64,000 nt of DNA from Baekduia soli. GTDB taxonomy: Bacteria; Actinomycetota; Thermoleophilia; Solirubrobacterales; Solirubrobacteraceae. Each line of letters starts with the position of its first letter. The stretch's first letter is position 1. A program made the translations under genes and the position numbers. The stretch is from positions 4,650,001-4,714,000 of the forward strand of contig NZ_CP042430.1 in the NCBI RefSeq assembly GCF_007970665.1, given 5' to 3'. Positions 1-64,000 of the stretch are shown one piece after another. The notes under the pieces were generated by a model. It did not search any database and was not told where the DNA came from. It worked only from the letters and a program-made list of their open reading frames with translations.

Positions 1-119
1 AGGTCCGCTCCGCCCTTAACGATTCGCAACGCAGCCGTCCTGCCGTCAAGGGTCCGGTTGGTCCCTGGCCGATGGAGGGGGATCGCGGGCACGGACTGGC
101 TGCAGCCCGACGGCGCGCC

Positions 120-125
120 TAGGCT
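120..125 (+). promoter_or_regulatory. Predicted -10 box TAGGCT for the 2-epimerase gene
   Basis: TAGGCT fits TANNNT and lies 12 nt before the ATG at 138, with no Shine-Dalgarno sequence between them. It belongs to a recurrent pattern in this window that predicts leaderless or nearly leaderless mRNAs. No clear -35 element is visible. Confidence 0.4.
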
Positions 126-137
126 CGCTCTCGTCAT

Positions 138-1331
138 ATGAGCGTCTCCCGATCCCCGTCCACGGCGGTCCCGCTCCGGCTCGTCACCACCCCTGTGCCG
201 AACGCACCGGAGCCCCCGGTCATCGTGCATGCGATCGGCGGCCGGGCCGACGCGGTGCGCCTGGCGCCCGTCATCGGCGCGCTGGAGCGCCAGGACGTCT
301 TCCGCCAGGTCGTGGTGCACACCGGATCGGCGCAGGACCGCGGGCTGGTGGGCGAGCTGGCCGATGAGCTCGGGCTCCCCGCCGCAGACCACGTGCTCGA
401 CGTAGGCGCGGGCTCCGACGCGGGGTTGACGGCCCAGACGCTCACCGCCTTCGACGCGCTGCTGCGCGAGTTGCCTCCTGAGCTCGTCATGCTCTCGGGC
501 GACACGAACGCCACCCTGTCGTGCGCCCTGGCCGCCGCGAAGCGGCAGGTCGCGGTCGCCCATGTCGGCTCGGGCCTGCGGTCCTGGGACTGGACGACAC
601 CCGAGGAGATCAACCGCGTGGTCATCGACCGCCTCTCGGACACGCTCTTCACCCACAGTCACGAGGCCGTCGACAACCTGCTCGCCGAGGGCGTGTCAGA
701 CGGGCGGGTCCACCCCGTGGGCTCGACCGTCGTCGACGCCCTGCGCCGTGTGGAGCCCGCGATCCGCTCGCGCGAGGCCTGGACCGCGCTGGATCTCCCT
801 CCAGGCGACTACGTCCTCGTGATGCTCCATCACCGGGACGCGATCGCCGATGGCGCCCGGCGCGACGCGCTGGTCGCCGGGCTCGCCACGCTGGCCGGCG
901 AGGCCCCCGTCGCCTTCGCGCTGCACCCCGCGGCGGCGCCGACCCTGAACGCGGCGGGCGCGATCGCGCGCCTGCAGGCCGCCGGCGTGCGCACGGTGCC
1001 GCCCATGGGCCACGTCGACTTCCTCTCACTCGAGCTGGGCGCCGGCGCGATCGTCACCGATTCCGGCACGGTGCAGGAGGAGGCCACGGTGCTCGGCGTC
1101 CCCTGCTACACCCCGGGGTCACTGAGCGAGGGGCGCATCACGCTGACGCACGGCACGAACGTGCTCCTCGGCGAGGACGCGGGGGCTGTGGCCACCGTGC
1201 GCCCCTCGCGCACCGACCACGCTCCATGCGTCGTGCCCCTGTGGGACGGGCGTGCCGGCGAGCGGATCGCGGCGGCGATCCTCGCCAACTACGCGGTGCG
1301 CGCGGACCAGTCGTCCACGAGCCTGCGGTAG
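138..1331 (+). CDS. UDP-N-acetylglucosamine 2-epimerase family protein (WecB/WbpI-like), atypical active site
   Basis: The family interconverts C2 epimers of UDP-amino sugars in the cytoplasm for surface glycans. The 397-residue product has near-normal length. Family motifs are visible: SGDTNA (about residue 122), TPEEINR (about 154), a histidine in LHHRD (about 230) and TDSGTVQEEA (about 307). The motif usually read as HVEAGLR is HVGSGLR at about residue 142, so the glutamate matching E. coli WecB Glu117 is glycine; that codon (GGC) is two changes from any Glu codon. The usual GTRPE and HRREN motifs are also eroded. It may therefore have altered activity. The gene overlaps the convergent GT4 gene by 43 bp. 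The ATG start follows a -10-like TAGGCT. Confidence 0.85.
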   Translation: MSVSRSPSTAVPLRLVTTPVPNAPEPPVIVHAIGGRADAVRLAPVIGALERQDVFRQVVVHTGSAQDRGLVGELADELGLPAADHVLDVGAGSDAGLTAQTLTAFDALLRELPPELVMLSGDTNATLSCALAAAKRQVAVAHVGSGLRSWDWTTPEEINRVVIDRLSDTLFTHSHEAVDNLLAEGVSDGRVHPVGSTVVDALRRVEPAIRSREAWTALDLPPGDYVLVMLHHRDAIADGARRDALVAGLATLAGEAPVAFALHPAAAPTLNAAGAIARLQAAGVRTVPPMGHVDFLSLELGAGAIVTDSGTVQEEATVLGVPCYTPGSLSEGRITLTHGTNVLLGEDAGAVATVRPSRTDHAPCVVPLWDGRAGERIAAAILANYAVRADQSSTSLR

Positions 1332-2458
1332 CAGTCCAGCAGCACGGTCGCCGCAGCCTCCCAGGTCAGCGCTGCGGCCCCCTCCAGGCCGGCGACGCCC
1401 AGTCGCGCCAGCAGCGCGGGATCGCGCTGGACGGCGACGAGGTCGCGCCGCAGCGCGTCGGCGTCGCCCGCCGGGTGCACGAGCGCGTCGTGACCGGGCG
1501 TGCAGGCCGCGCCCGCGTGGTCGGAGACCAGCAGGACGCAGCCGGTGGCCCGCGCCTCGTAGGTGACCAGGGCGCTGCCCTCCTCGACCGAGGGCAGGAC
1601 GAGCACGTCGGCGCCCCGCATGACCTCGGCCATCGCCGTCGTCGGCCCCAGCTCGACGACGCTGGGGTCGGCGAGCATCGGCGCCAGCACCGGGCGGTAG
1701 ACCGGGTCGATCGGGCCGGCGATCACGAAGCGGCCGCCACGGCGCGGGCCCTCGCTGGCCAGCCAGGCGCGCAGCGCGAGGTGCAGGCCCTTGCGGGGCT
1801 CGCCCCGGCCCGCGAACACCGCGGTGAAGGGCGCCCGCGGGTCGCGCACGCCGGGCGAGAAGCGCGCCGGGTCGTAGCCGTAGCGATGGCGCAGGAGGCG
1901 TTCGGGGTCGTGCCCGTGCTCCAGGAACGTGTCGCGCACGAAGTCCGACGGGCATAGCAGCGCGTCCGCCGCGGCGTACTCGCGCTCCTCGCGCGCCAGC
2001 CGGTCGGGGTCGTGGGCGTGCGGGCTGCCGGGCTGCTCGGCGATGCCCAGCTCGCGCCCGACGGCGGCGACGGCGTCGAAGGCGAAGGCCGTGTGGGCGT
2101 TGGGGCGCTCGAGCACCGAGGGCACCCCGAGGTCCCGCGCCGCCTGCAGGGTCCGCAGGGCGCCCAGCGGCCACGCGTGGACGATGTCGGGACGCACGCC
2201 CTGGGTCAGGCGCCGGGCGCAGCGGCGGTCGTGAAGGGCCAGCGCCCGGTCCTTGCCGACGAGCCGGTACGGCACCTTCATGCCGGCGGCGCGCATCGTC
2301 TCGTGGACCGCGACCGACCGCGGCAGGGGACGCTCCAGGCTGCCGCACACGAGCGTCACCTCGGCGCCGAGCGCCGCCAGGCCGGCGACCTGCTCGAACG
2401 CCGTCGTGCCGATGCCGGCCATGCCGAGGCGGTTGGGGAACGAGTACAGGACGCGCAC
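1289..2458 (-). CDS. Glycosyltransferase family 4 protein
   Basis: This 389-residue product looks like a GT-B fold retaining glycosyltransferase that moves a sugar from an NDP-sugar to a growing glycan at the cytoplasmic face. The N-terminal half begins with the strand VLYSFPNRLG and a GIGT loop. The C-terminal half carries FAGRGEPRKGLH and the E-x7-E type motif in VEEGSALVTYEA near residue 290, which binds the donor. I chose the GTG at 2458 because the protein homology begins there; the frame stays open upstream, but that part is antisense to the neighbouring gene. It lies 17 bp after the acetyltransferase-like gene in the same direction, probably one operon. Donor and acceptor cannot be read from sequence. 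Confidence 0.85.
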   Translation of the reverse strand: MRVLYSFPNRLGMAGIGTTAFEQVAGLAALGAEVTLVCGSLERPLPRSVAVHETMRAAGMKVPYRLVGKDRALALHDRRCARRLTQGVRPDIVHAWPLGALRTLQAARDLGVPSVLERPNAHTAFAFDAVAAVGRELGIAEQPGSPHAHDPDRLAREEREYAAADALLCPSDFVRDTFLEHGHDPERLLRHRYGYDPARFSPGVRDPRAPFTAVFAGRGEPRKGLHLALRAWLASEGPRRGGRFVIAGPIDPVYRPVLAPMLADPSVVELGPTTAMAEVMRGADVLVLPSVEEGSALVTYEARATGCVLLVSDHAGAACTPGHDALVHPAGDADALRRDLVAVQRDPALLARLGVAGLEGAAALTWEAAATVLLDCYRRLVDDWSARTA

Positions 2459-2475
2459 GGCGAGACCCGGCCCGG

Positions 2476-3690
2476 TCAGCCCGCGGCCTGCGCTCGCTGC
2501 CGGCGGCGGCGGCGCAGGTGCGTCATGAGCCGCCCCTCGCCCAGCGCCCGGCGGGCCAGCCGGTCGGTGCCGGCCGCCGCGGCGAGGGCCGCGCCGGCGG
2601 CCAGCGCGCGCGGGCGCGGGCCGAGGAGGGTGACGTCGGCGTCCTCCCAGCGCTCGTCGGCGAAGCTCTGCTTGTAGCCGGCGTCGCCGTAGCCGAGGTC
2701 GATCGCACGCACGCCGCGCTCGGCGCAGAGATCCTCGACCATCCGCATCTGCACGTAGGTCCCGACCCGCAGGCGCCCGTAGTCGGGGTGAAAGCCCGTC
2801 GCGGCGCCGAAGAACGTGTCGCGGAAGCGATGGCCGACCTCGAAGGCCACGGGCACGCCGTCGAGATGCAGGACCCAGGCGCGCACCCAGCCCCGCTCCA
2901 GGCCGAGGGCGAGCATCGCCCGCCGCTCGGCATCGGCCCGGAAGCCGCCACCCAGGCCGCGCTGGTAGGAGCGGCTGGCGATCGACTCGAGGTCGGCGAC
3001 GAGCGCGTCGAGGTCGCCGGGTTCGCGGTGGCGGTGCACGACCAGCCCGGCGCCGAAGTGGGCCTCGAGCTCGCGGGCCTGCTTGCGGACGCTGCGCCGC
3101 GTGCGCGACGACAGGCCGGCGACGTAGTCCTCGAACGTGCCCGGCAGGTTCAGCCGCCAGTGCCCGCCCGCCGACGGGACCGTCGGACGCAGCGCCCGCG
3201 GCCAACGTGCGCAGGCGGCGCGCAGCGGGCCGTCGACGCGGGCGCGGTGCAGGTAGACGGCGTCGGCGTCGCCGCGGCGCACCGCACGCCACAGCGCGTC
3301 GATCAGCACCGCCTCGGCGCCCGGGTCCAGGCTCGCCACACCGCCGTGCACGACGGTGATGCAGCGCAGGCGCGGCGCGACGAGCGTGCGGGCACCCACG
3401 CGGGCGGCCACCACACGATCCTCGAGCCGGGCCATCGCCATCGCGCGCACCTCGCCGTCGCGCTCGAGCACGAGCACGTGCGGAGCGACGATCGACTCCC
3501 GCTCGTTCACCAGCAGGGCGAAGACGTCGAGGTCCGCCTCGAGGTCGTCCCACGGCAGTCGCGCCCAGGCGTCGCGCAGCGCCGCCAGGCCGTCGAGATC
3601 GGTCACCACGCGCACGACGCCGGCGGCGGGGGCGGCGGGACCCGCGGGCGCGGTCTCCGGGGCGGCGGGCAGGACGGCGTCGAGGGACAT
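2476..3690 (-). CDS. GNAT-family acetyltransferase, CelD/BcsL (FemAB-like) type
   Basis: The 404-residue product resembles the CelD/BcsL group of GNAT-like acyltransferases common in exopolysaccharide loci. The diagnostic stretch LSSRTRRSVRKQARELE lies in the middle (about residue 190), followed by the second GNAT-like half with VAFEVGHRF, LRVGTYVQMRMVEDL and IDLGYGDAGYKQSF. Known relatives are thought to acylate sugars or transfer aminoacyl groups; the substrate here is unknown. An Ala/Pro-rich N-terminus of about 30 residues and a basic C-terminus flank the fold. The ATG at 3690 is supported by a TACGGT box 9 nt upstream, as elsewhere in this window. It is first in a two-gene unit with the GT4 gene. 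Confidence 0.8.
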   Translation of the reverse strand: MSLDAVLPAAPETAPAGPAAPAAGVVRVVTDLDGLAALRDAWARLPWDDLEADLDVFALLVNERESIVAPHVLVLERDGEVRAMAMARLEDRVVAARVGARTLVAPRLRCITVVHGGVASLDPGAEAVLIDALWRAVRRGDADAVYLHRARVDGPLRAACARWPRALRPTVPSAGGHWRLNLPGTFEDYVAGLSSRTRRSVRKQARELEAHFGAGLVVHRHREPGDLDALVADLESIASRSYQRGLGGGFRADAERRAMLALGLERGWVRAWVLHLDGVPVAFEVGHRFRDTFFGAATGFHPDYGRLRVGTYVQMRMVEDLCAERGVRAIDLGYGDAGYKQSFADERWEDADVTLLGPRPRALAAGAALAAAAGTDRLARRALGEGRLMTHLRRRRRQRAQAAG

Positions 3691-3699
3691 TCGCCGGCG

Positions 3700-3705
3700 A
3701 CCGTA
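3700..3705 (-). promoter_or_regulatory. Predicted -10 box TACGGT for the acetyltransferase gene
   Basis: On the reverse strand TACGGT lies 9 nt before the ATG at 3690 and no ribosome binding site is visible between them. It fits the TANNNT spacing seen at other gene starts in this window. Confidence 0.4.
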
Positions 3706-3814
3706 GCGCCGATCGTCCCCGGCGCCGCTAGACCGCCGGCCAGGTCTCGGCGGCCGGGCCCCTGCGCCGCGACGAACCCGCCGATCGGCTAGCACGGCCG
3801 CGCGCACCCGGACG

Positions 3815-3820
3815 TATCGT
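3815..3820 (+). promoter_or_regulatory. Predicted -10 box TATCGT for the GT2 gene
   Basis: TATCGT lies 7 nt before the GTG at 3828, with no Shine-Dalgarno sequence. The spacing would start the transcript at or next to the start codon. Confidence 0.4.
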
Positions 3821-3827
3821 CGCCGGT

Positions 3828-4715
3828 GTGACCTCCGACGCCCTGACCTATGCGCTGGTCACCCCGGCGCGCAACGAGGCCGACAACCTCCCGCGGCTGG
3901 GCACCGCGATCGCCGCGCAGACCATCCCGCCGCTGAGCTGGATCATCGTCGACGACCACTCCGACGACGGCAGCCTGGACTGGGCGGCGGCCTTCGCCGC
4001 CCAACACGCGTACGCCCGGGCGTTGGCCTGGGACGGTCCGGCCGGCGGCGCGCTGTCGGAGGGCCGGCGCGAGGCCCGCGACCTGCACGCCTTCCGTTTC
4101 GGCATCACCTCGCTGCCCGTCCCCGCCGACGTCGTCGTCAAGGTCGACGCCGACACGTCCTTCGATCCCGACTACTTCGAGCGCCTGCTCGCCCACTTCG
4201 CCGCCGAGCCCGAGCTGGGCATCGCCGGCGGGCTGTGCCTCGAGCTCGAGGACGGCCGCTGGGTGGCGCGCTCGACGGTCGCCACCCATCCGCGCGGCGC
4301 GTCGCGGGCCTACCGCTGGGCCTGCGTCGCCGACGTCATGGAGCTCGAGCCCCGCATGGGCTGGGACGGCCTGGACGAGGTCAAGGTGAGCCTGCGCGGG
4401 TTCCGCACCCGCCAGCTCCCCGACATCGCCTTCCGCCATCACCGCGCCGAGGGCGGGCGCGAGCGCCACCGCCTGCGCGCCCGCGCCCTGTCGGGTCGCG
4501 CCTCCTGGTTCATGGGCTACCGGCCGAGCTACCTCGTGCTTCGGGCGCTGCACCGCGCCCGGCGCGACCCCGCCGCCCTGGCCATGGTCTGGGGCTACTT
4601 CGCCGAGGCCGTGCGGGGCACGCCGCGCTGCGCCGACGCGGCGGTCGTCGCGGCGGTCCGCGAGCGCCAGGCGCTGCAGACGCTGCTGCGCGAGGGCCTC
4701 CCGGCGCGCACGTGA
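3828..4715 (+). CDS. Glycosyltransferase family 2 protein
   Basis: The 295-residue product is a GT-A fold inverting glycosyltransferase, expected at the cytoplasmic face of the membrane and acting on surface glycan precursors. It starts with the strand YALVTPARNEADNLP, followed by IIVDDHSDDGS (nucleotide-binding aspartates) and KVDADTSFDP near residue 105 (DXD-type metal site). No membrane segments are obvious. The GTG start at 3828 follows a TATCGT box. Its stop overlaps the GTG of the downstream deacetylase in a GTGA overlap, so the two are probably translationally coupled. Confidence 0.85.
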   Translation: MTSDALTYALVTPARNEADNLPRLGTAIAAQTIPPLSWIIVDDHSDDGSLDWAAAFAAQHAYARALAWDGPAGGALSEGRREARDLHAFRFGITSLPVPADVVVKVDADTSFDPDYFERLLAHFAAEPELGIAGGLCLELEDGRWVARSTVATHPRGASRAYRWACVADVMELEPRMGWDGLDEVKVSLRGFRTRQLPDIAFRHHRAEGGRERHRLRARALSGRASWFMGYRPSYLVLRALHRARRDPAALAMVWGYFAEAVRGTPRCADAAVVAAVRERQALQTLLREGLPART

Positions 4716-5422
4716 GCGCCACGGGACCCCTGCGCGCGGGTGCGCCCGCCGGGGCGGCCCTCGCCGCGGCGCTTGCCGGCGAGGCGGCCACCTACGCGGC
4801 CAAGCGCCGCGAGATCGCCGCGCTGCGCGCACGCTGTCGTGCGCAGAGGGTCGTGGTGCTCACGTTCGATGACGGCCCGTCGCGCGAGCTGACGCCGCGC
4901 GTGCTCGACGTCCTGGCCGACCACGGCGCGCAGGCCACGTTCTTCGCCCTCGGGCAGCGGGCGGCTGGCGCGCCGGAGGTCCTGGACCGCGTCCGCGCCG
5001 AGGGCCACGAGATCGGCGCGCACACCATGAACCACCGCAACGCCTGGCGCACGCCGCCGTGGGACGCGTTGCGCGACATCCGCGAGGGGTACGGCGCGCT
5101 GGCGCCGTGGGTGGCCACCGACGGCCGCTTCCGGCCGCCGCACGGCAAGCAGACCGGGCTGACCCGCCGCGCGGTGCGCCGACGCGGCGCCCCGGTGGCC
5201 TGGTGGACCGTGGACTCCGGCGACACCCACACGCAGCTGCCCGCTCCCGACGCCGTGGTGCGCCGCGTGCTCGCCGAGGGCGGCGGCGTGGTGCTCGCTC
5301 ACGACCACGGCGCCGGCCGGCCCGCCGAGCGCCAGGAGTTCGTGCTCGAGGTCACGGGCCGCCTGCTGCGCGCCGCCCGGGCCGGCGGCCTGCACGTGCG
5401 GCCCCTGCGCGACCTGGCCTGA
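4712..5422 (+). CDS. Polysaccharide deacetylase, NodB/CE4 family
   Basis: The 236-residue product has the metal-dependent NodB deacetylase motifs. TFDDGPS near residue 50 gives the catalytic base and metal aspartates, HTMNH near 103 the metal histidines, then RPPHGKQ, TVDSGDT and LAHDHG. The family removes N- or O-acetyl groups from polysaccharides, and the setting suggests a surface glycan as substrate. An Ala-rich N-terminus could act as a signal anchor but is weakly hydrophobic. The GTG at 4712 overlaps the TGA of the preceding GT2 gene. Its stop codon lies inside a perfect hairpin shared with the convergent oxidoreductase gene. Confidence 0.88.
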   Translation: MSATGPLRAGAPAGAALAAALAGEAATYAAKRREIAALRARCRAQRVVVLTFDDGPSRELTPRVLDVLADHGAQATFFALGQRAAGAPEVLDRVRAEGHEIGAHTMNHRNAWRTPPWDALRDIREGYGALAPWVATDGRFRPPHGKQTGLTRRAVRRRGAPVAWWTVDSGDTHTQLPAPDAVVRRVLAEGGGVVLAHDHGAGRPAERQEFVLEVTGRLLRAARAGGLHVRPLRDLA

Positions 5423-5441
5423 GGCGCCGCGCCCTCAGGCC
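5416..5441. terminator. Bidirectional hairpin over two convergent stop codons
   Basis: GGCCTGAGG (5416-5424) and CCTCAGGCC (5433-5441) form a perfect 9-bp inverted repeat with an 8-nt loop. Each arm contains the TGA stop of one convergent gene. There is no T-tract on either side, as is common for high-GC actinobacterial terminators. Confidence 0.6.
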
Positions 5442-6502
5442 CGCAGCAGCGAGGCGTCGAACGGGACGACGGAGCCGCCCTCGTCCAGCGACCGCTGCAG
5501 CGCCTCGAGGACCTCGACGACGGCCAGGCCCTGGGCCGCGTCGCTGCGCGGGACCTCGAGCCCGCGCACGCAGCGGACGAAGTGGCGGCACTGGATGCGC
5601 AGCGGCTCCTCGCTGGAGATCCGCGGGATGTAGGTGTCGCCGTGGCGCAGCTGCACGTACTCGCCGTAGGAAGCCGGCTGCCAGGGCTGGCCGTTGCCGT
5701 TGCCCGAGTGCGTGACACCCTTGTTGAAGATCTTGACCTTCTCGTCGGCGTTCATGTCGTCGAAGACGGCCATCTTGTCGGACCCGACGATCGTGACGCG
5801 GCGCATCTTGAACGGGTCCATCCACGACAGGTGCAGGTGGGCGATGACCCCGCTCGGGAAGCGCAGGACGCCGAAGACGACGTCCTCGATCCCCTCGTGG
5901 ATGAAGCATTGACCTTGGGCCGAGACCGCCTCGGGCAGCTCGCCCACGAGGTGCAGCAGCACGGAGATGTCGTGGGCGCCGAGCGACCACAGCGCATTCT
6001 CGTCGCTGCGCACCTGGCCGAGGTTGACGCGGTTGGTGTAGAGGTAGTGCGTGCGCCCCAGCTCGCCGGCGTCGACGAGCTCCTTGAGCTTGGCCACCGC
6101 CGGATGGTGGACGAGCAGGTGCCCGACGACCATGAGCAGGCCGGCCTTGTCGGCCGCGGCGGACATCGTCCGCGCGTCGGAGCTCGTCAACGCCAGGGGC
6201 TTCTCGACGAACACGTGCTTGCCCGCCTCGATGGCGCGCAGCGCCAGCGCCGCATGCGTCGGCGCGCTCGTGGCGACCGAGACCGCCTCGACTGCCGGGT
6301 CGGCGAGCACCTCGTCGAGGTCCGAGGTGACGCGCGCCTCGGGGAACTGGCGCGCGAAGCGCTCTAGCTTGCCGCTGTCGAGGTCGCACAGCCAGGCCAG
6401 CTCGGCGTCCTCCAGGCCGCTCCAGGCGCGCGCCAGGTTGGGGCCCCAGTAACCGAGGCCGAGGGCGGCCACGCGGACCGGGGTCATGGGGGTATGGCTC
6501 AT
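5435..6502 (-). CDS. Gfo/Idh/MocA family oxidoreductase, possible UDP-sugar 3-dehydrogenase (WbpB-like)
   Basis: The 355-residue product is an NAD(P)-dependent sugar oxidoreductase. The N-terminal Rossmann fold has ALGLGYWGPNLAR (residues about 14-26), and the HVFVEKPLAL motif with the family lysine follows near residue 100. The C-terminal beta-sheet domain has GAHDISVLLHLVGE with the conserved histidine. The WG-NLAR signature and the polysaccharide context fit WbpB/WlbA-type enzymes that oxidise C3 of UDP-GlcNAc or its uronate; this assignment is inference. ATGs at 6502 and 6487 are both possible; the Rossmann strand begins just after the second. The gene stands alone, divergent from the Wzz operon. 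Confidence 0.8.
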   Translation of the reverse strand: MSHTPMTPVRVAALGLGYWGPNLARAWSGLEDAELAWLCDLDSGKLERFARQFPEARVTSDLDEVLADPAVEAVSVATSAPTHAALALRAIEAGKHVFVEKPLALTSSDARTMSAAADKAGLLMVVGHLLVHHPAVAKLKELVDAGELGRTHYLYTNRVNLGQVRSDENALWSLGAHDISVLLHLVGELPEAVSAQGQCFIHEGIEDVVFGVLRFPSGVIAHLHLSWMDPFKMRRVTIVGSDKMAVFDDMNADEKVKIFNKGVTHSGNGNGQPWQPASYGEYVQLRHGDTYIPRISSEEPLRIQCRHFVRCVRGLEVPRSDAAQGLAVVEVLEALQRSLDEGGSVVPFDASLLRA

Positions 6503-6682
6503 CGCCGTCCATGGTGGACCGTCGCGTCCCCGAGGACACCCGCAGGGCGGCTAGGCGCGACCTAACCGATCGGTGAGGATCCGGCGTCGCGCGTACGGCG
6601 GGGCGCCGATCTGGATCTACAGTCGGCCGACGAGCGGGGCCACGGGCTGCGCTCGCCCCGACTCAAGGCAAGGACGACGATC
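6503..6682. promoter_or_regulatory. Divergent intergenic region upstream of the Wzz operon
   Basis: This 180-bp spacer must hold the promoters of the oxidoreductase gene and of the six-gene polysaccharide operon. A CCGATCGG palindrome lies at about 6565. AAGGA at 6670-6674 is a good Shine-Dalgarno sequence for the GTG at 6683. I see no convincing -35/-10 pair. Confidence 0.4.
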
Positions 6683-7513
6683 GTGGACATCACCCAGCAT
6701 CTTCGCGTCATCAGCCGCTGGCGCAGGGTCATCATCGCCAGCGCCCTGCTCGGGATCGCGCTGGCCGCGCTGTTCACGGTGAAGTACTCCGACGGTGGGC
6801 TGCAGTGGCGCCACAGCGCGAAGTGGGAGAGCACCTCGCGCCTGTTCGTGACCCAGAACGGCTTCCCGTGGGGCCGCACCACGTTCGACCTCGCCAGCGG
6901 TGTCAAGGCCACCGGCGGGGCGACGGGCGCCTCATCGGGCACGAGCACCGACGGCCGCCCGGTCAACGGCAGCCCCTCCACGGCGCCCAACGACTTCGCC
7001 GATCCCAACCGCCTCTCGCTCCTGGCCATCATCTACTCGTTCATCAGCCAGAGCAACGCGCTGTCGGAGATCAACCCCAAGCCGCTGGGCCCGGGCGAGG
7101 AGATCGCGGCGCAGGAGCTGTCCAACCAGAACACGGGCGCACTCCCCCTCTTCCAGCTCACGGCCACCGCGCCGACGCGGAAGGCGGCCGACGATCTCAA
7201 CACGGAGCGCACGAGGGCGCTCATCGGGTACCTGGCGACCCAGCAGGACGTCAACGCGGTGCCCGCGGGCCAGCGCGTGAAGATCTCCGTCCTCAACAAG
7301 CCGCTGGCCACGCAGGTCTCCGGGCACGGCCAGATGCTCGGCATCGCGATGATCTTCCTCGTCATGTGCGCCGGCCTGGCGGCCAGCTACATGCTCGAGA
7401 GCCTGCGCCTGAGCCGCGAGCGGATGGCCGCCGGTGCCTCGGGCAGCGGCGAGCTGGTCGAGCATCCCACCCGCGGTGGGACGGCCGAGCCCCAGCAGCG
7501 CTCGATGGGCTGA
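6683..7513 (+). CDS. Wzz-like polysaccharide chain-length/co-polymerase membrane protein
   Basis: The 276-residue product has the layout of a Wzz/Wzc-type co-polymerase without a kinase domain. A short cytoplasmic N-terminus containing ISRWRRVII is followed by a first membrane segment (about residues 16-34), a long extracytoplasmic region and a second membrane segment (about 213-235, GIAMIFLVMCAGLAASY). Such proteins set glycan chain length with the Wzy polymerase. The extracytoplasmic part has a low-complexity Gly/Ser/Thr stretch near residues 75-95. The GTG start at 6683 is supported by AAGGA 8 nt upstream. It is the first gene of a tight operon with polymerase, flippase and transferases. 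Confidence 0.75.
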   Translation: MDITQHLRVISRWRRVIIASALLGIALAALFTVKYSDGGLQWRHSAKWESTSRLFVTQNGFPWGRTTFDLASGVKATGGATGASSGTSTDGRPVNGSPSTAPNDFADPNRLSLLAIIYSFISQSNALSEINPKPLGPGEEIAAQELSNQNTGALPLFQLTATAPTRKAADDLNTERTRALIGYLATQQDVNAVPAGQRVKISVLNKPLATQVSGHGQMLGIAMIFLVMCAGLAASYMLESLRLSRERMAAGASGSGELVEHPTRGGTAEPQQRSMG

Positions 7514-7525
7514 GCGGCGGAGCGG

Positions 7526-9019
7526 ATGCTCGGCTCACGTCTCCACCCGGCGGGTGGCTCCCCGCCCCTGCGCCGCATCGACGTGGGCGCCTGGCTGGGC
7601 CTGGCGCTCGGGGCGGCCGTGGCGATCGGGGCGGTCGCCGCCGATGTCCATCCGCTGCCCGTCGTCGTCGGGGTCACCGCCGCGACCGCCTTCGTGGCGA
7701 TGCACCGCTGGCTGCTCGCGTGGCGGACCATGCTGGGCGCGATCATCGTGGTGATCCTCTTCATCCCGATCAAGCGCTACGAGCTGCCCGTCAACCTGCC
7801 GCTGCAGCTCGAGCCCTACCGGATCCTCGTCGGGCTCGTCGGCTGCGCCCTGCTCGGGTCGCTGCTCATCGATCACCGGCTGCGGTGGCGCGCGACCGGC
7901 CTGGACGGCCCGATCGCGATGCTCCTGCTGGCGATGATCCTCTCGGTGCTGACGCGGGGCGGCCATATCCTCGGCGGGGGGCTGTCGCAGTACGTCATCC
8001 GATACATGATGTTCTTCTTCAGCTACATCATCGTCTTCTACCTGATGACGCTCGCCCTGACGCGGCGCAGCGACGTCGAGGCGCTGCTGCGGCTGCTGGT
8101 GGCCGGCGCGGCGGTCGTTGCGGTGGCGACGGTCTACGAGAGCCGGACCTCCTACAACATCTTCGACCACCTGCACCAGTTCCTCCCGATCCTGCGCTTC
8201 AACGGCGTGCCCTATGTCACCGATCGCGGCGGCGGGGCGCGCGCCTACGCCTCCGGCCAGCATCCGATCGCGATGGGCGCAGCGCTGATGATGCTCGTGC
8301 CGATCGCGATCTACCTCATCCGCAAGACGGGCCAGAAGCGGTGGTGGCTGGCCTGCCTGCTGCTGGTGCTCGGCGCGCTGGCCACGAAGTCCCGCACGGC
8401 CATCGTGATGATGCTCGTCATCCTCGTCGCCATCTGGATCATGAAGCCCGCGGCGACGCGGCGGATGATCCCCAAGCTGCTGCCACTGGTCCTCGTGGTC
8501 CACGTCGCGCTGCCCGGGACCCTGAGCACGTTCCAGAGCACGTTCTTCCCCAGCGGCGGCATCGTGGCCAGCGAGACGCAGACCGAGACGACCTGGCGGG
8601 TCAACTACGGCCGCGGGCGGATCGGGGAGTGGAACCCGGCCCTGAAGGAGTGGTCGCACACGCCGATGTTCGGCCAGGGCGTCGGCACCCGCGTCAACGA
8701 CTTCCTGGACCCCAAGTTCAACGCCCCGATCCTCGACGACCAGTGGCTGGGCTCGATCCTCGACCTCGGGGTGTTCGGCGTGGTCGCGCTGCTGTGGTTC
8801 TTCGTGGCGGCGATCCGGCGGCTGGGCCGGCTCGCGCGCCGCGACGACTCCGACGACAGCTGGCTGCTGACGGGCCTGGCCGCGGCGATCGCCTCCTACG
8901 CCTTCGGGATGCTCACCTTCGACGCCTTCAACTTCGTGCAGGTGACGATGCTCATGTTCCTGCTCGTGGCCATCGGCATGGTCACGCTGCGGCCGCGCGC
9001 CCAGGAGCGGGTCGGGTGA
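7526..9019 (+). CDS. O-antigen polymerase/ligase-like membrane protein (Wzy/WaaL type)
   Basis: The 497-residue, highly hydrophobic product has about ten to twelve predicted membrane segments and a large extracytoplasmic loop around residues 325-410 (from HVALPGTLSTFQ to ILDDQWLGS), as in the Wzy_C/O-antigen ligase superfamily. The loop includes a region rich in conserved-type Arg, Tyr and His (RGRIGEWNPALKEWSHTP). Such proteins polymerise lipid-linked repeat units or ligate glycans outside the membrane. GGAG lies 7 nt before the ATG. It is followed in the operon by the flippase gene with a GTGA overlap, which supports a Wzx/Wzy-dependent pathway. Confidence 0.8.
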   Translation: MLGSRLHPAGGSPPLRRIDVGAWLGLALGAAVAIGAVAADVHPLPVVVGVTAATAFVAMHRWLLAWRTMLGAIIVVILFIPIKRYELPVNLPLQLEPYRILVGLVGCALLGSLLIDHRLRWRATGLDGPIAMLLLAMILSVLTRGGHILGGGLSQYVIRYMMFFFSYIIVFYLMTLALTRRSDVEALLRLLVAGAAVVAVATVYESRTSYNIFDHLHQFLPILRFNGVPYVTDRGGGARAYASGQHPIAMGAALMMLVPIAIYLIRKTGQKRWWLACLLLVLGALATKSRTAIVMMLVILVAIWIMKPAATRRMIPKLLPLVLVVHVALPGTLSTFQSTFFPSGGIVASETQTETTWRVNYGRGRIGEWNPALKEWSHTPMFGQGVGTRVNDFLDPKFNAPILDDQWLGSILDLGVFGVVALLWFFVAAIRRLGRLARRDDSDDSWLLTGLAAAIASYAFGMLTFDAFNFVQVTMLMFLLVAIGMVTLRPRAQERVG

Positions 9020-10542
9020 GCGTTCCCGCCCCGGTCGCCGAGCCGCTCGCGGAGCCCGCGGCCCCGGCGATCGCCGCGCCGCGTCCGCGGCTGCGCGCCC
9101 AGGTGCTCAGCGGCGTGCTGTGGAAGCTCGTCTCGCAGGGCTTCCGGCAGGGCTCGCGCCTGATCGTCGCGCTCATCCTGGCGCGCCTGCTCACACCCGA
9201 CGAGTTCGGGGTGGCGGCCGAGGTGCTCGTCTTCTCCTCGCTGGTGATGGTGTTCGCCGACCTGGCCTTCGGCGCGGCGCTGATCCAGCGCCCGGACATC
9301 GACGAGGACGACCGCAGCACGGCGTTCTGGACCTGCCTGGCCAGCGGGATCGTCTTCACCGCCCTGGGCGTCGCGCTCGCCGGGCCCATCGCAGGCTTCT
9401 ACCACGAGCCCCAGGTGCGCCCGCTGCTGACGGCCCTGTCGTTCGCGTTCCTGGCGACGTCGCTGTCGACCGTCCAGGAGTCCCTGCTCGTCCGCGAGAT
9501 GAGCTTCCGGACGCTCGAGACGCGGATGATGATCACGACGGTGGGCGGCGGCGCGGTGGGCATCACCGCCGCAGCCCTGGGCGCCGGAGCCTGGGCCATC
9601 ATCCTGCAGTCGCTCAGCCTGGCCGTGTTCTCCACGGCGCTGTTGTGGGTCATGTCGCCGTGGCGCCCGCGCTTTCGCTTCTCGTGGTCCTCCCTGCGCG
9701 GCGCGGCGTCCTTCAGCGGCTACATCTTCGGACACCGCCTCCTGTACTACCTGCACCGCAACTCGGACAACCTGCTCATCGGCCGGTACATCGGGGCGGC
9801 GTCACTCGGCGCCTACGCCATCGCCTACAACGTGATCCTCGTGCCGTTCAGCCGGATCGCGACGCCGATCCAGGACGTGCTCTTCCCGGCGTTCTCGCGC
9901 ATCCAGGACGACCGGCCGCGGATCGCCGCCGGCTGGATCCGCGTGACGCGCGTGGTGGCCGCGGTGACGGTGCCCATGCTCGTCGGGCTGGCGATCTGCG
10001 CCCACGAGTTCGTGCAGGTGGTCCTCGGACCCCGGTGGGCGGCGGCGGCCACCGTCATCCAGGTGCTGGCGTGGGTCGGGATCCTGCAGTCGCTGCAGAG
10101 CATGAACACCGCGATCCTCGAGGCCGTCGGCCAGGCCCGCGCGGTGTTCCGATACACCATCGTGTTCTTCGCCACCCATCTCGTCGCCTTCGTCGTGGGC
10201 CTGCACTGGGGGATCGTCGGCGTGGCGGTCGGCTACAGCATCTCCACGACGATCATCGAGCCCTCGTACCTGTGGCTGACCGCCCGCGCCGTGGGCATCT
10301 CGCCGTGGACCTTCGTGCGGTCCCTGGGCGGCGTCTTCCAGGCCAGCGCCGGGATGGGCCTGATCGTCCTCGCGGCGCGCTGGGGGCTGCTGCAGGCCGG
10401 TGCGCCGGCGCTCGTGCGGCTGCTGGCGTGCACGCTGGTGGGCATCGGCGCCTGGGCGGCGCTCGTCGCCTGGCGCGTGCCCGAGGTCGTCGCCGAGGTC
10501 CGCGACGTGCGCGCCCGGCGCCGCGCCCGGGGCACCGCCTGA
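9016..10542 (+). CDS. Lipid-linked oligosaccharide flippase, Wzx/polysaccharide-transport family
   Basis: The 508-residue product has roughly 14 hydrophobic segments and the MOP-superfamily flavour of WzxC/RfbX proteins: ALILARLLTPDEFGVAA near the N-terminus and DNLLIGRYIGAASLGAYA in the middle. Flippases of this type move undecaprenyl-diphosphate-linked repeat units across the membrane. A Pro/Ala-rich N-terminal tail of about 30 residues precedes the first helix. The GTG at 9016 overlaps the TGA of the polymerase gene. A second, dissimilar flippase gene lies at 16059-17420, so the locus may export two glycans or one flippase may be specialised. Confidence 0.85.
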   Translation: MSVPAPVAEPLAEPAAPAIAAPRPRLRAQVLSGVLWKLVSQGFRQGSRLIVALILARLLTPDEFGVAAEVLVFSSLVMVFADLAFGAALIQRPDIDEDDRSTAFWTCLASGIVFTALGVALAGPIAGFYHEPQVRPLLTALSFAFLATSLSTVQESLLVREMSFRTLETRMMITTVGGGAVGITAAALGAGAWAIILQSLSLAVFSTALLWVMSPWRPRFRFSWSSLRGAASFSGYIFGHRLLYYLHRNSDNLLIGRYIGAASLGAYAIAYNVILVPFSRIATPIQDVLFPAFSRIQDDRPRIAAGWIRVTRVVAAVTVPMLVGLAICAHEFVQVVLGPRWAAAATVIQVLAWVGILQSLQSMNTAILEAVGQARAVFRYTIVFFATHLVAFVVGLHWGIVGVAVGYSISTTIIEPSYLWLTARAVGISPWTFVRSLGGVFQASAGMGLIVLAARWGLLQAGAPALVRLLACTLVGIGAWAALVAWRVPEVVAEVRDVRARRRARGTA

Positions 10543-10619
10543 TGCCTGGCCGTATGGCCAGGGCGGGTCTGGCCGGTCTCCCGGGGCGCCGCCGCGCACC
10601 AGGCCCGATCATGGGGCCC

Positions 10620-11108
10620 ATGTCCGCGTCGCGCCGCCACCGGGGTGAGGGCCCGCTGCTCCTCGTCTGCTCCTCGGGCGGCCACCTGCTCCAGCTCGTG
10701 GGCCTGGACGCGGCCTTCCGCGACTTCCCGCGCCTGTGGGTGACATTCGACAAGCCCGACGCCCACGCGCTGCTGGCCGGCGAGCAGGTCCTCTACGCCC
10801 ACGGCCCGACGAACCGCAACATCCCCAACCTGCTGCGCAACCTGCGCCTCGCCCGCCGGGTGCTGGTCACGCGCCGTCCACGGGCGATCGTCTCGACCGG
10901 AGCGGGCGTGGCCGTGCCCTTCGCCTGGCTCGGGCGCCTCATGGGCATCCCGGTGGTCTACATCGAGAGCGTCACGCGCATCTCGTCGCTGTCGCTGTCG
11001 GGGCGCATGATCGCGCCGGTCGCCAGCGACTTCTTCGTCCAGTGGCCCGAGCTAGCGGGCGCCGTCCCCGGCGCGCGCTACGAGGGCGGCAACCTCACGC
11101 CGGCATGA
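10620..11108 (+). CDS. Alg14/PssD-like membrane-anchoring subunit of a split glycosyltransferase
   Basis: The product matches the N-terminal half of a GT28/MurG-like enzyme as found in Alg14 and PssD/EpsE. The glycine-rich LLVCSSGGHLLQL near residue 12 and IVSTGAGVAVPFAWL near residue 95 are typical. Together with its partner it would add a sugar from a UDP-sugar to a lipid-linked acceptor. With the ATG at 10620 it has 162 residues; ATGs at 10611 and 10542 are alternatives in the same frame, but the conserved part starts only after 10620. Its stop overlaps the ATG of the Alg13-like gene, matching the expected one-to-one partnership. Confidence 0.82.
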   Translation: MSASRRHRGEGPLLLVCSSGGHLLQLVGLDAAFRDFPRLWVTFDKPDAHALLAGEQVLYAHGPTNRNIPNLLRNLRLARRVLVTRRPRAIVSTGAGVAVPFAWLGRLMGIPVVYIESVTRISSLSLSGRMIAPVASDFFVQWPELAGAVPGARYEGGNLTPA

Positions 11109-11593
11109 TCTTCGTCACCACCGGCACCAACGAGCAGGGCTTCGACCGGTTGGTGGCCGCCGCGCGCGAGCTGCCGGGCGACGAGGAGCTGCTCGTGCAG
11201 TACGGCTCCTCGACCGAGCTGCACGGCCGCGGGCGCTGGGAGGCCTTCCTGTCCTGGGAGGAGATGACCGCGGCGATGACGCAGGCTCGTGTCGTCGTGG
11301 CCCATGCGGGCGTCGGATCGATCCTGCTCGCCCACCGCTGCGGCCGCCGCCCCGTCGTGATGCCGCGCCGCGTCGCCCTGGGTGAGGCCGTCGACGACCA
11401 TCAGCTCGAGCTCGCCCAGCGCCTGCACGCGCGCGGCGAGGTCACGCTCGCGCTGGACGGTGACGCGCTGGCGCGCGCCGTGGCCGTCGCACCCTCCATG
11501 CTGGCCGGAACGGGCTCGGGGCCCGCCACCGGCCCGCTCGTCGCCGAGCTGCGCTGCACGCTGCAACGCCTCACCGCCGGGGTTCCGGCCTGA
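11105..11593 (+). CDS. Alg13/PssE-like catalytic subunit of a split glycosyltransferase
   Basis: The 162-residue product matches the C-terminal half of GT28 enzymes: MIFVTTGTNEQGFDRLV at the start, AHAGVGSILLAHRCGRRPVVMPR near residues 65-90 (UDP-sugar binding loop) and DHQLELAQRL afterwards. In Alg13/Alg14 and PssE/PssD this subunit binds the donor and docks on the membrane partner. The ATG overlaps the stop of the Alg14-like gene in ATGA, which couples translation of the two subunits. Its own stop overlaps the start of the next GT4 gene. The donor is unknown; UDP-GlcNAc or UDP-glucuronate are used by relatives. Confidence 0.82.
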   Translation: MIFVTTGTNEQGFDRLVAAARELPGDEELLVQYGSSTELHGRGRWEAFLSWEEMTAAMTQARVVVAHAGVGSILLAHRCGRRPVVMPRRVALGEAVDDHQLELAQRLHARGEVTLALDGDALARAVAVAPSMLAGTGSGPATGPLVAELRCTLQRLTAGVPA

Positions 11594-12942
11594 TGGCGCG
11601 CCTGCTGTTCCTGGCCTACCACTATCCGCCGGTGGGTGGCGGCGGCGTGCAGCGCAATCGCCGCTTCGCCGAGCACCTGCGGTCCTTCGGCCACGAGCCG
11701 GTCGTCGTGACCGGCACGGGCTCGCAGTCGGCGCGCTGGACGCCCCTGGACGCGACGCTCGCCGATCCGGCCCTGGCCGGGCTGAGCACCCATCGTGTGC
11801 CGGGCCCCGAGCCGGCTCCGGGCACCGGCACGGCACGACTGGTCAACGGCCTGCTGGATCGCCACGATCCGCTGCTGCGCTGGTGGCTGGAGGGCGCGGT
11901 CGCCGCCGGGCGGACCGCCGGGACCGGCTGCGACGCCATCCTGGCCTCCCTCATCCCCTACGAGACGGCCCAGGCGGCCATGCGCCTCTCGGCCGACCTC
12001 GGCATCCCGTGGATCGCCGACCTGCAGGACCCCTGGGCGCTCGACGAGATGTGGCTCTACCCGACGGGCCTGCACCACCGCATCGACCGCCGGCGCATGC
12101 GCCGCCAGCTCGCCTCGGCCGCGGCCATCGTCATGAACACCCCGGAGGCCGCCGACCGGCTCTGCCGCGAGTTCCCCGAGCTGCGGTCGCGGATCGTCGC
12201 CTCGATCACCAACGGCTTCGACGCCGCGGACTTCGCCACGCCGGTCGCACCGCGCACCGACGGCACCTTCCGCATCGTGCACACGGGCACGATGCACACG
12301 ACCACGGGGCTGCGCCTGCGCGCCCGCAAGCGCCTGCGCCGGGCGCTGGGCGGCGTGACGCCGCACGTCGACTTCCTACCGCGGTCCCATGTCTACCTCC
12401 TCGAGGCGCTCGGGCGCCTGCGCGAGCAGGACCCGTCGCTGACCGAGGGCGTGGAGGTCCACCTGGCGGGCGTGCTGACCGAGGCCGACCGGCGGATCGC
12501 CGACGCGTCACCGTTCGCCCGCCTGTTGGGCTATCTCTCCCACGAGGACACGCTGGCGCTCGTGCGGACCGCCGACCTGCTCTTCCTGCCGATGCACGAC
12601 CTCGCTCCCGGCCACCGGGCCGGCCTGGTTCCGGGCAAGGCCTATGAGTACATCGCCTCAGGGCGCCCGATCCTCGCGGCGGTCCCCGACGGCGACGTCC
12701 GCGACATCCTCGGCGCCGTGCGCACCGCCCGCTTCTGCCGGCCGGCCGACGTCGACGCGATGGCCCGGCTGCTGCGCGAGGCGGTCCTCGCCCGCCGGGC
12801 CGGGATCCCGGGACCGGCCCCCGACCCGGCCGCCGTCGCGCCCTACGAGCGTCGGGCCCTCACGGCGCGCCTGGCCGGCGTCATCGACGACGTGCTCGAC
12901 ACGCCGGCGCGCGAGCTGCCGACCGCCGCGCTGCCGGCCTGA
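11593..12942 (+). CDS. Glycosyltransferase family 4-like protein
   Basis: The 449-residue product is a GT-B type glycosyltransferase, last gene of the forward operon. It begins LLFLAYHYPPVGGGGVQRN, the glycine-rich acceptor loop typical of this group, followed by IADLQDPWALDEMW near residue 140, ITNGFDAADF near 205 and a donor-binding region with VPGKAYEYIASGRPILA near 350. It probably adds a sugar to the lipid-linked repeat unit on the cytoplasmic side. The ATG shares one base with the preceding TGA. The stop lies in a perfect hairpin with the stop of the convergent GT2 gene. Confidence 0.85.
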   Translation: MARLLFLAYHYPPVGGGGVQRNRRFAEHLRSFGHEPVVVTGTGSQSARWTPLDATLADPALAGLSTHRVPGPEPAPGTGTARLVNGLLDRHDPLLRWWLEGAVAAGRTAGTGCDAILASLIPYETAQAAMRLSADLGIPWIADLQDPWALDEMWLYPTGLHHRIDRRRMRRQLASAAAIVMNTPEAADRLCREFPELRSRIVASITNGFDAADFATPVAPRTDGTFRIVHTGTMHTTTGLRLRARKRLRRALGGVTPHVDFLPRSHVYLLEALGRLREQDPSLTEGVEVHLAGVLTEADRRIADASPFARLLGYLSHEDTLALVRTADLLFLPMHDLAPGHRAGLVPGKAYEYIASGRPILAAVPDGDVRDILGAVRTARFCRPADVDAMARLLREAVLARRAGIPGPAPDPAAVAPYERRALTARLAGVIDDVLDTPARELPTAALPA

Positions 12943-12960
12943 GCGGCTGCCGCTCAGGCC
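12936..12960. terminator. Bidirectional hairpin over two convergent stop codons
   Basis: GGCCTGAGCGG (12936-12946) and CCGCTCAGGCC (12950-12960) form a perfect 11-bp stem with a 3-nt loop. The TGA stops of both convergent genes lie in the arms. The GGCCTGAG core is the same as in the hairpin at 5416-5441. There is no T-tract. Confidence 0.65.
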
Positions 12961-13892
12961 GCGCGGAACGGCGAGCGACCCGCGAGGGCGGCGCTGCGCG
13001 ACGGCGATAGCGCGGCCTGCAGCGCGGCACGCAGTCCGGCCAGGTGTCCGCGCGGGTAGCCGGGTCGCCGCGCGCGCACGACGAGGTGGGTCAGCTCGTC
13101 CAGGGCCGTGGCCAGGGCCGCCACGCGGGCCGCGCGCGGGCCGTCGTGCTTGAGCACGTAGCGGATGTGGCTGCGCACATCGGCCGTGCGCAGGGCACTG
13201 CGCGGCGCGGAGTGCCCGCCGCCGTGCACGGCGCCCGCGGCCGGCTCGTAGCGCACGCGCAGGCCGCGGGCCCACAGCCGCGCGCACAGGTCGGTGTCCT
13301 CGGCGTACATGAAGAAGCCCTCGTCCAGGCCGCCGAGGGCCGCCAGCGCGTCGCGGCGGACGAGCATGCACGCGCCCGAGACCCAGTCGGGCTCCTGGGG
13401 GCGCTCGTAGAAGGCGCAGGCGTGCACGAGGTCATCGCTCCAGGCGGCGTCGGGCGCGAGGCGATGCAGGAACAGCGCCTTGGACCACGCCGAGCGCAGG
13501 CGCGGGAACCGGCGCACGCTGCGCTGCAGCACGCCGTGCTCGTCGACGATCCGCGGGGCGACCAGGCCGATGCCGGGGTCGGCGTCCAGGACCCCGGCCA
13601 GGGTGCGGACCGCCTCGGGCGTCATCGTGGCGTCGGGGTTGAGCAGCAGGACGTACGGCGCCGTGCCACACGCGATCCCGAGGTTGCAGCCGTAGGCGAA
13701 CCCGCCGTTGCGCGGTGCGGGCACGAGCGTGACGTCCAGGTCCTGCACGGTGTCGAAGCCGGGGTCGGCCGACGCGGTGTCCACGACGGTCACGGTCATC
13801 TCGGCGGCATCGGCCAGTGGGGCCACGCAGGCGCGCAGCGTGTCGCGGCTGGCGTGGGCCACGATGACGACGTCGACGCGGGCGGTGCTCAT
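12954..13892 (-). CDS. Glycosyltransferase family 2 protein, rhamnosyltransferase-like
   Basis: The 312-residue product has the order of motifs seen in WbbL/rhamnosyltransferase-type GT2 enzymes. VDVVIVAHASRDTL opens the fold, then NGGFAYGCNLGIA, LLLNPDATM near residue 88 (DXD-like), VSGACMLVRRDAL and FFMYAEDTDLCARL near 215, which holds the catalytic base region. It would act on a lipid-linked glycan in the cytoplasm; rhamnose is only one possibility. The ATG at 13892 is preceded by TACGCT at 9 nt, so it may be transcribed on its own although it also follows the beta-helix gene by 28 bp. Confidence 0.85.
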   Translation of the reverse strand: MSTARVDVVIVAHASRDTLRACVAPLADAAEMTVTVVDTASADPGFDTVQDLDVTLVPAPRNGGFAYGCNLGIACGTAPYVLLLNPDATMTPEAVRTLAGVLDADPGIGLVAPRIVDEHGVLQRSVRRFPRLRSAWSKALFLHRLAPDAAWSDDLVHACAFYERPQEPDWVSGACMLVRRDALAALGGLDEGFFMYAEDTDLCARLWARGLRVRYEPAAGAVHGGGHSAPRSALRTADVRSHIRYVLKHDGPRAARVAALATALDELTHLVVRARRPGYPRGHLAGLRAALQAALSPSRSAALAGRSPFRAA

Positions 13893-13901
13893 GCGCTGCG
13901 C

Positions 13902-13907
13902 AGCGTA
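13902..13907 (-). promoter_or_regulatory. Predicted -10 box TACGCT for the GT2 gene
   Basis: On the reverse strand TACGCT lies 9 nt before the ATG at 13892, inside the 28-bp gap after the beta-helix gene. It fits the leaderless pattern of this window. Confidence 0.35.
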
Positions 13908-13920
13908 CGGCCCGCGGCTC

Positions 13921-15146
13921 TCAATCCGTCAGCGCGGAGGCCCGCGCCCCGGCCGCCGGCGCCCCCGGGAGACGCCGCAGGGCCGCGTCGATCCCCAGGG
14001 AGCGCACCCGCCGGTCGGTCGCCGAGCACGTCCGCTCGGTCCACACGTTGGCGACATAGCTGACGCCGTCCTCGCAGCTGACCCCGGGGCCAGGTTGCGC
14101 TCATAGCGGACGTGGTCGGCGTAGCGCGGTCCGCCCGCGGGCTGGAACGCCTGGGTGGAGGTGTTGTGGCGCACGATGACGTGGCGGCCCACCCCGAGCT
14201 GCGCGGAGTAGTAGCACGGGGACACGGGCGTGTCGCGGCACGGCCCGAAGACGTTGTCCTCGATGAGCACGTGCTGGGGCGGGGCCTCGTTGCCGTCGGC
14301 CCCGTAGGACATGCGCAGGCCCACGCTGCCGCAGCGCTCGAAGCGGTTGCCGCGGATGACGAGGTCCTCCCCGTTCTCGATCTGCAGGCAGTCGACGTGG
14401 GCGGTCGGGCTCGTCGTGTTGACGTCGTGGAACCACACGCCCTCGATCGTCAGGCGGGTCGGCACGATGAGCGGGTCCGACCCATAGACGCGCTGGATCT
14501 CGGGATGGGTGCCATCGGGCAGGTTGGCGCCCCCGACGCTGCCGCCGCGGATGGCCATGTCGCGACCGCCGGTGATGTAGAGCAGGCGCTGGCGCACACC
14601 GGCCAGCGACACCTCGCGGACCTGGTTCAGGACGGTGTCGCCGACGTCGAGCACGGCGCCGCCGCCGCCGCCCGACAGCGCGATGCCCGACGGTCCCGGA
14701 TGGCCGTAGGACGCGCCGAGGGTCAGGCCGCCGAGCGTCACCCGCGCGCCGGGAGCGGGACGGAACGTGACGCACGCGGCGGCGCGCCGCGCGCTCTCGC
14801 ACCCCGTGCCGCGCTTGGCCGGGTCGGTCGTCACGAGCTGCGGGCCGTAGCGACCGGCGGCGAGCGCGACGACGGCGCCGGGGCGTGCGAGGTGATAGGC
14901 GCGGTCCAGCGTGCGGCACGGAAGCTCGCTGGTGCAGGGGGCGGCGTCGTCGCCGCCCGGAGTGAGGAACAGCGATGCCGCCGCCCGGCCGGCCGCGGGC
15001 ATGGCCGGCGCCGAGGTGGTCACGGCGGCCCGCCCTGCGCCGTGGTCCTCGTCGAGCACGATGGCCAGCGCGGCGGCGACGCCCGCCAGCGCGATGACGA
15101 CCGCGGCGGCCAGCAGCCCTCGGGGAAGGTGCGTGTCCACGCGCAT
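13921..15146 (-). pseudogene. Right-handed parallel beta-helix surface protein, one apparent frameshift
   Basis: The gene encodes an exported protein with an N-terminal membrane anchor (LLAAAVVIALAGVAAALAIV, residues about 11-30) followed by a beta-helix of pectate-lyase-like repeats (for example DLVIRGNRFERCGSVGLRMS and HVLIEDNVFGP). Such proteins bind or cleave polysaccharides. Near 14082-14089 the frame breaks: NLAPG continues naturally as VSCEDGVSYVANVWTERT only in another frame, ending at the TGA at 13921. Adding one G/C in the CCCCGGGG run makes the length 1,227 nt and the frame whole. This may be a sequencing error or a real mutation. The gene sits between two GT2 genes in the reverse operon. 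Confidence 0.75.
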
Positions 15147-15157
15147 GGCGGCCGGAC

Positions 15158-16054
15158 TCAGCGCGCGGCGCGCGCGCCGTCGAGGGTGCCCCGCAGGCTG
15201 CCCGCGACCAACGGCAGCTGCAGGCAGCCGTACTGCACGACCCGCAGCGCGAGGCGCTGGGTGCGCGTCGTGCACAGCCCGCGCGCCTGCAGGCGCTCGA
15301 GCCCCCAGATCGAGCGCCACGGGATCCAGTAGCGCGGCCGGCGCCACTCGGGGACGTGGCGGCGGGCGGCGCCGACGCCGTTGCGGCTCAGCCACGTGGC
15401 GCCCTGCCCCAGGCGGTAGGCCACGCGGGCCAGCTCGCGCACGCCGTCGCGCGTGGGATGGGCCACCACGACCTCGCGGGCGTAGACCATCGTGATCCCC
15501 GCGATCCGGGCGCGCTCGCCGAAGTCGCGATCGTGGGTCTGCCAGGCCGCGGAGCCGTCGAAGCCCCCCAGGCGGGACACGACGTCACGGGTCGCCCAGA
15601 GGTTGGCGGTGGCGCCGAAGCCGTCGGCGACGTAGGCGGACTGGTCGAGGTAGCCCCGCCCGAAGTCCATCATCGCCGGAACGGTCGGGCGGTCGGCGAG
15701 CTGGAGCTCGATGTGGCCGGCCACCAGGCCGGCGGGCGAGGCCTGGAGCGCGGCGCGGCCGCGTTCGATCCAGTCGCTCGCCGGGATCGTGTCGTCGTCG
15801 GTGAAGGCCATGAGCTGACCCGTGGCCTGTGCGATGCCGCGGTTGGTGGCCGCGCCGGGCCCTCCCGACCGCGCGACCGACACGACCCGGGCGCCGGCGG
15901 CGGCGGCCACCGCGGCGGTGTCGTCGCCGGACCCGTCGTCGACGATGATGACCTCGAAGTCGCCGGCGCCAGGCGTCTGTGCGGCCAGCGCGCCGAGGAC
16001 GCCGGGCAGCCGCGCGGCGCCGTTCCTGGTGGGGATGATGACCGAGACGCGCAC
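15158..16054 (-). CDS. Glycosyltransferase family 2 protein
   Basis: The 298-residue product is a canonical GT-A glycosyltransferase. VSVIIPTRNGAARLP opens the protein, VIIVDDGSGDDT follows near residue 36, AFTDDDTIPASDW near 87 carries the DXD metal site, and WQTHDRDFGERARIAG near 195 holds an ED/RDxGER-like acceptor motif. The C-terminus lacks clear membrane helices. It is likely a cytoplasmic enzyme of the surface glycan pathway. It lies 4 bp downstream of the flippase gene and 11 bp upstream of the beta-helix gene, in one operon. Confidence 0.87.
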   Translation of the reverse strand: MRVSVIIPTRNGAARLPGVLGALAAQTPGAGDFEVIIVDDGSGDDTAAVAAAAGARVVSVARSGGPGAATNRGIAQATGQLMAFTDDDTIPASDWIERGRAALQASPAGLVAGHIELQLADRPTVPAMMDFGRGYLDQSAYVADGFGATANLWATRDVVSRLGGFDGSAAWQTHDRDFGERARIAGITMVYAREVVVAHPTRDGVRELARVAYRLGQGATWLSRNGVGAARRHVPEWRRPRYWIPWRSIWGLERLQARGLCTTRTQRLALRVVQYGCLQLPLVAGSLRGTLDGARAAR

Positions 16055-16058
16055 GGCC

Positions 16059-17420
16059 TCAGGCCTCCTGCCCGGCGAGCGGGGCGACGGCGCCGCGCGG
16101 GACGTCGCGGCGCGCGGACGACCACGCCCAGAACGCGGCGGCGTTGGCGAGGGCGGCGACGCAGAAGGCGAGCGCCACGCGGTGCAGGGCGGCCCCCGGC
16201 AGGGCCAGCTCGAGCCCGACGAACACGGCGGCCGACGCCGCCCAGATGGCGGCGGCGCCGACGGCCTCCGACCGCGCGAGCGCGGCCTGCGACAGGGTCG
16301 CCGCGACGAGGTAGCCGCCGGCGCCTGCGGCCAGCAGCGCGAGGTCCAGCCGGCCGGCGTCGAAGCCGGCGCCGTAGAGCACGCGCATGACGGCCGGGCC
16401 GACGACGAACGCCCCCAGGATCATGAGCCCGGAGAACCCGGCCAGGATCGCCACCGTCCGGGTGACGGCCCGCCGGAACCCGTGCTCGTCGCGGCGCACG
16501 AGCATCGTGGTGAGGTTGGGCAGCAGCGCGGCGGCCACGCCCTGGAAGAGGTAGGCGGGGGCGCGCACGAGCATCGTGGCGGCGAACACGACGCCGGCGG
16601 CGGTGCCTGCGTGCGGGCCGCCGTGCAGCATGACCAGCACCGGCCCGCCGCTGAGCAGGACCTGGTCGCCGGCGGCCAGGACGGTGACCGGTGCGGCGAA
16701 GTGGGTGGCGCTGCGCAGCCGGAACGGCTCGCCCGGCGCAGCGCCGCGCCCCCGGAGCACCCCGCGTCCCCGCCACAGCAGGGGGGCGACGGCGCCCGCG
16801 ACGGCCGCCGCGGCCAGGGCCGCGGCCGCCAGGGCGGGCGAGCCCACGAGGAAGAGCGGCAGCGCGACCGCGACGCGGACGCCGCCGTCCACGAGCAGCA
16901 GCAGGCCGTATCCGGCATACCAGCGCCGGCCGCCGACCAGCCCGCGCATGAAGTAGGAGGCGCCGTAGCCGCCGATGCCGACGACGAGCATCGCCGTCAG
17001 CGCGTCGCGGCCGTCGAAGAGACCGTCGGTCAGCGGGCGCCACGCCAGCGCGCAGCCGGCGGCGGCCGCCACCACCGTGGCCGCCGCCAGCGTGCCGACC
17101 GAGCGCACCACGGGCCGCACGTCGCCGCCGTCGGCCGTGCGCTGCGCCACGGCGCGCGACAGCGTCTGCTCGACCGGACGGAAGAGCACGACGGCGACGA
17201 GGAACATCGCCGCCCACAGGACCGCGATCGGGCCGTAGTCGGCCGGGCCCAGCGCGCGGGCCGCCACCGCGTTGAACGCGTAGGCCAGCACGCCGGAGCC
17301 GACCGTGCCGGCCGACATGAGCAGCGCACCGGGGGCACGGCGCGAGCGGGCGACGCCGGCGGCGGGCTCGCCGCCCGCCGCCGCCGGTGCCCGCTCGATC
17401 GTCACCGTCGCCGTGCTCAC
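16059..17420 (-). CDS. Second polysaccharide flippase (MOP superfamily, Wzx-like)
   Basis: The 453-residue product is strongly hydrophobic, with about 12 to 14 predicted membrane segments. Its first helix region reads GVLAYAFNAVAARALGPADYGP, the typical opening of polysaccharide-biosynthesis flippases. It differs clearly from the flippase at 9016. The GTG at 17420 overlaps the TGA of the preceding giant surface-protein gene, so the two are translationally coupled, and it is followed closely by a GT2 gene. It probably exports a lipid-linked glycan intermediate. Confidence 0.8.
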   Translation of the reverse strand: MSTATVTIERAPAAAGGEPAAGVARSRRAPGALLMSAGTVGSGVLAYAFNAVAARALGPADYGPIAVLWAAMFLVAVVLFRPVEQTLSRAVAQRTADGGDVRPVVRSVGTLAAATVVAAAAGCALAWRPLTDGLFDGRDALTAMLVVGIGGYGASYFMRGLVGGRRWYAGYGLLLLVDGGVRVAVALPLFLVGSPALAAAALAAAAVAGAVAPLLWRGRGVLRGRGAAPGEPFRLRSATHFAAPVTVLAAGDQVLLSGGPVLVMLHGGPHAGTAAGVVFAATMLVRAPAYLFQGVAAALLPNLTTMLVRRDEHGFRRAVTRTVAILAGFSGLMILGAFVVGPAVMRVLYGAGFDAGRLDLALLAAGAGGYLVAATLSQAALARSEAVGAAAIWAASAAVFVGLELALPGAALHRVALAFCVAALANAAAFWAWSSARRDVPRGAVAPLAGQEA

Positions 17421-20400
17421 CGCACGACCGCGTCGACGAAGTAGTTGCTCGACGAGTACGAGCCGGTCGGGAAGACCCCGGCCGAGGCGGCGTAGACGCC
17501 GTTGCGACCGTCGTCGATGCTGAACAGCGGGCCGTTGACCAGCCGCGTGCCCAGCCCCGACTGCGTCATCACGAACCGGGTGTTGAACCCGACCGAGACG
17601 GTGTAGACGACCCCGGGCGTCAGCGTCACGGGCGTGCTCAGCGCCTGCTGCTGCCAGCCCGAGGCCGTCTCGCCGGTGAACGTGGTCTGCGCGAGCACCG
17701 TGCCGTCGGGCGCCCAGAGCGTGCCGACGTGGGTGCCGGTCTCGGCGGCGTCCTTGTAGAACCGGATCGCCGTCAGCGAGACCGCCGACGTCACGGCGAC
17801 CTTCGTGCCGAGCTCGTAGGTCCACGGCCCGGAGCCGCCGCGGCCGTCCCGGACGTCCAGGCCCGTCAGCGCCGGGGTCAAGCCGGACATGAGCGAGCAC
17901 GGACACGCCGAGGTCGTGAACGTCCACACCTTGGCCGTCGACATCGACGTGCCCACGGCGCTCTTGACCCCGGTCGTGATCGTCGCCGTGTACGTCGTCG
18001 ACGCGCTCAGGGGACCGGTCGGCGTCAGCGTCGCGGTCCGGCTCGGGTCGTCGTAGGTCACCGTGGCCGGCACGACACCCGACGGCCCGGTGAGGCTGAA
18101 CGTCGTCGCGGTGATCGTGCTCGGGTCCATGGAGCCCGAGAACGTGGCCTGCACGGGCTGGTCGATGGCGACCGAGGTCGCGCCCGCCGCGGGCGAGGTC
18201 GCCGTCACCGATGGCGCCGCGCCGATCGCGGTGGAGAAGCTCCAGGTCACCGCGGCCGGCAGCGCGGTCCCGTCGTCGGAGCGGATGCCCGTGGTCAGCC
18301 TGGCCGTGTAGCTCGCGCCCGTGCTCAGCGCAGTGGTGGGCCGCAGCGTCGCGGTCAGCGTCGCATCGTTCCAGCTCACTGTCGCCGGCACCGTGCTGCC
18401 GCCCGCGGTCTGCAGCACGAACGTGGAGGCCGTGATGCTCGCCGGGTCCATGCCCGAGCCGAACGTCGCCGTCACCGTCGTGAGCGGGTCGACGTTCGTC
18501 GCGCCGCTCACCGGAGTGCGCGACGTCACCGACGGCGTGTTGACCGGCGAGCCGGCGCTCGTGACCACGACGTCGACGAAGTAGTTCGAGGTGTGCCAGC
18601 TGCTGGTCGGGTAGGAGCCTGCGGCCGAGGCGAACACCCCGTTGGCGCCCACCACGCTGTGCAGCGAGCCGTTGGACAGCTGCGCCGACAGGCCGCCCTC
18701 GGTCATCACGAAGCGGGAGTTCAGGCCCACGGAGGCGGTGTAGATCGCCCCGGCCGTGAGGCTCAGCGGCGTGGCCAGGACGGCCTTCTGCCACCCCGAC
18801 GCGGATTCGTTGGCGAACGTCACGGAGGCGACCTGCGTCCCCGAGGCGTTCCACACCCGCCCGATGTGGGTGCCGGTCTCACCGGCGTCCTTGTAGAAGC
18901 GCAGCGTCGTCAGCCTCATCGACTTGTCGACGTAGAAGCGGGTGCCCATCTCGTAGGTCCAGCCCGTGCCCGAGCGCCCGTCGGCCACGTCGAGCCCGGT
19001 CATGGCCGGCGTCAGCGTGGAGGGCATGAGCGAGCAGGCGCAGTCCGCGGTCGTGAACGTCCAGGAGACCGCGTTGGCCATCGGCGTGCCGTCGCTGCTG
19101 CGGATCGCGGTCGTCAGCTGGGCGGTGTAGCTCGCGCCCGGCGTCAGCGCCGCGGTGGGCGTCAGGCTCGCCGTCCGGGACGTGCTGTCGTAGGCGACCG
19201 TGCCGGCCACCGTCACGTTGGACGCGTCGAGCAGGACGAAGCTCTGGGCCGTCACCGACGCCGGGTCCAGGGCCCGGTCGAAGGTCGCGGTGATCGCCGC
19301 GACGGTGCTGGCGGTCGCCGATCCCGCCGCCGGCGTGGTGGCCGTCACGGCCGGCGCGGTCGTCGCCGTCGTGGCCGTGGTGAACGTCCAGCTGACGTCG
19401 TTGCCCAGGACCGAGCCGTCGGAGGCCTTGATGGTCCCGGCCAGCCGGGCCGTGTACGTGACGCCGAGCGTGAGCGCCGATGCCGGGGTCAGGGTCGCCG
19501 TGTTCGTCGTGGCGTCGTAGCTGATCGCCGCCGCGACGGCGCTGCCGCCGGACGGGGTCAGCGTGAACGTCGTGCCCGTCAGCGTCGTGGCGTCGACGCC
19601 ACGCGAGAACACCGCGCGCACCAGCGTGCTCGTCGAGACGCCCGTGGCCAGCGGCGCGGGCTGCTTGCCCGTCACCGTCAGCGCGGCGGCCGTCGTGAAC
19701 GTGGAGGTCGCCGGGGCGGCCATGGCGGTGCCGTCGGCGCCCTTCACCGACGTGGACACGGTCGCCGTGTACTGCCGCGTCGGATCCAGCGCCGCGCTGG
19801 GCGTCAGGGTCGCGGTGTCGCTGGCGGCGTCGTAGGTGACGGACGCGGCGACCGCGGTGCCGAGCTGCGGCGCCAGCGTGACCGTCGACGAGGTGATCGT
19901 CGAGGCGGTCATGTCGCGGTCGAAGGTGACCTTGACCGTGGTGCTGATCGGCACCGAGGAGGCGCCGTCGGCGGGGGTGATGCTCAGCACCGTCGGCGGC
20001 GTGCCCGCCCCGGTGGTGAAGCTCCAGGTCACGTCGGAGGCGAGGGTGCCGCCCCAGCCGGCGATGCCCGCCGAGCCGCCCTTGAGCGTGGCCGTGTAGG
20101 TGGCGTTGCCGCCCAGGGGCGAGCTCGGGGTCAGCTTCGCGGTGCGCGTGGCGGCGTCGTAGGCGACGGTCGCGGCGACCGCGCTGCCGGCCGCCGTGCG
20201 CAGCGTGAAGGTCGTGCCGTTCACCGTGGACGCATCGAGGTCGGAGTCGAACGTCGCGGTGACGGCCGACGTCGTCGCCACGCCCGTGGCGTCCGGGGAC
20301 GGGCTGCGGCCGGTGAGCACCGGCGCGGTGGCCGGATCGACCACGATGCCCGCGATCGGCGTGGTCGGGCGCGCGCCCATGTCCGACAGGATGTTCGTCG

Positions 20401-22158
20401 TGGCCTGCTGGATGTCCAGCGTGGGCTCACCGGCCCCGGCGTCGTTGACGTCCAGGCCACGTGCCCAGTAGTTCGTGCCCGTGGAGACCACCCAGGCGCC
20501 ACTGGCGGCCTTGTAGGCCGTGCTGGCCTGGGTCGCGGAGCCGGCGACGTACGTGCGGCCCGCGTCCTGCAGGATGTTGCCGGTCACCGGGGACGCGGCG
20601 AAGGTCTGCGTTCCGGCCGGCTCGAGGCCGTTGGCCGCGCGGGCGTTCCACTCCCAGCCGACGAGCCCGGAGCCGAAGGACACCGATCCGCCCGCTGCCT
20701 GGTTGGCGGCGGTCGTATGGCGCCAGATGCGGTTGGCGCCCTGGGCGGCGGGGACGACGAGCGGGAACGGGTGGACGTCGTTGTCGCCGATGTACTGCTC
20801 GCCGGCGATCGCGTTCTCGGGGGCGTTGGCACCCGCGGGGTCCCGCCACGTGCCGGTGGGCGACACGGGGTCGGCCACGCCGCTCTCGGTGGTCTTGTAG
20901 GCCACCTCGACGCGATTGGCCGCGCCGGAGAACGGGCTGGACTCGAAGCGGATGCGCCAGTAGATCTGGTTCGAGCCGGTGAAGAACAGGCCGGTGCCGG
21001 CGTTGCGCGCCGCGGTGATCGCGTTGCGCATCTCGCTGGACCAGTACTCCGAGTGCGCGCCGGAGATCAGCGCCTTGTGGTCGGCGGCCAGGCTTGCGGT
21101 GGCGTGCAGGTCGGTGTCGGTCAGGTACGTGAGGTCGTAGCCCTGGCGCTCCAGGAAGCCGACGTTGGGCAGGTCGGCGAACGGGAAGAAGTCGTTCTCA
21201 CCGTTGTAGCTCTGGGCGTAGGGGCGGTCATAGGACACCTTGACCGCACGCGTCGTGCCGGACACGGTGGTGGCGCCGTTGCTGTTGAACGTGTACAGCG
21301 ACTTGCCGCCGTAGGGGTTGTAGGCCTGGTAGCTGGAGGTCGGGACCTCGAAGACGGCGCTGGAGTGGCTGCCGTCCTGGCGGACGATGAGCAGGATCGA
21401 GTTGTCCGATCCGTTGTCGTCGCGCACGAGCTTGAGCCAGTAGACGCCCGACGGCCAGCTCGTCGAAGTGGTCACCGTCGTGGTTGCCGTCCACGCCGAG
21501 CAGTCGATCAGCCCGGTGTTGCCCGCTCCCTCGTCGCAGCCGGGCTGGGCCACGCCCCTCTGCCCGGGGATGGTCGAGATGAGGCGACCGTGGGTGCCGC
21601 CGTACCAGCCCATCCGGTAGATGTCGATGTGGAACGGCGCGTTGTCGCCGCTGGGTCCGGTGTTGATCTTGAGGTCGACGCTGCCGCCCTGGTTGACGCT
21701 GGTGGCGGTGGCGAAGCCCTCGATGCCGTTGTCGTAGGCGCGCCCGGCGTTCGTGAGCTTCCAGCTCGCGGTGCCCGGCACGCAGTTCTCCAGGACCACG
21801 GCGTTGCCCGACCCGCAGGTGCGGGCCAGCGGCTTGGCCTGCGCGGTGTTCGAGCGGCCAGACTCACCCGAGCTGACCGCGGTCACCGCGTAGTAGTAGG
21901 TGGTGCCGTTGGTCGCCGTGTCGGTGAACGTCGCCGCCGTCGGCGAGCCGACGAGGGTCGTGATGGCGCCGGCCGTGGTCCCGCGGTAGACGCGGTAGCT
22001 CGTGGTGCCCGACACCGGCTGCCAGGCGAGTGAGACCTTCCCGTCGAGGGCGATCGCCGTCAATCCCGTCGGGGGTTGGGCGCCGTGTGGGCGACCTGGG
22101 GGACCGACACGGCCGCCGCGGCGGCCACGATCAGGATCAACGTCAGATACCGCTTCAT
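17417..22158 (-). pseudogene. Giant secreted protein: FN3, DMFase-like domain, six Big_5 and two DUF4082 domains; apparent frameshift after the signal peptide
   Basis: ATG at 22158 starts a signal peptide (MKRYLTLILIVAAAAA, then APNP). The frame then breaks in the five-base G/C run at 22071-22075. One added base restores APNPPTGLTAIALDGKVSL, a normal FN3 start, and gives 1,580 residues. Counting residues from 22063, the body has an FN3 domain (1-75), a domain resembling the large subunit of N,N-dimethylformamidase (80-580), four SbsA-like Ig domains (Big_5, about 585-1003), a DUF4082 domain (1010-1166), two more Big_5 domains (1172-1380) and a second DUF4082 domain to the end. It is probably a surface or S-layer-like glycan-associated protein; enzymatic activity is unproven. 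Without the indel it would lack a secretion signal. Confidence 0.75.
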
Positions 22159-22206
22159 CTCACTCGCCTTAATCTCTGCTGCTTCGTGTCTCGCGCAGCC
22201 GGGCGG

Positions 22207-23223
22207 CTACGCGACGCTCGCCACGCCGAGGCCCGCTGCCGCGATCTGCTCGCGGCGCTCCCGGTGCCAGGCGGCGGTGACCGCCAGGCCGTCGGACAGC
22301 GACACCTCGGCGCGGAAGCCGAGCAGCTCGAAGGCCTTCGTCGTGTCCGGGATGCGGCAGCGCACGTCCTGGTAGCGGCCGCCGATCTGCTCGTAGGGCA
22401 CCATGCGTGCTCGCAGGGGCCCGCTCAGGCCCAGCGCCGCCTGCGCCTCGTGGGCCAGGCGGAAGATCGTCGTCGGCTCGTCGCCGCCGATGTTGATGAC
22501 CTCGCCCTCGGCCTCCGGGGTGTCCAGGGTCCGCACGACGCCGTCGACGGTGTCGGTGACGAACGTGAACGTGCGCACCTGGCGCCCGTCCCCGTGGATG
22601 TCCATCAGCTTGCCGTCGAGCAGGATCTCGAAGAACGCGGCCTGCGGGCCGCCCCACCACGACGGGTTGTTGCGCGGGCCGTAGGACCCGAAGAACCGCA
22701 GGATCTTGACGCGCAGGCCCTGCTCGGCGGCCATCGCCAGGGCCACGTGCTCGTCGTAGAGCTTGGAGGTCGCGTAGGCCCAGCGGCGCGTCGTGGGCGG
22801 CCCGAGGGTCAGCGCGTCGTCCTCGGCGAACGGCGGCGTGGCGTTGCCGTACACGTCGGAGGTGGAGGCCACGACGACCTGCGCGTCGAGCGCGAGCGCC
22901 GCCTCGTAGAGCGATTCGGCGCCGGCGACGTTGGCCTGCAGCGTCTTGAGCGCCCCGCCGTAGCGCGGGATCTTCTCGGCCGCCAGGTGCACGAGCGCGT
23001 CGCAGCCCGCGAACGTGCGGCGGACCCGCAGGGCGTCACGGCAGTCGAGCTCGGCGAACGTGAAGTTCGGGTGCGCGGCGAAGGTGCTCATGTTGCTCGG
23101 CGAGCCGTGGGAGAAGTCGTCGATGCCGACGACCTCACGGCCTTCGGCCAGCAGCCGGTCGCACAGGTGCGAGCCGATGAAGCCGGCCGATCCGGTCACG
23201 CCAACCTTGGCGGGTCTACTCAT
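22207..23223 (-). CDS. NAD-dependent nucleotide-sugar epimerase/dehydratase (extended SDR)
   Basis: The 338-residue product is an extended short-chain dehydrogenase acting on nucleotide sugars. VGVTGSAGFIGSHL (residues 7-20) is the glycine-rich NAD loop, VHLAAEKIPRYGG follows, then ASTSDVYGNATP and the catalytic YATSK motif near residue 152. The C-terminal substrate domain has FGSYGPRNNPSWWGGPQ and INIGGDEPTTI. It resembles UDP-glucose 4-epimerases and UDP-glucuronate decarboxylases; the exact reaction cannot be decided. Its ATG overlaps the end of the GT39-like gene by 8 bp. The signal-peptide ATG of the giant secreted protein lies 48 bp further on. Confidence 0.85.
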   Translation of the reverse strand: MSRPAKVGVTGSAGFIGSHLCDRLLAEGREVVGIDDFSHGSPSNMSTFAAHPNFTFAELDCRDALRVRRTFAGCDALVHLAAEKIPRYGGALKTLQANVAGAESLYEAALALDAQVVVASTSDVYGNATPPFAEDDALTLGPPTTRRWAYATSKLYDEHVALAMAAEQGLRVKILRFFGSYGPRNNPSWWGGPQAAFFEILLDGKLMDIHGDGRQVRTFTFVTDTVDGVVRTLDTPEAEGEVINIGGDEPTTIFRLAHEAQAALGLSGPLRARMVPYEQIGGRYQDVRCRIPDTTKAFELLGFRAEVSLSDGLAVTAAWHRERREQIAAAGLGVASVA

Positions 23224-25097
23224 GCGGTCTCCTTAGCCAGACGTCGAGCGTCCGTGGTTGCCCGTCCGCAGCGGCCGTGCCGCGGATCGTCGTGATGTGA
23301 GCGAAGTGGGTGTGCAGCCAGGCGCCCACGATCCGGTCGTAGCCGACCCCGAAGGCGCCGTGGTGGTAGAGCGCGAGCTGCGTGCGGTCGATGACCGCCA
23401 GGCGCACCCCGCGGTCCTGCAGCGTGCGGATCGCCTGGCGCTCGTCGGCGGGGCCGTCCAGCGCGCCGGGCAGCAGCGAGAGCTGCGGCAGCGGGTCGAC
23501 CCGGTCGGTCATGACGTACAGGGACGTCATCTGGGGCGCGAGCAGGATGGGCTCCGAAGGCCGGGTTGTGCGCTGGATGACGTCGACGGCCTGCTGGTAG
23601 ACCGGGCCGTCGGCGGCCGTGGCGGCCATGACCCCGTGCGGCCCGTGGACCATGACGGTCTCCCGGCGGGCGTCGTGGACCAGCAGGGCCAGGCACGCGG
23701 CGGCGAGCAGCGCGAGCCACGCCAGCCCCAGGGCGCGGACCGGCCCGGCCGCCGCCGGGCGCACCCGCGGCAACACGCGGACGTGCAGCCACGCCAGCAG
23801 CACGGCGATCAGCGGCATCGCATATGCGGTGCCCTGCTGGGCCTTGGGGTTCGGGTAGGGCGCGAAGCGCGCGTAGACCGTGAACGAGAAGCCCACGACG
23901 AGCAATGCCACCATCAGCGCGAGCTGGTCGGCGGGCGCCCACGGCCGCGCCCGGCCGCGCAGGGCCGCGGCACCGAGACCGAGCGAGGCCAGCAGCGCGC
24001 CGGCCGGCATCCACGCGAAGGCGTACTTGAGGTAGAAGCGCGACGTCTCGGGCGCGGCGAGCACCGCCAGGACGGCCACCAGCGCCCCGGCCACGACCAG
24101 CGCGACGGCCGCGCGGCGCCCGGCACGACGGCGCGCGAGCAGCACGCCCGCCGCCACGACGGCCGCCGCGCCCGTGCCGTACAGCGCGAGCTGGCCGGCC
24201 AGGCCGGCGAAGCTGCGCGGCGTGCGCGGCGCGAGGACGCGGTAGACCTCGGCGACCGACTCGCGCAGGGGGCCGCGCGGGAACAGGTTCTGGTGCAGGA
24301 GGGTGTCGACCGTCAGCGTGCCGTGCCCGAGCGCGGCGGCGGCCAGGAACGCGCCGTAGCCGGCGGCGGCCACGGCCAGCGCGGTCACCGCCACCAATGC
24401 GGCGTCGGCCAGCGCGCGCCGGCGGCGACCGGCCGCGGCGGTCCCCCCGCGCACCGCGAGCCAGCCCCCAAGGCCAGCGCCAGCGCGCCGAAGACCTCGG
24501 GCTTGGTCAGCGCCGTCAAGCCCATGCAGATCCCCGCCACCGTCAGCCAGCGACGTCCCGCACCGTCGGCGACGCGCCCCGCGGCCAGGACCGCCACGAG
24601 CACGAGCACCATCCCCAACGGCACCGCCAGCGTGTGCGGCTGCACGTAGGAGATGTTGGTGTTCGACAGCGCCGGGACCGCGGCCAGCGTCGCGGCCAGC
24701 GCGGCGGGCGCGGGCGCCACGAGCCGGCGGGCCAGGACATAGGTCAGCGCCACGGCGGTGACGGCGAGCACGAGCCCGAGCGCCACCGACGGTCCGACGC
24801 CGATCCCCAGGACCTCGTAGAGCGCTCCGAGCAGCAACGGCCCCAGCGGGCCGTACCAGTACTGGTAGTCGAGGTAGGGCGCGTCGAGGTGCGAGATCTT
24901 GCCGGCGGCGACGAGGTCGTAGCCCGAGTCGACCGACAGGTCCCCCAGCGGTTCCAGGTCACGACCGCCAGGGCCACGACGAGCACGCCGAGCGTGGCGA
25001 CGGCGACGCGATCGGCCCCGAGGGCCGCGACGCGGCCACGCAGCCGCGCCAGCGCCGGTGCCGTGCGACCGCCGATGGGGACGCCGACCGAGCTCAT
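23216..25097 (-). pseudogene. GT39/ArnT-like polytopic glycosyltransferase, two apparent frameshifts
   Basis: Three overlapping fragments join into one GT-C membrane protein: an N-terminus from the ATG at 25097, a middle part with DSGYDLVAAGKISHLDAPY and LLLGALYEVLGIGVGPSV, and a C-terminal part of about 400 residues ending at 23216. Each junction sits in a five-base G/C run (24942-24946 and 24465-24469). One added base at each gives 1,884 nt and an open frame of 627 codons. The family moves sugars from polyprenyl-phosphate donors at the outer membrane face. The ATG overlaps the stop of the upstream FAD gene (ATGA), so the reading is well anchored. Sequencing error is the likely cause. Confidence 0.78.
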
Positions 25098-26428
25098 GCC
25101 GCCCGCTCCCGTGCCCCGTGGCCGCCCACGCGCTCCAGCAGGCCCGCGGTGAGCTGCTCGGCCACGCCCAGGACGGCCTGGCCGTTGACGAGCTCGGGGT
25201 AGATGTGCGCCGAGGATGCCGTCGCCAGGCCCGCGGCCGGGAAGAGGTCGGCGGGCTGCGGGCGGCGGGCGCCGAGCACGTGGATGGGCTCGGCGACGCT
25301 GGCCCGGGCCACGTGGGTGGCCAGGACGTCGGCGTCGCGCAGCTGCGGGAACATCGTCCTGACGTGGCCGAGGTACTCGCGCCGCACGTCGGCGGCGCTG
25401 CGCTCGAGGTCGGGGTTGTCGGGCGCCACGTACTTGGGGACGTAGAGCAGCGTGCCGCCGGCGCGCTGCGGGTCGATGACGTGCGTGGTCTCGACCACGG
25501 TGGTCAGCGGGATGCGGCGGTCGGTGATGTTCAGCGCGTAGTAGGGGCTGATGCTGCGCCGCAGCCGCGCGACGACGCAGACCACGCCGAGGTAGCGGTT
25601 GGGGTCGGGCCCCAGGACGGCCTCGAGCTCGGGGGCCAGCAGGGCCTGCAGCGCGGGGCGCAGCTGCGTCGTGACGACCCAGTCGTGGCGGCGCAGCCCG
25701 TCGGCGAGCACGACGCCCAGCGCCCGGCCGCCGGCGGCCGGCACCTGCAGCACGGGCGTGCTCGTGTGGACCTGGCCGCCGAGCGCCCGGATCTCGCGCG
25801 CCAGCGCGTCGATGAGGACCTGGTAGCCGCCCTCGATCGTGCCCATGACCTCGCGGGCGGCGCGGTCGCGCGTCGCCGACATGCGGCGGGTGCGCGCCCA
25901 CAGGTACGTCGCGGGGAGGTCGTCGTAGCGCCCGTCGAACTTCGAGTCCAGCAGCGGGCGCCACAGCCGGTCCCACAGGTCGGCGCCGCAGACGCGGCGC
26001 AGCCACTCCTCCAGCGAGAGGTCGTCGAGGTCGGCGTAGGCCGGCTTGAGCTGGCAGCGGGCGGCGAAGGCGGCCAGCCGGACGCGGTCGACCGCCGACA
26101 GGCCCGGGAACGTCAGCAGCTCGCGCGCCGAGGACATCGAGGTCAGGCGGCCCTGCTGGTAGAAGCCGACGCGCGTCGTGCGGAAGCGGAAGGCCTCGTC
26201 GCCGAGCCCGACCTCGGCCGCGAGGCCGCGCACCCGGTCGTCGGTGGGCAGGACGACGTGGTAGTAGCGGTCGACGGGGATCCCGTCGAGGTGCGCGGTG
26301 CCGGCCAGGCCGCCGAGCTGCGCGTCGCGCTCGTAGACGCTGACGTCCACGCCGGCCTGCGCCAGGCGGTAGGCGGTGGCCAGGCCGATGAGCCCGCCGC
26401 CGATGATGCCGACGCTGCCGGTGCTCAT
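25094..26428 (-). CDS. FAD-dependent amine-oxidase-like protein (protoporphyrinogen oxidase/UDP-galactopyranose mutase-like)
   Basis: The 444-residue product has an N-terminal dinucleotide-binding fold, GIIGGGLIGLATAYRLAQAG (residues 7-26), followed by a conserved GGLAGT segment and a long substrate domain. The C-terminus has the second FAD contact in ASSAHIYPELVNGQAV. Proteins of this type in glycan loci are annotated as NAD(P)/FAD-dependent oxidoreductases and may rearrange or oxidise a sugar or lipid carrier; the role here is unknown. The ATG at 26428 overlaps the stop of the preceding GT2 gene, and the stop overlaps the GT39-like gene start, so it is part of the same coupled string. Confidence 0.75.
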   Translation of the reverse strand: MSTGSVGIIGGGLIGLATAYRLAQAGVDVSVYERDAQLGGLAGTAHLDGIPVDRYYHVVLPTDDRVRGLAAEVGLGDEAFRFRTTRVGFYQQGRLTSMSSARELLTFPGLSAVDRVRLAAFAARCQLKPAYADLDDLSLEEWLRRVCGADLWDRLWRPLLDSKFDGRYDDLPATYLWARTRRMSATRDRAAREVMGTIEGGYQVLIDALAREIRALGGQVHTSTPVLQVPAAGGRALGVVLADGLRRHDWVVTTQLRPALQALLAPELEAVLGPDPNRYLGVVCVVARLRRSISPYYALNITDRRIPLTTVVETTHVIDPQRAGGTLLYVPKYVAPDNPDLERSAADVRREYLGHVRTMFPQLRDADVLATHVARASVAEPIHVLGARRPQPADLFPAAGLATASSAHIYPELVNGQAVLGVAEQLTAGLLERVGGHGARERAA

Positions 26429-27168
26429 GCGGGCGCCCGCATCCGCGTCGCGACCTGGCGCGCCATGAGGCGCGTGTAGCCCATCATCGTCGGCAGGACC
26501 TTCAGCTTGGACTCGCCGATGCGCCGGCCGGCGTCGAGGTCGACGGGGATCTCCTCGATGACCGCGTCCAGGCGCGAGAGCTTGCCGAGGATCTCGGCCT
26601 TGCACGCGAAACCGCCCTCGCGGATGAACCCGCGGTCGTGGGCCAGATAGCCGCGGCGCAGGATGCCCGCGCGGTAGACGCGGAAGAACGAGGACACCGT
26701 GCGCGCGTCGACGCCGGCGGTCGCCCGCACGGCGAAGGACGCGGCGCGGGAGAGGCCGGCCCGGTGGCGCCCGGCGCCGACGATCGCGCCGCCTGCGTGC
26801 ACGGAGGCCAGCACGACATCGGCCCCCGACCGCGCGCGGGTCAGCATGGCGTCCAGCGCGTCGAGGTCGCTCGTCGTGTCGGACTCCAGGGTCACGACGA
26901 GGTCGTCGTCGCGGTCGCAGAGCTCGAGGGCCAGGCGGAAGCCGCGGTCGAACGCGCGGCCCGGGCCCTGGTTGCGGATCTGGCGCACGAGCATGAGCGG
27001 GACCGGCCCGTCGTAGGCCGCGGCCACGCCGGCCGTGTCGTCGGTGGACCCGTCGTCGACGAGCAGCACGTGCCCGCCGGCCCACAGCGCGGGGCGCTGC
27101 TCGAGGTCGTGCAGCAGGCGCGGGACGTTGGCCTCCTCGTTGAAGGCCGGGATGACGAACACCTGCAT
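26425..27168 (-). CDS. Glycosyltransferase family 2, dolichol-phosphate mannosyltransferase-like
   Basis: The 247-residue product resembles polyprenyl-phosphate sugar synthases: VFVIPAFNEEANVPRLL at the start, LLVDDGSTDDT near residue 35, TLESDTTSDLDALDAML near 93 with the metal-binding acidic cluster, and SSFFRVYRAGILRR near 160. Such enzymes load a sugar onto polyprenyl phosphate, which would supply the donor for the adjacent GT39-like enzyme; this link is an inference from context. The DXD motif is ESD here. The ATG at 27168 shares a base with the TGA of the sugar transferase gene. Confidence 0.83.
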   Translation of the reverse strand: MQVFVIPAFNEEANVPRLLHDLEQRPALWAGGHVLLVDDGSTDDTAGVAAAYDGPVPLMLVRQIRNQGPGRAFDRGFRLALELCDRDDDLVVTLESDTTSDLDALDAMLTRARSGADVVLASVHAGGAIVGAGRHRAGLSRAASFAVRATAGVDARTVSSFFRVYRAGILRRGYLAHDRGFIREGGFACKAEILGKLSRLDAVIEEIPVDLDAGRRIGESKLKVLPTMMGYTRLMARQVATRMRAPA

Positions 27169-28652
27169 CAGTAGGCCCCCCGCCGGGCCAGGACGACCGG
27201 GATCGTCTGGCACAGGATCTTGATGTCCCACCACAGCGACCAGTTGGTCGTGTAGACGTAGTCGAGCTTGACCATCTCCTCGAAGGAGAGGTCGTTGCCG
27301 CCGAGCACCTGCCAGAGGCCGGTGATGCCGGGCAGGGACTCCAGCCGACGGCCCGCCCAGCCGGTGATCTGGTCGGCCTCGTGCACCACGAACGGGCGCG
27401 GGCCGACGAGGCTCATCTCGCCGCGGACGACGTTGACGAGCTGCGGCAGCTCGTCCAGGCGCCAGCGGCGCAGCAGGTCGCCGGTGCGCGTGATCCGCGG
27501 GTCGCTGCGGATCTTGAACAGCGGCCCGTCCATCTGGTTGAGGTGCGCGAGGTCGAAGCGCTGGTCCTCGGCGCCGTCGACCATCGTGCGGAACTTCATG
27601 ATCCTGAAGGGGTCGCCGCCGCGGCCGTTGCGCAGCTGGCGGAAGATGACCGGCCCCGGGCTGTCGAGCTTGATGGCCACCGCGATGAGCGCGAGCAGCG
27701 GGCTGAGCACGGCCAGGCCGAGCAGCGAGGCGGACAGGTCGAAGGAGCGCTTGAGCAGGCGCACGCTGCGCGACAGGCGCATGGGCGGCAGGCTCACGAC
27801 CGGGATGCCCTGGAGGTCCTCGATCGTCGCGTTGGACGCGAAGAGCTCGAAGTAGGTCGGGACGATCGACAGGTGGACGTCGGGCCGGCGCACGCGCCGC
27901 ACGAGGTCCAGCGTCTGCTCGTAGTGGCTGCCCGTGCCGGCCAGGACCACCCAGTCGATCTCGTGGCGCTCGACGACCTCGGTCAGGTCGGCGGCGCGGC
28001 CGAGGATGTCGGGGCCGATCGTGGCGCCGTCGTCGTCGAGGAACCCGACGACCTCCAGGCCGTAGTCGGGGTGCGCGGCGATCTTGGCCTCGATGAGGCG
28101 CCCGGTCGCGCCGGCGCCGACGATGAGCGTGCGCCGCGGGTTCAGCACGCCCGGCAGCAGCTGGGAGCGGACCGCCCAGCGCGCCGCGGGCACGAGCACC
28201 AGCGCGAAGGCCAGGAACAGGACGGCCTCCGACGGCGAGTACACCTTGATGCCCACGAAGCGGGCCAGCCCCTGGCCGAGGAGCAGCAGGATGAGCGACC
28301 CGGCCATGAGCGCGTTGAGCAGCGTCGCGACCTCGTCGAACGTCGACGCCGCGATCGTGGAGGTCTGGCGCTCGTAGAGGCCGTAGGCCGCGAAGATCGC
28401 GACCCAGCCCACGAGCGCGCCGACGGCCAGCAGCGCGGTTGCCCACTGCGGAGAGACCAGCGCCGGGCCGGCGACCACGTTGGCCAACATGAAGGTCGCC
28501 ACGCCGGCCACGAAGAGCGCGACGGCGTCGCACGCGGCCAGCAGGCCCGTGCGACCCCGCTGCAGCCGGCGGACGGCCTGCGCGCGAGGCGCCTGGCGCG
28601 CGCGCTGCGGCGCGGAGGCGACCGTCAGCCGGTCAGGACGCGAGCCGCTCAT
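27168..28652 (-). CDS. Polyprenyl glycosylphosphotransferase (initiating sugar transferase, WbaP/CpsE type)
   Basis: The 494-residue product starts glycan assembly by moving a sugar phosphate from a UDP-sugar to undecaprenyl phosphate. It has four to five N-terminal membrane helices (about residues 40-160), a soluble CoA-binding-like domain with TLIVGAGATGRLIEAKI near 175, and the catalytic bacterial sugar transferase domain from KRSFDLSASLLGL (about 290) through KFRTMVDGAED, LRRWRLDELPQLVNVVRGEM, VGPRPF and LPGITGLWQV. The first 20 bp overlap the end of the NarL-type regulator gene. It is the key entry enzyme of the reverse operon. Confidence 0.92.
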   Translation of the reverse strand: MSGSRPDRLTVASAPQRARQAPRAQAVRRLQRGRTGLLAACDAVALFVAGVATFMLANVVAGPALVSPQWATALLAVGALVGWVAIFAAYGLYERQTSTIAASTFDEVATLLNALMAGSLILLLLGQGLARFVGIKVYSPSEAVLFLAFALVLVPAARWAVRSQLLPGVLNPRRTLIVGAGATGRLIEAKIAAHPDYGLEVVGFLDDDGATIGPDILGRAADLTEVVERHEIDWVVLAGTGSHYEQTLDLVRRVRRPDVHLSIVPTYFELFASNATIEDLQGIPVVSLPPMRLSRSVRLLKRSFDLSASLLGLAVLSPLLALIAVAIKLDSPGPVIFRQLRNGRGGDPFRIMKFRTMVDGAEDQRFDLAHLNQMDGPLFKIRSDPRITRTGDLLRRWRLDELPQLVNVVRGEMSLVGPRPFVVHEADQITGWAGRRLESLPGITGLWQVLGGNDLSFEEMVKLDYVYTTNWSLWWDIKILCQTIPVVLARRGAY

Positions 28653-29265
28653 CGGGCTCCGCGACCAGGTCGTGCAGGTGGGCGTACCGGCTCGCCTCGG
28701 TGCGGTTGGCCACGCCCAGCTTGCGGTACGTGTTCGACAGGTGGAACTTCACCGTCTGCTCCGTGACCCACAGCTGGCGGGCGATGCGGCCGTTCGTGTG
28801 CCCCTGAGCGGCGAGGCGGAGGATCTCCAGCTCGCGCGTCGTCAGGGGGCAGTCCTGCGCGGCGGCCGACGCGCGGGCGCGGCGGGGCCGGTGGACGACG
28901 TTCTCCTGGACGACCTCGCGCAGCAGGGTGCCCAGCGCGACGGGGTGCACGGCCTTGGACAGCACCGCCGTGGCGCCGGCCTCGAAGACCTCGTCGAGGG
29001 ACTCCTCGTCCATCTGGCCGCTGAGCAGCAGCGACTTGGCCTCCGGCGCGAGCTCGGCGACCTCCTGGAGGCGGTCCAGCGCGTGACGGCGGACGTGCAT
29101 GTCGTCCACGAGGACGATGTCGGGCTGCGCGTCGAGCAGGTGCCGGCTGATGCTCTGGCGGCCGTCGACGAACCCGACGACCTTGAAGCCCGCGGTCTGG
29201 CGCAGGGCCAGGCGGATGGCGTGGACCACGAGCGAGTGGTCGGCGACGACGAGAAGACGCTTCAT
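28633..29265 (-). CDS. NarL/FixJ-family response regulator
   Basis: The 210-residue product has an N-terminal receiver domain (MKRLLVVADHSLVV, phosphoacceptor region DIVLVDDMHV near residue 54, and SK in AVLSKAV near 100) and a C-terminal LuxR-type helix-turn-helix (LTTRELEILRLAAQGHTN and VTEQTVKFHLSNTYRKLG, about residues 143-190). It would bind DNA when phosphorylated. Its end overlaps the sugar transferase gene by 20 bp, so it is co-transcribed with the operon and is a candidate local regulator of it. A full AGGAGGTCATC Shine-Dalgarno region precedes the ATG, unusually strong for this window. Confidence 0.9.
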   Translation of the reverse strand: MKRLLVVADHSLVVHAIRLALRQTAGFKVVGFVDGRQSISRHLLDAQPDIVLVDDMHVRRHALDRLQEVAELAPEAKSLLLSGQMDEESLDEVFEAGATAVLSKAVHPVALGTLLREVVQENVVHRPRRARASAAAQDCPLTTRELEILRLAAQGHTNGRIARQLWVTEQTVKFHLSNTYRKLGVANRTEASRYAHLHDLVAEPDERLAS

Positions 29266-29275
29266 GATGACCTCC

Positions 29276-30550
29276 TCAGGCCGCCTGGACGGACTTCAGG
29301 GACGGACGCTGGACAGGGCGCGCGACGGCGCGCCGGCTGCGGGTGACCCCGCGCAGGTCGACGACCTGGTGGCGCTCGGCGATCGCCGAGTGGTCGATGT
29401 CGGGGTGCGCGGTGACGATCACGACGACCTCGGCGAACTCCAGGACGTCGGGCAGCGCGCCGCCCTCCAGGCCGAACTGGGGCAGGCTGGCCACGAACGG
29501 GTCGTGGTAGGCGATCTCGGCACCGAGCGCGCCGAGCCGCTGGATGATCTTCAGCGCCGGGCTCTCGCGGATGTCGCCGACGCCGGCCTTGTAGGCCACG
29601 CCGAGGATCCCGATGCGCGTGCCCTTGACGGGCTTGCCGAGCTCGTTGAGCCGGCGCTCGACCTTCTCGACGGCCAGGTAGGGCGCGTGCTGGTTGACCT
29701 TGCCCGCCAGCTCGATGAACTCGGTCGAGAAGTCGTGCTCGCGCGCCTTCCACGACAGGTAGAAGGGGTCGACCGGCAGGCAGTGCCCGCCCATCCCGGG
29801 GCCCGGCTCGAAGCGCATGAACCCGTAGGGCTTGGTCGAGGCCGCGTCGATGACCTCCCAGATGTCGATGCCCATCCGGTCGGCCAGCTCGGCCATCTCG
29901 TTGATGAGCGCGATGTTGACCGAGCGGAAGATGTTCTCCAGCAGCTTGGCCATCTCGGCGACCTCGGGGGCCGAGACGCGCACGAGCTGGTCGCAGATCA
30001 GGCCGTAGAGGGCCTCGGCGGCGTTGCCGCAGGTCTCCGTGTGCCCGGCGACGATCTTGGGCGTGGTGCGCAGCGTGTGGTCGGTGCGGCCCGGATCCAC
30101 GCGCTCGGGCGAGAAGGCCAGCAGGAAGTCCTCGCCGGCGGTCAGGCCGGACTCCTCGAGGATCGGCAGGGCGCGCTCACGGGTGGTGCCCGGGTAGGTC
30201 GTGGACTCCAGGACGACGAGCTGGCCGGGCTGGAGGACCGACGCGATGGCCTGGCAGGCGTCGACCAGCGGGCTGAGGTCGGGCTCGCGATTGGGCGTCA
30301 GCGGCGTCGGGACGCACACGACGATCGCGTCGACCTTGGCCAGCGCCGAGATCCGCGTGGTGGCCTGGAAGCGGTCGGCGATCGCCTGCAGCTTCTCGGA
30401 CGGCACGTCCTCGATGTAGGACTCCCCGCAGCGCAGCTGCGCAACCCTCCGGGCGTTCACCTCGATGCCGATGACCTGCTCACCGGCCTCGGCGAAGCTC
30501 ACAGCCAGTGGCAGCCCCACGTAGCCGAGTCCCACGATCCCAACGCTCAT
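29276..30550 (-). CDS. UDP-sugar 6-dehydrogenase, WbpA (UDP-GlcNAc dehydrogenase)-like
   Basis: The 424-residue product oxidises the C6 hydroxyl of a UDP-sugar to the uronate with two NAD+. VGIVGLGYVGLPLAVSFAE opens the Rossmann fold, VPTPLTPNREPDL lies near residue 83, and GPGMGGHCLPVDPFYLSWKA near 265 carries the catalytic cysteine. The PVDPFYLSWKARE context resembles WbpA/UDP-GlcNAc dehydrogenases more than UDP-glucose dehydrogenases; this is inference. The C-terminal domain has GVAYKAGVGDIRESPAL. The ATG at 30550 starts the reverse operon, and the regulator gene follows 10 bp after its stop. Confidence 0.88.
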   Translation of the reverse strand: MSVGIVGLGYVGLPLAVSFAEAGEQVIGIEVNARRVAQLRCGESYIEDVPSEKLQAIADRFQATTRISALAKVDAIVVCVPTPLTPNREPDLSPLVDACQAIASVLQPGQLVVLESTTYPGTTRERALPILEESGLTAGEDFLLAFSPERVDPGRTDHTLRTTPKIVAGHTETCGNAAEALYGLICDQLVRVSAPEVAEMAKLLENIFRSVNIALINEMAELADRMGIDIWEVIDAASTKPYGFMRFEPGPGMGGHCLPVDPFYLSWKAREHDFSTEFIELAGKVNQHAPYLAVEKVERRLNELGKPVKGTRIGILGVAYKAGVGDIRESPALKIIQRLGALGAEIAYHDPFVASLPQFGLEGGALPDVLEFAEVVVIVTAHPDIDHSAIAERHQVVDLRGVTRSRRAVARPVQRPSLKSVQAA

Positions 30551-30771
30551 CTGTCCCCCAGGTCTTTCCGGGCCACGTGCACCACCGTCTGCGTCCTGCA
30601 TCCGGTGCTGCTCGCCCAACGCCCACCATCGTGCGGGACGGCCCGTGCGGCGGCAGGGGATTTCCGGTGCGCGCCGACGGTGATGTTCCGCCGGGTCGAT
30701 GGGTGACGCGCGCCCCCCGTCCGGGTGACGCCGCTGCCCCACGGGGCCCTGGCCGGGCGGCCAGGGCCGGC
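30551..30771. promoter_or_regulatory. Upstream region of the dehydrogenase operon with GGGTGACGC direct repeats
   Basis: This 221-bp spacer must carry the promoter of the reverse polysaccharide operon. GGGTGACGC occurs at 30701-30709 and again at 30723-30731, a 22-bp spacing (two helical turns), which suits a tandem activator site. The left part next to the dehydrogenase gene has no other recognisable element. The right end holds the terminator at 30745-30768. Confidence 0.35.
30745..30768 (-). terminator. Hairpin terminator after the response regulator
   Basis: GGCCCTGGCC (30745-30754) and GGCCAGGGCC (30759-30768) form a perfect 10-bp stem with a GGGC loop. It starts 3 bp after the stop codon of the response regulator gene, and no T-tract follows. 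Confidence 0.6.
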
Positions 30772-31476
30772 CTAGCGGCCGCCGCCGCCGGGCGGCCCGA
30801 CGAACGTCGCGCGGATGCCGTTGGCGATCGCGATCGCCTCGCCCTGGGAGTGGGCTCCGAGCTTGCGCAGCACGCGCTTGACATGGGTGCGCACGGTGTC
30901 GCGGGCCAGGACGAGCTCGTCGGAGATCTGGTCGACGGTCAGCCCGGCGCACAGGAGGTCGAGCACCTCCCACTCGCGCGGGGTCAGCTTGCTGCGCACG
31001 GGCCGCACGCCCAGGCCGCCGGCCGGCAGCGCCCGCACGGAGTCGATGAGCCGCCACGTCAGCCCGGGGCCGACGACGGGCTCCCCGGCGGCGATGCGCT
31101 GCACCGCCGCGACGATCTCGCCGGTGGGTCCGCCCTTGATCAGGTGCCCGGCGGCGCCCGCGCGCAGGCCCACCACGCCGAGCTCGAGGTCGTCGGAGGA
31201 CGTCAGCAACAGCACGCGCACCGCGGGGTTGCGCTCCACGATCGCCCGGGTCGCCGTGAGGCCGTCGACGTTGGCCATCACGATGTCCATCACCATCACA
31301 TCGGGACGGAAGTGCGCGGCCAGGTCGATGGCGTCGCGGCCGTTGTCGGCCTCGGCGATCACGGTCAGGCCCGCATCCTGCAGCCCGGCGCGCAGGGCGG
31401 CACGCAGGCCGTCGTCGTCGTCGACCACGACGACGCGGGCGACCGCGGCGGCCGCTGCGGGGTGGTCCGGCGACAC
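30772..31476 (-). CDS. NarL-family response regulator (paralogue of the gene at 32572)
   Basis: The 234-residue product has a receiver domain with VVVDDDDGLRAAL at the start, the phosphoacceptor in DVMVMDIVMANVDG near residue 63, TSS near 90 and the lysine in HLIKGG near 111. A LuxR-type DNA-binding domain follows (LTPREWEVLDLLCAGLT, VRTHVKRVLRKLG). It is closely similar to the regulator at 32572-33279, including the TPREWEVLDLLC recognition region, so the two arose by duplication. The GTG at 31476 is preceded by CATAAT at 9 nt. A strong hairpin follows its stop. Confidence 0.9.
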   Translation of the reverse strand: MSPDHPAAAAAVARVVVVDDDDGLRAALRAGLQDAGLTVIAEADNGRDAIDLAAHFRPDVMVMDIVMANVDGLTATRAIVERNPAVRVLLLTSSDDLELGVVGLRAGAAGHLIKGGPTGEIVAAVQRIAAGEPVVGPGLTWRLIDSVRALPAGGLGVRPVRSKLTPREWEVLDLLCAGLTVDQISDELVLARDTVRTHVKRVLRKLGAHSQGEAIAIANGIRATFVGPPGGGGR

Positions 31477-31485
31477 GATGGCCCG

Positions 31486-31491
31486 ATTATG
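31486..31491 (-). promoter_or_regulatory. Predicted -10 box CATAAT for the response regulator
   Basis: On the reverse strand CATAAT lies 9 nt before the GTG at 31476. It is one mismatch from TATAAT, and no Shine-Dalgarno sequence is present. Confidence 0.4.
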
Positions 31492-31523
31492 CCGGGCGGC
31501 GTGGCACGGCCGCCGCCGCGCGC

Positions 31524-31898
31524 CTAGGCCCGGCGGCGCCCGACCTCGACGACGGCCTCGCGGACGAGCTCGAGGTCGGTGGTCTTGGGGATGTGCAGCG
31601 TCACCAGGCGGGCCTGCGCCCGCGCGACGAGCTCGGGCTCGAAGCCCGAGAACGTCACGATCGGCGTCCCGGGCGCGATGTCGGCCATCGCGCGCAACAG
31701 CTCGGCGGGCGACAGGCTCGGCATCTGGAGGTCGAGGACGATGACGTCGGGGTCGAGGTCGGCGGTCAGGTCCAGCGCCGCATCGCTCGTGCCGGCCTCC
31801 CCCACGATCTCGGCGTCCTCGCCACGCTCGAAGACCCAGCGCAGCAGGGCGCGCAACTCGGCGGCGTCGTCGCAGAGCAGGACGCGGACCGCGCTCAT
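31524..31898 (-). CDS. Stand-alone receiver-domain protein (CheY-like)
   Basis: The 124-residue product consists of one receiver domain. VLLCDDAAELRALL carries the acidic pair, DVIVLDLQMPSL near residue 53 the phosphoacceptor aspartate, VTFSGFE the Thr/Ser switch and LHIPKTTDL near 103 the lysine. With no output domain it could act as a phosphate relay or sink, or act through protein contacts. Its ATG overlaps the stop of the histidine-kinase-like gene upstream, which makes that protein the likely partner. Confidence 0.88.
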   Translation of the reverse strand: MSAVRVLLCDDAAELRALLRWVFERGEDAEIVGEAGTSDAALDLTADLDPDVIVLDLQMPSLSPAELLRAMADIAPGTPIVTFSGFEPELVARAQARLVTLHIPKTTDLELVREAVVEVGRRRA

Positions 31899-32575
31899 GC
31901 CGCGGGCACCCGGATGGACACCAGGACGCGATCGGGACCCTCGGTGATCGTGATCGTCCCGCCGCGACGCTCGACGAGCCGGCGGCAGACGACCATGCCG
32001 ACGCCCGCGCCGAGCATCGGCCCGCGGCCGCGCGGGCGGCCGAACGGCGCGAACGGGTCGGTGTCGGCGCGCGGGGGCGAACCGTCGTCGAGGACCTCGA
32101 GCGCGACAACGCCGCCGGCCGTCTCCGCGGTGATCTGGATGCGGCGCGCCGCGCCGGCCAGCGCGCTGCGCAGCAGGTGGCCGAAGAGCCGCTCGGCCTC
32201 GCCGGCCCCCAGGGCCGACGCGGGCAGCGGCTCGCGCAGGAGCGTCAGCCCTGCCCGGCGCATGGCGACGTCGAGGTCGGCGGCGGCCAGGTCCAGGGCC
32301 GCGTCCAGGGGCGCGCCGGGGGCCTCGGACGCCTCGCCGGAGGCGCGGACGAGGTCCAGGAGGTCGTCGACGAAGCGCTGGGCGCGATCGGTGCCGGCGC
32401 CCAGCGCGCGCAGGGCGTCCTCCCCGCCGGGCCCCAGGCGGCTGCGCTGCCCGTGCAGGAGCGACGCGGCCCCGCGCACGAGCGCCACCGCCTCGCCGAG
32501 CTGATGGGCGGCCAGGGCGGCGTAGGCGTCCAGCTCTCCCTGCGATGGGGGCCGCGCAGGGTCGCCGGACGTCAT
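31895..32575 (-). CDS. Histidine-kinase-like protein with degenerate ATP-binding N box
   Basis: The 226-residue soluble product has a dimerisation/phosphoacceptor-like helix (YAALAAHQLGEAV, histidine near residue 24) and an HATPase-like C-terminal half. The N box reads LFGHLLRSALAGAARR, so the usual asparagines that bind Mg-ATP are His and Ser. The D box reads LDDGSPPR, and the G2 region is GAGVGMVVCRRLVERRGGT. It may be a pseudokinase, a phosphatase or a scaffold. It is coupled by ATGA to the receiver-only protein downstream, and its start overlaps the end of the regulator gene upstream. It has no sensor domain or membrane segment. Confidence 0.75.
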   Translation of the reverse strand: MTSGDPARPPSQGELDAYAALAAHQLGEAVALVRGAASLLHGQRSRLGPGGEDALRALGAGTDRAQRFVDDLLDLVRASGEASEAPGAPLDAALDLAAADLDVAMRRAGLTLLREPLPASALGAGEAERLFGHLLRSALAGAARRIQITAETAGGVVALEVLDDGSPPRADTDPFAPFGRPRGRGPMLGAGVGMVVCRRLVERRGGTITITEGPDRVLVSIRVPAA

Positions 32576-33279
32576 TCCTCGGCCGCGAGCCCGTCTTCGA
32601 GCATGCCCGCGCGCAGCCGCGAGGCGGCGGCGACGGCCTCGCGCCGCGAGCGCACGTCGAGCTTGCGCAGCACGTTCTTGACGTGCGAGCGGACGGTCTC
32701 GACCGAGACGACCAGCCGGTCGGCGATCTCGTCGGTCGACAGGTTCTGGCACAGGAGGTCCAGGACCTCCCACTCGCGCGAGGTCAGGTCGCTGCGGATC
32801 GGGCGCAGCCCGGCGCTGTCGTGGCGCACGAGGCGCAGGTCCTCGATGAGGCGCATCGTCAGGCGCCGGGTGATGACGGCCTCGCCGTCGCGGGCGCAGT
32901 ACAGGGCGCGGGGCAGGGAGTCGATGCCGACGTTCTTGCACAGGAAGCCCGCCGCGCCGGCGCGCAGGGTCATCAGGCCCACCTCGTCGTCGTCGCTGGA
33001 GGTGAGGATCACCACCTTGACGTCGGGCGCGCTGCGGGTGATCTCGCCCATGGCGGCCAGCCCGTCCATGCCGGGCATGATGAGGTCCATCACGACGACG
33101 TCGGGCTTGTAGTATGCCGCCAGCTCGACGGCCTCGCGGCCGCTGCCGGTGTCGGCGATCACCGTGATGCCGGCCTGCTGGAGCACGTCGCGCAGCATCC
33201 GCCGCGCGAGCGGGTCGTCGTCGGCGACGATCACGCGCAGCGTCTTCTCGCTGCTCTCAGCCTTGAATTCCATCCCCAT
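32572..33279 (-). CDS. NarL-family response regulator
   Basis: The 235-residue product has a receiver domain (VIVADDDPLARRML, phosphoacceptor in DVVVMDLIMPGMDG near residue 67, TSS near 94, lysine in FLCKNV near 115) and a LuxR-type DNA-binding domain (LTSREWEVLDLLCQNLS, VRSHVKNVLRKLD). I chose the ATG at 33279 because AGGAAGGG lies just upstream; an ATG at 33273 is also usable, and the longer reading from 33333 lacks a ribosome site. It heads a reverse operon with the kinase-like and receiver-only genes and is divergent from the histidine kinase at 33716, its probable cognate kinase. Confidence 0.9.
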   Translation of the reverse strand: MGMEFKAESSEKTLRVIVADDDPLARRMLRDVLQQAGITVIADTGSGREAVELAAYYKPDVVVMDLIMPGMDGLAAMGEITRSAPDVKVVILTSSDDDEVGLMTLRAGAAGFLCKNVGIDSLPRALYCARDGEAVITRRLTMRLIEDLRLVRHDSAGLRPIRSDLTSREWEVLDLLCQNLSTDEIADRLVVSVETVRSHVKNVLRKLDVRSRREAVAAASRLRAGMLEDGLAAEE

Positions 33280-33358
33280 GAGCCCTTCCTGGTCTCGGTC
33301 CCGACCGGAGCCGTCCTGTCCGGCTGCTTCCATAGAAAAGAGGATGCGGTTGAAGGCA

Positions 33359-33377
33359 GGGGGTATTTTTCACCCCC
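33359..33377. promoter_or_regulatory. Inverted repeat GGGGGT-N7-ACCCCC, candidate operator
   Basis: The arms GGGGGT (33359-33364) and ACCCCC (33372-33377) flank the AT-rich core ATTTTTC. The centre lies 89 bp from the regulator start codon at 33279. It shares TTTCACC with the second repeat at 33618. Confidence 0.5.
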
Positions 33378-33617
33378 ATGACCGGAATCCGGGGTGTTCT
33401 GCGGTGGCGCGGTGGCGGCCCCCGCTGGGGATCTGGGGGCCGCCGCGCGCCCGCGAGCTCCGGACCCCGCGTGAGGCGGTACCCCGGGGCCGCCGGTGCG
33501 GCGCGGCGCGCGGCATCGTGCCACGCGACCGTGCCCGGGCGACGATACGGAGGCCCCGCGAGCCGCCCAGGTGAGGTGTTGCCGGGCGCCTGGAGGACAC
33601 CGGCGCCGTGGACCGGG

Positions 33618-33634
33618 GTAGGAATTTCACCTAC
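33618..33634. promoter_or_regulatory. Inverted repeat GTAGG-N7-CCTAC, candidate operator
   Basis: GTAGG (33618-33622) and CCTAC (33630-33634) flank AATTTCA. The centre lies 90 bp from the kinase start at 33716, mirroring the first repeat. The shared TTTCACC core suggests one DNA-binding protein for both sites. Confidence 0.5.
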
Positions 33635-33715
33635 GGGGGGTGCGTTCCTCACGTTTGATTGCCGATCACAGGGTTCCGGAGGACACGATGTCGTACGGAA
33701 AGGGGATCGTCCAAC

Positions 33716-34645
33716 GTGAGGTACGAGGCCGACATCGACCAGGATGGTCGAGAGGCGGAGCACGCCAGGCAGCGCCGGGATCCGGCGCGGTGGTGGCGTG
33801 ACCAGGGTCCTCGCCGCCCCATCGACGCGTCCCCGGCCGACGACGCACGCCGGCAGGCCCTGGCCGATGTGGGGCACGAGCTCAAGTCGCCGCTGTCGAT
33901 CATGCTCGCGCTCTGTGGACGGATGGAGGAGTCCGGCCAGCTCGAAGGCCAGAACGCGGAGGACCTGGCGCGCATCCGCGCCAACGCCTACTCGCTGCTG
34001 CGCCGCGTCCAGGACATGATGCTCATGGCCCGGCTGGAGACCTTCGATCCCCAGCTCGAGCTCGCCGTCGTCGACGTGGCCGCGATCGTGCGCGCCTGCG
34101 TGGACGGCTTCCAGAGCCTCGCCGCCGAGCGCGACCTGGACCTGCGCACCGGGCTTCCCGACCACCTCCCGGCCATGGCCGACGAGGAGAAGCTCGTGTC
34201 CGTCGTGACCAACCTGCTGGCCAACGCGATCCGCCACGCCCCGCAGGGCGGCGTCGTGCGCTGCACGCTGCACGCGCCCGAGGGCCGGATGCTGCTCGAG
34301 GTCGCCGACGACGGCCCCGGCGTCCCGCCCGGCGAGCGCGACGCGATCTTCGAGCGCTACCAGCGCGGCGCCCAGTCCGGCGGCAGCGGCCTGGGCCTGG
34401 CCATCGTCCGCGAGATCGTGCAGCTGCACGGCGGGTCGGCGGCCGTGGGCGACGCGCCGGAGGGCGGCGCGCTGTTCGTCGTCGATCTCCCCCTGACGCT
34501 CACGCGCGGCGCCCGCGCCGCGGCGCTCTCGTCGCTGCGGCTCGCCGACCGCCAGAAGGCCATCGTCGAGGACCTGCGTGCCGAGCTGGGCACGTACAGC
34601 CGCCCGGCCGCCGCGCCGCCCGAGCTCCTGCCGCGCAGCGCCTGA
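33716..34645 (+). CDS. Soluble sensor histidine kinase
   Basis: The 309-residue product has the H box ADVGHELKSPLSIML (histidine near residue 57), the N box VTNLLANAIRHAP near 165, the D box VADDGPGVPPGERD near 200 and the G2 box GGSGLGLAIVREIVQLHGG near 222. There is no membrane segment and only about 45 residues before the H box, so the signal must be cytoplasmic or come from a partner. The GTG at 33716 was chosen over an upstream TTG at 33659 because AGGGG precedes it. It is divergent from the regulator gene at 32572-33279, its likely substrate. Confidence 0.88.
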   Translation: MRYEADIDQDGREAEHARQRRDPARWWRDQGPRRPIDASPADDARRQALADVGHELKSPLSIMLALCGRMEESGQLEGQNAEDLARIRANAYSLLRRVQDMMLMARLETFDPQLELAVVDVAAIVRACVDGFQSLAAERDLDLRTGLPDHLPAMADEEKLVSVVTNLLANAIRHAPQGGVVRCTLHAPEGRMLLEVADDGPGVPPGERDAIFERYQRGAQSGGSGLGLAIVREIVQLHGGSAAVGDAPEGGALFVVDLPLTLTRGARAAALSSLRLADRQKAIVEDLRAELGTYSRPAAAPPELLPRSA

Positions 34646-34653
34646 GCGCACCG

Positions 34654-36241
34654 TCAGATCTCCAGGCGCGCGTCCTCGAGGTCGAGGTCGCGCTCCATCC
34701 GGCGCATGATGTCATCGGTGATCTCGCCGCGGTTGCGCTGGCGGATGACCTCGGCGCGCTAGGCCTCCAGGACCTTGCGGCGCAGCCGCTGGTAGGCCTG
34801 CGAGCCCTCCTCGATGTCGCCGTCGTCGTCCTCGTCCAGGCGCGACTCGAAGCGCCGGATCCGGAACTCGTAGACGCCGCGCATCCGGTCCGCCGTCCCG
34901 TCGCGCACCCACTCCTCGCCGGCCAGCTCGTCCAGGCGCGAGAGCGCGGCGGCGGCGGTGGCGATGCGGGCCCGCGCCTCCTGCTCGGCCACGGTCTCCT
35001 CGTCGTCGTAGACGCCCGCCAGCCCGATGAGCCGGCCGAGCGTCAGCCCCTGCCCCGCCACCGTCACGAGGATCACGGCGTACACGAGGAAGATGATGAG
35101 GTCGCGGTCGGGGAACGGCGCGCCGGCGCCGGTGCGCAGCGGGATGGCCAGCGCGGCGGCCAGCGACACGGCTCCGCGCATCCCCGACCAGCCCAGCAGG
35201 CCGCTCACGCGCCAGCCCGGCGGCTCGTCGGCCTGCCGGTCGGGCCACCAGCGGGCGACCATGCGGGACACGATCGTGAACGGGAGGACGAAGGCGAAGC
35301 GGGTGACGATGACGGCGCCGCACACGATCGCCGCGTCGGCGGCCAGGTCGCCGGTGGTGATGCCGCCGAGCCCGTCGATGACCGTGTGCAGCTGCAGGCC
35401 GACGAGCACGAAGAGCGCCGCGTTGAGCGCGAAGACCAGGATCTCCCAGAACGCCACGGACTGGATGCGCGTCGACGGCGTGACGAGCTCGGGCGAGCGC
35501 CAGCCCAGGTACAGGCCCGACGTCACCGCCGCGAGGACCGCCGACACGCCGGCGGCCTCGGCGGGCAGGTAGGCGAGGTAGGGCGTCAGGAGCGAGATGG
35601 TGATCTCCGTCGGCGCGTCGTCCAGGCGCCGGCGCAGCGGCGATCAGCCAGCCGACGACGAGCCCGATCGCGATGCCGCCCGCGGCGCTGAGCAGGAAGT
35701 CCCCCACCGCGGTGGCCAGCGAGAACGAGCCCGAGACCACGGCCGCCACCGCGAACTTGTAGGCGATGAGGCCCGTGGCGTCGTTGATGAGGCTCTCGCC
35801 CTCGACGATGGTCACCAGGCGCCGGGGCGCGCGCGAGCGCACGGCGATCTCCACGGCCGCCACCGGGTCGGTCGGCGAGACGATCGCGCCGATCACGAAC
35901 GCCGCCGGCCAGGACAGCCCGTCGATGAGCCCGTGGGCCACCGCGGCGACGGCCACGGTCGTGGCGACGACGAGCCCCACGGCCAGCGAGCCGATGGGCC
36001 GCACGTTGGTGCGCAGGTCCTGCAGCGAGGAGAAGAACGCCGTGGCGTACAGCAGCGGCGGCAGGAAGGCCACCAGGATGATCGCGGGGTCCAGCTCGAA
36101 GCTGTCGACGCCGGGCAGGAAGGCCAGCGCGGCGCCGCCCACCGTCAGCGGGATCGGGTACGGGATGCCCGTGCGCTCGGCCAGCAGCAGGAAGGCGCCC
36201 GCACCGAGCAGGACGCCGAGCACCACGAGGTCCCCGTGCAT
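34654..36241 (-). pseudogene. Na+/H+ antiporter (CPA1 family), broken by a frame change and a premature TAG
   Basis: The N-terminal part from the ATG at 36241 has the CPA1 core, including FLPPLLYATAFFSSL, GAIVSPTDPVAA near residue 120 (the ion-binding aspartate) and EGESLINDATGL near 148. Around 35631-35640 the frame changes (+1 or -2): GWLIAA continues as RRRLDDAPTEITISLLTPY in another frame. That part runs to LRRKVLEA and a TAG at 34759-34761. Beyond the TAG the same frame still encodes RAEVIRQRNRGEITDDIMRR and a family-like acidic tail ending at the TGA at 34654, 8 bp from the convergent kinase stop. Two independent lesions suggest a real pseudogene, although sequencing error could explain the first. 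Confidence 0.8.
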
Positions 36242-36252
36242 CGTCGGCGGCC

Positions 36253-36744
36253 CTAGGGGGCGACGAGCACCGCGACGGCCAGCGCGGCGACGCCCTCGCC
36301 GCGCCCGACGAAGCCCAGGCCCTCGCCGGTGGAGGCCTTGACGTTGACCGCCGAGGGCGGCACGCCCAGCGCGTCGGCCAGCGCGGTGCGGATCGCGTCG
36401 CGGTGCGGCGCAAGCTTGGGGCGCTCCATGATCACGGTCGTGTCGACGTTGGCGACGACCAGGCCGGCGGCGGCGACCCGCGCGACGACCTCGCGCAGGA
36501 GGGCCATGGAGTCGGCGTCCTTGAACGCGGCGTCGGTGTCGGGGAAGTGGGCGCCGATGTCGTCCAGTCCGGCGGCGCCCAGCACGGCGTCGATGACCGC
36601 GTGGGCCAGGACGTCGGCGTCGCTGTGGCCGAGCAGCCCATGGCTGTGCTGCAGGTCGACGCCGCCCAGGACGAGGCGGCGCAGCGGATCCGCCACCAGG
36701 CGGTGGGAGTCCCAGCCGATGCCGGTGCGTGGGATCCCGGGCAT
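36253..36744 (-). CDS. ispF: 2-C-methyl-D-erythritol 2,4-cyclodiphosphate synthase
   Basis: The 163-residue product makes the cyclodiphosphate intermediate of the MEP isoprenoid pathway. GIGWDSHRL near residue 8 supplies the zinc-binding Asp and His, then [21 protein letters not shown] (third zinc ligand), [10 protein letters not shown] near 62 and [16 protein letters not shown] near 140, all family motifs. Length is normal for a single-domain IspF. Its ATG shares a base with the TGA of the PHP-phosphatase gene. ispD lies one gene further upstream, so the two MEP enzymes are co-transcribed but not fused. Confidence 0.96.
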
Positions 36745-37574
36745 CAGCCGATCGGCTCCAGGCGCCGCGCGCGGCGGTCGAAGACGGCCAGCTCGGTGAT
36801 GCCGACGGCGTCGAGGAGCTCGAGGGCCTTGTCGTACTCGTAGCCGAGCTGGTCGGGGGTGTGCGCGTCGCTGGAGAGCGCGATCGGGTTGCCGGCGTCC
36901 ACGATCATCTCCAGGAAGGCCGCGTCGGGGTAGATCTCGCCGACGGGCTTGCGCAGCCCGGCCGTCGAGACCTCGATGGCGATGCCCGACTCGGCGATCT
37001 GCTCCATGGCCAGGTCGTAGTAGAAGCGCAGGTCCTTCTCGGGCCAGGGGCGCTGCTCGCGGCCCCAGTGCTTGACCAGGTCGGGGTGGGCCAGGATGTC
37101 GTACATGCCGGTGGCCGCCAGCTCGCCCAGCCACGTGAAGTAGGTCCGCCAGATGTGGTCGGCGCTGCGGCCGCTGTTCCACACGTCGTACTTGTCGTAG
37201 TCCAGCGCGCCCTCGGCGAGGAAGTGGATCGAGCCCACGACGAAGTCGAAGTCGCGCTCCTCGAGCAGCTCGCGCATGCGCTCCTCGCGGCCGGGGACGA
37301 AGTCGGCCTCGATCCCGAGCTTGAGGTCGGTCTCGTCGCGCACGAAGTCGCAGTAGCGATCGAGGTCGTCCTGGGCGCTCTGGACCCACAGCGGGTGCTG
37401 CCAGACGTCGAGCGCGGCGGTGAAGCGGTACACGTGCTCGGCCACGCCGAGCTCCTCGATGCCGCGCTCGGCGGCGACCTCGCGGTAGCGTTCGGCGTTC
37501 TCAGCGGTGAAGTGGCGCTCGGCGGGGGTGCCGGGCTCGTCGGGACGCAGGTGGACGTGGTAGTCGGTCAGCAC
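36744..37574 (-). CDS. PHP-domain phosphoesterase, histidinol-phosphatase-like (HisK/HisJ type)
   Basis: The 276-residue product has a polymerase-and-histidinol-phosphatase fold: [10 protein letters not shown] at residues 4-13 (metal-binding HxH), VAEHVYRF near 45, GIEADFVPG near 90, VGSIHFL near 113, [12 protein letters not shown] near 160 and [11 protein letters not shown] near 245. Relatives hydrolyse histidinol phosphate, but no other his gene is near, and the setting between ispD and ispF suggests another phosphoester may be the substrate. It shares a base with the ispF start and lies 33 bp after ispD. Confidence 0.82.
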
Positions 37575-37607
37575 GGGAGGGGCGGTGGCGGGCGGGGTGC
37601 GGGAAGG

Positions 37608-38270
37608 TCAGGGGCGCCGCGCGGCGAGCAGCGCCTCGGCGACGTGGAGGTCCACGAGGGTCGTCACCTTGAGGTTCTCCCTGGGGCACTCTACGAGGCG
37701 CACGGTCCCGCCCATCGCCTCGACCAGCGAGGCGTCGTCGGTCGCGGCGGCCAGCACGTCGTGGGGCTGGGCCAGCGCGCGCTCCAGCACGTCGCGGCGG
37801 AAGACCTGCGGCGTCTGCACGGCCCAGAGCCGGTCGCGGTCCAGCGTGCGGGCCACCGACGCGGGCGTCGCGCCGTCGCCCTCCTTGATCGTGTCGGTCA
37901 CGCGCGCCGCGGCGATCGCGGCGTCGGCGTCGGCGTCCAGCCCGGCCAGGCAGGCCCGGACGATCTCCGGGGTCAGCAGGGGGCGGGCGGCGTCGTGGAC
38001 GAGGACCGGGTCGCCGGCCAGGGTGTGGTGCAGCGCCGCACGCACCGAGTGCGAACGCTCGCTGCCGCCCACGACGCCGCTGGTGCCCGCGGGGGCCTCG
38101 ATCCCGGGCGGCAGCGCCACCACGACGTGCTCGACCTCGGGCACGGCTCGGAGCGCGTCGATGCTCCACTCGAGCATCGGGCGACCCCCGCACATGACGA
38201 ACGCCTTGGGACCGGAGGACCCAAGGCGTTCGCCACGACCGGCGGCCACGACGAGCGCGACCGCAGACAT
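37608..38270 (-). CDS. ispD: 2-C-methyl-D-erythritol 4-phosphate cytidylyltransferase
   Basis: The 220-residue product couples CTP to methylerythritol phosphate in the MEP pathway. It shows the nucleotidyltransferase loop VVAAGRGERLGSSGPKAF (residues 8-25), GGSERSHSVRAAL near 68, VHDAARPLLT near 93, VTDTIKEGDG near 123, VQTPQVFRRD near 150 and TDDASLVEAMG near 177. Length is typical. It lies directly after carD (6-bp gap) and before the PHP gene. The cytidyl-binding Arg/Lys residues appear intact. Confidence 0.96.
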   Translation of the reverse strand: MSAVALVVAAGRGERLGSSGPKAFVMCGGRPMLEWSIDALRAVPEVEHVVVALPPGIEAPAGTSGVVGGSERSHSVRAALHHTLAGDPVLVHDAARPLLTPEIVRACLAGLDADADAAIAAARVTDTIKEGDGATPASVARTLDRDRLWAVQTPQVFRRDVLERALAQPHDVLAAATDDASLVEAMGGTVRLVECPRENLKVTTLVDLHVAEALLAARRP

Positions 38271-38276
38271 CAGGTG

Positions 38277-38822
38277 CTACTTCGCGGCGGCGGCGAGGCG
38301 CTCGGCCGACGACGTGAGCAGGTCGTCGAGGTAGGCCTCGGCGTCGTCCTCTGTCTTCTCCAGCGCGTACATGAGCTCGGAGGCGAGGATCTTCTTGGCG
38401 CGGGTGAACATCTGCTTCTCACCGGTCGACAGGCCCTTGTCGTACTCGCGGATCGCGAGGTTGCGCACGACCTCGGCCAGCTCGTAGATGTCGCCGGTCT
38501 TGATCTTGTCGCGGTTGTGCTTGAACCGGCGGTTCCAGTTCTTGGGCATCTCCGACAGCTCGTCCTGCAGGACGGCGAGGACCTTCTGCACGGTCTCCTC
38601 GTCGATGACCCGGCGCAGGCCGGCGATGCCGGCGTTCTCACACGGGACCATGACGGTCATGTCGTTGTGCAGGATCTTGATGGTGAGGTACTCGCGCTCC
38701 TCACCGAACATCTTCTTGACTTCCTTCTTGAGGACCTGCCCCGCGCCGTGATGCGGGTAGACGACGTTGTCGCCGATCTCGAAGTCGATGTTCACGACCT
38801 CGACGATCTCGAGGTCTTCCAT
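38277..38822 (-). CDS. carD: CarD-family RNA-polymerase-binding transcription factor
   Basis: The 181-residue product has the N-terminal RNA-polymerase interaction domain with IGDNVVYPHHGAGQVLKK (about residues 16-33) and a helical C-terminal DNA-contacting domain (ELSEMPKNWNRRFKHNRDKI, LAIREYDKGLSTGEKQM). CarD stabilises open complexes at rRNA and other promoters in actinobacteria. The ATG at 38822 follows a purine-rich AAGAGCAG. It lies between disA and ispD, the same order as in mycobacteria. A hairpin between disA and carD suggests carD also has its own transcript. Confidence 0.95.
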   Translation of the reverse strand: MEDLEIVEVVNIDFEIGDNVVYPHHGAGQVLKKEVKKMFGEEREYLTIKILHNDMTVMVPCENAGIAGLRRVIDEETVQKVLAVLQDELSEMPKNWNRRFKHNRDKIKTGDIYELAEVVRNLAIREYDKGLSTGEKQMFTRAKKILASELMYALEKTEDDAEAYLDDLLTSSAERLAAAAK

Positions 38823-38867
38823 GATCTGCTCTTCAGTGCTACCGGGAATGGTGGTCCTCCTAGGTTG

Positions 38868-38893
38868 GGCCGCCGTCCGGAAGGAGGGCGGCC
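38868..38893 (-). terminator. Hairpin terminator after disA
   Basis: GGCCGCC (38868-38874) pairs with GGCGGCC (38887-38893), with an inner TCC/GGA stem around a GGAA tetraloop (forward-strand sequence). It lies 26 bp after the disA stop and before carD. It could terminate disA or sit in the carD leader. Confidence 0.5.
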
Positions 38894-38919
38894 GCGTTTC
38901 CAGCCGGCCGTGAGGCCGT

Positions 38920-40032
38920 TCAGGTCTGCAGGTACCGGTCCACGAGGTTGATCTCCTGCAACCGGCGAAGTCCCTCGCGGATGTCCTTCGCACGAATCTC
39001 TCCGACGCCCTCCACGGTCTCCAGCTCCGCGTCGGTCGCCGCCAGCAGCTCGTCGAGCCCGCCGAACTCCTTGACGATCTGCGCCACGACGAGCTTCGGC
39101 AGGCGCGGGATGCGCCCGAGGATGCGGAAGCCGCGCGGCGACACGGGGTAGTCGAGCGTGTTGAGCTTGCGGTCGTAGCCCATCAGCTCGGCCAGCCGGC
39201 CGAAGTCGAGCAGGTCCTGATGGGGCATGCGGCCGAGCTGGTCCAGAGCGGCCGCGAAGGTCTCGTCGGAGTCCTCGGCGAGGTAGTCGTGGATGAGCGC
39301 GGCCTTGTCGGCGGCGACGCCCACCATCACCTCCTCGAGCTGCATCTCGATGAGCCGGCCCTCCGTGCCCAGCTCGACGATGTAGCGCTCGATCTCGACG
39401 GCCATGCGCGTCACGAGCTCGGAGCGCTGGAGCACCGTCAGGACGTCGTGCAGGGTCGCGCCGCCCTCGAACTCCAGCGCGGTGAGGCGCGTGGAGACCT
39501 GGTCCAGGCGCGTGCGGTACTTGTCGAGGGTCGCCAGCGCCTGGTTGGCCTTGGCCAGCACGACGGGGATGTCCTCGAGGATGTACTTCGCGCCGTCGAC
39601 GTAGAGCGACACGACCTCACGCCGCTGGGAGATCGCGATGACGATCGCGTCGGTCTGCTTGGAGACCCGCTCGGCCGTGCGGTGGCGCGTGCCGGTCTCC
39701 AGCGACAGGATCGTCGGGTCCGGCGTGAACTGGACGTTGGCCATCGCGAGCTTCGTCGCGTTGGCGTTGAGGACGATGCCGCCGTCCATCTTCGCCACCT
39801 GGTACAGCAGCGCCGGCGTGTAGTCGATGTCGAGCTTCAGGCCGCCGGAGAACAGGAAGCTGAGCTCGTCGTGGTCGCCGATGACCAGCAGGCCGCCGGT
39901 GTGCGCGTGGAGGATGTTGTCCAGCCCCTCGCGCAGCGCCGTTCCGGGGGCGACCATCTCCAGCGCCTTCACGAGCCGGGGCTCTTGACGGCTCTCGAGC
40001 TCGTTGAGCTCATCCCCGGATCGCTGCGCCAT
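38920..40032 (-). CDS. disA: DNA-integrity scanning protein DisA, diadenylate cyclase
   Basis: The 370-residue product makes c-di-AMP from two ATP. The N-terminal DAC domain shows LDIDYTPALLYQVAKMDGG, TGTRHRTAERVSKQTDA (RHR motif, near residue 110) and a DGA motif in YVDGAKYIL near 147. A helical spine follows, and the C-terminal HhH DNA-binding domain reads LETVEGVGEIRAKDIREGL near 340. I prefer the ATG at 40032 to the TTG at 40041 because TAAGAT lies 8 nt upstream of the ATG. It lies next to radA, as in many bacteria where RadA controls DisA. Confidence 0.95.
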   Translation of the reverse strand: MAQRSGDELNELESRQEPRLVKALEMVAPGTALREGLDNILHAHTGGLLVIGDHDELSFLFSGGLKLDIDYTPALLYQVAKMDGGIVLNANATKLAMANVQFTPDPTILSLETGTRHRTAERVSKQTDAIVIAISQRREVVSLYVDGAKYILEDIPVVLAKANQALATLDKYRTRLDQVSTRLTALEFEGGATLHDVLTVLQRSELVTRMAVEIERYIVELGTEGRLIEMQLEEVMVGVAADKAALIHDYLAEDSDETFAAALDQLGRMPHQDLLDFGRLAELMGYDRKLNTLDYPVSPRGFRILGRIPRLPKLVVAQIVKEFGGLDELLAATDAELETVEGVGEIRAKDIREGLRRLQEINLVDRYLQT

Positions 40033-40040
40033 CGCGGTCA

Positions 40041-40046
40041 ATCTTA
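40041..40046 (-). promoter_or_regulatory. Predicted -10 box TAAGAT for disA
   Basis: On the reverse strand TAAGAT lies 8 nt before the disA ATG at 40032 with no Shine-Dalgarno sequence, in the 77-bp gap after radA. The preceding sequence is unusually AT-rich for this window. This supports the ATG start. Confidence 0.45.
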
Positions 40047-40118
40047 CCAGGGGTTCTTTACTTCCGGCTTATCGCCTCAGACCCTGGTCCTTCGGGGTGG
40101 CCGGGCCCCCTCCGGCGG

Positions 40119-41492
40119 CTATGCGGCGACGGGGCGCACCGCGCCGAAGGCGGCGCGCAGCGCCTGGCGCAGCGTCTGCGCCGAGCCCGGGTGCACGGCG
40201 TCGCCGAGGCCGAACTTGGCCGCCTCGGCCAGGCGCCGCTCGGGGTGGCCGACGGTGCGCAGCTCGCCCGTCAGCCCGAGCTCGCCGAAGCAGGCCAGCG
40301 GCCGGGCCGCCTCGGCGGGGCTGCCCAGGGCGACGCCGCGCGCCGCGCTGGCCACCGCGAGCGCGACGGCCAGGTCGGCGCCGGGCTCGTCGACGCGCAC
40401 GCCGCCGACGACGTTGACGAAGACGTCGCTGGTGCCGACCCCGACGCCGGCGTGACGGCCGAGCACGGCCAGGACCAGCGCCAGGCGGTTGCGGTCGATG
40501 CCGGTGCAGACGCGCCGCGGTGGCACGATCTCGCTCTGGGACACGAGCGCCTGGACCTCGACGAGCAGCGGGCGGCTGCCCTCCATCGCCGCGAGCACGA
40601 CGCTGCCGGGCTTGCCGGTGGCCTCCCCGACGAACCGCGCGCTGGGGTCGAGCACCTCGACCAGGCCGCCCTGGCGCATCTCGAAGACGCCGGTCTCGCT
40701 CGTGGAGCCGAAGCGGTTCTTCAGCGCGCGCAGCGTGCGGTAGGTGCGCTCGCGCTCGCCCTCGAACTGCAGGACGCAGTCCACGAGGTGCTCCAGGACG
40801 CGGGGACCGGCGATCGAGCCCTCCTTCGTGACGTGCCCGACGAGGATCACCGTCGTGCCGGCGGTCTTCGCCGCGCGCATGAGCCGCGCCGCGACCTCGC
40901 GCACCTGGCCGACGGAGCCCGGCGCGCCGGTGAGGTCGGCGGCGCTGAGGGTCTGCACGGAGTCGATGACGCACACCGCGGGCCGGTGGGCCTCGATCGT
41001 CGCCAGCACCGCGTCGACGTCGGTCTCGGCGAGCACGGGGACGTCCAGGGCCCGGCACCCCTCGGTCTCCAGCCGCTCGTGGCGCATCCGGATCTGCGCG
41101 GCGGACTCCTCGCCCGAGACGTAGAGCGTCGGGCGCCCGGCGCCGGCGAGGTTGCCCGTCGCCATGCCCGTCAGCGTCGACTTGCCGATGCCCGGCGAGC
41201 CGCCCAGCAGCACGAGCGAGCCGGGCACCAGGCCGCCGCCCAGCACGCGGTCCAGCTCGCCGATGCCGGTCGACAGGCGCGCCACGGTCTCCGCCCGCAC
41301 GTCGCGCAGCGCGACGGGGACGGCGGCCGGCCCCGCGCGCCGGGGCGCCGCGGCGCCGCCGCCGGCGCGGGCGGCCGGCGCGCGCTCCTCCACGAGCGTG
41401 TTCCACTCCCCGCACCCCGGGCACTGCCCATGCCAGCGGGCCTCCGTGTGGCCGCAGCTGCTGCAGACGTGGATCGTGGTGGGGCGGGCCAT
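40119..41492 (-). CDS. radA: DNA repair protein RadA (Sms)
   Basis: The 457-residue product is a RecA-like branch-migration ATPase. The N-terminal C4 zinc finger is CSSCGH ... CPGCGEW (residues 10-31), Walker A is GGSPGIGKST near 98, and the RadA signature KNRFGST lies near 255. The C-terminal Lon-protease-like domain (from about 290) has DVFVNVVGGVRVDEPGADLA but, as usual in RadA, lacks the protease dyad. TAGTCT lies 10 nt before the ATG at 41492 and overlaps the TAG stop of the upstream membrane-protein gene. It is followed by disA. Confidence 0.95.
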   Translation of the reverse strand: MARPTTIHVCSSCGHTEARWHGQCPGCGEWNTLVEERAPAARAGGGAAAPRRAGPAAVPVALRDVRAETVARLSTGIGELDRVLGGGLVPGSLVLLGGSPGIGKSTLTGMATGNLAGAGRPTLYVSGEESAAQIRMRHERLETEGCRALDVPVLAETDVDAVLATIEAHRPAVCVIDSVQTLSAADLTGAPGSVGQVREVAARLMRAAKTAGTTVILVGHVTKEGSIAGPRVLEHLVDCVLQFEGERERTYRTLRALKNRFGSTSETGVFEMRQGGLVEVLDPSARFVGEATGKPGSVVLAAMEGSRPLLVEVQALVSQSEIVPPRRVCTGIDRNRLALVLAVLGRHAGVGVGTSDVFVNVVGGVRVDEPGADLAVALAVASAARGVALGSPAEAARPLACFGELGLTGELRTVGHPERRLAEAAKFGLGDAVHPGSAQTLRQALRAAFGAVRPVAA

Positions 41493-41502
41493 GGGCTCAC
41501 GG

Positions 41503-41508
41503 AGACTA
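41503..41508 (-). promoter_or_regulatory. Predicted -10 box TAGTCT for radA, overlapping a stop codon
   Basis: TAGTCT lies 10 nt before the radA ATG. Its TAG is also the stop codon of the membrane-protein gene at 41506-42282. Confidence 0.4.
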
Positions 41509-42282
41509 GGCCCGTGACCCGACGGCTCCGCCCCCCAGGATCGAGGCCTGCGTCAGGATCGTGACCGCCGAGGCCAGCGCGAAGGCTCCGGCGATGCCGA
41601 CGGAGCGCAGCGAGACGGCGACGGTGAAGCAGAACGCCGCGAACGCGAAGAAGCCCAGCAGCATCCCGCGCAGCAGGCGCGTGGCCTCCGCGCTGCCGCG
41701 CTGGGCCTGCGTGAAGGCGGCCAGCACGCTCGTGATGATCGGGAACGTGGAGAGCAGCCCGCTGAGGTGCGGGCCCAGCCCGGAGGACAGCGCGGTCAGC
41801 AGCACGACCATCCCCCCCGCGCAGACCGCGCGCACCGGCAGGTCCCACGGCGGCGGGGCCAGCCAGCCGGCCCCGGGCACCTCGTCGGGGACGCGCAGCA
41901 GGGCGTAGGAGAGGCCGAAGCCCGCGAAGGCCAGCAGCAGCCCGGGCACCGGTTCGATGTGCAGCTCCGAGCACAGCGCCGTCCCGGCACCGAACGCCGC
42001 GAGCGCGCCCGCCAGCGCGACGGGCCACGGGCGGTGGCGCGCCACGAGGACGTAGACCACGACGAAGGCCGTCGTCGAGAGCAGGCCGAGCAGCGAGGCG
42101 GTCGCGGCGTCGGCGCCGAACCCGCGGCCGTGGTCCAGCGCGACGACGAGCAGGATGGGGCCGGCGATCACCGGCAGCGTGGCCAGGATCCCCGCGATGT
42201 GGGGGCCCAGCCGGCGGGCCACCACCGAGGTGACGACCAGGAAGCTGGGCGCGAGCAGCAGCTTGAGGGCCAGGACGCTCAA
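41506..42282 (-). CDS. Integral membrane protein with an internal two-fold repeat, unknown function
   Basis: The 258-residue product has about eight hydrophobic segments. Two segments are similar: RLGPHIAGILATLPVIAGPI near residue 24 and GLGPHLSGLLSTFPIITSVL near 168. Both share a GPH-GLL-T-P-I pattern followed by a polar gap, which indicates an inverted or tandem duplication as in many small transporters. I do not recognise a named family with certainty; it may be a transporter or an LrgB/DUF-type membrane protein. The TTG start at 42282 is used because the frame starts there. It lies between the PLP-enzyme gene and radA, 13 bp from radA. Confidence 0.7.
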   Translation of the reverse strand: MSVLALKLLLAPSFLVVTSVVARRLGPHIAGILATLPVIAGPILLVVALDHGRGFGADAATASLLGLLSTTAFVVVYVLVARHRPWPVALAGALAAFGAGTALCSELHIEPVPGLLLAFAGFGLSYALLRVPDEVPGAGWLAPPPWDLPVRAVCAGGMVVLLTALSSGLGPHLSGLLSTFPIITSVLAAFTQAQRGSAEATRLLRGMLLGFFAFAAFCFTVAVSLRSVGIAGAFALASAVTILTQASILGGGAVGSRA

Positions 42283-42309
42283 CGAGCGTGCAGCATGCCT
42301 GACGCGGCC

Positions 42310-43377
42310 TCAGCGCGTGGTGGCGGTCGCCGCGGCGAGCGCGGCGGTCACGTCGCCGAGCAGGTCGCCGAGGTCCTCGATGCCCGCGTTGAAGCGGATG
42401 CAGCCGGCGTGCACGTCGTCGGTGCCCCAGCGCGCACGGCGCTCGGCGGAGGAGTGCACGCCGCCGAAGCTCGTGGCCTCGGTGACCAGCGCCGAGCCGG
42501 CCAGGAAGCGCTGCGCGGTGTCCTCGTCGGCCAGCGTGAACACGAGCACCGAGCCGAAGCCGGGCCAGCGCACGTCGGTGACGGCCGGGTGGCCGGCGAG
42601 CAGCTCGGCCAGGCCGGCGGCGTTGGCCTCCTGGCGCTCCAGGCGCACCGCGAGGGTGGCCAGCGAGCGGTGCGCCAGCCAGACCTCGAAGGGCCCGGGG
42701 ATCGCGCCGGTCAGCCCGCGCCAGGCACGCAGCGCGGCGGCGCGCTCGGGGTCGCGGGCCGCGACGTAGCCCAGGAGCAGGTCGGAGTGGCCGCTGAGGT
42801 GCTTGGACGCGCTCGACATCGCGAAGTCGGCGCCGAGGTCCAGCGCCCGGCGACGCAGCGGCGTGGCCAGCGTGCCGTCGACGGCCACCAGCGCGCCCGC
42901 AGCGTGGGCGGCCTGCGCGAGGGCCGCCAGGTCCAGGACGTCCATGCCCGGGTTGGACGGCGACTCGATCCAGACGAGCGTCGCACCGGACAGCGCGGCG
43001 GTGAAGGCGTCCTCGTGGGAGGTCACGAGCCGGACCTCGACGCCGCGCGGGCGCAGGTGCTCGAGCGCGATCGTGCGGACGCCGGGGTAGGCGTCCGACG
43101 GCGCGACGAGCACGTCGCCGGGGCCCAGCAGCGGCAGCAGGACGGCGGCGGCCGCCGCCATGCCCGAGGACAGGACGACGACCTCGCCGCCCTCGAGCTC
43201 GCCCAGCGCGGCCTCGTACCGCTCCCAGGTCGGGTTGGCGAAGCGCGCGTAGCCCTCCGGGGCGGCGTCGCCGGCCCAGTGGGTGGGGGCGGCGAAGGTC
43301 GGCCCGGGCAGGAACGGGCGGCCCTGCTCGGGCGCCGGCAGGCCGGCGTGGACGGCCCGCGTCGAGTCGCCCCTCAT
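42310..43377 (-). CDS. PLP-dependent Cys/Met-metabolism enzyme (cystathionine gamma-synthase/lyase family)
   Basis: The 355-residue product belongs to the fold-type I Cys/Met enzymes. YARFANPTWERYEAALGELEGG near residue 43 is the family's usual arginine/tyrosine region, LSSGMAAAAAVL near 68 binds the cofactor phosphate, and SSASKHLSGHSDLLLG near 185 holds the PLP lysine. TSFGGVHSSAERRARWG near 300 is the typical C-terminal substrate region. The reaction could be gamma-lyase, gamma-synthase or beta-lyase. It is slightly short (usual 380-400). The ATG overlaps the stop of the CDGSH gene. Confidence 0.85.
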   Translation of the reverse strand: MRGDSTRAVHAGLPAPEQGRPFLPGPTFAAPTHWAGDAAPEGYARFANPTWERYEAALGELEGGEVVVLSSGMAAAAAVLLPLLGPGDVLVAPSDAYPGVRTIALEHLRPRGVEVRLVTSHEDAFTAALSGATLVWIESPSNPGMDVLDLAALAQAAHAAGALVAVDGTLATPLRRRALDLGADFAMSSASKHLSGHSDLLLGYVAARDPERAAALRAWRGLTGAIPGPFEVWLAHRSLATLAVRLERQEANAAGLAELLAGHPAVTDVRWPGFGSVLVFTLADEDTAQRFLAGSALVTEATSFGGVHSSAERRARWGTDDVHAGCIRFNAGIEDLGDLLGDVTAALAAATATTR

Positions 43378-43592
43378 CGGCGGGCGGCGCGCGGGCAGCT
43401 CTCGAAGCCGGCGGCCCGGTGGGCGGCGTCGCAGAACGGCTTGTCGGCCGAGCGGCCGCAGCGGCAGAGCGCGATCGGGACGCCGTCGGGGACGTCGAAG
43501 ACGCCGCCGTCGGCGTCGACGAGCCTCACGGGACCGGTCACCTTGTAGGGCCCGTCGTCGCGGACCTTGATCTCGACCTGCGGCGCGCTCAT
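43374..43592 (-). CDS. Small CDGSH iron-sulfur domain protein
   Basis: The 72-residue product carries one CDGSH-type 2Fe-2S motif: LCRCGRSADKPFCDAAHR at about residues 42-60, with three cysteines and one histidine as ligands. Such domains act in redox or iron-sulfur handling. The N-terminal half (VRDDGPYKVTGPVRLVDADG) is the usual beta-strand lead-in. TAGCCT lies 6 nt before the ATG. The stop overlaps the start of the PLP-enzyme gene (ATGA), which couples a redox cluster protein to sulfur amino-acid metabolism; that link is an inference. Confidence 0.9.
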   Translation of the reverse strand: MSAPQVEIKVRDDGPYKVTGPVRLVDADGGVFDVPDGVPIALCRCGRSADKPFCDAAHRAAGFESCPRAARR

Positions 43593-43598
43593 GCCCCC

Positions 43599-43604
43599 AG
43601 GCTA
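43599..43604 (-). promoter_or_regulatory. Predicted -10 box TAGCCT for the CDGSH gene
   Basis: On the reverse strand TAGCCT lies 6 nt before the ATG at 43592, and no ribosome site is visible. Confidence 0.45.
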
Positions 43605-43693
43605 CGAGCCCGGCGGCGGCACGGGGATGTCCGGCCTGCGGGTTCGCCCTCTGGGCGGACACCCGCGACCTGGTCCGAGCCGCCAGGCGAGGA

Positions 43694-44086
43694 TCAGGCG
43701 TCCTCCCTGCGCTGCTCCACGAGGCCCCGCAGGTGGTCCACGGCCTCGGGGGCCGACTTGCGCAGCCTGCGGATGTCCCAGCTGGTCAGCGTCATGAGCA
43801 GCATGGGCGACGTCGCCACGACGGTCGCGTTGCGCTGATCGCGTTCCAGCACGCCCATCTCGCCGATCACGTCGCCCGGCCCGAGGTCGGCGAGGTGGCG
43901 GCCCCGGCGCTCGACGCGCGCGGTGCCCTCCTCGATGGCGAGCACGTCGTAGGAGTAGTCGCCCTCGCGCACGAGCTCCTTGCCGGCGGGCACCGAGACC
44001 TCGGCGGCCAGCCCCGCGATCTTCGCGAGGGCGTCCTCGTCGAGGTCGGCGAAGACCGAGATGCGCTTCAGGCGTGCGGCGTCCAC
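43694..44086 (-). CDS. Cyclic-nucleotide-binding-domain protein
   Basis: The 130-residue product is a single cNMP-binding domain of the CAP/PKA type. ISVFADLDEDALAKIA opens it, VREGDYSYDVLAIEEGTARVER follows, and the phosphate-binding cassette reads GPGDVIGEMGVLERDQRNATV near residues 71-91, where the usual Gly-Glu and Arg appear. There is no DNA-binding domain, so it must act through partners. AGGAGA lies about 6 nt before the GTG at 44086, a good ribosome site. A class III cyclase gene lies in the same window (61626-62816), so a signal source is at hand. Confidence 0.87.
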   Translation of the reverse strand: MDAARLKRISVFADLDEDALAKIAGLAAEVSVPAGKELVREGDYSYDVLAIEEGTARVERRGRHLADLGPGDVIGEMGVLERDQRNATVVATSPMLLMTLTSWDIRRLRKSAPEAVDHLRGLVEQRREDA

Positions 44087-44192
44087 GGGACTCTCCTGTG
44101 ACGGGGGCGGCGGATGGGGCGGCGTCATCGTGCCAGATGCACCGGTCCTCCCGGACGGAGAGGTGTCACACGACCGAGCCGGCCCGGCAACG

Positions 44193-44223
44193 GCGAAGGG
44201 CGGCCCGCCGGGCCGCCCTTCGC
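44193..44223 (-). terminator. Strong hairpin terminator after clpC
   Basis: GCGAAGGGCGGCCC (44193-44206) and GGGCCGCCCTTCGC (44210-44223) form a perfect 14-bp stem with a GCC loop. It lies 33 bp after the clpC stop and before the cNMP-binding gene. No T-tract follows. Confidence 0.75.
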
Positions 44224-44256
44224 GCAGACTGCCGATGCCGGGGACCCGGCGCCGGG

Positions 44257-46863
<2,607 letters not shown>

Positions 46864-47116
46864 CTGGGGAACGTCCTTCCTGCTGCGGGGGGATCGCTAG
46901 AGGTCGGTCGAAGAGGTGGTCCGGATGGGGGGAACGTCGTCCTGGGCGGCCGGTGCTGGAGGTCACCGAGCTACCCGATCTACCCACCTATTCGACCACG
47001 AGGGCCGAGAGGATGAGTCGATCGGGTCCAAGCGGCGGGCATGCCGCAGTTTACCGCAGCCCCCTCGGCACCCTTTGGGGGCGTGAAAGGCCTGCACACG
47101 GCCGGTTTCGGGCCGC
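46864..47116. promoter_or_regulatory. clpC upstream region and lysS downstream region
   Basis: This 253-bp spacer contains the clpC ribosome site (AGGAAGG on the reverse strand, near 46876-46882) and probably its promoter. Reverse-strand TAGGTGGGTAGAT near 46972-46988 is AT-richer than its surroundings. A weak stem CGGCC-N7-GGCCG at 47099-47115 may terminate lysS. I see no clear CIRCE or HAIR-type heat-shock operator. Confidence 0.35.
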
Positions 47117-48619
47117 TCATTCGCGCATCGCGGGAAACAGCACGATCTCGCGGATCGAGTGGCGCCCGGTCATCAGGAGGACCAGGCGGTCGATGCCGAC
47201 GCCGATCCCGGCCGTCGGCGGCATGCCCTGCTCGAGCGCCTGGACGAAGACCTCGTCGTAGGGCGTGGTCTCCTCGTCGCCGGCCTCGGCGAGCCGCACC
47301 TGGGCCTCGAAGCGGGCGCGCTGCTCGTCGGGGTCGTTGAGCTCGGTGAAGGCGTTGCCCAGCTCCATGCCGCCGGCGAAGACCTCGAAGCGCTCGACGA
47401 GGCCGGGCACCGAGCGGTGGTCCTTGGCGAACGGCGACAGGGCCTTGGGGTAGTCGATCACGAACGTGGGCTGGACCAGCGTCGGCTCGACCTTCTTGGA
47501 GAAGAGGTCGTCGACCAGGCCGGGCCACTCCAGGCCATCGGTGGGGATGTCGATCCCCGCCCGCGCGATCGCCGCGGCGAGCTCGCCGTCGCCCTGGTGG
47601 GCCATGACGTCGATGCCCGTCGCCTCGCGAATGACGTCGACGAGGCCGACGCGGCGGTAGGGCGGCGTGAAGTCGACGGGGTGCTCGGGGCCGACGCCGG
47701 CGGCCTGCGCGACGGCGGGCAGCAGCTCCTCGACGCGCCGCATCATGTCCTCGTAGTCCGCGTAGGCCTCGTACCACTCGACCATCGTGAACTCGGGGTT
47801 GTGCTTGTAGGAGATGCCCTCGTTGCGGAAGTCCTTGCCCAGCTCGTAGACGCGCTCCAGGCCGCCGACGATCAGGCGCTTGAGGTACAGCTCGGTCGCG
47901 ATCCGCAGGTAGAGGTCGCGGTCCAGCGCGTTGAAGTGCGTGGTGAACGGCCGGGCCGCGGCGCCACCGTACAGCGGCTGCAGCACGGGGGTCTCGACCT
48001 CGACGAAGCCGCGCTCGTCGAGGAACCGGCGCACCGCCGAGACGATGCGCGCGCGGGTGACGAACAGCGCGCGCGCCTCCTCGCTGGCCATGAGATCGAG
48101 CTCGCGGCGGCGGAAGCGCGTCTCGACGTCGCGCAGCCCGTAGTGGGCGTCGGGCGGCGGGCGCAGCGCCTTGGCCAGCACGGTGAAGTCGTCGATGCGC
48201 AGGCTCAGCTCGCCGCGGCGCGTGACGAACGCCGTTCCGTCGATCCCGATGATGTCGCCGAGGTCGACCTGCTCGAGCAGGCGGGCCATCCGCTCCTCGC
48301 CGAGCACGTCGAGCCGGGCCTGCAGCTGCAGGCGCCCCGAGCGGTCCACGAGGTCCAGGAACGCCATCTTGCCCTGGCCCCGGCGCTGGACCAGGCGCCC
48401 GGCGACGCGGTAGGCCGCGTCGGTCTCGGCGCCCGCCTCCAGCCCCTCGTGGGCGGCGCGGACGTCCGCGGTCGGCACGACCCCGGGGAACGACGGCGGG
48501 AACGGGTCGATCCCGTCGGCCCGCAGGCGGTCGAGCTTCGCGCGGCGGACCGCCAGCAGCTCGGGCTCGTGCTCAGCGGGCGCGTGCTCGCCGCCCGCCG
48601 GATCGTCGGGCGCGGCCAT
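47117..48619 (-). CDS. lysS: Lysyl-tRNA synthetase, class II
   Basis: The 500-residue product charges tRNA-Lys. An OB-fold anticodon-binding domain (residues about 60-165, with VAGRLVQRRGQGKMAFLDL) precedes the class II catalytic core. Motif 2 is the FRNEGISYKHNPEFTMVEWY region near 270, and motif 3 is GIGVGIDRLVLLMTG near 475. The acidic 30-residue N-terminus is variable in the family. TAGGGT lies 10 nt before the ATG at 48619 and overlaps the greA stop codon, so lysS may have its own leaderless promoter in addition to read-through from greA. Confidence 0.96.
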   Translation of the reverse strand: MAAPDDPAGGEHAPAEHEPELLAVRRAKLDRLRADGIDPFPPSFPGVVPTADVRAAHEGLEAGAETDAAYRVAGRLVQRRGQGKMAFLDLVDRSGRLQLQARLDVLGEERMARLLEQVDLGDIIGIDGTAFVTRRGELSLRIDDFTVLAKALRPPPDAHYGLRDVETRFRRRELDLMASEEARALFVTRARIVSAVRRFLDERGFVEVETPVLQPLYGGAAARPFTTHFNALDRDLYLRIATELYLKRLIVGGLERVYELGKDFRNEGISYKHNPEFTMVEWYEAYADYEDMMRRVEELLPAVAQAAGVGPEHPVDFTPPYRRVGLVDVIREATGIDVMAHQGDGELAAAIARAGIDIPTDGLEWPGLVDDLFSKKVEPTLVQPTFVIDYPKALSPFAKDHRSVPGLVERFEVFAGGMELGNAFTELNDPDEQRARFEAQVRLAEAGDEETTPYDEVFVQALEQGMPPTAGIGVGIDRLVLLMTGRHSIREIVLFPAMRE

Positions 48620-48629
48620 GGTGCCCGCG

Positions 48630-48635
48630 ACCCTA
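48630..48635 (-). promoter_or_regulatory. Predicted -10 box TAGGGT for lysS, overlapping the greA stop
   Basis: TAGGGT on the reverse strand lies 10 nt before the lysS ATG. Its first three bases are the greA stop codon. Confidence 0.4.
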
Positions 48636-49115
48636 GAGGCCGACGTCGATCTTGGTGATCTTGAGCTTGCGGGCCGGGCCCTTGGGGACCTGGACCGACA
48701 CGACGTCGTTGCGCTTGTGGCCCAGGACCGCGCGGCCGACGGGCGACTCGTTGGAGATCTTGTTCTCCCCCGGGCTCACCTCGGCCGAGCCGACGATCGT
48801 GAACTTCTGCGACTTGCCGGTCTTCTCGTCCTTGACGTGGACGGTCGACCCGACGCCGACGACGTCGTTGGTCAGGTCCTCGGGGTTGACGACCGTCGCG
48901 GCGCGGATGCGCTCCTCGAACTGCGCGATCTTGGCCTCGAGCATGGCCTGCTCGTTCTTGGCGTCGTCGTACTCGGAGTTCTCGGAGATGTCGCCGAACT
49001 CGCGGGCCTCCTTGATGCGCTCGGCGACCTCGCGGCGGCGATCGGTCTGCAGATGCGCGAGCTCTTCCTTGAGCTTGACGAGGCCTTCGGGGGTGAGGAT
49101 GACGTCTCGGGGCAT
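48633..49115 (-). CDS. greA: Transcription elongation factor GreA
   Basis: The 160-residue product rescues backtracked RNA polymerase by stimulating transcript cleavage. The N-terminal coiled coil carries EGLVKLKEELAHLQ and, at its tip, FGDISENSEYDDAKNEQA (residues about 40-57) with the catalytic acidic pair. The C-terminal FKBP-like domain has ISNESPVGRAVLGHKRND near 120. The full normal length is present. It lies 86 bp after dusB, with a TATACT promoter element and a stem-loop in between, and is followed by lysS, a common pairing. Confidence 0.96.
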   Translation of the reverse strand: MPRDVILTPEGLVKLKEELAHLQTDRRREVAERIKEAREFGDISENSEYDDAKNEQAMLEAKIAQFEERIRAATVVNPEDLTNDVVGVGSTVHVKDEKTGKSQKFTIVGSAEVSPGENKISNESPVGRAVLGHKRNDVVSVQVPKGPARKLKITKIDVGL

Positions 49116-49132
49116 TCCGTGAGGGAGTCGGC

Positions 49133-49173
49133 GGTCCGGCACCGAGGAGTCCTGCGCAGCTGCTCCCCGGACC
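49133..49173 (-). other. Stem-loop in the predicted greA leader
   Basis: GGTCCGG (49133-49139) pairs with CCGGACC (49167-49173), with an inner GGAG/CTCC pairing. It lies between the TATACT box and the greA ATG, so it would form in the 5' leader. It could instead be a weak dusB terminator. Confidence 0.4.
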
Positions 49174-49185
49174 GGCGAGCGCGGC

Positions 49186-49191
49186 AGTATA
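49186..49191 (-). promoter_or_regulatory. Predicted -10 box TATACT for greA
   Basis: TATACT on the reverse strand is the best -10 match in this part of the window. It implies a 5' leader of about 60-65 nt before the greA ATG at 49115. No clear -35 element is seen. Confidence 0.5.
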
Positions 49192-49201
49192 GCGGCGGAC
49201 C

Positions 49202-50203
49202 CTAGGCGTGCTGGAGGGTCGTCGTGCGCGCCGGCCAGGCCGTCACCAGGGCGCGTGCGGCCTCGACGGTCGCGGTCTGCTGCAGCGCCTCCTTCAGCGC
49301 CCGGCCGCCACCGAGGCGCTCGACGTACCACGCGTGGAACTTGCGCAGGTAGCGCTCGGCGCGGTCGGGGCCCAGGTGCTCGACCGCGCGGTCCATGACC
49401 CACGTCCACTCGGCCACGACCTCCTCGGGGCTCGGCCCCTCCGTGCGCCGGCCGAGGACCTCCTCGAACAGCCACGGGTTGCCGAGCGAGCCGCGGGCCA
49501 GCATCACGGCCGCGGCCCCCGTGTGCTCGTAGGCGTCGTGGACCTGCCGGGCGGTCTGCAGGCCGCCGGTGAGGATCACCGGGGCGGGCAGCGACGCGAC
49601 GAGCTCGGCCGCCAGGTCGTAGTCGGGCACGCCCTTGTGGTGGACCTTGGCCGAGCGCGGGTGGAACGTGATGGCCGCGACGCCGGCGTCCTGCACGAGG
49701 CGGTGGGCCAGCTCGACGCCGCTGCGGTCGCCGGGCACCGAGCCCGAGCGCAGCTTGACGGTCACCGGCAGGCCGGAGCCCTCGCCCGCCGCGCGGGCGA
49801 CGGCCACGGCCGTCTCGGGGTCCTTGAGCATCGCCGCGCCGGCGCCGGTCTTGCAGACCTTGGGCACCGGGCAGCCCATGTTGAGGTCGATGATGTCGAC
49901 CTGGGGCACGTGCTCGGCGACGTGGGCCGCCGCGCTGCGCATGACGTCGGGGTCCTGCCCGAAGAGCTGCAGCGCCGTCGGACCCTCGTCGGGGTGCACG
50001 CGCAGCAGCTCGGTCAGCGTCTTGGCGTTGCCGTGGTGGATCGCGAAGCTCGAGACCATCTCGCTGTAGGCCATGCCCGCGCCGTGGCGGGCCGCCTGCA
50101 GCCGCACGAACCAGTTGCCGATACCGGCCAGGGGCGCCAGCAGCACGCGGTTGGGCAGGTGCAGGCCGGCCAGCTCCCAGGGGTCGGTCAGGGCGGGTCG
50201 CAT
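49202..50203 (-). CDS. dusB: tRNA-dihydrouridine synthase, DusB type
   Basis: The 333-residue flavoenzyme reduces uridines in tRNA D-loops. LLAPLAGIGNWFVRLQAARHG near residue 21 is the FMN/TIM-barrel start, IDLNMGCPVPKVCKTGAGAAML near 105 holds the catalytic cysteine region, VTVKLRSG near 147 and ITFHPRSAKVHHKG near 178 bind flavin, and LARGSLGNPWLF near 240 is the phosphate loop. GGAGG lies 5 nt before the ATG. Its first 16 bp overlap the end of the DUF192 gene. Its place next to lysS and the folate genes is conserved in distant bacteria. Confidence 0.94.
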   Translation of the reverse strand: MRPALTDPWELAGLHLPNRVLLAPLAGIGNWFVRLQAARHGAGMAYSEMVSSFAIHHGNAKTLTELLRVHPDEGPTALQLFGQDPDVMRSAAAHVAEHVPQVDIIDLNMGCPVPKVCKTGAGAAMLKDPETAVAVARAAGEGSGLPVTVKLRSGSVPGDRSGVELAHRLVQDAGVAAITFHPRSAKVHHKGVPDYDLAAELVASLPAPVILTGGLQTARQVHDAYEHTGAAAVMLARGSLGNPWLFEEVLGRRTEGPSPEEVVAEWTWVMDRAVEHLGPDRAERYLRKFHAWYVERLGGGRALKEALQQTATVEAARALVTAWPARTTTLQHA

Positions 50204-50448
50204 GGGACCTCCACGATAGCCCTGGCCCGCAGGCAGGCCCGCACCCGGCCGGGCCCGACGCCGCGGTCGACGCGGATGACCGCGCCGCTCGCGTCGAGCC
50301 AGTGCAGGTCCAGCGCGAAGCGCATGCCGAACGTGTGCACGCAGCGGCAGCCCTCCAGGCGCAGGGCGTAGGGCGGGGGCCGGCGGTGGCCGAGCAGGCC
50401 GCGCAGCCGGCGGCCGGGCGTGTCGGCGACGACGATCGGGAGGTCCAT
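50188..50448 (-). CDS. DUF192 family protein
   Basis: The 86-residue product matches small DUF192 proteins: LRGLLGHRR near residue 15, CVHTFGMRFALDLHWLDASG at about 36-55 (the family signature H-x-F-M-R-x-x-L-D) and a C-terminal strand with ACLRARAIVEVP. The family is compact and mostly beta, and its function is unknown. It lacks the export signal that some relatives have. It overlaps dusB by 16 bp and lies 60 bp after coaX, so it is co-transcribed with dusB. Confidence 0.82.
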   Translation of the reverse strand: MDLPIVVADTPGRRLRGLLGHRRPPPYALRLEGCRCVHTFGMRFALDLHWLDASGAVIRVDRGVGPGRVRACLRARAIVEVPCDPP

Positions 50449-50508
50449 GCCCTCCCCAGGCCCGCAGGCCCCCGGAGTCGCCCCCGTCGCGGGCGGGGAT
50501 GTCCGCGC

Positions 50509-51273
50509 TCAGGCGTTGCGCTCGTGCAGGAGCTTGAGCCCCTTGAGCGTGAGGAGGTCGTCGACGACGTCGATCGACTCGGCGTGGGGCACCACGACCC
50601 CGGCCAGGCCGCCGGTGGCGATCGTCGGCGCCTCCTCCCCCAGCTCGTCCTGGATGCGTGCGATGAGCCCGTCGACGGCGGCCGCGAAGCCGAACACGAC
50701 GCCGGAGCGGATCGCGTCCACGGTGCCCTTGCCGATCGTGCGCCGCGGCGCGACGAGGTCGATGCGCGGCAGCTTGGCCCCGCGGCTGGTCAGCGCGTCG
50801 AGCGAGATCTCCACGCCCGGCATGAGCACGCCGCCGATGTACTCGCCCTGCGACGAGACGACGTCGAAGTTGACCGCGGTGCCGAAGTCCACCGAGATGC
50901 ACGGGCCGCCGAGGCGCTCGAAGCTCGCGACGGCGTTGACGAGGCGGTCGGCGCCCAGCTCGCGCGGGTTGTCGATCTTGATCGGCATGCCCGTGCGGAT
51001 GCCCGGGCCGACGGCCAGCATGCGGTGGCCGAGGTAGTGCTCGACCATCGCCAGCCACTCCGGCTCGAGCTGGGGCACGGTGGAGGACACGATGGACGCC
51101 GTGAGGTCGGCCAGGCCGACCCCGCGCAGCTCGAGCAGGTTGCGTAGCGCGGCGCCCAGCTCGTCGGCCGTGGAGGTGCGCACCGTCGCGAAGCGCCAGT
51201 GCTCGACGAGGTCGTCGCCCCGGTAGGTCCCGAGGTGGGTCTGCGTGTTGCCGACGTCGACGACGAGGAGCAT
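50509..51273 (-). CDS. coaX: Type III pantothenate kinase
   Basis: The 254-residue product phosphorylates pantothenate, the first step of CoA synthesis. LLVVDVGNTQTHLGTY (residues 2-17) is the ASKHA phosphate loop with the catalytic aspartate, NPRELGADRLVNAVA near 102 binds pantothenate, ISVDFGTAVNFDVV near 126 is the second phosphate loop, and GGVLMPGVEISLDAL follows. Length is normal. In distant bacteria coaX also lies close to ftsH and the folate genes. The opposite-strand GST-like gene starts 51 bp away. Confidence 0.94.
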   Translation of the reverse strand: MLLVVDVGNTQTHLGTYRGDDLVEHWRFATVRTSTADELGAALRNLLELRGVGLADLTASIVSSTVPQLEPEWLAMVEHYLGHRMLAVGPGIRTGMPIKIDNPRELGADRLVNAVASFERLGGPCISVDFGTAVNFDVVSSQGEYIGGVLMPGVEISLDALTSRGAKLPRIDLVAPRRTIGKGTVDAIRSGVVFGFAAAVDGLIARIQDELGEEAPTIATGGLAGVVVPHAESIDVVDDLLTLKGLKLLHERNA

Positions 51274-51311
51274 CGCGCCGCATCATGCCAACCGGGCCCC
51301 GGGTCAGGCTC

Positions 51312-51317
51312 TAGGGT
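51312..51317 (+). promoter_or_regulatory. Predicted -10 box TAGGGT for the GST-like gene
   Basis: TAGGGT lies 6 nt before the ATG at 51324, and no Shine-Dalgarno sequence is visible. Confidence 0.45.
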
Positions 51318-51323
51318 GGCGCC

Positions 51324-52064
51324 ATGCCCGCCCGCCTGTTCGTCGTCCACGGCTCTCATCCCTGCGCGACCGTGCAGCGCGCGCTGGAGCTCAAGGGCAT
51401 CCCCTACCGGCTGGTCGAGCTGCCCGCGTCCTCGCAGCCGCTGGTCATGACGCCGCTGTTCGGCCGGCGCACCGTGCCCGGCATCCGCTTCGAGGACGGC
51501 GTCAAGGTCCAGGGCTCGCGCGCGATCCTGCGCGAGCTCGAGCGCCGGGCGCCCGAGCCCGCGCTCTTCGGCGCCCCGGAGATCGGCGAGGCCGAGCGCT
51601 GGGGCGACGAGGTGCTGCAGCCCGTCCCGCGGCGGCTGCTGTGGACGGCGTTCGCCGCCGATCCGGCCGCGATGCACGGCTTCCAGGAGGGCCAGCGCAG
51701 CCCGAAGCTGCCGATGGCGGTGGTCAAGGCCGCCGCGAAGGTCATCCTGCCCGTCGAGCGCCGGATGAACGGCGTGACCGACGAGGCGGTCCGCGCCGAC
51801 CTGGCCGCGCTGCCCGGCATGCTCGACACCGTCGACGCGTGGATCGCCGCGGGCGTGCTCGGCGGCGCGGCGCCCAACGCCGCCGACCTGCAGATCGGCG
51901 CCTCGCTGCGGCTGCTGGCCACGATGCAGGACCTGCGCCCGCTGCTGGCCGCCCACCCGGCCGGCGCCCTGGCGGCGCGCTGGTTCGCGCCGCTGCCCGG
52001 CACGGTCGCGGCGGGCGCGCTGCCCGCCGCGTGGCTGCCGCCTCAGCCGGCCGCCGTGGCCTGA
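51324..52064 (+). CDS. Glutathione S-transferase-like protein
   Basis: The 246-residue product has a thioredoxin-fold N-terminus typical of GSTs: LFVVHGSHPCATVQRALELK (residues 5-24) with GIPYRLVELP, then GRRTVPGIRFEDGVKVQGS near 48-66 with the cis-proline and the Gln/Ser that bind the gamma-glutamyl group. An all-helical C-terminal domain follows, with AAPNAADLQIGASLRLL near 190 (the usual ADxxI-type N-cap). Actinobacteria rarely make glutathione, so another thiol may be used; this is inference. It stands alone on the forward strand within reverse-strand housekeeping genes, flanked by a remnant-like region. Confidence 0.78.
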   Translation: MPARLFVVHGSHPCATVQRALELKGIPYRLVELPASSQPLVMTPLFGRRTVPGIRFEDGVKVQGSRAILRELERRAPEPALFGAPEIGEAERWGDEVLQPVPRRLLWTAFAADPAAMHGFQEGQRSPKLPMAVVKAAAKVILPVERRMNGVTDEAVRADLAALPGMLDTVDAWIAAGVLGGAAPNAADLQIGASLRLLATMQDLRPLLAAHPAGALAARWFAPLPGTVAAGALPAAWLPPQPAAVA

Positions 52065-52381
52065 GGGCCGCCGCGGGCGCCGCCGGAGCGGTCCGCGAAG
52101 CCCGCGATGAGCGAGGCCAAGCGCTCGGGCTGGTCCGGCGCCCGGACCTTGCGAGATCGGCCTGCGCCACGGGCCCGGGCTGGTGACCGGCGTGCTCGCG
52201 GCCGGGATGCAGCACGGCGCGATCGCCGTCCAGCCCGTCGCGCCGCCGGCCTCCCTGCCGATCGGCGCCCTGGAGAAGACGCGACGTACGTGGCCCGCGC
52301 CGGCGACCGCGGCCCGGCACGCAACGGGATCGTCGCCGCGCTGGACCGGATGCTCGACCGGGCTGGTCGCCGCGTCCTGGG
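52065..52381. other. 317-bp region without a supported gene, possible degraded coding remnant
   Basis: No intact gene is visible. Short protein-like stretches appear on the forward strand in two frames: CEIGLRHGPGLVTGVLAAGM, about 52148-52207, and GPARNGIVAALDRMLDRAG, about 52313-52369. The reverse strand has DQPERLASLIAGFADRSGG near 52085-52141. They may be remnants of decayed genes or chance high-GC frames. The flanking genes point in opposite directions and end here. No strong hairpin is seen. Confidence 0.4.
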
Positions 52382-53107
52382 TCAGCCGCGGCGCAGGGTC
52401 AGCAGCGCGAAGCCCATCGTGTCGGTCCCGCCGGGCAGCGCACGGCGCTCGCGGATGCGCCGCGCGTAGGCCTGGGCCTCCGGGTCGGGATGGCGCGCCG
52501 CCTCGGCGGCCAGCCCCTCCTCGTAGGCCGCCCAATCGGCGGCGCCGGCCTCCGCGGTCGCGACGACGGTCAGCCCGGCGCGGCCGGCCTCGGCGACCAG
52601 GGCGGGCAGGCCGGCGGGCAGCTCGCCTACCGTGGCGCCGCCGAGCGCGTCGAGGACGGCCGGGGAGGGCTCGCGGGCCCAGAAGCCCTCGCCGAGCAGG
52701 ACGAGGCCGCCCGGGCGCACGAGCCCGGCGAGGACGCCCAGGGCGGCGGGCCAGCCGCCGTGGGCGTGCGAGGACGCGACGTTGATCACCAGGTCGTGGC
52801 CGCCGGGCGGCAGGGCCGCCTCCCCCGCGGGCGCCGCGATGAGCTCGGGCGCGCGGCCGGGGAGGCGGCGTGCCGCCGCCCGGCGCGCGCGCTCCAGGAC
52901 GTCGCGGTCGAGGTCGACGCCCACGCCCGTCGCCCCGGGGTGGGCCTCCAGGACCCGCAGCAGCAGCTCGGCCGCGCCGCAGCCCGTCTCGAGGACCCGT
53001 GCCCGCGGCGGCAGCGCCAGCGCGGCGATCGCCGCGTCGACGGCCGTCTCCGACATGGGGCTCATGAACGGCACGGCGGCATGGGCGCGCACGGAGGCCG
53101 ACTCCAT
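52382..53107 (-). CDS. SAM-dependent methyltransferase (class I)
   Basis: The 241-residue product has a Rossmann-like methyltransferase fold: VLETGCGAAELLLRVLE near residue 39 is motif I, VGVDLDRDVLERARR near 62 ends strand 2 with the acidic residue that binds the ribose, and DLVINVASSHAHGG near 105 and LVRPGGLVLLGEGFW near 127 are motifs II and III. The substrate is unknown; the C-terminal region (AAYEEGLAAEAARHPDPE) resembles small-molecule methyltransferases. TAGGTT lies 6 nt before the ATG. It is divergent from the CDF transporter with only 54 bp between the starts. Confidence 0.82.
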   Translation of the reverse strand: MESASVRAHAAVPFMSPMSETAVDAAIAALALPPRARVLETGCGAAELLLRVLEAHPGATGVGVDLDRDVLERARRAAARRLPGRAPELIAAPAGEAALPPGGHDLVINVASSHAHGGWPAALGVLAGLVRPGGLVLLGEGFWAREPSPAVLDALGGATVGELPAGLPALVAEAGRAGLTVVATAEAGAADWAAYEEGLAAEAARHPDPEAQAYARRIRERRALPGGTDTMGFALLTLRRG

Positions 53108-53113
53108 GACGCC

Positions 53114-53119
53114 AACCTA
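53114..53119 (-). promoter_or_regulatory. Predicted -10 box TAGGTT for the methyltransferase
   Basis: On the reverse strand TAGGTT lies 6 nt before the ATG at 53107. It faces the TAGCCT box of the divergent CDF gene. Confidence 0.45.
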
Positions 53120-53148
53120 GACCGCACGCCGAGCGCCCGGCCACGCTC

Positions 53149-53154
53149 TAGCCT
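53149..53154 (+). promoter_or_regulatory. Predicted -10 box TAGCCT for the CDF transporter
   Basis: TAGCCT lies 7 nt before the GTG at 53162, and no ribosome site is visible. Confidence 0.45.
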
Positions 53155-53161
53155 TCGCGCC

Positions 53162-54139
53162 GTGGCCCACGACCACGACCACCACGCCGGGCACGGCCAC
53201 AGCCACGCGGTGTCGGCCGGCGCCGACCGCTCCAAGCTGACGGTCGTCCTCGTCCTCATCGTCGGCTTCATGGCCGTCGAGGTCGCCGTCGGCATCGCGG
53301 CCTCGTCGCTCGCGCTGCTCTCCGACGCGGCGCACATGCTCACCGACGCCGCGGCGATCGCGCTGGCGCTCGTGGCGATCGGGCTCGCGCAGCGGCCGGC
53401 CAAGGGCGCGTTCACGTTCGGTCTGCTCCGCGCCGAGATCCTCTCGGCGCAGTTCAACGGGGCGACGCTGCTCGTCCTCGGGATCCTCGTCATCGTCGAG
53501 GGCCTCCGCAGGCTCTTCGACCCGCCCGCGGTGCAGGGCGGCGCGGTGCTGGCCGTCGCGCTGCTGGGCGTCGTGGTCAACCTCGCCGCGACGTGGATGC
53601 TCGCGCGCGCCAACCGCAGCTCGATGAACATCGAGGGCGCCTATCAGCACCTGCTCACCGACCTCGCGGCGTTCATCGCCACCGCCGTGGCGGGCGGGGT
53701 GATGCTGGCGACCGGGTTCCGCCGTGCGGACGGCATCGCGGCGCTGTTCGTGGCGGCGATCATGCTGCGCGCGGCCTGGGGGCTTCTGCGCGACTCCGGT
53801 CGCGTGTTCCTCGAGGCGGCGCCGCGCGGGATGGACGTCGACGAGATCGGCCACGCGCTCGCCGGCGCCCGCGGCGTCGTGGAGGTCCACGACCTGCACG
53901 TCTGGGAGGTCTCCTCGGGCTTCCCCGCGCTGGCGGCGCACGTCGTCGTCGGGCGAGACTGCGACTGCCACGACGCCCGCGTGCGGCTGCAGACGATGCT
54001 CGGCGAGCGCTTCGGCATCGAGCACAGCACGCTGCAGATGGACCACCAGGGCGGCGAGCTGGTCCAGCTCGAGATGCCCGCCCCCGCCCCTAGGCGGGGA
54101 CCCGCAGCGGCGGCCCGGCGCGCCGAACGCCCTCGGTGA
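53162..54139 (+). CDS. Cation diffusion facilitator (zinc/cobalt exporter, CzcD-like)
   Basis: The 325-residue product is a proton-coupled metal exporter of the CDF family. A His-rich N-terminus (HDHDHHAGHGHSH) binds metal, six membrane helices follow, the metal site is LLSDAAHMLTDAAA (HxxxD, near residue 55) with HLLTDLAAF near 163, and the cytoplasmic domain has VHDLHVWEVSSGFPALAAHV near 243. The last 16 codons overlap folK on the other strand. One extra C in the run near 54090 would end the protein at a TAG right there, so this tail may be artefactual. The GTG start follows a TAGCCT box. Confidence 0.9.
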   Translation: MAHDHDHHAGHGHSHAVSAGADRSKLTVVLVLIVGFMAVEVAVGIAASSLALLSDAAHMLTDAAAIALALVAIGLAQRPAKGAFTFGLLRAEILSAQFNGATLLVLGILVIVEGLRRLFDPPAVQGGAVLAVALLGVVVNLAATWMLARANRSSMNIEGAYQHLLTDLAAFIATAVAGGVMLATGFRRADGIAALFVAAIMLRAAWGLLRDSGRVFLEAAPRGMDVDEIGHALAGARGVVEVHDLHVWEVSSGFPALAAHVVVGRDCDCHDARVRLQTMLGERFGIEHSTLQMDHQGGELVQLEMPAPAPRRGPAAAARRAERPR

Positions 54140-54623
54140 CCGGCAGGGCGGCCAGGGCGCCGGCCAGCGACCCCCCCGCGGGGGTGGCCAGGCCGAGATC
54201 GAGCTCGAGCAGCGGGATGAGGACGAAGCGGCGCTGCAGCAGCGCCGGGTGGGGCACCTGCAGGCGCGCGCTGCGATGCTCGCGGGCGCCCAGCAGCAGC
54301 ACGTCGACGTCGATCGACCGCGGCCCGTGGCGTAGGTAGGCCGCCGCGGTCGTGTCGGTCTCGCGCCCCAGGCCGCGCTCGACGGCCTTGGCGGCGTCCA
54401 GCAGCGCCTCGGGGACCAGGTCCGTCGCGATCGCCACGCAGGCGTTGAGGAACGCCGGCTGGTCGAGGACCTCGCCGACGGGGTCGGTCTCGTACAGCGA
54501 CGAGGAGGCCAGCACGCGCACCCCGTGCGCGGCGAGCGCGTCGACCGCGGCCTGCAGCGCCGCGGCCCGGTCGCCCACGTTGGAGCCCAGGCCGAGGTGG
54601 CCCGTGACCGCCGCGGCGCTCAC
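54090..54623 (-). CDS. folK: 2-amino-4-hydroxy-6-hydroxymethyldihydropteridine pyrophosphokinase
   Basis: The 177-residue product transfers pyrophosphate from ATP to hydroxymethyl-dihydropterin in folate synthesis. GHLGLGSNVGDR near residue 8 is the opening motif, SSLYETDPVGEVLDQPAFLNAC near 41-62 is the pterin region, and the catalytic signature is HGPRSIDVDVLLLG near 102 (usually PR-x-x-D-x-D). The GTG at 54623 overlaps the TGA of the thioesterase gene (GTGA). Its TAG stop overlaps the end of the convergent CDF gene. Confidence 0.93.
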   Translation of the reverse strand: MSAAAVTGHLGLGSNVGDRAAALQAAVDALAAHGVRVLASSSLYETDPVGEVLDQPAFLNACVAIATDLVPEALLDAAKAVERGLGRETDTTAAAYLRHGPRSIDVDVLLLGAREHRSARLQVPHPALLQRRFVLIPLLELDLGLATPAGGSLAGALAALPVTEGVRRAGPPLRVPA

Positions 54624-55444
54624 CGCGGCGCGAACAGCAGCATGAGCTGCCGGCTCTGGGCCAGGAGCGTGCCGTCGGGCGCCCAGATCTCCCCGTCCTC
54701 CTCGCAGAACCCGTCGCGCGAGGTGCGCGAGACGTAGCGCGCGAGCACGGGGTCGTCGGCGGCCATCCCGGCATGGGGCAGCCGGCCGCGGAAATGGATC
54801 GTGAGGTCGATCGTCGGGGCGGGCGCCGGCGCGTGCAGGAGCGTGAAGGCCGACGGCAGCCAGGCGTCGGCGTAGAAGGCGATGGCCACGGCGTCGGCCG
54901 GGTGCGGCTCGGCCAGGCGCATCCACCCGCCGGTCACGGCCTCGGCGGCGCGGGAGAACGGGGGCGCCCCGAAGACGGGCGCCGTCAGCGTCCGCGCCGC
55001 GATCGGCATGATGCCCAGGCCCTCGGCCGGGGCGGCCCGCAGCCCCTCGGGCAGCGCGACCTGCGGGGCGGGCGCCTCGAAGTTCACGATGGGCGGGAAG
55101 TTGGCCGAGAACGCGCCGAGCGCCGCGACCACGGCGCGTCCGTCCTGGACCATCCGCGCGCTGAGCGTCGTCAACGAGCGCCCTGCGCGCTCCACGGTCA
55201 CGTGGATCTCCGCGGGGCCCGCGGCCGGCGGCGCGAGGTAGTGCACGGTCAGCGAGCGCGCGGCCCGGACCGGATCGTCGAGCTCGGCCAGCATGGCGCG
55301 CAGCACGACGGCGGCGATATAGCCGCCGTTGGGGCCGCGCGGGACGTTCCACGCGTCGGAGACGGCCGCGTGCCACACGCCCCCGCCCGCGGCCGCGACC
55401 GCGGTGTCGGACACGAGGTCCGGGACCGGCGAGCCATCGGCCAC
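54620..55444 (-). CDS. Acyl-CoA thioesterase-like protein (double hotdog, TesB type)
   Basis: The 274-residue product has two hotdog halves. The first has WNVPRGPNGGYIAAVVLRAM near residue 32 and LTVHYLAPPAAGPAEIHVTV near 64; the second has IDLTIHFRG near 210 and GFCEEDGEIWAPDGTLLAQS near 240, the typical TesB-like end. It would hydrolyse acyl-CoA thioesters. It sits between folB and folK with a 4-bp gap and a GTGA overlap, so it belongs to the folate operon, although a role in folate metabolism is not evident. Confidence 0.8.
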   Translation of the reverse strand: MADGSPVPDLVSDTAVAAAGGGVWHAAVSDAWNVPRGPNGGYIAAVVLRAMLAELDDPVRAARSLTVHYLAPPAAGPAEIHVTVERAGRSLTTLSARMVQDGRAVVAALGAFSANFPPIVNFEAPAPQVALPEGLRAAPAEGLGIMPIAARTLTAPVFGAPPFSRAAEAVTGGWMRLAEPHPADAVAIAFYADAWLPSAFTLLHAPAPAPTIDLTIHFRGRLPHAGMAADDPVLARYVSRTSRDGFCEEDGEIWAPDGTLLAQSRQLMLLFAPR

Positions 55445-55448
55445 CCGC

Positions 55449-55919
55449 TCAGTCCTCGTCGTCGGCGCCGCCGCGCTGGCGCCAGACCTCGACGCTGACC
55501 TCGTCGACCGACAGCGGGATCGGAGGCTCGGGCTTGGCGGCCTTGACCCACACCTCGTCCGCGGCGTACTCGTCCAGGAGCCGGTCGGCCACGGCCGAGC
55601 AGAGGCGCTCGAGCGTCTTGTAGGAGCGCTGCTGGGCGACGAGCGACACGGTGTTGCAGACCTCGCCGTAGTCGACGGTGTCCTCGACCATGTCGGTCAC
55701 GGTCGCGTCGCAGTCGCCGACCTCGAGGCGGATGTCCAGGACGAGGCGCTGGCCCACCTCCCGCTCGGCGGCGGTCACCCCGTGATGCGTGTACAGCGAC
55801 AGCCCGCGGACCTCGATCGTCACCTCGGTCTGGTCGCCCCCGTCCTCGAAGTCGCTGTCGGCGTCGTCCTCGGTGCCCTCGGGCTCGAGGTCGTCGTCGG
55901 GCTCATGCTCAGGCGCCAT
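55449..55919 (-). CDS. folB: Dihydroneopterin aldolase
   Basis: The 156-residue product cleaves dihydroneopterin in folate synthesis. The catalytic domain starts near residue 33 (VTIEVRGLSLYTHHGVTAAE), and the core motif is GVTAAEREVGQ near 47 with the substrate glutamate. DTVDYGEVCNTV and a lysine in WVKAAKPEPPIP near 130 complete the active site. The first 30 residues are an unusual acidic tail rich in Asp and Glu that is absent from most family members, so the true start could lie further in. It overlaps folP by 11 bp. Confidence 0.9.
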   Translation of the reverse strand: MAPEHEPDDDLEPEGTEDDADSDFEDGGDQTEVTIEVRGLSLYTHHGVTAAEREVGQRLVLDIRLEVGDCDATVTDMVEDTVDYGEVCNTVSLVAQQRSYKTLERLCSAVADRLLDEYAADEVWVKAAKPEPPIPLSVDEVSVEVWRQRGGADDED

Positions 55920-56727
55920 CGGGCCCCAACGTAGCAGCAGCGACCAAGAGCGCCTGGCGCGCCTGGGCCACGTCGTGCACGCGGAACAGACGGGCGCCCC
56001 GCTCGTAGGCCAGGACGTTGGCCGCGATCGTGCCCGGGGCCCGGTCGTGCGGGTCGGGCACGTCGGCCAGACGGTGGATGAACGTCTTGCGCGACACCCC
56101 GACCGCGACCCGGAAGCCGAGGCCGGCGATCTCGTCCACGCGCCGCAGCAGCTCGAGGTTGTGCTCCACGGTCTTGCCGAACCCGATGCCGGGGTCCAGG
56201 TCGATCCGGTCCTCCCGCACGCCCTCGCGCACCGCGAACTCCGCGCGGTCCAGCAGGAAGGCCTTGACGTCGTCGACCACGTCGTCGTAGCGCGGGTCCT
56301 CCTGCATCGTCCGCGGGTCGCCGAGCATGTGCATGAGGCAGCAGCGCGCGCCGCGGTCGGCGATGAGGCCGGCCAGGTCGGGCGCGGCACGCAGCGCGGT
56401 GACGTCGTTGACGTACGTGGCGCCGGCAGCCAGCGCGGCCTCGGCCACGGCGAGCTTGGTCGTGTCGATCGAGATCGCCGCCGCGCCCGTGCGCGCGAGC
56501 GCCGCGACGACCGGGACGGTGCGGCGCAGCTCCTCGTCCTCGGGGACCGGCAGGGCGCGCGGGCGCGTCGACTCGCCGCCGACGTCGAGGATCGCGGCTC
56601 CCTCGGCGCTCAGCCGCAGGCCGTGGGTGACGGCCGCGTCGGGCTCGAACCACTCGCCCCCGTCGGAGAACGAGTCCGGCGTGACGTTGACGACGCCCAT
56701 GATCTCGAACGGCTCGCGCACGGCCAT
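55909..56727 (-). CDS. folP: Dihydropteroate synthase
   Basis: The 272-residue product joins p-aminobenzoate to the pterin diphosphate; it is the sulfonamide target. Motifs are GVVNVTPDSFSDGG near residue 11, DVGGESTRPRA near 48, DTTKLAVAEAALAAG near 88, YVNDVTAL, DPGIGFGKTVEHN near 178 and GVSRKTFI near 212. The ATG at 56727 is only 2 nt from a TAGCCT box; the in-frame GTG at 56721 (third codon) is 8 nt from it and fits the spacing seen at other genes here, so it may be the real start. A longer start at 56760 adds no family sequence. Confidence 0.94.
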   Translation of the reverse strand: MAVREPFEIMGVVNVTPDSFSDGGEWFEPDAAVTHGLRLSAEGAAILDVGGESTRPRALPVPEDEELRRTVPVVAALARTGAAAISIDTTKLAVAEAALAAGATYVNDVTALRAAPDLAGLIADRGARCCLMHMLGDPRTMQEDPRYDDVVDDVKAFLLDRAEFAVREGVREDRIDLDPGIGFGKTVEHNLELLRRVDEIAGLGFRVAVGVSRKTFIHRLADVPDPHDRAPGTIAANVLAYERGARLFRVHDVAQARQALLVAAATLGPDGA

Positions 56728-56729
56728 GC

Positions 56730-56735
56730 AGGCTA
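56730..56735 (-). promoter_or_regulatory. Predicted -10 box TAGCCT for folP
   Basis: TAGCCT on the reverse strand lies 8 nt before the GTG at 56721 and 2 nt before the ATG at 56727. The spacing favours the GTG as the start. The rest of the gap up to the yaaA stop (about 200 bp) shows no gene. Confidence 0.4.
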
Positions 56736-56939
56736 TCCCCAGGACGGATGTGCGGCGCACGCACCCATCGGCTCATCCCCGGCACGTGCCGCGCCGAGAG
56801 CGTCCCGCCCCGGAGGACCGTCCCGCGCCCCCGCACGGCCGCACCAAGCTGCCGGCGCCCGCACGCGAGCGCGCCGAGCAGGTCGCACCGAGGTCGCGGC
56901 GATCCCCGACGCGCTGGACACGTCTGCCGTGCCCTGACC

Positions 56940-57731
56940 TCAGCCGCCGGCGGCGCCGGCGGCGGGACCGACCACCTCGACGACCCACGCCCCGCCCGCC
57001 CGCGCGGGCTCGTGCAGCGCGACGCGGCCGGCGCCGTCGTCGGCCAGCGCCGCGACCTGCGCGGGCGTGGCCGGCGGGCGGGCGGCCTCCAGCACGCGGC
57101 GCGCGACCCGGCCGCGGACCGCCTTGGCCATGTGCGAGATCGGCCGGCCCTGCTCGTCGCGGGCTCGAACCTCGACGAGCGTCGCGGCGCGCGGGCGCCA
57201 GGCCGCCGCGTAGACGCCCGAGCGCAGGTCGAGCACGAGCTCGCCCGGCGCGTCGGGCAGGGCGGCGGCCAGGGCCGGCCGCCACCACGACGCCAGCCCG
57301 CCGCGCGGCGCCGGGCGCAGCGGGAGCCGCGCGCCCATGGCAAGGCGGTAGGCCGGGATCCGGTCCTCGAGCGCCACCACGCCCCACAGCGCGCTGGCGA
57401 CGAGCACCTCGGCGCCGGCGCCCCTCGCGGCGCCCGCGGGCAGGCTCGCCAGGTCGAGGTGCTGGTAGAGCACGCCGGTGTAGACCTCGCCGGCCGGGGC
57501 GGCGGGAGCCTGGAGCAGCCCGGCGTCGCGCTCGACCTCCGCGCCCTGGCCCGGGGAGAGCCCGAGCGCCGCCAGCGCGCGCGGGCGGGACCCCCGGGCC
57601 AGGCGCTCCAGCGCCCCGAGCGCGGCGCGGCGCTTGCGCGTCAGCGACGGGTGGACGAGCGCCTCGAGGTCGACCGGCGGACCGGAGGCGGGCGCGCGCT
57701 TGCCCTCGGACGGTGGCAGGAGCACGAGCAC
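56940..57731 (-). CDS. yaaA: Peroxide stress protein YaaA (DUF328/UPF0246)
   Basis: The 263-residue product starts LVLLPPSEGKRAPASGPPVD, the family signature, and continues with YTGVLYQHLDL near residue 83, VASALWGVVALEDRIPAYRLAM near 110 and a C-terminal ISHMAKAVRGRVARRVL near 198. In E. coli YaaA lowers free iron and binds DNA during peroxide stress. The GTG at 57731 follows a TAGGCT box at 8 nt. It is divergent from a small membrane-protein gene, and their two -10 boxes form one palindrome. Confidence 0.9.
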   Translation of the reverse strand: MLVLLPPSEGKRAPASGPPVDLEALVHPSLTRKRRAALGALERLARGSRPRALAALGLSPGQGAEVERDAGLLQAPAAPAGEVYTGVLYQHLDLASLPAGAARGAGAEVLVASALWGVVALEDRIPAYRLAMGARLPLRPAPRGGLASWWRPALAAALPDAPGELVLDLRSGVYAAAWRPRAATLVEVRARDEQGRPISHMAKAVRGRVARRVLEAARPPATPAQVAALADDGAGRVALHEPARAGGAWVVEVVGPAAGAAGG

Positions 57732-57737
57732 GGCGGC

Positions 57738-57760
57738 GGAGCCTAGACGCCCTAGGCTCC
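57738..57760. promoter_or_regulatory. Palindromic divergent promoter: two back-to-back TAGGCT boxes
   Basis: GGAGCCTAG (57738-57746) and CTAGGCTCC (57752-57760) form a perfect 9-bp inverted repeat. Read outward, each arm is TAGGCT placed 8 nt before a start codon: GTG at 57731 (yaaA) and ATG at 57767. A single short element therefore seems to provide both -10 boxes, and could also bind a dimeric regulator. Confidence 0.55.
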
Positions 57761-57766
57761 GCGGGG

Positions 57767-58017
57767 ATGGACGACGGGCCGCGCACCGGGGGCCTGCAGG
57801 CCCTGCTGCTGATCGTCGGGGCGACGGGCGCCCTGGTCGCGCAGTCCTCGGGGGCGTGGCCGGGCTGGCTCGTCGCCGCCGCGTCTCTCGCGCTCGTCGC
57901 GTGGCTGGAGCGGTACGCCCGCCGGCGCGTGCGCGAGGAGCGCGAGGAGGAGGAGCGGCGCCGCCGTGCCTCCATAGCGCACCTCGACTTCGAGGGGAGC
58001 GCCGGCCCCGAGGGCCG

Positions 58018-58021
<4 letters not shown>
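57767..58021 (+). CDS. Small membrane protein of unknown function
   Basis: The 84-residue product has two hydrophobic segments (LQALLLIVGATGALVAQSS at about 10-28 and WLVAAASLALVAW at about 34-46) and a strongly charged cytoplasmic tail (RRRVREEREEEERRRR). I do not recognise the family. The short spacing and positive-charge pattern suggest a hairpin anchor with a coiled tail. Its TAG stop overlaps the TAG of the convergent ftsH gene within one CTAG. Shared control with yaaA through the palindromic promoter is likely. Confidence 0.65.
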
Positions 58022-60006
<1,985 letters not shown>

Positions 60007-60055
60007 AGGAGGTGCGCGGGGGGCTTTCGCATCGTGCGCAAGGCGCTGAGGGTAT

Positions 60056-60076
60056 CAGGGCGGTGGGGCCGCCCTG
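60056..60076 (-). terminator. Hairpin between hpt and ftsH
   Basis: CAGGGCGG (60056-60063) and CCGCCCTG (60069-60076) form a perfect 8-bp stem with a 5-nt loop, 57 bp after the hpt stop. It may terminate hpt or lie in the ftsH leader. Confidence 0.45.
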
Positions 60077-60132
60077 CCGGGTCTACGTGGCTCGTCGGCA
60101 GAAGGATGGCGTGGCTCGAGCCCTGGCGTTCT

Positions 60133-60666
60133 TCAGCCGTCGTCGGCCAGCGCGGCGACGTAGGGCAGGTTGCGGAACCGCTCCCCCGCGTCGAGGCCGT
60201 AGCCGATCGCGAACGTGTCCGGGATCTCGAAGCCGACGTAGCGCGTCGGCAGCTCCACCTTGCGGCGCTCGGGCTTGGTCAGCAGGGCGCAGACCTCCAG
60301 CGTGGCCGGCTCGCGAGCGCCGAGGTTGCGCATGAGGTACTGCAGCGTCAGCCCCGAGTCGACGATGTCCTCGATGATGAGGACGTCGCGGCCGGCGATG
60401 GGCCGGTCCAGGTCCTTGAGGATGCGCACGACCCCCGAGGAGTCCGTGGCCGATCCGTAGGAGGAGACGGCCATGAAGTCGACCTCGCACGGGATGTCGA
60501 TGGCGCGCATGAGGTCGGCGAGGAAGAACACCGCGCCCTTGAGCACGCAGACCATCAGCAGGTCGCGGTCGGCGTAGTCGACCGAGATCTGCGCGCCGAG
60601 GTCGCGGACCTTGCGCTTGAGGTCGTCGGGCTGGACGAGGATCTCGCCGATCTGGGGGTCCCGCAT
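60133..60666 (-). CDS. hpt: Hypoxanthine phosphoribosyltransferase
   Basis: The 177-residue product salvages hypoxanthine and guanine to IMP and GMP. LLMVCVLKGAVFFLADLMR near residue 37 is the purine-side motif, VSSYGSATDSSG near 68 is the flexible loop, and VLIIEDIVDSGLTLQYL near 94 is the PRPP-binding signature. The C-terminal YVGFEIPDTFAIGYGLD follows. Length is normal. TAGCGT, overlapping the tilS stop codon, lies 11 nt before the ATG. It follows tilS by 14 bp, the usual pair. Confidence 0.95.
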   Translation of the reverse strand: MRDPQIGEILVQPDDLKRKVRDLGAQISVDYADRDLLMVCVLKGAVFFLADLMRAIDIPCEVDFMAVSSYGSATDSSGVVRILKDLDRPIAGRDVLIIEDIVDSGLTLQYLMRNLGAREPATLEVCALLTKPERRKVELPTRYVGFEIPDTFAIGYGLDAGERFRNLPYVAALADDG

Positions 60667-60677
60667 GAGGACGCGGC

Positions 60678-60683
60678 ACGCTA
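60678..60683 (-). promoter_or_regulatory. Predicted -10 box TAGCGT for hpt, overlapping the tilS stop
   Basis: TAGCGT on the reverse strand lies 11 nt before the hpt ATG. Its TAG is the tilS stop codon. Confidence 0.35.
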
Positions 60684-61625
60684 GCAGCGGCGAGGAGGCA
60701 GCGGCGGCGTGCGCTCCAGGCGCAGGACACCGTCGCCCACGACCGCGCGGGCGCCGTCGCCGAGGTCCAGCGCGCCGTCGCCCAGGGCGAGCACGTCGGC
60801 CAGGCGCGAGGCCGCCCGCGGGCACGACCGGCCCGTGGCGTCCTCGGCCAGGCGGCGGACGACCAGGCGCCCGAGCGCCGGGCCCAGCGCGGCGAGCTCG
60901 TCCACGCCGAGCCGGTCGCGGCCGGCCAGCGCCCCCTCGACGACCTCGTCGAGCACGGCGGCCTCCTCGCGCAGCAGCCGCGCGGTCCGCAGGACGCTGC
61001 CCACCGCCCGCCCGTCGACGGCCTCCAGGGCGGGCAGCAACGTCTCCCGCACACGCGAGCGCGCGAAGGCGGGGTCGGCGTTGGAGGCGTCCTCGCGCCA
61101 GGCCAGGCCGCGGCGCCGGCACCAGTCGGCGGTCTCGGCACGCGTGACGTCGGCGGCCAGCAACGGGCGCACGAGGTCGCCCGTCCGCGCCTCCATGCCC
61201 AGCAGCGCGCGGCGCCCGGGCGAGGTCGCCAGCCGGTAGAGGATCGTCTCGACCTGGTCGGTGGCCGTGTGGCCCGTGGCCAGCGGGCCGCCCGCCTGCG
61301 CGGCGGCCCGGGCGCCCGCCGCGTAGCGCGCCTCCCGCGCCCAGGCGTGCAGGTTGCCCGCCGCCCCCTCGGGCCGGCGCACCCGCTCCGTGCGCAGGCC
61401 GACGCCCAGGCGTGCGCACAGCGCGGCGCAGTGCTCGGCGTCGGCCGCCGACGCCGGGCCGCGTAGCCCGTAGTCGACGTGCAGGGCGCTCACGGCGCCG
61501 GGGCCGGCCAGCGTCACCGCGAGGTCGAGCAGGCAGGTCGAGTCCCGCCCGCCGGAGACCAGGACCACGAGCGGGCCGCCCGCGGGCAGCAGCCCGGTGG
61601 CCGCAACGCGGGCCACGAGGTCCAC
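60681..61625 (-). CDS. tilS: tRNA(Ile)-lysidine synthetase
   Basis: The 314-residue product adds lysine to C34 of tRNA-Ile(CAU). The PP-loop signature VLVSGGRDSTCLLDL lies near residues 21-35. LHVDYGLRG, ATGHTATDQVETILYRL near 118 (the second ATP contact) and VRPLLAADVTRAETADWC near 150 follow, with WREDASNADPAFARSRVRE near 175. It is one of the short actinobacterial forms that lack most of the C-terminal domains of E. coli TilS (about 430 residues). The GTG start directly abuts the stop of the cyclase gene. Confidence 0.94.
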   Translation of the reverse strand: MDLVARVAATGLLPAGGPLVVLVSGGRDSTCLLDLAVTLAGPGAVSALHVDYGLRGPASAADAEHCAALCARLGVGLRTERVRRPEGAAGNLHAWAREARYAAGARAAAQAGGPLATGHTATDQVETILYRLATSPGRRALLGMEARTGDLVRPLLAADVTRAETADWCRRRGLAWREDASNADPAFARSRVRETLLPALEAVDGRAVGSVLRTARLLREEAAVLDEVVEGALAGRDRLGVDELAALGPALGRLVVRRLAEDATGRSCPRAASRLADVLALGDGALDLGDGARAVVGDGVLRLERTPPLPPRRC

Positions 61626-62816
61626 TCAGGCCTCCCCCGCCGCCGCGGCGAAGATCTCGGTCGGCGCCGTGAAGCCCTTGAGCCGGACCTCGCCGATCGG
61701 GCGGAACGCGAGCCCCGGGCCCACGTGCTCGACGACGGGCCGGGTGACGAGGACCTCGCCGCCGGCGGCGCGCGCCGCCACGCGCGCGGCCTGGTTGACC
61801 TCGCGCCCGTACCAGTCGCCCTCGCGGTACAGCGCCTCGCCGTAGTGCAGGCCGATGCGCGGGCGGGGGCGGGTCACGTCGCCCTGCTGGAACGTCACGG
61901 CCCACCACGCCAGCGCCGACGGGTCGCCCCCGACGATCATGACCTCGTCGCCGATCGTCTTGATGATCCGCGCGTCGTCCGGCAGCGAGGCCTGGACCTG
62001 GTCGACGAAGCGCTCGACGATGCCGACGGCCTCCTCGTCGCCGACCTCCTCGGTCAGGCGCGTGAAGCCCGCGAGGTCGGCGAAGGCGATCGCGACGCGC
62101 TGGCGGCCGGGCAGGCGGTCGGCGGAGCCGGGGAGGTCGGCCTCCATGTGGCCGACGACGTCCTGCTCGATGAAGTGCTGCAGGAACCGGGTGTGGGCCA
62201 GGTCCATGATCGGCGAGGCCAGGGGCAGGATCTCGCGGGCCAGGCCGGCGATCTCCTCGGTCATCTGCCCGCCCGGGACGCCCTCGCGCATGAGCGGCTC
62301 GTGCACGTAGAGGTGGAAGAGGCGGACCTCGGCGTCGGCGATCTGCGACATGGCCTGGCCGTAGACGCGCACGAGCTGCAGGAACGCCTCGAGCGGCAGG
62401 CCGGCGTCCAGCGCGCCCGCGGCGTGGCGCAGCAGCTGCAGGTCGTCGTCGCGCAGGTGCTCCACGGCGGCCGCGCCGAAGCCCAGGGACTGGAAGATCC
62501 GCGCGATGAGCGCCGGATCGAGGCCGGTCTCGCGGCCGGCCTGCTCCGCCGTCCACGCCCCGGGCGCGGCGGGGAGCAGGCCCTCGATGGAGCTCGTGGC
62601 CAGCCGGCCGCGCTCCGTGGCCTCGCGGATCTGGCGCAGCGTGTGCCCGCGCTCGCGCAGCCGTGCCACGACCCGGGCCTGGCCGACCGACGCGGGCGTC
62701 AGCGCCCCGCCGGGCCCGGTGGGGACCAGGCCCGCGTCGACCCAGCGGCGCAGCGTGGCGGGCGAGACCCCGGTCAGACGGGCGGCCTCGGCGAGCGTCG
62801 TGGCGGTCATCGCCAC
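61626..62816 (-). CDS. Adenylate/guanylate cyclase (class III) with N-terminal MerR-like helix-turn-helix
   Basis: The 396-residue soluble product begins with a MerR-type DNA-binding domain (LAEAARLTGVSPATLRRWVD near residues 8-27 and ARLRERGHTLRQIREATERG near 50-70). A helical middle region (about 90-230) follows, then a class III cyclase domain: AIAFADLAGFTRLTEE near 243 with the first metal aspartate, IIKTIGDEVMIVGGD near 288 with the second, and GREVNQAARVAA near 340 with the Asn and Arg that stabilise the transition state. All key residues seem present. It could link cNMP production to transcription. It lies directly before tilS and after a strong terminator. GTG at 62816 or ATG at 62810 may be the start. 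Confidence 0.88.
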   Translation of the reverse strand: MAMTATTLAEAARLTGVSPATLRRWVDAGLVPTGPGGALTPASVGQARVVARLRERGHTLRQIREATERGRLATSSIEGLLPAAPGAWTAEQAGRETGLDPALIARIFQSLGFGAAAVEHLRDDDLQLLRHAAGALDAGLPLEAFLQLVRVYGQAMSQIADAEVRLFHLYVHEPLMREGVPGGQMTEEIAGLAREILPLASPIMDLAHTRFLQHFIEQDVVGHMEADLPGSADRLPGRQRVAIAFADLAGFTRLTEEVGDEEAVGIVERFVDQVQASLPDDARIIKTIGDEVMIVGGDPSALAWWAVTFQQGDVTRPRPRIGLHYGEALYREGDWYGREVNQAARVAARAAGGEVLVTRPVVEHVGPGLAFRPIGEVRLKGFTAPTEIFAAAAGEA

Positions 62817-62845
62817 GGCCGCCGGGGACGCCGGGCGGTCAAGAC

Positions 62846-62877
62846 AGCGGCGGGACTCCCGTGGAGGTCCCGCCGCT
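62846..62877. terminator. Strong hairpin before the cyclase gene
   Basis: AGCGGCGGGAC (62846-62856) and GTCCCGCCGCT (62867-62877) form a perfect 11-bp stem, with TCC/GGA pairing in the loop. It lies between the decayed genes and the cyclase start and probably separates the transcripts. The rest of 62878-63024 shows no gene. Confidence 0.65.
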
Positions 62878-63024
62878 CGCGGGCGCGGCCCGCGACGTGG
62901 CCGGGGGTGCCCATCGGTCCAGGCGAGGCGCAGGGCGCCGGCCCGGACCGGGTGCGGGCGACCCGCTGTCCGGCCTTCTGGCCTCCAGGGGTACTCCTGC
63001 GCGCGCGCCGTGTCAACGTGGCGG

Positions 63025-63551
63025 TCACCTGAACGCCCCCGGGCCGGGCCACGAGCTGCTCGTGCACCATGCGCTGGATCCGGGCCCGGACCTCCTCGGA
63101 GACCTCGAGGACCGCCGCGCGGTCGCGCGCCGCCTCGGGCCCGAGGCCGCCGCGGCCAAGCGCTGCAGCCGGTAGCGCTCCGAGAACGGCTTGCCGACGC
63201 CCTTGGCCCTCTCGGGGAGCACCATGACGAGCTGCACCTGCTCCAGGAGCGCCACTCCCTCGTGCGGCGAGGCGGGCACGCTCGCGGTCACCCGCCGCCA
63301 CCGGTCGGAGAGCGGGTCCCGCGGCCCGGCTCGGGGGAACGGGACGATGTCGTGGTGGACGACCACGTCGGGCTCGGCGCGGCGCAGGACGGCGCCCAGG
63401 GCGTCCCGCACAGGTCGGCGGCGGCGAACGAGAACGCGCCGGCGGGCACCGCGGGCGGCGGGCGGGTGTCGACGCCGACGACGTGGGCGACCGCGGGGTC
63501 CGCGGCCAGCGGGCTCGAGACCCCCGTGATGAGCACCCTCCGCGGGGTCAC
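63025..63551 (-). pseudogene. Collapsed remains of an NAD-dependent epimerase and a PlsC-like acyltransferase
   Basis: From the ATG at 63551 the sequence reads like the N-terminus of an extended SDR (RRVLITGVSSPLA, then VAHVVGVDTRPP), but the glycine-rich helix is shortened. Near 63405-63407 the frame shifts, and LGAVLRRAEPDVVVHHDIVP continues in another frame. That frame then runs into acyltransferase-like sequence: VALLEQVQLVMVLPERAKGV and GKPFSERYRLQR. After a further shift near 63159 comes GRGG joined directly to LGPEAARDRAAVLEVSEEVR, the usual C-terminus, with roughly 70-80 residues missing. It looks like two adjacent genes reduced by deletions and frameshifts. The family assignments come from remembered family sequences. 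Confidence 0.65.
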
Positions 63552-63564
63552 GGCCGCGCCGGGG

Positions 63565-63969
63565 TCAGGAGGGGGCGCCGCCGCGCGGTGCGCGCGGGGC
63601 CGCCGGCTTGCGCGCCCTGGGCGCGGGCGCCTCGGGCGCGGTCTTGGCCTTGGGCCTGGCCTTCGGCCGCGGCTTGGGCGCGGCCTTCGGCCCGGCCTCC
63701 AGCTCCCCCACGCGGCGCTCGAGGGCGTCCAGGCGCGCGCGCAGCTCGGAGAGCTCGTCGCCGGTCGGCGGGCGCAGCTCCTCCAGGACCTCCCGGAAGC
63801 GGGAGGCCGCGCCGGCGAGCTCCTCGGCCAGCTCCTGGGCGCGCTCGCGCACGGGACCGGTGCCCTGGGCCGTGGCGCCGAAGGCCTGCTCCACCGCCGA
63901 TCGCAGCTGGTCGGCCCGCGACCTCGGCTCGCTGCCGGCCGCGCGGGGCTCGTCGTCGTCGTCGGCCAT
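63565..63969 (-). CDS. Coiled-coil protein with a Lys/Ala/Pro-rich tail, unknown function
   Basis: The 134-residue product has an acidic N-terminus, then a long coiled coil with heptad-like pattern (VRERAQELAEELAGAASRF and ELSELRARLDALERRVGELE, about residues 40-90) and a basic low-complexity tail (KAAPKPRPKARPKAKTAPE) like those of histone-H1-like or phasin-type proteins. I do not recognise the family. It might bind nucleic acid through the tail or coat a surface as an oligomer. TATGGT lies 7 nt before the ATG. Confidence 0.7.
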   Translation of the reverse strand: MADDDDEPRAAGSEPRSRADQLRSAVEQAFGATAQGTGPVRERAQELAEELAGAASRFREVLEELRPPTGDELSELRARLDALERRVGELEAGPKAAPKPRPKARPKAKTAPEAPAPRARKPAAPRAPRGGAPS

Positions 63970-63976
63970 GCCCGGG

Positions 63977-63982
63977 ACCATA
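63977..63982 (-). promoter_or_regulatory. Predicted -10 box TATGGT for the coiled-coil gene
   Basis: On the reverse strand TATGGT lies 7 nt before the ATG at 63969, and no ribosome site is visible. Confidence 0.4.
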
Positions 63983-64000
63983 TCCTCGCCCGCCGTGCCC

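What the first reader, a model, noticed from the sequence alone, without database searches (positions are those of the whole stretch)
57738..57760. One palindrome supplies two divergent -10 boxes for yaaA and a small membrane protein
The perfect inverted repeat GGAGCCTAG/CTAGGCTCC puts TAGGCT exactly 8 nt before both start codons in a 35-bp gap. It could be a symmetric bidirectional promoter, where polymerase can fire only one way at a time, or an operator for a dimer that shuts both genes.
Basis: seen in the sequence. Interest (0 to 1): 0.55.

Follow-up and report, generated by a model that had tools for sequence, protein, structure and literature searches.

The report
Back-to-back promoters in short gap
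In an actinobacterium, two genes that point away from each other share a 35-base gap that most likely holds two ordinary leaderless promoters back to back; the striking mirror symmetry is real but is missing from the two related genomes with the same gene pair, so it is probably not a switch.

Summary
The palindrome is real and slightly longer than reported: 11-bp arms, window 57736-57762. TAGGCT lies 8 nt before both starts (yaaA GTG 57731, minus; small membrane-protein ATG 57767, plus). The -10 reading is well supported: in 1.264 Mb of this genome 236 of 1172 predicted genes carry TANNNT 6-10 nt before the start, against 4-21 per equal-width interval further upstream, and few of them have a Shine-Dalgarno-like motif (14 of 236 versus 261 of 936). 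This is the actinobacterial leaderless promoter. Divergent gaps with a box on both sides recur: 7 of 24 with gaps of 0-49 nt. The yaaA box is kept in related species; the perfect symmetry and the full plus-side box are not. No other genomic site matches within 3 mismatches. The dimer-operator idea is therefore not supported. Best reading: two overlapping, mutually exclusive leaderless promoters, with the palindrome a lineage-specific accident or an inverted copy of one box. It misses the published definition of a bidirectional promoter (shared -10, starts 7-25 bp apart): presumed starts are 36 bp apart. No transcript data were available.

The parts
57736..57762 (.). Perfect inverted repeat, 11-bp arms, 5-nt spacer: GCGGAGCCTAG-acgcc-CTAGGCTCCGC
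   Evidence: Sequence; inverted-repeat scan; unique in genome
57740..57745 (-). TAGGCT, presumed -10 box of yaaA, 8 nt before its GTG
   Evidence: TANNNT at 7-10 nt before yaaA in 16 of 27 yaaA starts read, window included
57753..57758 (+). TAGGCT, presumed -10 box of the small membrane-protein gene, 8 nt before its ATG
   Evidence: genome-wide leaderless signal; not matched by a full TANNNT in G001 or G006
57732..57766 (.). 35-nt gap between the two start codons
56940..57731 (-). yaaA, peroxide stress protein family, 263 aa, GTG start, no Shine-Dalgarno-like motif
   Evidence: Pfam PF03883 E=3.5e-32 over residues 1-217; start also chosen by own caller
57767..58021 (+). Small predicted membrane protein, 84 aa, ATG start; its TAG stop overlaps the ftsH stop codon on the other strand
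   Evidence: Homologues at 61% and 50% identity in G001 and G006, alignment, own caller at the lower threshold; only a sub-threshold Pfam match to TgpA_N, 20.1 bits against a cut-off of 30; membrane nature judged from the hydrophobic sequence, no predictor run

Best explanation
The gap holds two leaderless housekeeping-type promoters placed back to back. Each is essentially a TANNNT -10 box (TAGGCT) with no recognisable -35; RNA polymerase opens the DNA there and starts at or within a base or two of the start codon, so both mRNAs lack a leader and a Shine-Dalgarno site. Because the boxes are only 7 bp apart and face away from each other, one polymerase covers both, so only one direction can be loaded at a time. 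Whether that matters for expression depends on promoter strength. The perfect symmetry is not needed for this and is probably incidental or a by-product of how the second box arose. Shown: the sequence, its uniqueness in the genome, the genome-wide box statistics, conservation of the yaaA box in part of the family, and non-conservation of the palindrome. Inferred: transcription start sites, polymerase exclusion, leaderless translation.
For: TANNNT 6-10 nt before 236 of 1172 predicted starts versus 4-21 in other 5-nt intervals between 11 and 40 nt. Boxes and Shine-Dalgarno-like motifs avoid each other: 14 of 236 versus 261 of 936. No -35 consensus, by base composition, around 71 boxed starts. 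A box lies on 26 of 48 sides of divergent gaps of 20-49 nt, versus 34 of 103 same-strand gaps of that length and 36 of 342 same-strand gaps under 20 nt. 21 of 193 divergent pairs have both boxes. The yaaA box is kept at 8 nt in G001, G006, G002 and three g13 genomes while its middle letters vary. G001 shows the same leaderless signal, 44 of 223.
Against: No transcript data. The + side box is not conserved as TANNNT: G001 and G006 have TACAAG-N9 and TACAAC-N10, lacking the final T; TACAA[CG] has 0 hits at 6-10 nt among 936 unboxed genes of this genome, but only 4 hits at any spacing from 0 to 39, so that test is weak. In G001 my caller chose a GTG two codons upstream of the conserved ATG. G005 yaaA has no box, and 11 of 27 yaaA starts read have none at 6-10 nt. 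Divergent gaps under 20 nt had a box on 0 of 8 sides. Two-box pairs are only modestly more frequent than independence predicts (21 versus 15.7). Starts are from a home-made gene caller.
Confidence: 0.78

Rival explanations
1. Operator: the palindrome is the binding site of a dimeric regulator that shuts both genes by covering both -10 boxes.
For: Perfect dyad symmetry centred between the boxes, in a typical operator position.
Against: Absent from both relatives with the same gene pair; no other site within 3 mismatches in 5.2 Mb, where the reversed-pattern control gave 3 per strand. The adjoining genes identified (a folP-type pterin-binding enzyme, yaaA, the small protein, ftsH) are not regulators; genes further out were not tested for this. 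Both arms consist of a box plus GC-rich spacer.
Confidence: 0.07
2. Inverted copy: the + side box is a recent inverted duplication (template switch) of the yaaA box that gave, or replaced, the small gene's promoter; the pair still works as two leaderless promoters.
For: Arms identical over 11 bp, including letters that vary freely elsewhere; of the other 20 two-box pairs none has a registered match above 7 letters; the gap is 7-8 nt longer than in the two relatives; TAGGCTCC stands at the same place before yaaA in two g13 genomes (L009, L010) without a mirror copy in the 60 nt printed.
Against: Chance identity is not excluded (20 of 27,730 random box pairs share the 11-mer; the same hexamer alone is expected in about 1.2 of 21 pairs and was seen in 1); no close relative to polarise the change; GC-rich composition makes matches easy.
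Confidence: 0.25
3. RNA hairpin or terminator: the arms act as a stem in read-through RNA from ftsH towards yaaA.
For: Stable stem, -22.7 (minus strand) and -24.4 kcal/mol (plus strand), z -3.3 and -3.6; G002 shows, by eye, a long inverted repeat between the ftsH end and yaaA.
Against: No T-run or terminator match in 57000-58600, no Rfam match in 57500-58100, no stable hairpin in the G001 or G006 gap (-4.0 and -3.6 kcal/mol, z +1.3 and +0.6); it sits between two start codons.
Confidence: 0.05
4. The + side ORF is not expressed from this gap; only yaaA has a promoter here.
For: The + side TANNNT is not matched in G001 or G006; the small gene was found strongly in only 3 of 232 genomes of the order; the first gene-calling run missed it.
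Against: Conserved reading frame with third-position excess in the window-G001 comparison (17, 12, 31); the caller picks ATG 57767 at the lower threshold; TAGGCT-N8-ATG fits the genome's leaderless rule.
Confidence: 0.13

Closest known systems
Leaderless TANNNT promoters of Actinobacteria (M. tuberculosis, PMC3898074; survey PMC3160421; passages of both seen)
   Same: TANNNT centred 7-12 bp before the transcription start, no -35 consensus, no leader, around a fifth of genes; a figure legend of PMC3898074 calls closely juxtaposed divergent promoters a common feature of M. tuberculosis.
   Different: Here two sit back to back with identical hexamers and flanks; no transcription start sites mapped.
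Bidirectional promoters with a shared symmetric -10 (Warman and colleagues; PMC12825309 abstract and introduction read, PMC10268837 passages seen; the 2021 founding paper is not held)
   Same: Two opposed -10 elements so close that two polymerases could not bind together (inferred here).
   Different: The boxes are separate (7 bp between them) and the presumed starts are 36 bp apart; the published class has a shared -10 with starts most often 18 bp apart, and PMC10268837 counted pairs 7-25 bp apart.
Closely spaced divergent promoter pairs in general (recalled)
   Same: Divergent genes, overlapping polymerase footprints.
   Different: Unusual only in the perfect arm identity.

Membership tests
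Leaderless TANNNT promoter (actinobacterial) | TANNNT -10 box 6-10 nt before the start codon | tested here: met
   Both sides 8 nt; genome-wide peak at 6-10 nt
Leaderless TANNNT promoter (actinobacterial) | No Shine-Dalgarno | tested here: met
   None of GGAG, GAGG or AGGA in the 13 nt that end 3 nt before either start (read from the upstream strings printed); the GGAG of each arm lies further out
Leaderless TANNNT promoter (actinobacterial) | Transcript 5' end at the start codon | not testable with these tools
   No RNA data
Bidirectional promoter sensu Warman | -10 element shared | tested here: not met
   7 bp between the boxes
Bidirectional promoter sensu Warman | Divergent start sites 7-25 bp apart (criterion of PMC10268837) | tested here: not met
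   36 bp between start codons if both are leaderless; true start sites unmapped
Dimer operator | Dyad conserved in orthologous gaps | tested here: not met
   Absent in G001 and G006, the only two other genomes found with the pair
Dimer operator | Other copies in the genome (regulon) | tested here: not met
   None within 3 mismatches; a single-site operator would escape this test
Dimer operator | Bound by a protein | not testable with these tools
   Needs a binding experiment

The most novel reading that the evidence does not exclude
A new gene promoter was born by inverted copying of a neighbour's leaderless -10 box: in a TANNNT leaderless genome a single short template switch supplies box, spacing and start position at once, giving a small gene a divergent promoter that is obligatorily exclusive with yaaA.
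Probability: 0.15. Interest if true: 0.5.

Novelty: new member of a known kind. Interest (0 to 1): 0.25.

Why it matters
It shows how little DNA a divergent gene pair may need in a leaderless actinobacterial genome (35 bp for two promoters and two translation starts), and that eye-catching symmetry in such gaps can come from two -10 boxes, with no need for a regulator. The 21 two-box gaps found in a quarter of the genome give a ready panel for testing polymerase competition outside E. coli.

Tried and rejected
Operator regulon search with up to 3 mismatches: only the site itself. Sigma-70 with -35 and terminator scan of 57000-58600, and Rfam scan of 57500-58100: nothing. Named-species scan with YaaA: 4 loci, 3 titled Solirubrobacterales MAGs and one Sphaerisporangium; I did not read their upstream gaps (L101 has the contig length of G010:C1, whose yaaA was read as L013). 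Small-protein searches: 4 of 41 relatives and, with a three-row profile, 7 of 232 genomes of the order pass E 0.001. Only G000, G001 and G006 are strong; the weak ones (G018 at 5.2e-4, on a different contig from its yaaA; G097, G098, G102, G197 at 3.3e-4 to 8.7e-4) cover part of the protein and were not followed. The idea that TACAAG or TACAAC in the relatives is an equivalent box got no support from enrichment in this genome, but the test is weak. The same call shows that boxes lacking T1 ([ACG]A...T) are also enriched at 6-9 nt (51, 27, 24, 27 against mostly 5-28 elsewhere), so some imperfect boxes probably work; I see none of that form at 6-10 nt in G001 or G006.

Codon-position differences for the small gene, positions 1, 2, 3 of codons 2-57: window-G001 17, 12, 31; window-G006 17, 20, 23; G001-G006 14, 11, 17; only the first is clearly coding-like. 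Over all aligned codons: 26, 19, 46; 27, 31, 35; 28, 24, 27; set aside because the C-terminal alignment is loose. In one search I read minus-strand loci in the wrong orientation; one search replaces those rows (the three small-gene gaps are plus-strand and stand). Dropped before the yaaA count: L031, L033, L034 and L035 of the 30 loci, whose matches begin at residue 68-69, and the matches without a locus other than G002.

Literature: searches. One search (bidirectional promoter + leaderless + divergent transcription) listed one paper, on Pyrococcus; (Thermoleophilia + leaderless) listed one paper; neither was opened. I claim nothing wider about what is in print.

Full report
What is there. The window lies in a 5.21-Mb single-contig genome at 4,650,001-4,714,000. 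Three of the four named YaaA records found are titled Solirubrobacterales, so it is probably a Solirubrobacterales actinobacterium (inference); GC is 74% over the 464 kb first sampled. The reported palindrome is at 57738-57760 and extends to 11-bp perfect arms, 57736-57762. To the left, on the minus strand, lies yaaA (PF03883, E 3.5e-32), starting with GTG at 57731. To the right, on the plus strand, lies an 84-aa predicted membrane protein starting with ATG at 57767, whose stop codon overlaps the ftsH stop on the other strand (58018-58021). TAGGCT ends 8 nt before each start.

Are these -10 boxes? I took 60 stretches of 20 kb spread over the genome plus the window, 1.264 Mb or 24%, and called genes with a codon-usage caller that knows nothing about promoters (trained, rerun with lower thresholds). 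TANNNT lies 6-10 nt before 236 of 1172 predicted starts. Other 5-nt intervals give 19 (11-15), 8 (16-20), 4 (21-25), 10 (26-30), 21 (31-35) and 17 (36-40). An earlier run on 464 kb gave 71 of 328; the peak includes spacings 7, 8 and 10, which an in-frame TAG stop cannot explain, and in-frame ATG/GTG near the starts have 89 boxes at 6-10 nt in 1035 against 4 in 757 out-of-frame ones. No -35 consensus is visible in the base composition upstream of those 71 boxes. A Shine-Dalgarno-like motif accompanies 14 of 236 boxed genes and 261 of 936 unboxed genes. G001, a same-genus genome, shows the same peak in 240 kb: 44 of 223. This is the leaderless signature described for M. tuberculosis (TANNNT centred 7-12 bp upstream of the start site, no -35; PMC3898074, passages) and for Actinobacteria at large (PMC3160421, passages).

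Are such back-to-back pairs special? In the same 1.264 Mb there are 193 divergent neighbour pairs, 4 of them overlapping. 21 have a box on both sides (15.7 expected if sides were independent), and 7 of the 24 with gaps of 0-49 nt do. Boxes occur on 0 of 8 sides of divergent gaps under 20 nt, 26 of 48 for 20-49 nt, 46 of 110 for 50-99 nt and 38 of 220 for 100 nt or more; for same-strand neighbours the figures are 36 of 342, 34 of 103, 24 of 115 and 31 of 207. So the gap is a member of a recurring class. That the two hexamers are the same is what chance gives (5.7% of random pairs; 1 of 21 seen). What is unusual is that the match runs to 11 letters, where the next best of the 21 reaches 7; random pairs of boxes from this genome share the 11-mer in 20 of 27,730 comparisons.

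What do relatives show? The small gene was found strongly in 3 of 232 genomes of the order: G000, G001 and G006. In G001 and G006 it lies divergent to yaaA with gaps of 27 and 28 nt to the conserved ATG; in G001 my caller preferred a GTG two codons further upstream. The yaaA box persists at 8 nt with changed letters: TACCCT in G001, TAGCGT in G006. It is also TAGGGT-N8 in G002, where no small gene was found, and TAGGCT-N8 in the three g13 genomes read (L009-L011), without a mirror copy within the 60 nt printed. Counting all yaaA starts that I read, window included, 16 of 27 have TANNNT at 7-10 nt (15 of 25 loci, plus G002 but not G005). One search had found matches in 55 of 146 genomes and gave 30 loci; four of those loci (L031, L033-L035), whose match begins inside the protein, were left out. 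The 11 without a box include L015 and L017-L021 (genus g12), L014 (box at 12 nt) and G005. The plus-side box is not conserved: G001 has TACAAG-N9-ATG and G006 has TACAAC-N10-ATG. These share the TA with the yaaA box but lack the final T; TACAA[CG] is not seen at 6-10 nt among the 936 unboxed genes of this genome, though it is rare at every spacing. The palindrome is absent in both, and neither gap folds stably. These relatives are not very close (YaaA 65-66% identical), but the result is negative for a conserved operator.

Mechanism. Most likely each gene has its own leaderless promoter. The boxes are 7 bp apart and face outward, so a polymerase on one (footprint roughly -55 to +20, recalled) covers the other and both start codons. 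Only one direction can be occupied at a time; this is inferred. For the five E. coli bidirectional promoters they tested, Warman et al. report basal activity too low for such competition; it can arise when one side is strongly activated (PMC12825309, abstract and introduction). The gap does not fit their class strictly: the -10s are not shared and the presumed starts are 36 bp apart, whereas their Salmonella study counted start pairs 7-25 bp apart (PMC10268837, passages).

The symmetry. Three readings remain: coincidence in a GC-rich gap that must contain two TANNNT boxes; an inverted copy of one box by template switching; or an operator. The operator has the least support. The inverted copy explains why even the freely varying letters match and why the gap is 7-8 nt longer than in the relatives, but no close relative was found to test it.

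Verdict. The operator idea is not supported, and the whole is an ordinary, compact example of known leaderless divergent promoters with an unusually neat symmetry.

Noticed in passing
G000:C1 about 733,803 (L063, about 13,803): 21-nt divergent gap in which one 7-mer TAGTCTA supplies TAGTCT on one strand and TAGACT on the other: a candidate true shared-element bidirectional leaderless promoter (own gene calls).
   Followed up: no
G000:C1 about 4,507,228 (L098, about 17,228): 20-nt divergent gap with overlapping boxes in GGTACGGTACC (own gene calls).
   Followed up: no
L057 (G002:C52), upstream of yaaA: By eye, a long inverted repeat lies between what looks like the ftsH end and yaaA, where the window has the small gene.
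   Followed up: no
L047 (G000:C1:2950001-2970000): Only 20% of this stretch was called as coding, against 66-91% in the other 20 sources; possibly foreign DNA or RNA genes.
   Followed up: no
window 57767-58021: The small membrane-protein gene has a restricted distribution (strong hits in 3 of 232 genomes of the order), an N-terminus MDDGPRTGGL that is invariant in the three, and a stop codon that overlaps the ftsH stop on the other strand.
   Followed up: partly
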